Assembly (NCBI GenBank): GCA_001824215.1
Contig: MHWS01000003.1
Coordinates: forward strand, 1 to 41,561
DNA: 41,561 nt
Direction of reading: 5' to 3'
Origin: Candidatus Zambryskibacteria bacterium RIFCSPLOWO2_12_FULL_39_16
GTDB taxonomy: Bacteria > Patescibacteriota > Minisyncoccia > Phycocordibacterales > WO2-35-19
In this document: positions 1-41,561 of the stretch, one piece after another
Position numbering within the stretch: position 1 is the first letter of the stretch
How the letters are laid out: every line of letters starts with the position of its first letter
Notes under the pieces: model-generated
Database searches by the model: none
What the model was told of the DNA's origin: nothing
Seen by the model: only the letters and a program-made list of their open reading frames with translations
Program-made: the position numbers and the translations under genes

Positions 1-61
1 TAGAAAAAGTTTTTTGGGTTATAAATGATAGCAGAATTAGCGATGGTAGAGGAGGTGTATC

Positions 62-700
62 TTGCCCGAACAACGGTTGCCCAATCATGAGGATTTTTCA
101 GTTTTTGAAAAGGAATTGGCAAAGAGGGGATTTCGTCGAATTTCAAGCCCGGAATTCTCTTCCCAATTTTATAGATTGGGACTTAAAGCTCCTCGTCCCC
201 GTAAGGGTAGGGAGCTCGGGTATCTCTTTTACGCCAATGAGTACAGTGTTTTTGTCTGGACTACTTGGCTTCCAAAAGAAGAGGTGGCCAGAGCAAGCGA
301 CGCCGGCTGGGTCTTAATCGCCGAAAGAGATAATGTCTTGTACTTTTCACATCCCATACACAGAACTAAGAATTTTCTCCAAAACCTCCTGATGCAAGCT
401 CGTATCGCTTGCTGGAAGGTCAGGCATCGCCCGCTTTGCCCCGAGTGCAGCAATTTTATGAACATTGTCCAAGGCCGAGCTTTAAAGCAAAGGTTTTGGA
501 AATGCGACCGTAAAAAGTTGCATACAGGCGGTGTAGACAGGTTTAGAAGTTGGGATTACGGATTACCCGAAGATGTAATCAACTTTCTCAAGCCTATCCG
601 TAAGAGGAGAAGAAAGAGATACGCCACTCTTCGGACAACAGGTAGAGAACCTCATCAAGCAATGCTTAGTAGAAAAAGGTGGGGCAAAAGAAAACAGTAG
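62..700 (+). CDS. Uncharacterised basic protein with CPEC...C putative zinc-binding motif; TTG start
   Basis: 212 aa ORF; GAGGAGGT Shine-Dalgarno just upstream of TTG at 62; CPEC-x17-C motif and Arg/Lys-rich C-terminus; lies directly before rpsS. Confidence 0.7.
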   Translation: MPEQRLPNHEDFSVFEKELAKRGFRRISSPEFSSQFYRLGLKAPRPRKGRELGYLFYANEYSVFVWTTWLPKEEVARASDAGWVLIAERDNVLYFSHPIHRTKNFLQNLLMQARIACWKVRHRPLCPECSNFMNIVQGRALKQRFWKCDRKKLHTGGVDRFRSWDYGLPEDVINFLKPIRKRRRKRYATLRTTGREPHQAMLSRKRWGKRKQ

Positions 701-705
701 AAATC

Positions 706-734
706 AGGTCGTCTGTGAAGTTCGCAGACGACCT
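706..734 (+). terminator. Strong hairpin downstream of the first ORF, possible terminator
   Basis: aggtcgtctgtga-agt-tcgcagacgacct (13 bp with one G-U), followed by cttgttt. Confidence 0.55.
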
Positions 735-768
735 CTTGTTTGACAATAAACCCTTATTTCTAACGGGG

Positions 769-796
769 TTGACTTAAAAGCCTTATTTGGTAATAT
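769..796 (+). promoter_or_regulatory. Putative sigma70-type promoter for the ribosomal protein block
   Basis: ttgact - 16 nt - taatat upstream of rpsS. Confidence 0.5.
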
Positions 797-846
797 ATCG
801 TAGTCCGCCTAAGGCGGATTAAATTTGCCAGTGAAATAATATATTT

Positions 847-1194
847 ATGTCACGATCACTCAAAAAAGGCCCTTATGTTGACCCAAGGGTAATGAAAAAA
901 ATTGAAGGAAAAAAACCACAAGAAACTGGGGTTATTAAGACTTGGTCAAGAGCTTGTGTCATCGCTCCGGAGATGATTGGCTTCATTTTTGGCGTCCACA
1001 ACGGCCGAGATCATATTGAAGTTTTCGTTACCGAAGATATGGTTGGTCACAAATTGGGAGAGTTTTCACTTACTCGCAAATTTATAAAACACGGAGGCAA
1101 AATACAGAAAGAGCTTGAAGCTAAGAAAAAAGAAGATGAAATAATGGCAGCTAAGGGAGCTAAAGAGGCGACAACAGGGGCAGTCAAGAAATAA
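847..1194 (+). CDS. rpsS: 30S ribosomal protein S19
   Basis: [20 protein letters not shown]...[13 protein letters not shown]. Confidence 0.97.
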
Positions 1195-1204
1195 TTTTAG
1201 TATC

Positions 1205-1579
1205 ATGAATGAAATAACCGCACAACTAAATGATTACAGACAATCACCAAGAAAGGTAAGGGTGGTGGCTGACACTATAAAGGGTAAATCGGTTGTTGAC
1301 GCCAAAAATAGATTGGATTTTATAACCAAACGAGCCACCGGTCCTTTGAATAAACTTTTGAGTTCAGCCATTGCCAACGCCAAAAACTCCGGAGCAAATG
1401 TAGAAAATCTTTGGATTAAGTCCATCACTGTCAATGCAGGTCAAATATTGCACAGACGCAGACCTGTTTCCCGCGGGTCATCCCACCCTATCAACAAGCG
1501 CACTTCCCATATTAAAATAGTTTTGGTGGAGAAATTAAAAGAAGCAAAGAAGGAAAAAAGTAAAGATAAAAATAAATAA
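1205..1579 (+). CDS. rplV: 50S ribosomal protein L22
   Basis: YRQSPRKVRVVADTIKGKSV...RRRPVSRGSSHPINKRTSHIKIVL. Confidence 0.96.
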   Translation: MNEITAQLNDYRQSPRKVRVVADTIKGKSVVDAKNRLDFITKRATGPLNKLLSSAIANAKNSGANVENLWIKSITVNAGQILHRRRPVSRGSSHPINKRTSHIKIVLVEKLKEAKKEKSKDKNK

Positions 1580-1583
1580 AATC

Positions 1584-2258
1584 ATGACCCATACCGTACA
1601 TCCATATGCACATAGGCTTGGTATCATCCGCGACTGGAAGTCGCGTTGGTTTAGCGTCAAACCCAAATACAAAGAAAATTTGAGAGGTGATGTTTTGATT
1701 ATGGAATATCTTAAAAAGCGCTTGAAAGGATGCTTCGTTAATTCCACCGAAATTGAAAGAAGCGCTAAAACTTTCAGGATTATCATTGAAACTTCTCGTC
1801 CTGGCTTTATTATAGGCCGAAGTGGTGAGGGGATGATCAAACTTCGAGGAGATATTATTGCTTTCATGAAGAAGCATGATTTGAGCACCAAGGAAGAATT
1901 AAAAATAGATGTAAAAGAAGTAAAATCACCGGAATCAAGCGCTATGATAGCTGCTCAAATGGTGGCCGAAGGACTTGAAAAGAGGATGCCTTTCAGAAGG
2001 GTGACGAAAACTATGGTTGAAAAAGCTTTTGCCAACCGTGATGTAAAAGGTGTCAAAATAACAATTTCCGGCATTATGGGAGGCTCCAATATGGCTAGGA
2101 TTGAGACCAAAAAAGTGGGCCGTATTCCGCTACAGACTTTGAGAGCCGATATTGATTACGCTTTTTATGAAGCTCTTTTGCCGCTTGGAAAAATCGGTAT
2201 AAAGGTCTGGATTTATAAAGGGGATATATTTAATAAAGATAAGAGTGTTAAGCCCTAA
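1584..2258 (+). CDS. rpsC: 30S ribosomal protein S3
   Basis: RLGIIRDWKSRWF, GFIIGRSGEGMIKLR KH domain, GVKVWIYKGD-like end. Confidence 0.97.
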   Translation: MTHTVHPYAHRLGIIRDWKSRWFSVKPKYKENLRGDVLIMEYLKKRLKGCFVNSTEIERSAKTFRIIIETSRPGFIIGRSGEGMIKLRGDIIAFMKKHDLSTKEELKIDVKEVKSPESSAMIAAQMVAEGLEKRMPFRRVTKTMVEKAFANRDVKGVKITISGIMGGSNMARIETKKVGRIPLQTLRADIDYAFYEALLPLGKIGIKVWIYKGDIFNKDKSVKP

Positions 2259-2267
2259 TTTAATACC

Positions 2268-2687
2268 ATGCTATTTCCCAAAAAAGTTAAACATAGAAAG
2301 TGGCATACCATGCGCAAAAATCCAAACAAAGTTGGACCGGCTACTCGCGGCGTCAACGTCTCTTTTGGTTCATATGGTCTCAAAGCATTGACTCCTGGCA
2401 GGATCACTTCAAACCAGATTGAATCAGCCAGAAAAGCCATCATCCGCAACTTGGGTAAAACAGGCAGAGTTTGGATACGTATTTTCCCAGATATGCCTTT
2501 TACAAAGAAACCAGCCGAAGTAAAGATGGGTAAAGGCAAAGGAGATATCCAAGGCTACCATGTCAGGGTTTTGGCCGGACAGGTTTTGTTTGAAGCCGAT
2601 GGTGTGGCTCCGGTAGTGGCTATCGAATCTTTGCGTAAAGGTGGCACCAAAATGCCTGTAAAAACCAAAATTGTAACCAGACATTAG
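2268..2687 (+). CDS. rplP: 50S ribosomal protein L16
   Basis: VSFGSYGLKALTPGRITSNQIESARKAI...GKGKGDIQGYHVRV. Confidence 0.97.
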   Translation: MLFPKKVKHRKWHTMRKNPNKVGPATRGVNVSFGSYGLKALTPGRITSNQIESARKAIIRNLGKTGRVWIRIFPDMPFTKKPAEVKMGKGKGDIQGYHVRVLAGQVLFEADGVAPVVAIESLRKGGTKMPVKTKIVTRH

Positions 2688-2741
2688 TAAAAGCGTCGCA
2701 CTCCAAAGGACGTATCGTGCGACATAATTACGCTAAATTAA

Positions 2742-2924
2742 ATGAAAAAAGAATTATCAAAAAAGAGCCAAGTCGATTTGATGAGAGAGCTAGATGAAAA
2801 GCGTCTTTCTTTGCGAGATATCCGGTTTGGCACCGCCGGAAGTAAAAGTAAAAATGTCAAAGAACAAAAAACGATAAAGAAAGATATCGCCAGAATAAAG
2901 ACAGTATTAAGTATTAAGAAATAA
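2742..2924 (+). CDS. rpmC: 50S ribosomal protein L29
   Basis: Short ORF in the L29 position; LMRELDEKRLSLRDIRFG...IKKDIARIKTVL. Confidence 0.9.
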   Translation: MKKELSKKSQVDLMRELDEKRLSLRDIRFGTAGSKSKNVKEQKTIKKDIARIKTVLSIKK

Positions 2925-2929
2925 ATATT

Positions 2930-3193
2930 ATGAATAAGAAAAAAACAGAAAAGAATACGGTAAAAAAGATAAACAGCAAAATCCTTAGCGGTATTGTGGT
3001 ATCGGATAAGATGAAAGATACTTGCGTCGTTTCGATTACCAGATTTGTGAAGCATAAAAAATATAAGAAATATTATAAAGTAAGCAAGAAGTATAAAGCC
3101 CATAATGTCGGCAATACCAAAAAAATAGGGGATAAAGTATCGATAATTTCAAGCAGGCCGATTTCAAAAGATAAACATTTTATAGTTATATGA
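2930..3193 (+). CDS. rpsQ: 30S ribosomal protein S17
   Basis: GIVVSDKMKDTCVVSITRFVKHKKYKKYYKVSKKYKAHN. Confidence 0.95.
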   Translation: MNKKKTEKNTVKKINSKILSGIVVSDKMKDTCVVSITRFVKHKKYKKYYKVSKKYKAHNVGNTKKIGDKVSIISSRPISKDKHFIVI

Positions 3194-3567
3194 TTCAACC
3201 AAGATCAATAGTAAAAGTAGCCGATAATTCAGGAGCCAAAATAGGCCGAGTCTTTAAGGTATTGGGCAGTTCCAAAAAAAGATACGCTAGAATCGGCGAA
3301 TTGGTTATTTTTTCCGTTCAGAAAGCTGAACCTCGCAAAGAAATTAAGAAAAAAGCGGTACTTTTGGGTTTGGTAGTCCGCCAAAAAGCACCGCTTAAAA
3401 GAAAGGATGGTTCCTATATCCGTTTTGATGAAAATGCGGTTATTGTGGTGGAGCAAAAAAAGGGTGAGATCTTGCCTAAAGCCGGCAGAATATTTGGTCC
3501 TATTCCAAGAGAAATCGCCGAAGCCGGACATCAGGCAATCGTTTCCTTGGCACCCGAAATAATATAA
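3190..3567 (+). CDS. rplN: 50S ribosomal protein L14
   Basis: MIQPRSIVKVADNSGAKIGRVFKVLG...GPIPREI; ATGA overlap with rpsQ. Confidence 0.97.
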   Translation: MIQPRSIVKVADNSGAKIGRVFKVLGSSKKRYARIGELVIFSVQKAEPRKEIKKKAVLLGLVVRQKAPLKRKDGSYIRFDENAVIVVEQKKGEILPKAGRIFGPIPREIAEAGHQAIVSLAPEII

Positions 3568-3574
3568 CCTCACC

Positions 3575-3610
3575 CCCTCCCCCTCTCCTAGATACAGGAG
3601 AGGGGGAGGG
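3575..3610. repeat. C/G-rich hairpin repeat between rplN and rplX
   Basis: ccctccccctctcct-agatac-aggagagggggaggg, perfect 15 bp stem preceded by acctcacccc; related copy inside uvrB at 25896-25933. Confidence 0.85.
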
Positions 3611-3630
3611 AAAGAAAAACAAACAAAAAC

Positions 3631-3849
3631 ATGAAAATAAAAAAAGGAGACAAAGTAAAAATAATAACAGGCAAAGACAAGGGCAAAACCGGTGCTGTTA
3701 TAAAATCATTCCCAAAAGATTTTGCTGTATTGGTGGAGGGTATAAATAAAAAGAAAGTACATCAAAAACCAAGAAAAGGCGGAGAAAAAGGTAAAATAAT
3801 AGAACAAGCGGCACCGGTGCATGTCTCAAATGTCCAAAAAATAAAATAA
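3631..3849 (+). CDS. rplX: 50S ribosomal protein L24
   Basis: MKIKKGDKVKIITGKDKGKTGAVIKSFP KOW motif. Confidence 0.95.
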   Translation: MKIKKGDKVKIITGKDKGKTGAVIKSFPKDFAVLVEGINKKKVHQKPRKGGEKGKIIEQAAPVHVSNVQKIK

Positions 3850-3850
3850 T

Positions 3851-4387
3851 ATGAAATTAATGAAAGAAAAAACAAAAGAAATCTTCAAAGAACTCAAAGG
3901 AAAATTGGGATTGAAAAATATTATGCAATCTCCGAAAATCGTTAAAGTAACAGTTTCTTCCGGTGTCGGCTCTTTTAACGATAAAAAGAAAATAGACGTT
4001 GTTATTGACAGACTAGCCAAGATTACCGGCCAAAAACCGGTTAAAAGAGGAGCTAAAAAATCAATCGCCACTTTTAAGTCAAGAGAAGGAGACACTGTAG
4101 GGGTGCAAGTAACCCTCCGAGGGGAGAAAATGTGGGGCTTTTTGGATAGGCTTTTTAATGTTGCTCTGCCTCGTACTAAAGACTTCAGGGGTATCCCGCC
4201 AAGCGCTATAGATGAAATGGGGAATTATACTCTTTCAATAAAAGAACACACTATATTTCCGGAAACCGCCGACGAAGACCTCAAAGATGTTTTTGGTTTT
4301 GCTGTCACCATTGTCACCAGCTTGAAAAACAAAGCTTCTACTTTTGAATTCTTCAAAGCTCTCAACCTTCCGTTCAAAAAGAGATAA
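3851..4387 (+). CDS. rplE: 50S ribosomal protein L5
   Basis: ITGQKPVKRGAKKSIATFKSREGDTVGVQVTLRGEKMWGFLDRL...PRTKDFRG. Confidence 0.96.
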   Translation: MKLMKEKTKEIFKELKGKLGLKNIMQSPKIVKVTVSSGVGSFNDKKKIDVVIDRLAKITGQKPVKRGAKKSIATFKSREGDTVGVQVTLRGEKMWGFLDRLFNVALPRTKDFRGIPPSAIDEMGNYTLSIKEHTIFPETADEDLKDVFGFAVTIVTSLKNKASTFEFFKALNLPFKKR

Positions 4388-4468
4388 GAGCTACACTATT
4401 GTTTCGATTACACTCTTTGCTTTTAAGTCTCTGTTGTGCTATAAAAAGTACGGAGGTTATGGTTATAT

Positions 4469-4846
4469 ATGAAAAATGCACATGTTTTTGTTGTTGAAGA
4501 TATGGCGCCTATACGAAGAGAAATTCGTGAACATCTTAAACTTTCAGGCCATAAACTTGTTTTGGAAGCCACTACTTTGGAGGAAACTTTCAATATTATC
4601 AAAAACGGTGAGCTGGGAAAAGAGGCTGTGAATATTGTTATTCTTGACGCCAATTTTCCCGAGAAAGCTGGCAAGGAAACTGAATATCTTGGACCAAGAG
4701 TTGCCACGGTACTCAAACACCGTTATCCAGATGTGAAAGTGATGGCTTTCACCGGTATGTCAAAAGAGTATGCTACATACGGTGATATCTACGTTGACAA
4801 AAGTTATGGGGTAGAACATCTCATTGAAGCCATAACATCTCTGTAA
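4469..4846 (+). CDS. Stand-alone response-regulator receiver domain protein
   Basis: VVEDMAPIRREIREHL, VILDANFP phosphoacceptor Asp, AFTGMS, VDKS receiver landmarks. Confidence 0.85.
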   Translation: MKNAHVFVVEDMAPIRREIREHLKLSGHKLVLEATTLEETFNIIKNGELGKEAVNIVILDANFPEKAGKETEYLGPRVATVLKHRYPDVKVMAFTGMSKEYATYGDIYVDKSYGVEHLIEAITSL

Positions 4847-4903
4847 ACAAATTGTTTCGTTTAGGAAATCGTTTCCGATTTTCTGGATGGAGCGATTTTC
4901 TTT

Positions 4904-5581
4904 TTAATGTGCGATGAAGAGGCCGATGACGCGCTTACAGCCGGCAGATAAGAGGGCTCGACGGGCTTCGGTGAAGGAGGCACCAGTCGTATAGACATCA
5001 TCTATTACTATGACTATACGACCCTGAGTTTGCCCTCGGGTGGCCTCCATTGAGTCTTTTACGTTTTCTGTCCTTTTTTCTCTACTCAAAGTCGTTTGTC
5101 TTTCGGTTTCTCTCACTTTTTTTAAAGTATTATAGGAAACTTCTATGCTCTCTCCGTCAGCCGGCGGACCCAATTTTATTATTTCTCTGCATAATTCTTC
5201 GCATTGGTTAAAACTCCTGTTTCTCAATTCTTTTTTGCTCATAGGCATTGGCACAAGAAGAGGTAAGGCACCGTGAAAAAGAGCGATTTCAGAAGAGATA
5301 TCCAATATTTCTTCATACAAATAAATGGCGATTCTCTTTCTTAAACTGGCATTATTTTTATATTTGATTGATTTGACCATGAGCCGGACGATTTTGTTTT
5401 GATAATCAAACAGGACAAAAATATCCTTCATATAGACGGGAGATTTTGGCAAAAGGTCTCGCATTGTACTTGCCGGAAAGTCCAAAAGCTTTTGGATTTT
5501 TATATCTTCCGGCACCAAAATGTCAGTAACGGCTTCTATAAGTTTTTTTGTCCAGTTTACAAATGACTTTATAATAAGCAT
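4904..5581 (-). CDS. ComF-like phosphoribosyltransferase family protein
   Basis: LVPMPMSKKELRNRSFNQCEELCREI and IVVIDDVYTTGASFTEARRAL PRPP loop; no N-terminal CxxC pairs. Confidence 0.85.
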   Translation of the reverse strand: MLIIKSFVNWTKKLIEAVTDILVPEDIKIQKLLDFPASTMRDLLPKSPVYMKDIFVLFDYQNKIVRLMVKSIKYKNNASLRKRIAIYLYEEILDISSEIALFHGALPLLVPMPMSKKELRNRSFNQCEELCREIIKLGPPADGESIEVSYNTLKKVRETERQTTLSREKRTENVKDSMEATRGQTQGRIVIVIDDVYTTGASFTEARRALLSAGCKRVIGLFIAH

Positions 5582-5625
5582 TGTGATACAATTATGATTG
5601 AATTAAGTGAAATTTTACAATCGTT

Positions 5626-6732
5626 ATGAATTTTATTTCTGATATTTTTAAAAAGAAAACCACAAGTGCTTTGGGTATTGATATAGGCTCCTCCTCAATA
5701 AAGGTAGTACAACTTCAGAAAAAAGGGAACAAAGCGGTCTTGGAAACATATGGTGAACTTTCCCTTGGACCATATGGCGGAGTTTCTGTCGGCCAATCTA
5801 CCAATTTGACCACCGATAAAATAGCCCAAGCGGTGAATGACCTTCTTAACGAAAAAGAAGTCGCCATTACTACCAAAGTCTGCGGGCTAGCCATCCCTTT
5901 CAAGGCTAGTTTGCTCCTGACTATGGAAATGCCTGACATAGGACAAAAAGAACTAGCCTCTATGGTGCCGATAGAAGCTCGCAAATATATACCGGTACCG
6001 ATATCAGACGTCACCATTGATTGGTCAATTATACCAAAGTCGAAGGTTGAGGAAAGTGTTTCTCAAGAAGAAAATAAAGGTAAAATAAAAACCTTGGATA
6101 TTTTATTGGTGGCTATACACAACAATATTATCAATCAGTATAAGGAAATTGTTTCTAAAACCCAGCTTGATGCCAAATTTTTTGAAATAGAAATATTTAG
6201 TTCTATGAGAGCTATTCTTGAAGGTGTACAGTGGCCTGTTATGATTTTTGATATGGGCGCTTCAACTACCAAACTTTACACGGTAGACAGAGGTGTAATT
6301 GAACATTCACACACAATAAACAAAGGCTCTCAGGATATAACTTTAAATATTGCTAGGATCTTGAATATTCCGGTAGAAGAAGCGGAAGTTTTAAAAAGAT
6401 CTGTTGGTATGGGTAAAACTGCAGATGGTGTGGATCTTTCGGAAACTGTATCTGTTGTCGCCGATAGCATATTTACCGAGGCAAATAGATTTTTGTTTGA
6501 TTTCCAAAAGAAGAAAAATCAAAATATGAAATCGATATTTCTAACCGGTGGCGGTTCGGCTCTCCGAGGTTTTAGAGATTTGGCCGCTAAAAATTTTAAA
6601 GTAGAAGTGATTTCTGGGAATCCTTTTGAAAAAGTTGAGACTCCTGCATTTTTGGAAAATATACTTAAAGTGACTGGCCCTGAATTTACGGTTGCTGTAG
6701 GTGTCGCTCTGCGCTGTCTCCAGGAAATTTGA
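5626..6732 (+). CDS. pilM: Type IV pilus assembly protein PilM
   Basis: ALGIDIGSSSIKVVQL, IFDMGASTTKLYTV, FLTGGGSALRGF actin-like fold motifs; followed by pilN/O. Confidence 0.93.
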   Translation: MNFISDIFKKKTTSALGIDIGSSSIKVVQLQKKGNKAVLETYGELSLGPYGGVSVGQSTNLTTDKIAQAVNDLLNEKEVAITTKVCGLAIPFKASLLLTMEMPDIGQKELASMVPIEARKYIPVPISDVTIDWSIIPKSKVEESVSQEENKGKIKTLDILLVAIHNNIINQYKEIVSKTQLDAKFFEIEIFSSMRAILEGVQWPVMIFDMGASTTKLYTVDRGVIEHSHTINKGSQDITLNIARILNIPVEEAEVLKRSVGMGKTADGVDLSETVSVVADSIFTEANRFLFDFQKKKNQNMKSIFLTGGGSALRGFRDLAAKNFKVEVISGNPFEKVETPAFLENILKVTGPEFTVAVGVALRCLQEI

Positions 6733-6798
6733 TTGTTTAGTAATCAACAATATTTGTACACTTACATATATTTATAGAGTATAATTAGAGCGAGTATT

Positions 6799-7368
6799 AT
6801 GGCACCAAATTTTCAATCATCATTCATACCTAAAAATCCGACCACGGAAAGGGTTTTTCAAAAGAAAAAAACCGGTATGGTTGGTGTTTTGGTGGTTTCT
6901 TTATTCGTCATTTCAATTATTGCTTCTATAGGGTTATTTATATACAGTGGCATAGTAAAGAACGACATCCAAAGTCTAGGGTCTCAGATTATAGAAGCCG
7001 AAAAAAATGCAGACAAAGAATCAATAAATCAGATGTCCCAGTTTAGTAACAAATTGAGTGCAGTTAAAATCATAGTCAACAGGCACAGAGTAATATCAAA
7101 TTTTTTAAATGCTTTTGCTTCTTCGGTCGTCAACACAGTTCAATTTACCAGTTTTAATTATGGAAACCTGACAGGGAGTGAGCTCGCTGTCAATTTGAAA
7201 GGCAAGGCTACCGGCTATTCCAGCATTGCTTTACAAGAAGATGTATTTTCTCATAATAAAAATTTTAAATCGATGACATTTTCAAATTTAACTTTGGCTG
7301 AAGGAGGCATGGTTTCTTTTGATTTAGAGATTTTGGTAGACCCACAAATTGCTACTTATTCCCCATAA
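6799..7368 (+). CDS. pilN: PilN-like type IV pilus membrane protein
   Basis: N-terminal TM segment plus coiled coil, position between pilM and pilO-like gene. Confidence 0.65.
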   Translation: MAPNFQSSFIPKNPTTERVFQKKKTGMVGVLVVSLFVISIIASIGLFIYSGIVKNDIQSLGSQIIEAEKNADKESINQMSQFSNKLSAVKIIVNRHRVISNFLNAFASSVVNTVQFTSFNYGNLTGSELAVNLKGKATGYSSIALQEDVFSHNKNFKSMTFSNLTLAEGGMVSFDLEILVDPQIATYSP

Positions 7369-7378
7369 AATTAAAAAT

Positions 7379-7924
7379 ATGAGCAATACCTCGATAATCG
7401 CATACGCAGTCCTTACTCTCTCAATCGGGTATGCCTTTGTCTACCCTTCATTTGGGGATTTAAACAGTCTTCTAGATAAAAAACAAGAATATGCCAATGC
7501 TCTAAATACAATCAGCAATATTGAAGATAAAAAAAATGAACTGCTGACTGAGTTTAATAACATATCTGAGGCTAAAAAAACAGATATAAACATCGTCTTG
7601 CCCAGTTCTTTGGATTTTGTGAGATTGATTTCTCAAATTGATACAGTTGCTGCAAGCCATGGCATATCTATAGATAAAATTTCTTCAAAAAATGTTGATT
7701 CTCCCGTTGGAACTTCAATAGAGAATCCAGAACCCCAAAATCCTTACAATTCTTCAATTATTGGATTTTCTTTTGTTACCTCATATGATAATTTTAAAGC
7801 TTTTTTGAGTGATTTGGAAAAAAGTTTGCGAATTTTAGATGTCAAATCCACAAGGATAGAGACTCAAGATAAGAATGGACTGTATTTGTATGATGTTGAA
7901 TTTGAAACTTATTGGCTTAAATAA
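7379..7924 (+). CDS. pilO: PilO-like type IV pilus membrane protein
   Basis: N-terminal TM, coiled coil, ferredoxin-like C-term; ATG at 7379 preferred over the track start 7349. Confidence 0.65.
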   Translation: MSNTSIIAYAVLTLSIGYAFVYPSFGDLNSLLDKKQEYANALNTISNIEDKKNELLTEFNNISEAKKTDINIVLPSSLDFVRLISQIDTVAASHGISIDKISSKNVDSPVGTSIENPEPQNPYNSSIIGFSFVTSYDNFKAFLSDLEKSLRILDVKSTRIETQDKNGLYLYDVEFETYWLK

Positions 7925-7926
7925 TT

Positions 7927-8223
7927 ATGAAAAATTCAAAAAATAAACGAACTGTTATTCTAGTCATAATTCTTTTGGGGCTCTTGATTATTGCTTATAA
8001 GGTTATCTTTATGCCCGGAACCTCTGTTGATGTAGTTGATACCATGGACACAACGGATATCTTAGCAAATAGCAGTACGGGAGATATTTTGAAAGAAATA
8101 GAAAGTATAAATTTTGATACAAGCATAATGGATGATCAAAGTTTCAAATCTCTTAAAAGTATTGAAACTCCTTTAATATCATTGCCGATTGGTAGAAACA
8201 ACCCATTTTCTAGTTCCAATTAA
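7927..8223 (+). CDS. Small PilP/GspC-like membrane protein of the pilus cluster
   Basis: 98 aa, single TM, C-terminal GRNNPF motif, position in operon. Confidence 0.5.
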   Translation: MKNSKNKRTVILVIILLGLLIIAYKVIFMPGTSVDVVDTMDTTDILANSSTGDILKEIESINFDTSIMDDQSFKSLKSIETPLISLPIGRNNPFSSSN

Positions 8224-8234
8224 TATTTCAAATC

Positions 8235-9998
8235 ATGAGTATTTTAGATATTCTTGTAAAACAAGGCCTAATTGAGACTAAAGACCTTTCTTCTATAAAA
8301 GAAAAGACTCAATCTTCCGTACAAGAACTTGAGGACACTCTTTTGTCTTTAGGAATCAGTGAAGAAGATATTCTGAGAGCCAAATCTGAATATTACGCTG
8401 TACCTGTTAAAAAAATTGATGCCTCGTTGATAACAAGCAAAGTTCTTGATTATATTCCAGAAGAAGCTGCTGTTTATTACCAGTTTGTGCCAATAGGAGT
8501 AAACAACGGTGTTTTGGAAGTTGGAATAATTGACCCCGATAATATATCTGGTCGTGACGCTTTAAATTTCATATCATCAAAAATAAACTTGCCATTCAAA
8601 ACCTTTATCATCTCTAGAGGTGATTTTGATAAAATTATAAACTTGTACAAAGGCCTATCTGGTGAAGTGACCAAAGCGTTATCAGAACTTGAAACTGAAT
8701 TATTAACGGAATCTGAGGAAAAGGCCGGTAAAAACCAAAGTGGAGATAAGAAAGAGAAACTAACAGAAATTGAAGAAAATGATTTAGGTACATCCGAAAG
8801 CAAAAACACTAAGGTGATAGAGAATGCTCCTGTTACCAAAATCGTAGCCACCGTTTTAAGATATGCCATTGACGGTAGAGCTTCCGATATTCACATAGAG
8901 CCAACCGGATCAAATGTCAGAGTTAGGTTTCGTGTGGACGGCATCATGAATACAAGCATAGTTTTACCTTCCAGGGTAAGCAGCGCTATTGTGGCTAGGA
9001 TTAAAATTATGTCCAATATAAGGCTTGACGAAAAAAGAAAACCTCAAGATGGAAGATTTTCAGCAAAACTAAATGACAGAAAAATAGATTTCAGAGTATC
9101 TACCTTCCCAACTTTTTTTGGTGAAAAGGTGGTTATACGTATTTTAGATCAGGAAAAGGGGATAAAGCGATTGAGTGAACTTGGTTTGAGTAAACTCAAT
9201 CTGGAACAAATTATGAAAGTTATAGATAGGCCATATGGACTCATTCTCATATCCGGTCCGACCGGATCAGGTAAATCTACTACCTTATACGCAATGATGA
9301 ATGAAGTTGATAAAGACCATAAAAATGTCCTTTCTCTCGAAGACCCGATTGAATACAATATGGAAGGCATGAGTCAATCTCAAGTTGTGCCCGAAATTGG
9401 CTATACTTTTGCTTCCGGTCTTCGTACGACTCTCCGTCAAGACCCGGACATAATAATGGTGGGAGAGATTAGAGATAAAGAGACGGCCCAACTAGCCATT
9501 CAAGCGGCTCTTACCGGGCACTTGGTTTTTTCTACTATTCACACCAATAACGCCATAGGAGTGATCCCTAGGCTCATTGATATGGGTATAGATCCGTATC
9601 TCATAGCACCCACTCTAGTGTTGGCAATTGCTCAAAGACTGGCCAGGGCTCTTGCTCCCGGTGCCGGTAAGGCGGTACCAATAGATGCAAGCACAAAAAT
9701 GGTTATAGACAAGGAATTTGCAGATTTACCGGAAGTTTACAAAAAACAAATTACATTTGGGAAAGAAATTTACAAAATTTCTCCGGCTCCAAACTGTCCC
9801 AGCGGCATTCAGGGTAGAGTAGCTATCATGGAAGTTCTTGAAATGGACAAAGAAATGGAGCAGATTATCCTTAAAAACCCGACTGAACAGGAGATCTGGA
9901 AATATGCCAGATCTAAAGGTATGCTTACAATGAGGGATGACGCTCTTATAAAAGTTTTTAATAAGACTATTCCTTTTGAAGAATATAACACTTTTTGA
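8235..9998 (+). CDS. pilB: Type IV pilus assembly ATPase PilB (GspE/PulE family)
   Basis: GPTGSGKSTTLYAMM Walker A, EDPIEYNMEGMSQSQV, LRQDPDIIMVGEIRD, GHLVFSTIHTN. Confidence 0.95.
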   Translation: MSILDILVKQGLIETKDLSSIKEKTQSSVQELEDTLLSLGISEEDILRAKSEYYAVPVKKIDASLITSKVLDYIPEEAAVYYQFVPIGVNNGVLEVGIIDPDNISGRDALNFISSKINLPFKTFIISRGDFDKIINLYKGLSGEVTKALSELETELLTESEEKAGKNQSGDKKEKLTEIEENDLGTSESKNTKVIENAPVTKIVATVLRYAIDGRASDIHIEPTGSNVRVRFRVDGIMNTSIVLPSRVSSAIVARIKIMSNIRLDEKRKPQDGRFSAKLNDRKIDFRVSTFPTFFGEKVVIRILDQEKGIKRLSELGLSKLNLEQIMKVIDRPYGLILISGPTGSGKSTTLYAMMNEVDKDHKNVLSLEDPIEYNMEGMSQSQVVPEIGYTFASGLRTTLRQDPDIIMVGEIRDKETAQLAIQAALTGHLVFSTIHTNNAIGVIPRLIDMGIDPYLIAPTLVLAIAQRLARALAPGAGKAVPIDASTKMVIDKEFADLPEVYKKQITFGKEIYKISPAPNCPSGIQGRVAIMEVLEMDKEMEQIILKNPTEQEIWKYARSKGMLTMRDDALIKVFNKTIPFEEYNTF

Positions 9999-10045
9999 TA
10001 GCAGTGAGAGCTCTTTAAATGTATAATAGAGATAATAATAATATT

Positions 10046-10447
10046 ATGGCTATAGAAGAAAAAAAAGAATATAAAATAATGATAGTTGATGACGATGATT
10101 TTTTGGTTAATATGTATGCCACCAAATTTGGTCTTAGTGGTGTTTCGGTAGATGCCTGCAATTCTGGTAAAGCTTTATTAGAAAAATTGCATGCCGGGGC
10201 AAAACCAGACATTATACTTTTGGATATTGTAATGTCAGATATGAACGGTATAGAAACTCTAAAAAAGATACGTCAGGAAAAATTGGTAGAGGGAGTTCCG
10301 GTGATAATGCTTACAAACCAGAATGACCAAAAAGAAATAAATGAATCCAAAGAACTCGGAGTCTCCGTCTATATAGTCAAATCAGCGGCTACACCACTTG
10401 AAGTGGTGAACGAAGTTATGAGTATTATAAAAAAGTCGCAACCCTAA
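10046..10447 (+). CDS. Stand-alone response-regulator receiver domain protein
   Basis: IMIVDDDDFLVNMYATKF, IILLDIVMSDMNGIETLKKIR, MLTNQ, VYIVKSAA. Confidence 0.9.
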   Translation: MAIEEKKEYKIMIVDDDDFLVNMYATKFGLSGVSVDACNSGKALLEKLHAGAKPDIILLDIVMSDMNGIETLKKIRQEKLVEGVPVIMLTNQNDQKEINESKELGVSVYIVKSAATPLEVVNEVMSIIKKSQP

Positions 10448-10458
10448 TATTATTTCTT

Positions 10459-11508
10459 ATGGAGGATTTGAATAAACTTACAGAACTTGTGATCAAAGAG
10501 GGGGCTTCAGATTTGCATATTTCTGAAAATAGAAACCCATATATCAGAGTTGCTGGTCAGCTGGTACCTCTCTTAAAGTATCCAAAATTCACCAAGGCTT
10601 TAATGGAAGATATTGTAAAAGAAGTCCTTTCTGATTCGAAAAAGACTATATTTAAATCCACCCACAGCGCCGACTTCTCTTATACTCATGACGGAGAAAG
10701 ATTCAGGGCCCATGTTTATCTGGAGCAGCAGAAAATTTGTATGACGTTTCGTCATGTGCCCAAAAAGATACAGTCATTCCCCGAATTAAATCTCCCAAGT
10801 AGTCTGGAATATTTTGCAAAATTAAAGTCGGGGTTTTTCTTGGTAACCGGTCCAACCGGACATGGTAAATCGACTACTTTGGCCTCTATGATAGAAACTA
10901 TAAATAATGAGAGATTGGAAAATATAATTACTATAGAAGATCCGATAGAATATTTATTTACTGCCAATAAATCCGTTATTCACCAAAGAGAAATTGGCAT
11001 GGACACGCCTGATTTTGCGACTGCTTTGCGCAATTGTTTCAGGGCCGATGTAAACGTAATAATGGTTGGCGAGATGAGGGATGCAGATACTATATCTACT
11101 GCAGTTTCCGCAGCAGAAACTGGCCATTTGGTATTTTCTACTCTCCACACTAACAGCGCTGCCCAAACAGTTGATCGCATCATAGACTCATTTACGGCCA
11201 ATCAACAAATTCAAATTCGTATTCAGTTGGCCTCTTCTTTGTCTGGCATATTTTCTCAGCGGCTTATTCCTAGAATATCAGGTGGTCTTATCCCAGCCTA
11301 CGAACTTTTAATAAATAATACGGCCGTCTCTAATCTTATTCGTGACAAAAGAACTCATGAATTGGATATGGTGATTGAAACAAGTTCTCAAGAAGGCATG
11401 ATTGATTTCAACAAGTGTTTAGTAGAAAGAGTAAATAAGGGTGAAATCAGCATTGAAAACGCTTATCTCTACTCGAACAATCCGCGGTCTCTAGAAAAAA
11501 TGTTATAA
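10459..11508 (+). CDS. pilT: Twitching motility ATPase PilT
   Basis: GASDLHISENRNPYIRVAGQL, GPTGHGKSTTLASMI, AETGHLVFSTLHTNSAAQTVDRIID. Confidence 0.95.
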   Translation: MEDLNKLTELVIKEGASDLHISENRNPYIRVAGQLVPLLKYPKFTKALMEDIVKEVLSDSKKTIFKSTHSADFSYTHDGERFRAHVYLEQQKICMTFRHVPKKIQSFPELNLPSSLEYFAKLKSGFFLVTGPTGHGKSTTLASMIETINNERLENIITIEDPIEYLFTANKSVIHQREIGMDTPDFATALRNCFRADVNVIMVGEMRDADTISTAVSAAETGHLVFSTLHTNSAAQTVDRIIDSFTANQQIQIRIQLASSLSGIFSQRLIPRISGGLIPAYELLINNTAVSNLIRDKRTHELDMVIETSSQEGMIDFNKCLVERVNKGEISIENAYLYSNNPRSLEKML

Positions 11509-11512
11509 AAAT

Positions 11513-12724
11513 ATGCTTTTTTTATACAAAACAATTAATAAAAATGGGGAGAGGGAAGAGGGCAGTATAGAAGCTTTCAATATGGATATAGCCATAACTT
11601 CTCTGCAAGGGAAAGGTTTGGCTGTTTCTTCAATCAAACCAAAAGACGAATATGATGGAGATATATTAAAAAAAATTCCTTTTTTTAACAGAGTTACCAA
11701 CAAAGAAATTGTTGTTCTTTCAAGGCAGATGTCGACTCTTTTCGAGGCGAAAGTCTCTGCTTTGAAAGTTTTTCAACTTGTTGCTTCCGGAAACGATAAT
11801 CCGGCTCTAAGAAAGCATCTTCTTGGGGTAGTCGATGATTTGCAGGGTGGAGCTTCGATATCATCTGCTCTCTCCAAACATCCCGACGTGTTCTCTGATT
11901 TTTACGTTAATATGATAAAGTCCGGAGAAGAATCCGGCCATATAGACCAGACTTTTTTATATCTCGCCGACTACCTTGACCGTACTTATGCAGTTTCCTC
12001 AAAAGCAAAAAATGCCCTTATTTATCCGGCTTTTGTTATATTTACTTTTATATCCGTTATGATTTTGATGTTTACGGTCATTGTGCCAAAAATCGGCGCT
12101 ATTATAAAAGAGTCTGCTCAAGAAATACCTTTTTATACAAAAATCGTTTTTTGGGTGAGTGATTTATTTGTAAATAATTGGGCATTAATGCTTTTGGTGC
12201 TCGTAAGCTGCGTAACGTGTTTTGTTTGGTATGCAAGAACTAATGAGGGCAGAAGATGGATTTCAAATACAAGACTCTATATTCCTTATGTAGGCGACCT
12301 CTATCGTAAATTGTATCTCTCTCGTTTTTCCGACAATATGAGCACTATGATTCTCTCTGGTATTCCCATGCTCAAAGCGATTGAAGTGACTTCTTTTGTT
12401 ATAGATAATGAGATATATAAGGAAATTTTAAATGAGGCGGTAGCTAAAGTTAAAGCTGGTCAGCCGCTTTCGATGGCTCTTGCTGACAGAGAGGAAATAC
12501 CAAATATTTTAACTCAAATGGTAAAAGTGGGAGAAGAAAGCGGGGAACTCGGAAATATACTGAAAACCATGTCGAAATTTTATCAAAGAGAGGTTATAAA
12601 TGCGGTAGATACTTTAGTGGGTATGATTGAACCTATTATGATTGTGACCCTTGGCGTCGGTGTAGGTATCCTTCTAGCGTCAGTCCTTATGCCTATATAT
12701 AATATTGCAGGGTCTATATCATAA
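11513..12724 (+). CDS. pilC: Type IV pilus inner-membrane platform protein PilC (GspF family)
   Basis: RQMSTLFEAKVSALKVFQLVA...MIKSGEESGHIDQTFLYLADYLDR; KVGEESGELGNILKTMSKFYQREV. Confidence 0.95.
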   Translation: MLFLYKTINKNGEREEGSIEAFNMDIAITSLQGKGLAVSSIKPKDEYDGDILKKIPFFNRVTNKEIVVLSRQMSTLFEAKVSALKVFQLVASGNDNPALRKHLLGVVDDLQGGASISSALSKHPDVFSDFYVNMIKSGEESGHIDQTFLYLADYLDRTYAVSSKAKNALIYPAFVIFTFISVMILMFTVIVPKIGAIIKESAQEIPFYTKIVFWVSDLFVNNWALMLLVLVSCVTCFVWYARTNEGRRWISNTRLYIPYVGDLYRKLYLSRFSDNMSTMILSGIPMLKAIEVTSFVIDNEIYKEILNEAVAKVKAGQPLSMALADREEIPNILTQMVKVGEESGELGNILKTMSKFYQREVINAVDTLVGMIEPIMIVTLGVGVGILLASVLMPIYNIAGSIS

Positions 12725-12764
12725 AATAATAATACTAATACCCAGCATGATTTTGCTAAATCAT

Positions 12765-13235
12765 ATGAAAAAATTTAAAAAATTAAAAAGGCGTGGGTTT
12801 ACACTCATTGAATTGCTCGTAGTTATTGCGATTATAGGGATTTTGTCCACTATAATTTTGAGTGCTCTATCAAATTCAAGGTCCAAAGCTTATGATGCAA
12901 AAGTAAAACAGCAGCTTAGCGGTTTTCGTACCGCGGCAGAAATATATTTTACTAATCAACTTCCAACTCGTTATACCGCTGTTCTGGGTACGCCTATTGC
13001 CAATTGTGTTAGTGGCCTGTTTGTTGATTTTAATACGGTCAACGGTTCTCCGGGGTCTTATATCCTTTCGGCCAATCTTCCGACCGGTACTACCGTAGAT
13101 TGTCGCGCCAATGATTCGGCTTATGCTGTCGAAGCTTCACTTTATACCTCTGGCAGTTATTGGTGTGTTGATTCAAAAGGAGCCTCAAGAGCTGAGGTTT
13201 CAGCTCTACCTGCTAACCAAACTTTTTGTAATTAA
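12765..13235 (+). CDS. Type IV pilin (prepilin), 4 Cys in mature part
   Basis: RRGFTLIELLVVIAIIGILST prepilin signal; ATG 12765 preferred over the track start 12705. Confidence 0.92.
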   Translation: MKKFKKLKRRGFTLIELLVVIAIIGILSTIILSALSNSRSKAYDAKVKQQLSGFRTAAEIYFTNQLPTRYTAVLGTPIANCVSGLFVDFNTVNGSPGSYILSANLPTGTTVDCRANDSAYAVEASLYTSGSYWCVDSKGASRAEVSALPANQTFCN

Positions 13236-13404
13236 AGTGGGCTTGTTCTGTAGTGAATTTTGTTCTGGTACAGGGTTATCCCCATATTTTTTACCAAAAA
13301 ATACAGCTTTGCTTATAATATATTAAAGCTTGAGGGACTTAAAATAAGGTCGATTACAATCAAGCTTCTCTCTCGAGAGAGATTAGTTAATTTCATTTAA
13401 AAAT

Positions 13405-13815
13405 ATGTTTAAATCTAAAAAAGGTTTTACACTTATAGAACTTCTGGTCGTTATTGCTATTATTGGTATATTGTCTTCTGTAGTCTTAGCTTCCTTAAAC
13501 TCTGCCCGAGGCAAAGGCAATGATTCTAAGGTAAAAGCTCAATTAGCTGGTGCTCGGGCTGCGGCGGAAATATTCTATGATAATCAGTCGCCAAATAGCT
13601 ATACGGGCTTATGTTCCGGTCCTGAACCCATGGCTTCGTATGTGTTACAAACCAATTATCCTACTGGTGCTACCGTAGCATGTCTTTCTGATGCCGATAG
13701 TTATTCAATCACGGCTTTACTTCCTGGTGTTGGAGGCACTGCTAGATGGTGCGTTGACTCACTTGGAGTTTCTAAACAAGTTGCTGGCGCTGGGACCGCC
13801 AATGGTTGTCCGTAA
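13405..13815 (+). CDS. Type IV pilin (prepilin), paralogue of the previous gene
   Basis: MFKSKKGFTLIELLVVIAIIGILSS; WCVDS motif shared with the upstream pilin. Confidence 0.93.
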   Translation: MFKSKKGFTLIELLVVIAIIGILSSVVLASLNSARGKGNDSKVKAQLAGARAAAEIFYDNQSPNSYTGLCSGPEPMASYVLQTNYPTGATVACLSDADSYSITALLPGVGGTARWCVDSLGVSKQVAGAGTANGCP

Positions 13816-13839
13816 TTTTTCTGTAAGTTTTTCTTAGCA

Positions 13840-13871
13840 AAAAGTGTCCCGATGAATATCGAGACACTTTT
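13840..13871 (+). terminator. Intrinsic terminator after second pilin gene
   Basis: aaaagtgtcccgat-gaat-atcgagacactttt, one mismatch, T-rich 3' side. Confidence 0.8.
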
Positions 13872-13889
13872 GTGTTATTATTTAAGTAA

Positions 13890-14726
13890 ATGGAATATAT
13901 TTTTGGAGCAATAATATTTTTATTTGGCGCGGCTCTGGGTAGTTTTGTTGCGGTGATAGCAAATAGGTTCAATACGGGGATGTCTTTTTTAAAAGGTCAC
14001 TCAATCTGTTTTTCTTGCAATACCGAACTTTCCAACAAAGATTTAATACCAATATTTTCCTTTCTTTTCCTCCGGGGCAAATGCCGTTATTGCCAATCAA
14101 AAATTCCAGTGGATACGCTTATTGTGGAAATCGCTATGGGGATATTATTGGTGATAGCTGCTCTAAAAACCGGAATTTTTGATAATTTTCAATTTCTAAT
14201 TTTCAATTTTCAATTAATTTCTAATTTTTTAATTTTAACTGCCATTTTCGCTGTTATCCTTCTGATTTCTACATATGATTTGAAACATTTCATCATACCT
14301 GACTCTTTTCTCTTTTCTTTTTTCATCTTGTCTTTTTTATATCTTTTGATGTTTGGTTCTCTCGGTTTTCAAACCCTAATCAGTCCAATTATTTTAACTT
14401 TGCCTTTTTTTCTAATTTTCCTGATTTCAAAAGGCACCTGGTTTGGGTTTGGTGATGTCAAATATATATTAGTTTTGGGGTTTTTCTTGGGGCTTAGCCA
14501 AGGTTTGTCAGCTGTAATTTTAGCTTTCTGGATAGGGGCGGTTTTTTCTATTATTGCTCTTTCCTTAAAAAGACTTACACCCCATATAAATTTGCCTCTA
14601 TTTAAAAATAATCTTACAATTAAGTCTGAAATTCCTTTTGGACCATTTCTTTCTCTTGGAATTATAATAAGTTTTTGCTTAAGTTTGGATCTGTTTCAAA
14701 TTCATGAAATTTTCAACACATTCTAA
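13890..14726 (+). CDS. pilD: Prepilin peptidase (A24 family)
   Basis: GSFVAVIANRF, CxxC...CxxC (FSCNTEL / CRYCQSK), FGFGDVK aspartyl motif. Confidence 0.93.
   Translation: MEYIFGAIIFLFGAALGSFVAVIANRFNTGMSFLKGHSICFSCNTELSNKDLIPIFSFLFLRGKCRYCQSKIPVDTLIVEIAMGILLVIAALKTGIFDNFQFLIFNFQLISNFLILTAIFAVILLISTYDLKHFIIPDSFLFSFFILSFLYLLMFGSLGFQTLISPIILTLPFFLIFLISKGTWFGFGDVKYILVLGFFLGLSQGLSAVILAFWIGAVFSIIALSLKRLTPHINLPLFKNNLTIKSEIPFGPFLSLGIIISFCLSLDLFQIHEIFNTF
14184..14236. repeat. A/T-rich repeat inside pilD coding sequence
   Basis: aattttcaatttctaattttcaattttcaattaatttctaatttttt; reverse-complement-like copy at 15898-15929. Confidence 0.7.
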
Positions 14727-15339
14727 AAATAAAGGTTTACCCAGCACCACTTTTGGCATTACAAAAAGTGGTGCTGGGTTTACCCTCATTGAGCTTATTG
14801 TTGTTATGGCTGTAGCTACGGCTGTAATGACTTCTGTCGTCATTCAGCAAAATGTATGGAACGACCGTCTAGCTGTAAACACCCAAGCCTATGAATTAGT
14901 TTTAATGATACGCCAAGCCCAGATTTATGCTTTAGGAGTGAGAGAAGATAAAGCTGGTACAGAAACTGATAAATTTAATATTGGTTATGGGGTTTATTTT
15001 GATACAGTCAATACGAGATATATATATTTTGCCGATAGAAACGGAAATCTAAGATATGATTCTGGAGAAGAAATAGGATCTCCCATAATATTTACCAGGG
15101 GTGTGACTATAAAAGACGTTTGTGGAAGTTCCATGTGTATTTACACAGGAGGCGGTTCTTTCCGACAAGCGAATATTTCTTTTTTTAGGCCGAATCCCGG
15201 AGCAATCATAAAACTTTTAAATAATGGAGGAGGAAATGCGACTAACCCGCCGGTTACTATCAGTTTGCAATCTGCTGGAGGCAAAGTTTATTCCGTAACA
15301 GTTCGGACCAACGGCCAGGTTTCTGTCATACAAATTTAA
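14704..15339 (+). CDS. Minor pilin / GspH-like prepilin
   Basis: SGAGFTLIELIVVMAVATAVMTSVVIQQ. Confidence 0.85.
   Translation: MKFSTHSKNKGLPSTTFGITKSGAGFTLIELIVVMAVATAVMTSVVIQQNVWNDRLAVNTQAYELVLMIRQAQIYALGVREDKAGTETDKFNIGYGVYFDTVNTRYIYFADRNGNLRYDSGEEIGSPIIFTRGVTIKDVCGSSMCIYTGGGSFRQANISFFRPNPGAIIKLLNNGGGNATNPPVTISLQSAGGKVYSVTVRTNGQVSVIQI
14739..14779. repeat. Perfect 16 bp inverted repeat covering the prepilin cleavage site
   Basis: acccagcaccactttt-ggcattaca-aaaagtggtgctgggt. Confidence 0.9.
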
Positions 15340-15884
15340 TGAAAAATAAATTTAAAAATCAGTCCGGGTTTACGCTTGTAGAAATGCTCATTGCCATATC
15401 TCTGTTTATTGCGGTGGTTACCATTTCTATTGGGGCGCTACTCAGTATTTTTGATGCCAACAGCAAAGCCCAAGCGACCAAAACCGTGGTTGATAACCTA
15501 AATCTTTCTATTGAAAATATGACTAGAATAGTGAGGTTTGGTAGCAATTATTACTGTGGTATTTCATCCAACGAAAATAGTGTAAGCAATTGTTCTGGTG
15601 GGGGGAATTCTTTCTCTGTTACATTTGATGGTAGTAGAATAATTTATAGATTGAGTGGCACTACAATCCAAAGGTCAGATAACGGTGGGTCTTATACTGA
15701 TATTACTTCACCAGAAACAGTAATTCAGTATTTAAGGTTTTATGTTTTCGGCAGTGATACTTCTGATAGTATTCAACCATACGTTATTGTCGTCATAAAA
15801 GGTTATGTAGGCAATAAACCTACAACCCAATCTATATTTTCCATAGAAACTTTAATGTCCCAAAGGAAGCTTGATTTTAATTAA
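15339..15884 (+). CDS. Minor pilin-like protein
   Basis: QSGFTLVEMLIAISLFIAVVTISIGALLS prepilin motif. Confidence 0.85.
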   Translation: MKNKFKNQSGFTLVEMLIAISLFIAVVTISIGALLSIFDANSKAQATKTVVDNLNLSIENMTRIVRFGSNYYCGISSNENSVSNCSGGGNSFSVTFDGSRIIYRLSGTTIQRSDNGGSYTDITSPETVIQYLRFYVFGSDTSDSIQPYVIVVIKGYVGNKPTTQSIFSIETLMSQRKLDFN

Positions 15885-15887
15885 GAT

Positions 15888-16484
15888 ATGATTAAAAAAT
15901 TGAAAATTGAAAATTGGAAATTAGAAATTCCCACGAAGCGGGCTGGGTTTACAGTACTAGAGTCTATTGTGGCGATTGCCATATTGTCTCTTTCCATATC
16001 CGGAGCTTTTTCTGCGGTCCAGCAAAGCCTTTCTGAATATATAATTACAAGAGATGAAACGAGGGCTTTTTATTTGGCTCAAGAAGCAATCGAAGTGATT
16101 AGGAATAAACGAGATAACAATCAGCTTAACAGGATAGCAAATCCTGCTTCTCCAAATACTTGGCTTTATGGGATAACCCAAAATGCTTCCGATCCTTGTT
16201 ATTTCGGTAGAGTGTGTCGAGTTGATGCAGTCTTTACTCCGCCCTCTTTAACCTACTGCAATTCTTCTTCTTGGGGTAATTGTAGTTACCTAAAGCAAAA
16301 TCAATCAACATTTATGTATGGTTATACCACAGGGAACACAACCACTTTCAAAAGAGAAGTACAGATAGAATCAATAACTGCCGATGAAATAGCTGTTATA
16401 GTGAGAATTTCTTGGAATAAAGGTCCTATTAGTAAAAATTTTATGATCAAAACATTTTTGTTTAACTGGGCAGGTACTTTATAA
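15888..16484 (+). CDS. Minor pilin-like protein (PilV/GspI-like)
   Basis: KRAGFTVLESIVAIAILSLSISGAFSAVQQSL. Confidence 0.82.
   Translation: MIKKLKIENWKLEIPTKRAGFTVLESIVAIAILSLSISGAFSAVQQSLSEYIITRDETRAFYLAQEAIEVIRNKRDNNQLNRIANPASPNTWLYGITQNASDPCYFGRVCRVDAVFTPPSLTYCNSSSWGNCSYLKQNQSTFMYGYTTGNTTTFKREVQIESITADEIAVIVRISWNKGPISKNFMIKTFLFNWAGTL
15898..15929. repeat. A/T-rich repeat at 5' end of minor pilin CDS
   Basis: aattgaaaattgaaaattggaaattagaaatt, encodes KLKIENWKLEI. Confidence 0.7.
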
Positions 16485-16486
16485 AC

Positions 16487-19067
<2,581 letters not shown>

Positions 19068-19101
19068 GTTTTGCTTCTTACTCAGAGATAAATTGGTCGT
19101 T

Positions 19102-19380
19102 TTACCTCTTTCTCATACTCCGTCTGGCTGACTTAATTTTTTCGCGTTCTACCAATATTCCCTGAAGTTTTTGAATAAATTCCTCCTCATTTAATCCACA
19201 GGCTTGAGTAATCTTCTTTGCTCTGGCAAGAGGAGGAAGACTAGTCCCACTTTCCCACCTTCCAACGATTGAAGGATCAACTCCCAAACGTTCAGCCATT
19301 TCTTCCTTACTTTTCTTCATACCCACTCTGGCATTTCTTAGGGAACGGCCGAAATCTTTTTCCATGTTTTCTAGGTTCAT
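19102..19380 (-). CDS. XRE-family helix-turn-helix regulator
   Basis: LRNARVGMKKSKEEMAERLGVDPSIVGRWESGTSLPP. Confidence 0.88.
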   Translation of the reverse strand: MNLENMEKDFGRSLRNARVGMKKSKEEMAERLGVDPSIVGRWESGTSLPPLARAKKITQACGLNEEEFIQKLQGILVEREKIKSARRSMRKR

Positions 19381-19465
19381 GATCTAATCTCCTTTTATTA
19401 TTAAATCATAAATAGTTGAATGATACAAACTGACGAATTTTAAGAAATGAGGTATTATTTAATAC

Positions 19466-19771
19466 ATGATTTCCAAAGAAGAGATTAAAAAACTGGCTGA
19501 TTTGGCCAGAATAGATATAGGAGAAATGGAACAAGAAAAACTCGCTTCAGAAATAGATGCAATTTTAGGATATGTGAAGTCCATCCAAGGACTTCATCCT
19601 GATAAAACATTTTCTTTAGAAAATGTTGAAGAAGGATTAGAAGTTGGAACTCCCCGAAATATAATGCGAGAAGATATCAATCCGACAGAGCCGGAAACTC
19701 ACAGCAAAGAATTAATCGCCGAATTTCCCAATAGTGAAAATAACTATTTGAAAGTTAAGAAAATTTTGTAA
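19466..19771 (+). CDS. gatC: Asp-tRNA(Asn)/Glu-tRNA(Gln) amidotransferase subunit C
   Basis: ISKEEIKKLADLARIDIGEME; adjacent to gatA. Confidence 0.9.
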   Translation: MISKEEIKKLADLARIDIGEMEQEKLASEIDAILGYVKSIQGLHPDKTFSLENVEEGLEVGTPRNIMREDINPTEPETHSKELIAEFPNSENNYLKVKKIL

Positions 19772-21192
19772 TGGATATTTCAAACCTAACAATCAAAGAA
19801 ACTCGCCGGCTTCTTGATTCAAAAGAGTTAAGTACAAAAGAACTTGCAAAAAGTTGCCTTAAAAATATTGAGAATAAAAACAAAGAACTCAATATTTTTT
19901 TGGAAGTTTATGAAGATGTTATAAAACAAGCTATTCTTGCCCAAGAAATCATTGATAAGGGCGAGGCCAAATATTTGACTGGCATACCGTTAGCTATTAA
20001 AGATAATATTTTAATAAAAGGAAAAAAAGCCAGCGCCGCTTCAAAAATCCTTGAAAATTATAGGGCTACTTATACCGCTACTGCTGCTCAAAAATTGATT
20101 GACCAAAGTGCCATATTTATAGGTAGGACAAATATGGACGAATTTGCGATGGGTAGCTCGACCGAAAATTCTGCCTTTGGGGTAACCAAAAACCCTTATG
20201 ATATCTCTCGGGTGGCTGGTGGCTCTTCTGGCGGCTCAGCAGCTGCTGTGGCGGCAAATATGGCTCTAGGAGCCCTTGGTTCTGATACTGGTGGGTCAAT
20301 AAGGGAACCAGCAAGCTTTTGCGGGGTAGTGGGATTGAAACCTACCTATGGCAGCGTTTCCCGTTATGGTTTAATGGCCATGGGCTCGTCTTTAGATGTT
20401 ATAGGTCCGATTGCCAAAACGGTCTCTGATACCGAAATAATTTTTAATGCAATAAAAGGCAGAGATAAAATGGACAGTACAAGTAGAGAAGGAAAGAAGG
20501 AAAGGTTAAAAGAAGAAAAGATTAAGATAGGAGTGCCTTATCATATTTTAGACCAAGAGGGTATATCAAAAGAAGTCAGGAAAAATTTTGATGAATCAAT
20601 AGAAAAAATTAAAAATCTTGGCTTTGAGATTAAAGATATAAAACTTCCAAATATGGACAAATCTTTGGCTGTTTATTACATCATTATGCCAGCCGAAGTT
20701 TCTTCCAATATGGCGAGATATGATGGGATTAAATACGGCCTTTCTGTAAGCGACAGGGACTTATTAAGTGTTTATAAAAAAACAAGAGGAGAGGGATTTG
20801 GCAGGGAAGTCAGGAGAAGAATTATTTTAGGCACCTATGTTCTTTCCTCCGGCTATTACGATGCATATTATGGTAAAGCTATGATGGCTAGAAAAATAAT
20901 TAGCGATGAATTTAGGGTCGCCTTTGACGCGGTAGATGCCATACTCACCCCAACTACGCCTGCTCCAGCTTGGAAAATTGGAGAAAAAAGTAGCCCATTG
21001 GAAAATTATCTGGCTGACATTTTCACTGTGACTGCAAACATTGTAGGCGCGCCAGCCATATCTCTACCATCTGGATATGCTAAAATTGAGGATAGTCTGT
21101 CAGCTGGGCTTCCATTAGGTATACAATTAATGGCGTCGCATATGTCGGAAGATATTTTATTTGAAATAGGTAAAAAATTTCTCAACGAATAA
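19771..21192 (+). CDS. gatA: Asp-tRNA(Asn)/Glu-tRNA(Gln) amidotransferase subunit A
   Basis: GIPLAIKDNILIKG, GRTNMDEFAMGSSTENSAFG, VAGGSSGGSAAAVAANMALGALGSDTGGSIREPASF. Confidence 0.97.
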   Translation: MDISNLTIKETRRLLDSKELSTKELAKSCLKNIENKNKELNIFLEVYEDVIKQAILAQEIIDKGEAKYLTGIPLAIKDNILIKGKKASAASKILENYRATYTATAAQKLIDQSAIFIGRTNMDEFAMGSSTENSAFGVTKNPYDISRVAGGSSGGSAAAVAANMALGALGSDTGGSIREPASFCGVVGLKPTYGSVSRYGLMAMGSSLDVIGPIAKTVSDTEIIFNAIKGRDKMDSTSREGKKERLKEEKIKIGVPYHILDQEGISKEVRKNFDESIEKIKNLGFEIKDIKLPNMDKSLAVYYIIMPAEVSSNMARYDGIKYGLSVSDRDLLSVYKKTRGEGFGREVRRRIILGTYVLSSGYYDAYYGKAMMARKIISDEFRVAFDAVDAILTPTTPAPAWKIGEKSSPLENYLADIFTVTANIVGAPAISLPSGYAKIEDSLSAGLPLGIQLMASHMSEDILFEIGKKFLNE

Positions 21193-21875
21193 TGCCTCCT
21201 AAAGATAAAAAAGAAAAACCAAAAGAAAAGCCGTCGGGTTGGGATTTTGATCCGATAGAAGGGATAGTAATCTTACTTCTTTTTATAGCTATTGCTGGTT
21301 CTCTCTTAACGATACTGTTAAATTATTTTGCTTCCGGAGATATTTCTTTTTATGGCTATAAGCTTTCTAATATAGTAGATTTCTTCAGATCAAACTCCTT
21401 ACTTTTCAAAATTCTAGGTTATATTGTCTCCGGTGCGGCCGCTATTGGTACTTTTATATTTATTAAAAAAGGGGATAGTATTTGGCGAGAAGAAAAAGCA
21501 AAACTTTATCCAAAAAATATACCAATAGTTTCTTCAAGTATTGGGCAGGTAAAAAATCAAAAACTGGAAAAATGGGAAAAAATCATTAAACTTTCAGAGT
21601 CCGAAAGTTCTTCTGATTGGCGGCTCTCGATTATAGAAGCCGATGTTATGCTTGGCGAGCTTTTAGAAAAACTTGGGTTACCGGGGGAAACAATGGGAGA
21701 AAGACTAAAAGCAGTGGAAAAAAGTGATTTTACGACTATAGAATATGCATGGGAAGCTCACAAGTTCCGTAATGTGATAGCTCATGGAGGAAATGATTTT
21801 CTTATTAACCAACGCGAAATCCGCCGCATCATTTCTTTATATGAAGCGGTCTTTAAGGAATTCTTCCTTATTTAG
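21192..21875 (+). CDS. Two-TM membrane protein with HEPN-like RNxxxH motif in its C-terminal domain
   Basis: Two hydrophobic segments; AWEAHKFRNVIAHGG. Confidence 0.65.
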   Translation: MPPKDKKEKPKEKPSGWDFDPIEGIVILLLFIAIAGSLLTILLNYFASGDISFYGYKLSNIVDFFRSNSLLFKILGYIVSGAAAIGTFIFIKKGDSIWREEKAKLYPKNIPIVSSSIGQVKNQKLEKWEKIIKLSESESSSDWRLSIIEADVMLGELLEKLGLPGETMGERLKAVEKSDFTTIEYAWEAHKFRNVIAHGGNDFLINQREIRRIISLYEAVFKEFFLI

Positions 21876-21907
21876 ATTTTCCCTTCTCTACGCTTAGTGA
21901 TTTCGTG

Positions 21908-21978
21908 TTGCGGGGTTTAGATTTGCACTAAAATTTCAAGGTTATGAGCCTCGCGAGTTACTATTACTCTACCCCGCA
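21908..21978 (-). tRNA. Initiator-like tRNA-Met(CAT), unusual
   Basis: Minus strand: TGCGGGG TA GAGT AATAGTA ACTC G CGAGG CTCATAA CCTTG AAAT TTTAG TGCAAAT CTAAA CCCCGCA A; full cloverleaf; A11:U24. Confidence 0.8.
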
Positions 21979-21988
21979 ATAAGCTTAC

Positions 21989-22016
21989 ATTATATACTCT
22001 TTTGGTTTTTTGGCAA
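21989..22016 (-). promoter_or_regulatory. Promoter of the minus-strand initiator-like tRNA
   Basis: Minus strand TTGCCA - 16 nt - TATAAT, -10 element ends 10 nt before tRNA position 1. Confidence 0.75.
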
Positions 22017-22038
22017 TTTATGATAAAGTGTAGAAACC

Positions 22039-22112
22039 GTCGGCGTAGCTCAGTTAGTTAGAGCGTGGGACTCATAAGCCCAAGGTCAGAGGTGCAATTC
22101 CTCTCGCCGACA
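22039..22112 (+). tRNA. tRNA-Met(CAT), elongator-type (tRNA-Ile2 not excluded)
   Basis: gtcggcg...gctc agttagtta gagc...ctcataa...agagg tgcaatt cctct cgccgac a. Confidence 0.9.
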
Positions 22113-22165
22113 CCCTAAGGATTTAGTGGCATTTTTTGAAAAAATCTGCTAAATTTCTCTTGTTT

Positions 22166-22239
22166 GCGGTCGTAGCTCAACTGGTTAGAGCACTCCCCTG
22201 TCACGGGAGAGGTTGCCGGTTCAAGTCCGGTCGACCGCG
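22166..22239 (+). tRNA. tRNA-Asp(GTC)
   Basis: gcggtcg...ctccc ctgtcac gggag...gccgg ttcaagt ccggt cgaccgc g. Confidence 0.95.
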
Positions 22240-22242
22240 CAA

Positions 22243-22264
22243 AAAACTGCCGAAAGGCAGTTTT
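22243..22264 (+). terminator. Intrinsic terminator after tRNA-Asp
   Basis: aaaactgcc-gaaa-ggcagtttt. Confidence 0.8.
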
Positions 22265-22379
22265 CGCGTACGAAGAAATATTTGGGTGATATTCCGTCCA
22301 GACTTGAACCTTTGTGGTGTTTTTTGTTTTATGAGCGTATAATAAAGCCAGTTATTAACCTAATGTTTTGATAAATTTT

Positions 22380-22742
22380 ATGACAAATGAAAAGAAAATT
22401 GAATGGATTTTGAGAGTTGGTGTGGCCGGCGAGTTTTTAGGTCACGGTGTCTTTGCTATTTTAGGCAAAGCTGATTGGATAAAGTGGACTGAGCAATTGG
22501 CTGGATTTGATACAGCAACTGCCACAACATTTATGCTTGTCGTAGGATTAGTGGATGTTGCATTAGCAATTTTGGTATTAACTAAACCAATCAGACCTAT
22601 TTTACTTTGGATGGCTTTTTGGGGGTTTTGGACCGCTCTTGTCAGGCCTTTAGTAGGCTTACCTGTCTGGGATTTCGTTGAGAGATTTGCCAATTGGGCA
22701 GCTCCTTTGGCGCTTTATTATTTCTACAAATCTAAAAAATAA
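22380..22742 (+). CDS. Small multi-TM membrane protein, DoxX-like by appearance
   Basis: About 120 aa, several hydrophobic helices; family assignment tentative. Confidence 0.6.
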   Translation: MTNEKKIEWILRVGVAGEFLGHGVFAILGKADWIKWTEQLAGFDTATATTFMLVVGLVDVALAILVLTKPIRPILLWMAFWGFWTALVRPLVGLPVWDFVERFANWAAPLALYYFYKSKK

Positions 22743-22769
22743 AGATTTTAATCATCAATTCCAAAAAAT

Positions 22770-23261
22770 ATGTTTGAATCATTTAGATTTGGCAAAAAAG
22801 CACCTCTAAGTCTTGATCTGAATAAAGAGAGTCCTAAAAAAATAAATGGAGAAGAGATAGATGCTGAAATAATAAACAAGGCAGAAAAAGAACATTATGA
22901 AAAAGAAGCTTTAAAAACTGGTGAAGAATTTGATCGTATTGTATTTGATATGAAGGTTCAGAGAAGAGAGGCTAATGAAATTATTAATTTTGTAAATGAT
23001 TGTATTGCAAAAAATCCTGATAGAGTAAATAAGGCTATGCCTCTGGATTATTTTTTTGATTTTATAGATAATGATGAAAGCGATTTTAGCTCTGAGACCA
23101 TAGCTTTGGCAGGGTCTTGGGTTAATAAATATAATAAAGAGATAGATCCTGGAAAACCCCTGGAAGAGTTCTTAAATTTTGTTATAAAAAAAGCACAGGA
23201 AGCAAACTTTTTGTTAAACCCAAATCTTAAAGAAAAATTACAAAATACGGATAGAAGTTAA
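22770..23261 (+). CDS. Hypothetical protein
   Basis: 163 aa uninterrupted ORF on the coding strand. Confidence 0.6.
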   Translation: MFESFRFGKKAPLSLDLNKESPKKINGEEIDAEIINKAEKEHYEKEALKTGEEFDRIVFDMKVQRREANEIINFVNDCIAKNPDRVNKAMPLDYFFDFIDNDESDFSSETIALAGSWVNKYNKEIDPGKPLEEFLNFVIKKAQEANFLLNPNLKEKLQNTDRS

Positions 23262-23463
23262 ACCTGTGAAAAATAAAGAACTTTATTAATAATATAAACA
23301 TATGCGCATCATCTTATCGATTGTAAGCACTGTCTTACATCAGTTTGGTAAAGGTCTGTCCGAAAACAAACAATCTCCAACTGCCTAAACATAAATTCTA
23401 GCTTGAAAAATAAGGATTTTTTAGCTGGTTTATTTTTTAGTGGAATAGGAGTAAAGTTTTGAT

Positions 23464-23925
23464 ATGAAAGATTGTGTATTCTGTAAAATCGTAAAAGGGG
23501 AGATGCCAAGCCATAAAATATGGGAAGATGAAAAACATCTTGCTTTTCTCTCTATTTTTCCAAACACAGAGGGTGCAACAGTGGTAATTCCCAAAGCTCA
23601 TTATTCAAGCTATGCTTTTGATTTGCCTGATAAAGTGCTGAATGAATTGATGCTTGCGACTAAAAAAGTAGCAAAGCTTCTTGATTCCAAGCTGGATGAT
23701 GTCGGTAGGACAGCCATGGTCTTTGAAGGATTCGGAGTTGATCATGTTCATTCAAAACTTTTTCCGATGCACGGGACAGAAAACATAAAAGAATGGAAAC
23801 CGATTTTATCAAGTAAAGATACACACAAATATTTTGATAAATACGAAGGATATATTTCCTCCAATGACTACGAGAGAGCAGATGATGAAAAACTTTCCGC
23901 TCTAGCCAAGAAAATAAGAGAATAA
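23464..23925 (+). CDS. HIT family hydrolase
   Basis: CVFCKIVKGEMPSHKIWEDEKHLAFL; GFGVDHVHSKLFPMHG. Confidence 0.9.
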   Translation: MKDCVFCKIVKGEMPSHKIWEDEKHLAFLSIFPNTEGATVVIPKAHYSSYAFDLPDKVLNELMLATKKVAKLLDSKLDDVGRTAMVFEGFGVDHVHSKLFPMHGTENIKEWKPILSSKDTHKYFDKYEGYISSNDYERADDEKLSALAKKIRE

Positions 23926-23934
23926 AATAAAGAT

Positions 23935-24051
23935 ATGAAAGCGATAAGGATTATACTTCTCATACTCATAATCATCGGAATTATTTTGCTTGTCACTCAA
24001 AAATTTTGGGTGGACCCTCTCGTCAATTTCATATTGGCCCACGGAGGCTGA
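23935..24051 (+). CDS. Small single-TM protein (38 aa), absent from the supplied track
   Basis: MKAIRIILLILIIIGIILLVTQKFWVDPLVNFILAHGG stop; located right after HIT gene. Confidence 0.55.
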   Translation: MKAIRIILLILIIIGIILLVTQKFWVDPLVNFILAHGG

Positions 24052-24073
24052 TAAAAAATGGTAGAATGAACTC

Positions 24074-24493
24074 ATGATTTTAACAAACCACGCTATAACG
24101 GGAGCGGCTCTGGCCAGTTTAGTACCAAATGAACCGCTGATTGGTTTTTCTGTCGGTTTCCTTTCTCACTTTGTCTTGGATGCTATACCTCATTGGGATT
24201 ATAAGTTAGGAAGTAAAAAAGAAGATGGTAATAAGATGAATGATGATTTGGCTATAAACAGAAAATTTATAAAAGATATTTTAAAAATTGGCACTGATGG
24301 TATGACTGGCCTTTTGCTAGCGTACTTTTTATTTAGTTTTTATATGAAAGTTTCAGTTTTTGCTGTTTTGTGCGGAGCTATCGGAGCTATGACCCCGGAT
24401 GCGTTGCAGTTTGTTTATATGAAATGGAGGTATGAACCTCTCATTAGTCTCCAACGATTTCATATCTGGATTCATGCTGATGAAGTTAAATAA
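24074..24493 (+). CDS. Membrane protein, metal-dependent hydrolase-like (HxxxxHxxxDxxPHWD)
   Basis: MILTNHAITGAAL...FLSHFVLDAIPHWDYK. Confidence 0.55.
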   Translation: MILTNHAITGAALASLVPNEPLIGFSVGFLSHFVLDAIPHWDYKLGSKKEDGNKMNDDLAINRKFIKDILKIGTDGMTGLLLAYFLFSFYMKVSVFAVLCGAIGAMTPDALQFVYMKWRYEPLISLQRFHIWIHADEVK

Positions 24494-24530
24494 ATAGATT
24501 TTGAGGGATAGTGTGGTAGATTTAGCTATC

Positions 24531-26774
24531 ATGAAATTCAAGATTAAAAGCGGTTTTAAGCCGGCTGGCGACCAGCCGCAAGCAATAGAAAAGCTGGTGG
24601 AAGGCTTAAAAAAAGGTTTGCGTCACCAGACCCTTTTGGGTGTAACTGGCTCAGGTAAGACATTTACAGTAGCAAATGTTATAAATGAAATCCAAAAACC
24701 GACTCTTGTTATCGCTCACAACAAAACTCTGGCTGCTCAGTTGGCTCAGGAATACAGAGAGTTTTTTCCTGAGAACGCTGTGCATTATTTTGTTTCTTAC
24801 TACGACTATTATCAACCGGAAGCATATATGCCGATTTCTGACACTTATATAGAGAAAGAGGCAATGATAAACGAAGAAATAGATCGGTTACGCCATGCTT
24901 CTACCCAAGCCCTTCTGACACGTAAGGATGTTATTATTGTGGCCTCGGTTTCCTGTATTTATGGATTAGGTTCTCCGATAGAATATGAAAAAGTGAATCT
25001 GAAAATTGTAAAAGGAGATAAAATATCTCGGACAGAATTTGTTCGCAGCTTAATTGGTATACATTTTGAACGTACTACCGCAGACCTTTCTTCTGGCCAA
25101 TTTAGGGCGGTCGGCAACACAGTGGAAATAATGCCAGTGTCTGAAAAAGTAATTTACAGAATTGAAATCGATGACGGAATAATAAAAGATATTTTAAAAA
25201 TAGACGCTATTACACGGACCATTTTGGAAAAAATAGAAGCTTTTTTCCTTTTCCCGGCAAAACATTTCATATCCACCAAAGAACAAAATGAAAGAGCTTT
25301 TAAAACAATCAAAACCGAACTGGCGGAGCGCTTAAAACAGCTTGAAAAAGAAGGAAAGCTTTTGGAAGCAGAACGTCTGAAACGTCGCACCAGTTATGAC
25401 TTGGCTCTTATCCGAGAAATGGGCTATTGCAACGGCATTGAAAATTACTCACGCCATTTCTCCGGCAAAAAATCAGGTGAAGCTCCCGATACCTTACTTT
25501 CGTATTTTTCTTCACCGGAAATCAGGGAAAAATTTAGTCCGCTTCACCCTGTCCGCACCAGCGGACGGGACCCTCACGGATCTAAATTTTTCCCTGATTT
25601 CCTTACTATCATTGACGAATCTCACGTCACCGTGCCACAAATTGGTGCAATGTATTCGGGAGATGCATCACGCAAACAATCACTAGTTGATTATGGATTT
25701 CGTCTACCTTCAGCCAAAGATAACAGACCGTTAAAATTTAAGGAATTTGAAGAGAGGGTCGGGCAGGTGATTTATACAAGTGCCACACCGAGCAATTATG
25801 AAAAGGAGCACAGTGAGCAGATAGTGGAACAAGTGATACGACCGACGGGCTTAGTTGACCCGGAAGTTCTGGTGCGCTCAATTACAGAAAGAAAAACCTC
25901 ACCCCCAACCCCTCTCCTTGCAAAGGAGAGGGGAGAAAAAAATAGAATTCCTGAGAACTCGAAGAAACCTTCTCGAGAGCAACTTTCGGAGCGCGACTGG
26001 CACGAGAAGGAGGGGATTTTTCAGCAGAAAAATACCCCGTTTGCTCGAGAGAACGGTTTTTTGGGTTCTTATTCGGGACAAATCGCTGATTTTATTTCCG
26101 AAGCAGAAAAAAGTATAAAAAAAGGAGGCAGAGTTATTGCAACCACTCTTACCAAAAAAATGGCGGAGGATTTGAGCGAGTACTTGAAAGAAAAAGGGAT
26201 TAAAGCTGAGTATTTGCATAGCGGCATAAAAACAATTGAAAGGATTGAAATTTTGACTCGGCTAAGGAAAGGAGAATTCGATTGCATAGTCGGAGTAAAT
26301 CTCCTTCGGGAAGGTTTAGATTTACCGGAAGTGACACTTATAGGAATTTTGGATGCAGACAAAGAAGGCTTTTTGCGTTCGGATACCTCGCTTATCCAAA
26401 TCATCGGCCGAGCGGCCCGAAATGTGGACGGCAAAGTTATTTTGTATGCCGATGTTATGACAGGCTCAATGGAGAGAGCCATAGATGAGACAAATCGTCG
26501 CCGGGAAAAACAAATCATTTATAATAAAAAGCATAACATCACTCCTAAAACAATCATAAAGAAAATCCAGGATATCACCGACCAGTTGCAATCCAAACAC
26601 CAAAAAACAGTCAAGGAACTTTTAACTTTTGACATAAAGACCGAAAAAAATATCAAAGCTCTGATTAAATACAAAGAGAAGCAGCTGAATTCTGCAGCGA
26701 AAATATTGGATTTTGAAACAGCGGCTCTTTTGCGAGATGAGATAAAAGAATTGGAAAAAATAAGAAAAGAGTGA
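24531..26774 (+). CDS. uvrB: Excinuclease ABC subunit B, with two in-frame insertions
   Basis: GDQPQAIEKL, GVTGSGKTFTVANVI, YYDYYQPEAYMP, IDESHVTVPQ, LREGLDLPEV, UVR motif; ATG 24531 preferred. Confidence 0.97.
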   Translation: MKFKIKSGFKPAGDQPQAIEKLVEGLKKGLRHQTLLGVTGSGKTFTVANVINEIQKPTLVIAHNKTLAAQLAQEYREFFPENAVHYFVSYYDYYQPEAYMPISDTYIEKEAMINEEIDRLRHASTQALLTRKDVIIVASVSCIYGLGSPIEYEKVNLKIVKGDKISRTEFVRSLIGIHFERTTADLSSGQFRAVGNTVEIMPVSEKVIYRIEIDDGIIKDILKIDAITRTILEKIEAFFLFPAKHFISTKEQNERAFKTIKTELAERLKQLEKEGKLLEAERLKRRTSYDLALIREMGYCNGIENYSRHFSGKKSGEAPDTLLSYFSSPEIREKFSPLHPVRTSGRDPHGSKFFPDFLTIIDESHVTVPQIGAMYSGDASRKQSLVDYGFRLPSAKDNRPLKFKEFEERVGQVIYTSATPSNYEKEHSEQIVEQVIRPTGLVDPEVLVRSITERKTSPPTPLLAKERGEKNRIPENSKKPSREQLSERDWHEKEGIFQQKNTPFARENGFLGSYSGQIADFISEAEKSIKKGGRVIATTLTKKMAEDLSEYLKEKGIKAEYLHSGIKTIERIEILTRLRKGEFDCIVGVNLLREGLDLPEVTLIGILDADKEGFLRSDTSLIQIIGRAARNVDGKVILYADVMTGSMERAIDETNRRREKQIIYNKKHNITPKTIIKKIQDITDQLQSKHQKTVKELLTFDIKTEKNIKALIKYKEKQLNSAAKILDFETAALLRDEIKELEKIRKE
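25517..25602. repeat. Nested inverted repeat inside uvrB (perfect 21 bp outer arms)
   Basis: ggaaatcagggaaaaatttag ... ctaaatttttccctgatttcc; inner gtccgc-acca-gcggac. Confidence 0.95.
25896..26038. repeat. Composite multi-hairpin insertion inside uvrB
   Basis: cccctctcctt-gca-aaggagagggg (25909-25933); ccttctcg...cgagaagg (25968-26010); ggggatttttc-agca-gaaaaatacccc (26012-26038). Confidence 0.85.
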
Positions 26775-26840
26775 TATCATACTGAATGCAATGATTTATA
26801 TACACCCTATTGGGCAAACCTTGGGTGAATTTCTGTGTTT

Positions 26841-29462
26841 ATGATAAAAAAAGAAGAAAAAATAGTAGTCAAAGGGGCGAGGACTCACAATCTAAAGAAT
26901 ATTACGGTTGAGATGCCCCGAAACAAAATGATTGTTTTTACAGGACTTTCCGGCTCGGGCAAGTCTTCTTTGGCGTTTGACACTATTTTTGCCGAAGGCC
27001 AAAGGCGATATGTTGAGTCGCTTTCATCCTATGCTCGCCAGTTTCTCAGGCAAATGCAAAAGCCCGATGTTGATGAAATCACGGGGCTTTCGCCTGCTAT
27101 TTCTATAGACCAAAAATCCCGTTCCAACAACCCTCGCTCAACGGTTGCCACCATAACCGAAATTTATGACTACCTCCGCATTTTGTACGCTCGAGTGGGG
27201 CATCCCCACTGTCTGGTATGCGGCGACGAAATCAAAAAACTTTCAAACGAAGAAATAAAAAATTTTGTTTTGGAAAGGATTTCCAAAATAAAAATAAATA
27301 GTGGAAAAAATTCCCAAAAAATACCATTACCAATTTACGTGGAAATTTTTGCTCCGGTGGTGCGTGGCAGAAAAGGGGAGTATTACCAACTGCTTTACGA
27401 TTTGCTAGGCAAGGGGTATTCGCATGTACTGATAGACGGTAAAAAGAAAGCTTTGCGTGAACAAATCATATTGTCAAAAAATAAAAGACACAACATTGAT
27501 ATCTTGGTTGATAGCATCAGCATGCTTGATTTCAGTAATGATACCAAAAGCGCCGAAGAAAGATTGTCGGAAGATTTAGAAAAAGCTTTAGCTGAGTCGG
27601 ATGGTTTGGTAAAAATTATTTTTAATGATACCGCGAACCCGCCTTCGCGAAGCTTCGGCGAGGCAAGGGAATTTTTTATGTCCAGCAAACTATCTTGTCC
27701 CAAAGATGGATATTCATATCCGGAAGTGGAACCACGGCTTTTTTCTTTTAACTCGCCATATGGGGCTTGCCCGGAATGCAACGGTTTGGGTACTAGGCAT
27801 TTTTTTGGCGATGAAGTTTGTCCCGTGTGTTTAGGCAAGAGGCTGCGTCCAGAAGCTCTTCATGTATTTATTGGGAAAAAGAATATTGTTGAATTGACGG
27901 CGATGTCTATAAAAAACTCCTACGATTTTTTTGCTGAACTTAAGCTTACCGAAAGAGAAAAAAATATTTCAAAAGTGATAATGAAAGAAATAGAATCGAG
28001 GCTAGAGTTTATGATAGACGTAGGCATCGAATATTTGTCGCTTGACCGTAGGGCGCATACGCTCTCCGGTGGCGAGGCTCAGCGTATCCGCCTTGCAAGC
28101 CAGCTTGGCTCAGGACTGGTCGGTGCTTTGTATGTTTTGGATGAGCCGACCATTGGGCTTCATTCTCGCGACAATGACCGCTTGGTAAAAACACTTCTTT
28201 CCCTTAGAGATCTTGGCAATACTATAATTGTAGTGGAGCATGATGAAGATACTATTTTTTCGTCCGATTATATTGTTGATATCGGTCCTAGAGCTGGGAT
28301 TCATGGAGGTGAAGTGATAGTTTCCGGATATTTGGATGATTTACTGACGGCAAAGCAGAATAAATCCGGATCTGTAACCTTGGATTATCTGCGCGGAGAC
28401 AAAGTTGTTCCGATTCCGGAAAAAAGAAGGGAAAGTTCAAAAGGTGAACTTCAAATAAGCGGAGGCAAAATTTTTAATATCAAAAATATGAATGTAAGTA
28501 TTCCGCTTGGAAAATTTGTAGCGGTAACGGGTGTTTCCGGCTCAGGTAAATCTTCTTTTGTCTATGAAATTTTACATAAAAATCTGCAAGCCCGCTTTGA
28601 ACGCAAATACCGTTCGGCGCAAGTTTTTAACTGCACATCTTTTATTGGCACCGAATATCTGGGTCGCTCTATTTTAATAGACCAGTCTCCGATCGGTCGC
28701 ACTCCGCGGTCAAATCCAGCCACTTACACCGGAGCTTGGACATTTATACGTGATTTGTTTGCCGAGACTTCCGAGACGCGGGCTCGCGGCTGGAAAGCCA
28801 ACAGGTTTTCTTTCAATGTAAAAGGAGGTAGATGCGAGACTTGCAGTGGTAATGGCGAAATAGAAGTGGAAATGCATTTTTTACCTACGGTTTATGTGCC
28901 TTGCGATGTTTGTAGGGGCAAAAGATTTATGAAAGAAACTTTGGAAGTAAAATACAAGCATAAAAATATTTATGAAGTGCTGACTATGACGGTAGAGGAA
29001 TCTTTGAAATTTTTTGAAGACATACCCGCTATTTACGACAGGCTTAAATCTCTCGATGATGTTGGTTTGGGGTATCTTGAGCTTGGCCAGTCTGCCACTA
29101 CTCTTTCCGGCGGTGAAGCTCAAAGAGTAAAGATTTCCTCCGAGCTTTACAGACCTCATCTGCAAAAGACTATTTATCTTCTTGACGAGCCTACCATCGG
29201 CTTGCATTACGAGGACGTCAAAAAATTGATTGAGATTTTGCAAAAATTGGTAAATAAAGGCAACACGGTTGTAGTCATAGAGCACAATATGGATATTATA
29301 AAATCCTGCGATTATGTTTTGGATATTGGTCCCGAAGGAGGGGATGCCGGCGGAAATCTAATAGCAAAAGGAACGCCCGAAGAAATAGCCAATAATGAAA
29401 AAAGCTATACCGGAAAATATTTGAAAAAATCATTGAAGCAATACAGGGCACATACAAGATGA
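26841..29462 (+). CDS. uvrA: Excinuclease ABC subunit A
   Basis: [54 protein letters not shown]; second ABC domain [10 protein letters not shown]. Confidence 0.97.
27641..27664. repeat. Quasi-palindromic element inside uvrA
   Basis: gccttcgcgaagcttcggcgaggc, encodes part of [14 protein letters not shown]. Confidence 0.75.
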
Positions 29463-30856
29463 AAAAAGAAGATATTAAGAAAGTAATATCAAAATTACCT
29501 GATACACCGGGGGTGTATAGATTCTTGCGTAAAAATAAGATTTTATATATAGGCAAAGCGACTTCGCTTAGAGATAGAGTCAGAAGTTATTTTAATGCTG
29601 GTATTGTAACTGTTCGTAGTCCTCTTATTTCCAAGATGCTTTCAAAATTTGACGATATTTCATTCCAGAAGACGGATTCGGTTTTGGAGGCTCTGGTTTT
29701 GGAAGCCAACTTAATCAAAAAATATCAGCCGACCGCCAATATAAAAGAAAAAGACAACCGCAGCTTTAATTATATCGTTATTACTAAAGAAGACTTTCCG
29801 AGAGTGCTTGTGATGAGAGAAAGGGAACTAGAGAAATTATTTGAGCTGTCTTCCCTCGAAAACCCTCGGAAGGAGCGACGGCGACGGACGGAGAAAATTT
29901 TTAGCAAAAAATTTTTGTGGTTTACGAGGGATGCGGTGAAAAATAATTTTGCTCAAGATGCCTCAAAGAATTTTTCAATTGCTCAAACATTCGGACCATT
30001 TCCAAACGGAAGCCAACTTAAAGAAGCAGTGAAAATTGTCCGTAAAATGTTCCCATTTAGAGATAAATGTTTGCCATTGCAAGGTAGGCCTTGTTTTAAC
30101 CGTCAAATCGGGCTTTGCCCGGGTGTTTGCACTGGTGAGATAGACAAAGAAGATTATGCCAAAATCATCAAAAATATAGTTTTATTTTTTGAAGGCAATA
30201 AGAAAAAACTGATAAAAAATTTGGAAAAACAGATGAAAGATTTTGCTAAAACTAGAGAATTTGAAAAAGCTCAAAAAATAAAAAAGACAATTTTTACTTT
30301 AAACCACATTCAAGATATTTCTTTACTAAAGATAGATCCGGTAGTAGATTTTGGCATCGCACTTCGTGCAGGGGCGAAGCCTAATGCCAAAATTCACTAC
30401 CGGATAGAAAGTTATGATATTGCTCATTTTTCCGGTACAAATGTGGCAGGAGTGATGATTGTAATTGAAAATGGAGAAGTTAAAAAATCTGATTACCGCA
30501 AATTTAAAATTAAAAATCACGGAATAAACGATACCAAAGCTCTTTCCGAAATTTTATCCCGTCGGCTGGCGCATTTAGAGTGGCCGAAACCAGACCTTAT
30601 CGTCGTTGACGGGGGAGCGGCTCAAAGACGGGTTATGGAAAAAGTTTTAAAAGAAAATGGAATCGATATTCCGACTGTCTCTGTTGTCAAAGATGTAAGG
30701 CATAGGCCAAAAGAAATTTTGGGTACCGCTTCGCTTAAGCTTCGCGGCACAAGCATGAATTATTCTGAACTTGAATCCTTGATACTCCTTGCCAACGCTG
30801 AGGCTCATAGATTTGCTATCGGTTTTCACAAACAACTTCGCAGAAAGTTGCCATAA
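29459..30856 (+). CDS. uvrC: Excinuclease ABC subunit C, short, lacking C-terminal HhH region
   Basis: PDTPGVYRFLRKNKILYIGKATSLRDRVRSYF GIY-YIG; RNase H-like DLIVVDGGAAQ; ATGA overlap with uvrA. Confidence 0.93.
   Translation: MKKEDIKKVISKLPDTPGVYRFLRKNKILYIGKATSLRDRVRSYFNAGIVTVRSPLISKMLSKFDDISFQKTDSVLEALVLEANLIKKYQPTANIKEKDNRSFNYIVITKEDFPRVLVMRERELEKLFELSSLENPRKERRRRTEKIFSKKFLWFTRDAVKNNFAQDASKNFSIAQTFGPFPNGSQLKEAVKIVRKMFPFRDKCLPLQGRPCFNRQIGLCPGVCTGEIDKEDYAKIIKNIVLFFEGNKKKLIKNLEKQMKDFAKTREFEKAQKIKKTIFTLNHIQDISLLKIDPVVDFGIALRAGAKPNAKIHYRIESYDIAHFSGTNVAGVMIVIENGEVKKSDYRKFKIKNHGINDTKALSEILSRRLAHLEWPKPDLIVVDGGAAQRRVMEKVLKENGIDIPTVSVVKDVRHRPKEILGTASLKLRGTSMNYSELESLILLANAEAHRFAIGFHKQLRRKLP
29852..29931. 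repeat. Inverted-repeat-bounded insertion inside uvrC
   Basis: tccctcgaaaacc ... ggtttacgaggga, 12 of 13 complementary. Confidence 0.7.
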
Positions 30857-30872
30857 ATGCTAAATTTTAAGT

Positions 30873-31775
30873 ATGAAGATTTTGAAAAATATCATAGCCG
30901 TTATCGTATTAGCTGGAGCAATCGGGTATTCCGGATATACTATTTATCAGAATTCTCTTGGTCCTTGCGATAAACCGTTTGAGTATAGTATCGGCAGATT
31001 TGACATCCAATTTGGTGTTTCCAGAGGAGATTTTACATCTTATATCACCGAATCCGGCTCGGTCTGGGAGAAGGTTTTAAACAGAAAAATTTTTATTTAC
31101 AATCCAGATGCCAGTTTCAAAATAAATTTGATATATGATCAAAGACAGCTCTCTACGATCCAAAAACAAAAAACCGAATTTGGCCTCTTGGCGGTAGAGG
31201 ATACTTTCAAAAAACTTGATGTTGATTTTAATTATTTTAAAAGCCAGTATGATCAGAAAATTTCTTTATACAATAAGGCCTTAGTTTTGTATCAAGACAG
31301 GAAATCTGCCTATGACGCGGAAGTGATTTTTTGGAACAATAAGGGTGGTGCACCAAAGGACAAATTCAACTCTTTGGAGGAGGAGAGACAGTATCTGAAT
31401 GCAGAAGTGCAAAGTTTGAATAGAGAAGCTTCTTCCATAAGCGCTATGGGGGATCAATTAAATTCTTTACTAAACGTGCGAAATACCAAAGCTGTTGAAT
31501 ATAATAAAATAGCTGCAGAATACAACAAAAAATTTAATGGTGGCCTTGAATTTGATCAGGCCGAATACACCGGTAAGGAAATAAATGTTTATCAATTTGG
31601 TAACAAAAGAGATTTGGTTCTGGCTCTGACTCATGAACTCGGTCACGCTCTCGATATGAATCATGTGGAAAATCCAAAATCAATAATGTACTACATCACC
31701 GGAATTAATGCAGAAACAGCTCTTACTCCATCAGCTGAAGATTTAGTAGAATTGAATAGGGTATGCAAAATGTGA
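30873..31775 (+). CDS. Matrixin-like (M10-type) zinc metalloprotease, membrane-anchored
   Basis: N-terminal TM; HELGHALDMNHVENPKSIMYY zinc motif and Met-turn. Confidence 0.82.
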   Translation: MKILKNIIAVIVLAGAIGYSGYTIYQNSLGPCDKPFEYSIGRFDIQFGVSRGDFTSYITESGSVWEKVLNRKIFIYNPDASFKINLIYDQRQLSTIQKQKTEFGLLAVEDTFKKLDVDFNYFKSQYDQKISLYNKALVLYQDRKSAYDAEVIFWNNKGGAPKDKFNSLEEERQYLNAEVQSLNREASSISAMGDQLNSLLNVRNTKAVEYNKIAAEYNKKFNGGLEFDQAEYTGKEINVYQFGNKRDLVLALTHELGHALDMNHVENPKSIMYYITGINAETALTPSAEDLVELNRVCKM

Positions 31776-31792
31776 TAGTATTTTTGAAGTAA

Positions 31793-31864
31793 GCTGGGGT
31801 AGTTCAGTGGCAGAACGCCGTCTTGGTAAGACGGAGGTCGAGAGTCCGATTCTCTCTCCCAGCT
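31793..31864 (+). tRNA. tRNA-Thr(GGT)
   Basis: gctgggg...ccgtc ttggtaa gacgg...gagag tccgatt ctctc tcccagc t. Confidence 0.93.
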
Positions 31865-31959
31865 CAATTATATTTGGCATTTATTTGTTGGTTTATTAAA
31901 TATAACTGCGGACTATGTTATAAATTTACTTTAGTACGCAGATTGGTTATACTTAAAGC

Positions 31960-32415
31960 ATGTCTAACCCCAAAAAACCAAGAAAAAATTGCCCAGTTTG
32001 CGGAAAAGAACCTTACCGTTCCTACTATAAATATTGTAGTAACGCATGTCAGCAAAAATACCAATCCAGCATTTATGTAGAGAAATGGAAAAAAGACGAA
32101 TTGAGCGGTCTTCAATCTTCAGGTATTGTTACGACATACGTGAAGAGATATCTTCGTGAAAAATATGGAGACAAATGTTGTTTGTGCGGCTGGTCAAAGA
32201 TAAACACAAAATCGAGCGTTGTCCCACTAGTTGCCGACCATATAGATGGCAATTGGAGAAATAATAAAGAAAGTAATCTGCGTTTGATTTGTCCCAATTG
32301 CGATTCTCTCAACCCTACTTATTCTGGATTGAATAGGGGAAATGGTAGAGGGAATAGAGTTATAAGTAAGAGAGCGAAAGAGGGTCGTTTATTTGTTACA
32401 AAAAAGCCAAAGTAG
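31960..32415 (+). CDS. HNH endonuclease-like protein
   Basis: CPVCG...YCSNACQQKYQ; CCLCGWSKIN...ADHIDGNWRNNKESNLRLICPNCDSLNPTY. Confidence 0.85.
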   Translation: MSNPKKPRKNCPVCGKEPYRSYYKYCSNACQQKYQSSIYVEKWKKDELSGLQSSGIVTTYVKRYLREKYGDKCCLCGWSKINTKSSVVPLVADHIDGNWRNNKESNLRLICPNCDSLNPTYSGLNRGNGRGNRVISKRAKEGRLFVTKKPK

Positions 32416-32479
32416 TTCAGTGGCAGAACACTGCTTTCGTAAAGCAGGAACGTGAGTCCGATTCTCACCTTTGGCTCCA
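32406..32479 (+). tRNA. tRNA-Thr(CGT), with CCA encoded
   Basis: gccaaag...ctgct ttcgtaa agcag...gtgag tccgatt ctcac ctttggc t cca; overlaps HNH stop codon. Confidence 0.92.
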
Positions 32480-32485
32480 AAATTT

Positions 32486-33397
32486 ATGGACAAGCAAAAA
32501 ACAGAGCAAAAAATAAAGGAATTGGAAGAGGCGATGATAGAGCCTGATTTTTGGAATAATAAAGATAGAGCCCAGGCTACCATAAAAGAAATCCAAAAAT
32601 TAAAAGATAATTTAGAGGGGGTAGGGCAGTATGACAAAGGAGATGCCGTAATGACTATTTTTTCTGGCGCCGGAGGAGACGATGCCGAAGATTTTTCGGC
32701 CATGCTTTTGCGCATGTATTTTAAATATTTTGAAAAGAAAAAATGGAGCTATTCCGTTTTACATGAAAATAAAAACGACCACGGTGGATACAGGAACATA
32801 ACTGTAGAGATTACCAACCCAACCTTCGCCAAGGCTACGGCGGGTTTCGGTCCTTATGGGACCTTAAAAAATGAATCGGGAGTGCATCGATTGGTCAGGA
32901 TTTCTCCTTTTAATGCAAATCAAAAAAGACACACAAGTTTTTCAATGGTGGAAGTTATTCCTAAGTTTGAGAAACAAAATGAAAACGATATAGAGTTGAA
33001 AGATGATGATTTGAAAGTAGAACTTTCGCGCTCTTCTGGCCCTGGCGGACAAAATGTAAATAAAAGAGAGACAGCGGTTCGTATCGTCCATATTCCAACA
33101 AATCTTTCAGCTCAAGCAGATGGCGAAAGAAGCCAGGCCCAGAATAAAGAAAAAGCCTTGGCCATTTTGAAAGGCAAAATATACAAAGCTTTGGAAGAAA
33201 AAAGAATATCAAAAGAAAAGGGCATGTATATAAGCAAAACCACTGAAATTGAATGGGGTAACCAGATTCGCTCTTATGTCTTGCACCCGTATAAAATGGT
33301 CAAAGACCGCCGTACCGGGGTAGAAACCAGTAATGTGGAAGCTGTATTGGAACAAGGTGAATTAGATGAGTTTATAGAAGCGGAGAAAAGTTTGTAA
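32486..33397 (+). CDS. prfB: Peptide chain release factor 2, short
   Basis: GAGGDDAEDFSAMLLRMY, HRLVRISPF (SPF), SSGPGGQNVNKRETAVRI (GGQ). Confidence 0.93.
   Translation: MDKQKTEQKIKELEEAMIEPDFWNNKDRAQATIKEIQKLKDNLEGVGQYDKGDAVMTIFSGAGGDDAEDFSAMLLRMYFKYFEKKKWSYSVLHENKNDHGGYRNITVEITNPTFAKATAGFGPYGTLKNESGVHRLVRISPFNANQKRHTSFSMVEVIPKFEKQNENDIELKDDDLKVELSRSSGPGGQNVNKRETAVRIVHIPTNLSAQADGERSQAQNKEKALAILKGKIYKALEEKRISKEKGMYISKTTEIEWGNQIRSYVLHPYKMVKDRRTGVETSNVEAVLEQGELDEFIEAEKSL
32821..32846. repeat. Short hairpin element inside prfB encoding PTFAKATAG
   Basis: aacc-tt-cgcc-aaggctac-ggcg-ggtt. Confidence 0.7.
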
Positions 33398-33425
33398 AAA
33401 AAATTAATGAGGTTATAATGAGAAG

Positions 33426-34106
33426 GTGATAGTTTTTGATAATGTCTCAAAAAAATATAACGATAATTATGTCGCTTTGGATAAGGTTTCTTTTGTTGTG
33501 AATCCTAATGAATTTGTCTCTATTGTGGGGCCAAGTGGCGCTGGTAAAACCACTCTTTTGCGGATGCTTTTGGCTGAAGAGAAGCCAACTGAAGGTAAGG
33601 TGTTTTTGCACGATACTGATATAAATACTCTTTCTGGTGAAGATATAAATTTCGTTAGAAGGAAAATAGGAGCTGTTTTTCAGGATTTTAGGCTTCTGCC
33701 GCAGAAAAATGTCTATGAAAATATAGCCTTTGCCATGGAAGCTGCCGGCCGGCCGGACGAGGAGATAGAATCCGATGTGCCCCATGTCCTTGAATTGGTA
33801 GATTTGGCTTCAAAAATATGGAATTTTCCAAGCACACTTTCTGGCGGTGAAAAGCAAAGAGTGGCTATCGCTAGAGCGATCGTCAATCAACCTGATATAA
33901 TTATCGCAGATGAGCCGACTGGTAATCTTGACCCAATCAATACTTACGATATTGTCCAAATTTTAAAAAAAATAAATGATCTTGGAACAACCGTGATCCT
34001 TACCACTCACAATAAAGGGGTGATAGATTCAATAGGTAGACGGGTTATTACCATGCAGGAAGGCAAAGTGGTAAGAGATGATCCTGCGGGCAAGTATATT
34101 TTATAA
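33426..34106 (+). CDS. ftsE: Cell division ATP-binding protein FtsE
   Basis: MIVFDNVSKKY, GPSGAGKTTLLRMLL, LSGGEKQRVAIARAI; followed by ftsX. Confidence 0.93.
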   Translation: MIVFDNVSKKYNDNYVALDKVSFVVNPNEFVSIVGPSGAGKTTLLRMLLAEEKPTEGKVFLHDTDINTLSGEDINFVRRKIGAVFQDFRLLPQKNVYENIAFAMEAAGRPDEEIESDVPHVLELVDLASKIWNFPSTLSGGEKQRVAIARAIVNQPDIIIADEPTGNLDPINTYDIVQILKKINDLGTTVILTTHNKGVIDSIGRRVITMQEGKVVRDDPAGKYIL

Positions 34107-34108
34107 AA

Positions 34109-35047
34109 ATGGAGAAAATAGAATTTAAAACCAAATTTAAAAGAGTATTAAAAGCCGGCCTTTTTAATTTTTGGCGCAGCAGTTATATATCGCTCGCTTC
34201 AATATTGGTGATGGTGGTTACTCTTTCGGTCATTGGCTCAGTTGTTTTCGTCGGGGCGGTGCTCAATACCACTATGAACGAATTGCGCAATAAGATTGAT
34301 ATAAATGTTTATTTTGTAACTTCTGCCCCTGAAGCGGACATATTATCTTTGCAGAAAAAAATAGAAACTTTGCCGGAAGTTTCCAGTGTATCTTATGTAA
34401 GCAGAGACCAAGCACTCCAAAATTTTAGGTTTAAGCATGAGAACGATCAAATAACTATCCAAGCGCTTGATGAATTGTCCGATAACCCACTGGGTGCTGC
34501 CCTCAACATAAAAGCCAAGGAACCTTCTCAGTATGAAGGCATTGCTAATTTCTTAAATGAAGACAACATACTCTCAAGTGGTGGTCAAAAAATAATTGAC
34601 AAGATTAATTATTTTGAAAATCGCGCCGCTATAGACAAGCTTTCTCGCATTATAAACTCCACCGAAAATCTTGGATTTGCTCTTTCTTTAGCTTTGGTGA
34701 TTATTTCTATTATCATTACCTTCAATACCGTCCGTTTGACCATTTATATTTCCAAGGAAGAAATATCGGTGATGCAACTTGTCGGGGCCAGTAAAAATTA
34801 TGTCAGAGGACCTTTTGTGGTTACCGGAATTATTGTCGGACTTGTTGCGGGACTAATCACCATGATTATTTTCTTCCCGGTCTGTTACTGGCTCGGCAAT
34901 ACTACCCAAAATTTTTTCATAGGCTTCAATATTTTTGACTATTACATAAGTAATTTCTTTGAAATCATCTTCATTGTTATCGGCGCCGGTGTTGCCATAG
35001 GGGCGGTCTCTAGTTTTTTGGCTGTTCGCAAGTATTTGAAGTTATGA
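34109..35047 (+). CDS. ftsX: Cell division permease-like protein FtsX
   Basis: Four-TM FtsX topology, adjacent to ftsE; VRLTIYISKEEISVMQLVGASKNYVRGPF. Confidence 0.92.
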   Translation: MEKIEFKTKFKRVLKAGLFNFWRSSYISLASILVMVVTLSVIGSVVFVGAVLNTTMNELRNKIDINVYFVTSAPEADILSLQKKIETLPEVSSVSYVSRDQALQNFRFKHENDQITIQALDELSDNPLGAALNIKAKEPSQYEGIANFLNEDNILSSGGQKIIDKINYFENRAAIDKLSRIINSTENLGFALSLALVIISIIITFNTVRLTIYISKEEISVMQLVGASKNYVRGPFVVTGIIVGLVAGLITMIIFFPVCYWLGNTTQNFFIGFNIFDYYISNFFEIIFIVIGAGVAIGAVSSFLAVRKYLKL

Positions 35048-35061
35048 TATGTTAGGAATGA

Positions 35062-35162
35062 ATCCCGTTAAAGTTTTACATATATGTAAGGTGGTAATAG
35101 CGTTATTGTGCAGATAATCATATTATTTAGTTTAATTAATCAATCAAAAACTCTAACGGGAT
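35062..35162 (+). promoter_or_regulatory. Putative structured leader RNA of pyrG
   Basis: atcccgttaaagtttt (35062-35077) pairs with aaaactctaacgggat (35147-35162), 15 of 16; internal hairpins 35076-35089 and 35114-35126. Confidence 0.6.
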
Positions 35163-36810
35163 GAAGAAAAACCACAAATATATTTTTGTAGTAGGAGGTG
35201 TTATGTCGGGAGTCGGGAAAGGGATAGCTTCATCGTCAATCGGCAAAATTCTTCAAAGCAAAGGTTTCAAAGTCAACCCTATAAAGGTTGACCCTTATTT
35301 AAACGTAGATGCTGGCAATATGAATCCGATAGAGCACGGCGAAGTGTTTGTGCTGGATTCGGGGCTTGAGACTGATCAGGATATGGGCAACTATGAGCGT
35401 TTTTTGGAGATGAATCTCAATAGCGAGGATTATATGACCTCTGGCAGTGTTTATAAGCATGTTATAGAAAGAGAGCGCAATTTAGGCTATCGCGGCAAAT
35501 GTGTTGAAGCTATACCTCATATTACCGAAGAGATTTTAAGGCGCATAAAAAAAGCGGCTGATGAGCACCAGTCTGATATTTCTCTCATTGAGATAGGAGG
35601 GACGATAGGTGATTATCAAAATATTCTTTTTATTGAAGCGGCAAGAACTCTCAAAATAAAACATCCTCAGGATGTCATTTTTATTATGGTAAGTTACTTG
35701 CCTATACCGGGGTCGCTTGGTGAAATGAAAACACGCCCAACCCAGAACGCAGTTCGTCAACTCAACTCTTATGGTGTTCAACCCGATATAATCATCGCCA
35801 GAGGCGCTCAGTCTCTTGATTATAAACGCAAAGAAAAGATAGCCATGGCTTGCGCTATTGCTCCGGAGAATGTCATTTCGGCACCGGATATTGCAAGTAT
35901 TTATGATGTACCTATTAATTTTGAAAAAGATAAAATCAGCAGCATTATACTTAAAATTTTTCACCTTCGGTCAAAAACAAACGGCAATTCTCTGAAATAT
36001 TGGAAAGATTTCGTGCATGAAAGAGCTCAAGCTAAAAAAGAATTGCAAATCGCTGTGGTTGGAAAATATTTTGATACTGGTGATTTTGTCTTGTCCGACG
36101 CTTATGTTTCTGTCATTGAAGCTATTAAATTTTCATCTGCTTGGAAAGGGGCGCGAACTAATCTTACGTGGATAAATTCAAAAGAATATGAAACAGACCC
36201 TAAAAAAATTTCCGAATTAAAAGATTATGATGGCATTATTGTGCCAGGAGGATTTGGCGAGAGTGGGGTAGAAGGGGTAATCATGGCCGTAGAATACGCC
36301 AGAGTTAACAAAATACCTTACTTAGGTCTCTGCTACGGTATGCAGCTTGCGGTTATTGAATTTGCCAGAAATGTCATCGGTTGGAAAGATGCACACACAT
36401 CTGAAATAAATCCAAAATCATCCCATGTAGTCATAGATATCATGCCGGAGCAGAAAAAACTTTTGGAGGAGGGAAGATACGGAGCGACGATGCGACTTGG
36501 GGCATACCCTGCTATTTTGAAAAAGGGGACAATAGCTTACGGAGCATATGGTGAAAAAAATATTTCCGAAAGGCACAGGCATCGCTATGAAGTTAACCCT
36601 GAGTATATCGCTGACGTAGAAAATGCGGGGATGGTTTTCTCCGGCACTTCGCCCGACAGAAGGCTTATGGAAATCGCTGAACTTCCCAAAAACATTCACC
36701 CGTTTTTCCTTGGCACTCAATTTCATCCAGAATTTAAAGCTCGTCCTCTCCATCCGCACCCTCTTTTTACTGCCTTTATTGACGCTTGTTTGAAGAATAG
36801 ACAATCATAA
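35161..36810 (+). CDS. pyrG: CTP synthase
   Basis: KYIFVVGGVMSGVGKGIASSSIGKIL; KVDPYLNVDAGNMNPIEHGEVFV; GLCYGMQ glutaminase. Confidence 0.98.
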   Translation: MKKNHKYIFVVGGVMSGVGKGIASSSIGKILQSKGFKVNPIKVDPYLNVDAGNMNPIEHGEVFVLDSGLETDQDMGNYERFLEMNLNSEDYMTSGSVYKHVIERERNLGYRGKCVEAIPHITEEILRRIKKAADEHQSDISLIEIGGTIGDYQNILFIEAARTLKIKHPQDVIFIMVSYLPIPGSLGEMKTRPTQNAVRQLNSYGVQPDIIIARGAQSLDYKRKEKIAMACAIAPENVISAPDIASIYDVPINFEKDKISSIILKIFHLRSKTNGNSLKYWKDFVHERAQAKKELQIAVVGKYFDTGDFVLSDAYVSVIEAIKFSSAWKGARTNLTWINSKEYETDPKKISELKDYDGIIVPGGFGESGVEGVIMAVEYARVNKIPYLGLCYGMQLAVIEFARNVIGWKDAHTSEINPKSSHVVIDIMPEQKKLLEEGRYGATMRLGAYPAILKKGTIAYGAYGEKNISERHRHRYEVNPEYIADVENAGMVFSGTSPDRRLMEIAELPKNIHPFFLGTQFHPEFKARPLHPHPLFTAFIDACLKNRQS

Positions 36811-36822
36811 ATAATTATTAAC

Positions 36823-37065
36823 TTATTTATTAAACAAATTTAATTTCCTCTTTCTTTTCCAACTTTTTATCTCAGATTCTCTCCCCCGAGCTTTTTTAAG
36901 TGTTTTGAAAGTTTCTTGGTATTTCAACACCACTGGTCTGCGTATCTTTGTATAATGAGCTCCTGATTTCGAAGTATTGTGTTGTTTCAATCTTTTTATC
37001 AGATTATTAGTGCAACCTATATAGAGAGACCTATCGGCACATTCTAAAATGTAAGTGATATACAT
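36823..37065 (-). CDS. GIY-YIG nuclease superfamily protein
   Basis: MYITYILECADRSLYIGCTNNLIKRLKQHN. Confidence 0.92.
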   Translation of the reverse strand: MYITYILECADRSLYIGCTNNLIKRLKQHNTSKSGAHYTKIRRPVVLKYQETFKTLKKARGRESEIKSWKRKRKLNLFNK

Positions 37066-37131
37066 AAAACTTTATTCTTCAGTACCTACGCTCTGCTTCG
37101 GTCTGAGACGAAGTTGGAACCTTATTAGTAA

Positions 37132-38715
37132 CTACTCTATCTTAAATTTAAACATCATCCCACTTTCGAGGTGTTCGGCAATATGACAATGCGCCATCCA
37201 TGTACCAGGATTTTCCATGTCTACCAGAATTTCAATAGTATCTCCTTTTTGAATAAGAGTCGTATCTTTCCAAACTAGATTATCATTTTTTACACCGTTT
37301 GTTGAAAGAACTAGAAATTTCTGACCGTGAATATGAAATGGGTGTTGCATCGGATGCATGGATTTTGGATCATTGTATATCTTTATCTTAACCTTATCAC
37401 CAACCTTAAACTCCCAATCAATATCGTCATTAGTTTTTTTAGTATCTTGGTCAATAATTTTCCATTTAATAACATTTGCCAGAGACATCGAATTCATCAT
37501 TGCCATGTTGTCTTCCCACTCAATCTTTTCATTGTCATTCCCGCCCATCATCATTCCACCATTACTCATCACTGCCCCATCGGGCATCATATGACTTCCC
37601 ATCATGCCCATATCCCCCATATCAACTGTAAAAACAAGACTCTTGTCTGCCTTTTTATCAAAATACTGACGAAGTAGTTCAATACTTGCAATGGTGTCAC
37701 TATTTGTTCGAAGCGTGAGAAATTGAGACCTGTACGAAGTTGCTACTTTTTCAGAAGATACATTTATTATTCCTATTGTGTATGTTTTCTCTGGAGTTTT
37801 ATGTTGGAGTGTATAAGTACCAGAAGTATCAAACAGAACTTCGATCACGGCACGCTCTGAAGGGCCAAGAAGTACACTGTCAACAAACGTCTCGTGTTCA
37901 TACTTTCCATTGTCGCCACCGACAAGCTTCATCTTTGCGCCAGGGATAGTGAGATTGAATACGCGAGTGTTCGCTGTATTAGTTATGTAAAAACGAGCTA
38001 CCTCACCTTGTTTAACAGTAAGGTTGTAGTTGTCTAACCCATTTACAAGCATCACATTCCCGAAACGACCCATCAGTGCATGGTCAGCAACAGAAACAAA
38101 CGGAGCGACTTTTCCATTTTCAATCAAAATATCATCAACCATAAGTGGCACCTCCTCATTCACTGGAGACCAATAGTTAGGATTATCCGAAGCCACTATG
38201 TAGTTACCGTAGAGACCCAATTCCTGTGCGTAGTCTTCTCTTACGTGGGGATGGTACCAATAGACACCTTCGTCTGGAAACTTTATTTTGTAGCTAAATG
38301 ATTGGCCGATACCTACCTCCCTTTGTGTCACATCCGGTACTCCGTCAAATCTGTTATCCAATCGAACTCCGTGTGAATGAATTGTGGTCGGTACATCAGT
38401 ATTATTAGTAAAATTAATGGTGACTTCTGATCCCTTGGAAACCTTAATGATAGGTCCTGGGATTGAACCGTTATAAGCAAGCATTTTTATTTCATTGCCC
38501 GCAATTACTTTTTTAACAATACTTGCCGTAAGATTGTACGTATCGCCATTTTTAAGTTCGACAATTTCCGGCTGTTTGGCGAGGAGGTAGTTTGAATTAT
38601 CCTGCACTTCAGGTTTTGGAGAAATCGTATTGTTGCTAAATATAAAATAGCCACCGATTAAAACAATGATGCCAATAATGGTGTAAATGATTTTTTGATT
38701 TTTCATATACTTCAT
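37132..38715 (-). CDS. Multicopper oxidase with Met-rich segment
   Basis: TIHSHGVRL, VYWYHPHVRE, HPMQHPFHIHGQKF, MAHCHIAEHLESGMM; Met-rich MGDMGMMGSHMMPDG...GGMMMGG. Confidence 0.94.
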   Translation of the reverse strand: MKYMKNQKIIYTIIGIIVLIGGYFIFSNNTISPKPEVQDNSNYLLAKQPEIVELKNGDTYNLTASIVKKVIAGNEIKMLAYNGSIPGPIIKVSKGSEVTINFTNNTDVPTTIHSHGVRLDNRFDGVPDVTQREVGIGQSFSYKIKFPDEGVYWYHPHVREDYAQELGLYGNYIVASDNPNYWSPVNEEVPLMVDDILIENGKVAPFVSVADHALMGRFGNVMLVNGLDNYNLTVKQGEVARFYITNTANTRVFNLTIPGAKMKLVGGDNGKYEHETFVDSVLLGPSERAVIEVLFDTSGTYTLQHKTPEKTYTIGIINVSSEKVATSYRSQFLTLRTNSDTIASIELLRQYFDKKADKSLVFTVDMGDMGMMGSHMMPDGAVMSNGGMMMGGNDNEKIEWEDNMAMMNSMSLANVIKWKIIDQDTKKTNDDIDWEFKVGDKVKIKIYNDPKSMHPMQHPFHIHGQKFLVLSTNGVKNDNLVWKDTTLIQKGDTIEILVDMENPGTWMAHCHIAEHLESGMMFKFKIE

Positions 38716-38726
38716 ATCTAACAGAT

Positions 38727-40292
38727 TTACGGGGTAACATTTATATCAAGCTCTAGTTTCAATACCGGATTAATTGCGGAATCGGTTTCTATATAGACAA
38801 TCTTTTTAGCGGGACCCGTTCCTTGGGGACCGTGTGCCGCTGGGTCTACTAATACATCAATGTTTATTTCTTTTCCTGGATTCACTACTTCATCTATTTG
38901 CGATGAAGGTCCTCCACGACCAGGCATACCAAATGGCCCCTTACGCGAGGTTTCGTTTATGAGCGTTGCTTCTGTGCACATACACGATGTATATATTTTG
39001 GTAATTTTAATTTGAGAGTCTCCGGAATTTTTTAATTTGAATGAATGTTCTACCTTTCCCTTAGCCATCGAAACTAAGCCAAAATCAAATGACTTTTCTT
39101 CTGACACAAGCTCGCTGTAGTTTCCAGAACCGATCCCACCCTCTCTATACCACAAACTTATTCCATTGGGCATCTTACCAACTTTTATTTTCACAGTTTC
39201 TTTTCCAAGAACAGTATCAATCACAGACACATCATCACTAAGTAGATTGGTCACATACACGAATTTTCCGTCTTTGGAAACAATCACTCCGTGTGGCGCT
39301 GACCCAGCAAGAACCGTTTGAGTTACTTTCATTTCTTGTAGATCAATTTTATAAACCAGGTTCCCGGTAGGTTGATCAAAATAATAGCCCTGGTCAGCAA
39401 CAAAAACAAAGCGAGAATCGGGCGTCGGATAAATCTGAACTGGGCCCTTCGCTTCTTTCGGCAAATCAACATAACTCAATTTTGCGGAAGCAATGTCGTA
39501 CACCGCCAAACTTTTTGTGTCATATACCGAGGCCAGAGCATACTTGCCATCCGGCGTCACCCCCGTCTGCACCGCTGCTCCCTTGAATTCAATATCTCTT
39601 AAAACAAAGCTTTCTATATCAAGAATTCCCAAACTTTTGCCTCCCAGCATTGCGATATAGGCGGTCTTGCCATCTGGGGAAATACGGAGCCCGTGAGGTC
39701 CATCGCCCTTTTTCGTAACGGTTTCTTCCTCCACTTCAAACGTAGTGGCATTTATCTTATAGATGACTCCTTTTTCCTGCGAAGCGACAATGGCATAGGA
39801 ACTATCCGGGGTAAGAGAAACATGCGAGAGATGAAGATTCTGTCCTATTTCAATTCTTTTTACAATCGCGTCTGAAAATGGGTCTATGACGATCACTTCA
39901 TCTTTACTTTTTCCCATATCCACTACTTCATCGCCATGACCTTCATCGGCTTGCGCTCTCGGTATGATCCGAAAAGACATTTCCATCTCTTCTTCTGCCG
40001 CGTTGGCGGTCACCCACACACTTTTATTATCTGGTGCAACTTGGACATTGTGGGCCATGTAGCCGACGGTCATACCATTTTTGTCTTCGGATAGATCAAT
40101 TCTTTTCAAGACCTGATTTGTCTTTGTGTCTATCACCGCTATTTCCCCAGTTCCTTCAACCGCCACATACGCTTTTTCCAGTACTCCAGAAACAATTCTA
40201 TTGCCGCCTTTGTCTCCAGTGCTCAAAACAATAATAACTCCGACGAGAGTGATAAAAAGAATTGAGGTAATAATGATTTTTTGATTTTTCAT
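38727..40292 (-). CDS. YVTN beta-propeller protein fused to C-terminal DUF1573-like domain
   Basis: Repeated VAVEGTGEIAVIDTKTNQVLKRI / KFVYVTNLLSDDVSVIDT blades; C-term FDFGLVSMAKGKVEHSFKLKNSGDSQIKITKIYTSCMCTEA. Confidence 0.85.
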   Translation of the reverse strand: MKNQKIIITSILFITLVGVIIVLSTGDKGGNRIVSGVLEKAYVAVEGTGEIAVIDTKTNQVLKRIDLSEDKNGMTVGYMAHNVQVAPDNKSVWVTANAAEEEMEMSFRIIPRAQADEGHGDEVVDMGKSKDEVIVIDPFSDAIVKRIEIGQNLHLSHVSLTPDSSYAIVASQEKGVIYKINATTFEVEEETVTKKGDGPHGLRISPDGKTAYIAMLGGKSLGILDIESFVLRDIEFKGAAVQTGVTPDGKYALASVYDTKSLAVYDIASAKLSYVDLPKEAKGPVQIYPTPDSRFVFVADQGYYFDQPTGNLVYKIDLQEMKVTQTVLAGSAPHGVIVSKDGKFVYVTNLLSDDVSVIDTVLGKETVKIKVGKMPNGISLWYREGGIGSGNYSELVSEEKSFDFGLVSMAKGKVEHSFKLKNSGDSQIKITKIYTSCMCTEATLINETSRKGPFGMPGRGGPSSQIDEVVNPGKEINIDVLVDPAAHGPQGTGPAKKIVYIETDSAINPVLKLELDINVTP

Positions 40293-40324
40293 ATTCGTGT
40301 CGTTATATAATTAATAAATGTTAC

Positions 40325-41561
40325 TCATATAGGAACCAGATCTTTCTCGACACGCTTGAGCAAGACTGCGTTCGTCGCCACAATTATCGAAGAGATACTC
40401 ATAAGAAGTGCCGCGAATTCTGGACGAAGCATGATACCAAAACTTGGATATAAGATTCCGCCAGCAATCGGTATGGCAAGGACATTATAAATTGAGGCCC
40501 AGAAAAGATTCTGCTTCATTTTGCGCACCGTTGCCTTACTGAGTGTAATGGCTCGAAGTATATCCAAAGGATCAGATTTCATAAGAACAACTTTTGCTGT
40601 TTCAATCGCTATATCCGTGCCTGCACCAATGGCAATACCGACATCAGATTGAGCGAGTGCCGGTGCATCGTTAACACCATCACCAACCATTGCCGTAAAT
40701 TTTCCTTCTTCTTGAAGTTTTTTGACGTAGCTCGCTTTGTCCGCAGGCATTACTTCTGCAAACACTCTTTCTATACCAATTTGACTCGCTACTTTCTCTG
40801 CGGTCATTTTATTGTCGCCGGTGATCATAGCAATCTCAATGCCTAAAGCCTTTAAACGATTGACTGCTTTTATGGCGTTAGGTTTTATTGGATCTTGCGC
40901 TCCGATAACAGCTTTGATGACTCCGTCAACAGCAAGAACCATTATCGTTTCTCCTTTTTCTAGAAACTCATTTATTTTTTTCTCCAATGTACCAAGAGTA
41001 ATGTTACTTTCTCTCATAAGCCTCACCGTGCCGATGAGTACAGGTTTCCCATTCACTACAGCTCTCACTCCCAAACCGGAAAGGTTTTCAAATTTATCAA
41101 CTGATTCTGGCAATGTAAGGCCGCGCACTTTAATCTCATCGAGCACAGCGCCTGCCAAAGGGTGGGATGATTTCGCTTCTGTCGCACCGACTAAGCGAAG
41201 TGCTTCATCTGCGTCGTATCCATCTGCCGTAGCTATATCGGTTACTTTTGGTTTTCCTTCGGTGAGTGTGCCTGTTTTGTCGAGTACAATGGCTTGAATT
41301 TTTGAGACTTGTTCGAGAGTCGGGGCGTCTTTTATAAGAATATTGTGTTTTGCTCCAAGTCCAGTACCGACAGCTACAGCCGTCGGAGTGGCAAGACCGA
41401 GCGCATCGGGGCAGGCAATGACAATCGTAGCGATCGCAAAGGAAAGTGCCAAGAGAAGCGGTGAGCCGACAATAAAATGCCAAATAATAAATACCAAAAG
41501 ACCTGATCCTACGGCCGCAATGACTAAGTACTTTGCAAACTTATCAGCAATTCTTTGTCCC
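40325..41561 (-). CDS. P1B-type heavy-metal (probably copper) ATPase, 5' end outside window
   Basis: IACPDALGLATPTAVAVGTG, DKTGTLTEGKP, SSHPLAGAV, MVGDGVNDAPALAQSDVGIA; frame stays open to the window edge. Confidence 0.93.
   Translation of the reverse strand, partial: GQRIADKFAKYLVIAAVGSGLLVFIIWHFIVGSPLLLALSFAIATIVIACPDALGLATPTAVAVGTGLGAKHNILIKDAPTLEQVSKIQAIVLDKTGTLTEGKPKVTDIATADGYDADEALRLVGATEAKSSHPLAGAVLDEIKVRGLTLPESVDKFENLSGLGVRAVVNGKPVLIGTVRLMRESNITLGTLEKKINEFLEKGETIMVLAVDGVIKAVIGAQDPIKPNAIKAVNRLKALGIEIAMITGDNKMTAEKVASQIGIERVFAEVMPADKASYVKKLQEEGKFTAMVGDGVNDAPALAQSDVGIAIGAGTDIAIETAKVVLMKSDPLDILRAITLSKATVRKMKQNLFWASIYNVLAIPIAGGILYPSFGIMLRPEFAALLMSISSIIVATNAVLLKRVEKDLVPI

Follow-up and report, generated by a model that had tools for sequence, protein, structure and literature searches.

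Organization of the initiator tRNA locus

The window (the whole 41,561-nucleotide stretch of DNA that was analyzed) carries an initiator tRNA-fMet(CAT) gene on the minus strand at 21908 to 21978, with U1 at 21978 and the discriminator A73 at 21908, as placed by ARAGORN, Rfam RF00005, and comparison with relatives. ARAGORN reported a 71-nt tRNA with the anticodon CAT (21944 to 21946, minus strand; position 33 of the gene, and aligned as such by Rfam), RF00005 matched the gene with 59.3 bits (E value, 1.8e-10), and the minimum free energy fold of the 71-nt tRNA was a cloverleaf (z score of −3.4 relative to shuffled sequences). The minus-strand cloverleaf with CAT that had been read in the initial annotation was thus confirmed.

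In standard numbering, the 5' half of the tRNA reads U1-GCGGGG/UA/G10A11G12U13-AAUAGUA-A22C23U24C25/G26 and the 3' half reads CGAGG-CUCAUAA-CCUUG/AAAU/UUUAG-UGCAAAU-CUAAA/CCCCGC-A72/A73. The anticodon arm, CGAGG-CUCAUAA-CCUUG, spans 21937 to 21953 on the minus strand and was aligned by Rfam with A29-U41, G30-C40, and G31-C39, the AGG/CCU class. The D-loop AAUAGUA (21959 to 21965, minus strand) and the T-loop UGCAAAU (21921 to 21927, minus strand) were numbered from the Rfam alignment and from covariation. The D-loop aligns as A14 A15 U A18 G19 U20 A21, which puts A18 at 21962 and G19 at 21961; in the T-loop, whose earlier reading as TGCAAAT was correct, G55 is at 21926 and C56 at 21925, and U54-G55-C56-A57-A58 forms a UGNRA pentaloop. 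The gene does not encode CCA, as the bases directly 3' of it are CAC.

Two further tRNA genes, both identified by ARAGORN, lie on the plus strand: a divergent elongator tRNA-Met(CAT) at 22039 to 22114, with C11:G24, G1:C72, and A18/G55, and tRNA-Asp(GTC) at 22166 to 22240, which comparison with relatives marks as the third tRNA of a conserved neighborhood.

A predicted sigma-70-like promoter, TTGCCA-16-TATAAT, is located at 21989 to 22016 on the minus strand, and its −10 hexamer ends 10 nt before U1. Eleven of 12 consensus positions were matched, and 300 shuffles gave no site as good, bearing out the promoter proposed in the initial annotation. The closest relative (G003) has TTGCAA-16-TATAAT in the equivalent place, and G002 and G004 retain TATAAT upstream of the initiator, while a simple promoter scan of the upstream region found nothing convincing in G001, G006, G008, and G014. 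Conservation of the promoter sequence beyond the closest relatives is therefore weak.

Other features of the window were recorded in passing. The UvrB frame at 24501 to 26774 (plus strand; 757 aa) contains extra stretches of low-complexity appearance, such as SPPTPLLAKERGE and NTPFARENGFLG, that look like in-frame repeat insertion, and a 21-bp perfect inverted repeat is present at 25517 to 25602. A release-factor-like ORF at 32471 to 33397 (plus strand) includes NPTFAKATAGF, likewise resembling an in-frame short-repeat insertion.

The tRNA is an initiator and is very probably the only one in the genome

The identity of the tRNA was assessed from the positions that distinguish bacterial initiators from elongator tRNA-Met. 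The complete cloverleaf has the anticodon CAT and, as the Rfam alignment confirmed, the A11:U24 hallmark noted earlier, a pair found in 4430/4438 bacterial initiators and 0/2762 elongator Met tRNAs (PMC5143459). It has the formylation determinants G2:C71 and C3:G70 (PMC7949028, PMC9976931) together with A73. Bacterial initiators are either mismatched at 1:72 or have U1-A72 (PMC5143459, Table 2), and the window tRNA has U1-A72 and none of the G:C, C:G, or G.U pairs. At 29-31/39-41, where the allowed initiator set is GGG/CCC, AGG/CCU, AGG/UCU, or GGG/UCC (PMC5143459, Table 4), it has AGG/CCU and not the strict textbook GGG/CCC. Judged by these sequence features, the window tRNA is an initiator tRNA.

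The assembly (539 kb in 26 contigs, estimated to be 94.6% complete) contains 34 tRNAs, and only two of these have CAT: the initiator, with A11:U24, and the elongator 60 bp away, with C11:G24. No other CAT tRNA with R11:Y24 was found in the genome. We considered whether the second CAT gene (22039 to 22114) could be an Ile-CAT (lysidine) tRNA and rejected this, since the gene resembles elongator Met and a tRNA-Ile(TAT) is encoded (G000:C5:4346-4419), which makes an Ile-CAT tRNA unnecessary. With that tRNA-Ile(TAT) present and a third CAT tRNA absent from the assembly, AUA is probably decoded without lysidine.

Of seven genomes of the same genus and family that were studied closely, six had the same gene. 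It was also found across the order, and in relatives of the genus and order it usually lies next to the genes for elongator Met and tRNA-Asp. Its sequence is identical in G003 and near-identical in the rest of the genus, as well as in two other Candidatus Zambryskibacteria records (L101 and L174). The search for a second initiator thus returned a locus conserved in relatives and no canonical initiator elsewhere in the 94.6% complete assembly. The view that this is a functional initiator, and the sole one found, is well supported by sequence comparison, and the window gene is very probably the sole initiator of the genome.

Stem landmarks are mostly ordinary, and the recognition machinery is canonical

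U1-A72 does replace the C1xA72 mismatch, as the initial annotation had observed. The pair is rare but known (63/4438 initiators, or 1.4%, versus 2 elongator Met tRNAs) and is the only Watson-Crick 1:72 pair reported in the surveyed bacterial initiators (PMC5143459). Among 76 distinct initiators of the order, position 1:72 was A.A in 49, C.A in 17, U-A in 6, A-U in 3, and U.U in 1; U1-A72 is fixed in the genus of the window and also occurs in three other families. The reading of only two G-C pairs at 29-31/39-41 likewise held as an observation (A29-U41, G30-C40, and G31-C39). It did not hold as a defect, because AGG/CCU is a known class that accounts for 522/4438 bacterial initiators (12%) versus a single elongator Met (PMC5143459); in the order, 75 of the 76 distinct initiators have A-U at 29:41.

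The components that would read these stems were then compared. The 16S motif UGAAG (G1338/A1339) was present in 42/42 genomes where the motif was found, and the uS9 tail SKR was present in 29/30 genomes, the window's own genome being included in both counts; no compensatory changes for A29-U41 were seen in the uS9 tail (30 genomes) or at 16S 1338/1339 (42 genomes). The genome has a match to Fmt (G000:C14:6390-7142) that, at 177.8 bits, falls below the curated cutoff of 201.5, as it does in many relatives. The initial annotation had proposed that initiation factors and the P site must tolerate an abnormal tRNA. This is largely unsupported, given that AGG/CCU and U1-A72 are known, that Fmt is present, that uS9 SKR and 16S G1338/A1339 are intact, and that the D- and T-loop feature described below is a compensated tertiary swap and not a loss. 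The stem landmarks, as read from sequence, are mostly ordinary and represent known minor variants.

Comparison with characterized initiators places these variants. The E. coli metY/metZ-type initiator shares with the window tRNA CAT, A11:U24, G2:C71, C3:G70, A73, the CUCAUAA loop, G30-C40, G31-C39, G19:C56, and the lack of a strong 1:72 pair. The window tRNA differs from it in having U1-A72 for C1xA72, A29-U41 for G29-C41, a 7-nt D-loop, a 4-nt variable loop, A18/G55 for G18/Psi55, and an unencoded CCA. A29-U41 with G30-C40 is shared with the AGG/CCU initiators (522/4438; PMC5143459) and, as far as the account cited in PMC10568206 describes them, with the unusual initiators of mycoplasmas (AU/GC/GU). 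In M. pneumoniae, altered initiator stems accompany changes in uS9, uS13, and IF3 (PMC10568206), whereas the window tRNA keeps G31-C39, and neither the uS9 tail nor 16S 1338/1339 departs from the canonical form. The U1-A72 initiators of the same survey (63/4438; PMC5143459) have the same pair as the window tRNA, and nothing notable differs between them.

Absence of an Fmt match is associated with a closed 1:72 pair

Some genomes without an Fmt match have initiators with a closed 1:72 pair (G:C or A:U), namely, those of f25 (G032, G244, and G293), f141 (G209), and f36 (G251). A single weak Fmt match in G032 turned out to be PurN. Two more f25 genomes (G299 and G301) agreed, having a closed pair and no Fmt. 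Initiators with A1:U72 were also found in f28 (G247) and f35 (G250), where Fmt or a partial Fmt is present. Initiators with G:C at 1:72, and most of those with A:U, came from Fmt-lacking genomes. Fmt was missing in 5/7 genomes with a closed pair versus 7/101 with an open or U-A pair (Fisher's exact P = 1.3e-4, uncorrected for kinship), and Fmt is present in all genomes with U1-A72, including those of the window's genus. These patterns suggest that formylation maintains the open 1:72 end and that closure tends to follow the loss of Fmt.

The elbow contact 18:55 exists in two coupled states in initiators of the order

The G18-Psi55 contact is taught as near universal in tRNA. The initial annotation had described a D-loop without the G18G19 pair, a claim that was half right: G19 is retained, with its partner C56, while position 18 is altered, jointly with position 55, so that the Rfam alignment gives A18 (for G18) and G55 (for U55). 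Among the 76 distinct initiators of the order, G19:C56 was present in 76/76 and U54:A58 in 75/76, whereas the canonical pairing of G18 with U55 (Psi55) is absent from the window initiator and is replaced by A18 with G55, which covary. Loss of the elbow was rejected as a description, as G19:C56 is invariant in the order and positions 18 and 55 covary.

The covariation was measured with a pattern search of the order in which A or G at position 18 (R18) and U or G at position 55 (K55) were allowed independently. The 76 distinct initiators comprised 45 with A18:G55 and 31 with G18:U55; neither A18:U55 nor G18:G55 occurred among them (0 of 76), although all four combinations were searchable. With a relaxed pattern and further sequences, 108 genomes gave 60 A:G and 46 G:U, plus 2 more G:U by canonical parse. 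The relaxed pattern takes in only genomes whose initiator keeps GGCTCATAACC, which is 112/148, and 36/148 were missed. An apparent A18:U55 in two f25 genomes (D-loop AGTCAGGTA, T-loop TTCAAAT) becomes G18:U55 if it is parsed like AGCCTGGTA. Position 57 tracked the state, being A57 in 43/45 A18 forms and G57 in 26/31 G18 forms. Both elbow states were held by 8/68 families, which would imply at least eight double switches by family count if the families are monophyletic. A separate phylum sample contained 27 G:U, 13 A:G, and no mixed initiators. The 18:55 swap thus appears recurrent and, in the order and phylum samples, perfectly coupled, and this is what looks new here.

A mixed state was seen outside the phylum. 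The initiator of a Chthoniobacter record (L105, at approximately positions 295 to 326) has the D-loop AGCCTGGTA and the T-loop TGCAAAT, giving G18:G55, and was the only clear mixed 18:55 state observed.

The swap is not confined to initiators. The neighboring elongator Met (22039 to 22114, plus strand), on whose A18/G55 the initial annotation was silent, shares it and is the only one of the genome's other 33 tRNAs to do so, and A18/G55 was also seen in elongator Met tRNAs of relatives (L036, L044, L050, L127, L166, L173, and L193). Initiator-like anticodon and T-arms with G55 in GTDB genomes were, among the matches listed, mostly from Parcubacteria, with scattered occurrences in other phyla. 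In dense tRNA clusters of Verrucomicrobia-labeled records (L145, L156, L185, and L186), A18:G55 occurs in Met, Leu, Gln, Thr, and other tRNAs, so the alternative contact extends past initiators; those tRNAs are mobile or clustered extras, whereas the window gene is a single chromosomal initiator.

The 18:55 contact takes a third form, one that is incapable of carrying Psi55, in six tRNAs of the window's own genome (Thr-GGT, Thr-CGT, Arg-TCT, Arg-GCG, Ala-CGC, and Gly-CCC), which have C55 with G18 and the T-loop UCCGAUU. The loci are 31793 to 31865 and 32406 to 32479 in the window (plus strand) and L002, L009, L011, and L026.

D-arms also vary among related initiators. In some initiators of Parcubacteria the D-stem is GUGN (U11:A24 or similar), sometimes with A8, a departure from the near-universal A11:U24 (L066, L096, L119, L155, and L255-type; G255, G279, G290, G294, and G010). 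Two records of the same phylum (L067 and L068; f86) have initiator-like CAT tRNAs with G55 and a strongly irregular D-arm, GG-UAGG-UCUAGUGA-UCUU.

A model for the A18:G55 elbow

A working model was assembled from these features and from known RNA folds. The initiator would be transcribed from its own promoter, receive CCA posttranscriptionally, be charged by MetRS, and then be formylated by the genome-encoded Fmt. The weak U1-A72 pair would open as the usual mismatch does, and in the P site A1339/G1338 of 16S rRNA would read G30-C40 and A29-U41. The elbow would be closed by G19:C56 and by A18 paired with G55 in place of G18-pseudouridine-55.

The UGCAA loop fits the consensus of the UGNRA lone-pair triloops found in rRNAs and riboswitches. 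In those RNAs the G of the triloop commonly pairs with an A from outside the loop, which yields a composite GNRA fold (PMC2258182). In tRNA, the normal place of residue 18 is intercalated between residues 57 and 58 (PMC4810234). Residue 18 therefore sits where the fourth GNRA base would, such that A18 may slot between A57 and A58 and complete a composite GNRA made of G55-C56-R57 and A18. In this model a sheared G55-A18 pair would replace G18-Psi55, and G19:C56 would retain the flat outer face. The window tRNA has the UGNRA sequence (UGCAA) and the covarying outside A (A18). U54-G55-C56-R57-A58 is common to it and to the UGNRA triloops and T-loop motifs, as is covariation of the G with an A from outside the loop (PMC2258182). 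It differs from them in that in the tRNA the outside base is D-loop residue 18 and position 56 also pairs with G19. By this analogy, we infer a UGNRA-type T-loop with a composite GNRA completed by A18.

Alternative explanations

The differences from the textbook initiator at 1:72, 29:41, 18, and 55, together with the unencoded CCA, would be compatible with a degenerate gene in decay, the true initiator being located elsewhere. A pseudogene has next to no chance of being the explanation, since every stem pairs, each departure is typical of the clade, the predicted promoter is strong, there is no further R11:Y24 CAT tRNA in the genome, and the identity with G003 and near-identity in the rest of the genus rule it out by conservation. 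We also give little credence to independent drift of A18 and G55 once the elbow had become relaxed, as might follow from the loss of TruB, the Psi55 synthase. TruB was undetected in 24/60 relatives, the match in the window's own genome is weak, and several other tRNAs of that genome have C55. However, drift does not predict the lack of mixed states in two samples (order and phylum), the eight families that hold both states, or the change of position 57 along with the 18:55 state. TruB was found in 18/27 A18 genomes and 5/10 G18 genomes (P = 0.45, with one weak match counted); its presence showed no association with the state, and loss of the Psi55 enzyme was therefore rejected as the driver of A18:G55.

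Horizontal import of the swap on a mobile or phage-borne array of tRNAs deserves, if anything, even less credence. It would fit the abundance of A18:G55 in dense multi-tRNA clusters of other phyla (L145, L156, L185, and L186), but the initiator is single copy in the conserved Met/Asp tRNA neighborhood, its acceptor and anticodon arms are typical of the clade, and the state flips within many families in which other signs of replacement are absent. A more serious contender, which we regard as possible though not as the likelier account, is that the initiator is ordinary and that its 18:55 change is a permitted alternative already described in older work on suppressor tRNAs. The T-loop is known to act as a trap for purines, and loops of the UGNRA type are common among other RNAs (PMC2258182). 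Residues 18, 55, and 57 of suppressor tRNAs have reportedly been studied by the Steinberg group. Against this, reviews covering the elbow and T-loop modification give 18/55 as G18-Psi55 and do not name A18-G55. An exact literature search for A18-G55 returned no paper, the older suppressor-tRNA work being outside its reach, and priority for the description of A18:G55 is uncertain.

Implications

We consider it highly probable that this organism has a single tRNA-fMet gene with an elbow made of G19:C56 and A18:G55, interchangeable with G18:Psi55 and swapped repeatedly in the order. The broader proposition, that across an order of Patescibacteria the elbow toggles between G18:U55 and A18:G55 through concerted changes at both positions, at least eight times by family count, and that the lineages that lost Fmt closed the 1:72 pair to G:C or A:U, is one that we hold with moderate confidence. 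The Fmt result would provide a naturally occurring test of the reason for the open 1:72 end of initiators. The proposed A18:G55 fold predicts initiators without Psi55 and without Gm18, and A18:G55 and G18:U55 initiators provide ready-made sequence pairs for testing the role of Psi55. A repeatedly reversible natural alternative to the elbow contact in an essential, single-copy tRNA would mean that two coupled positions can change together.
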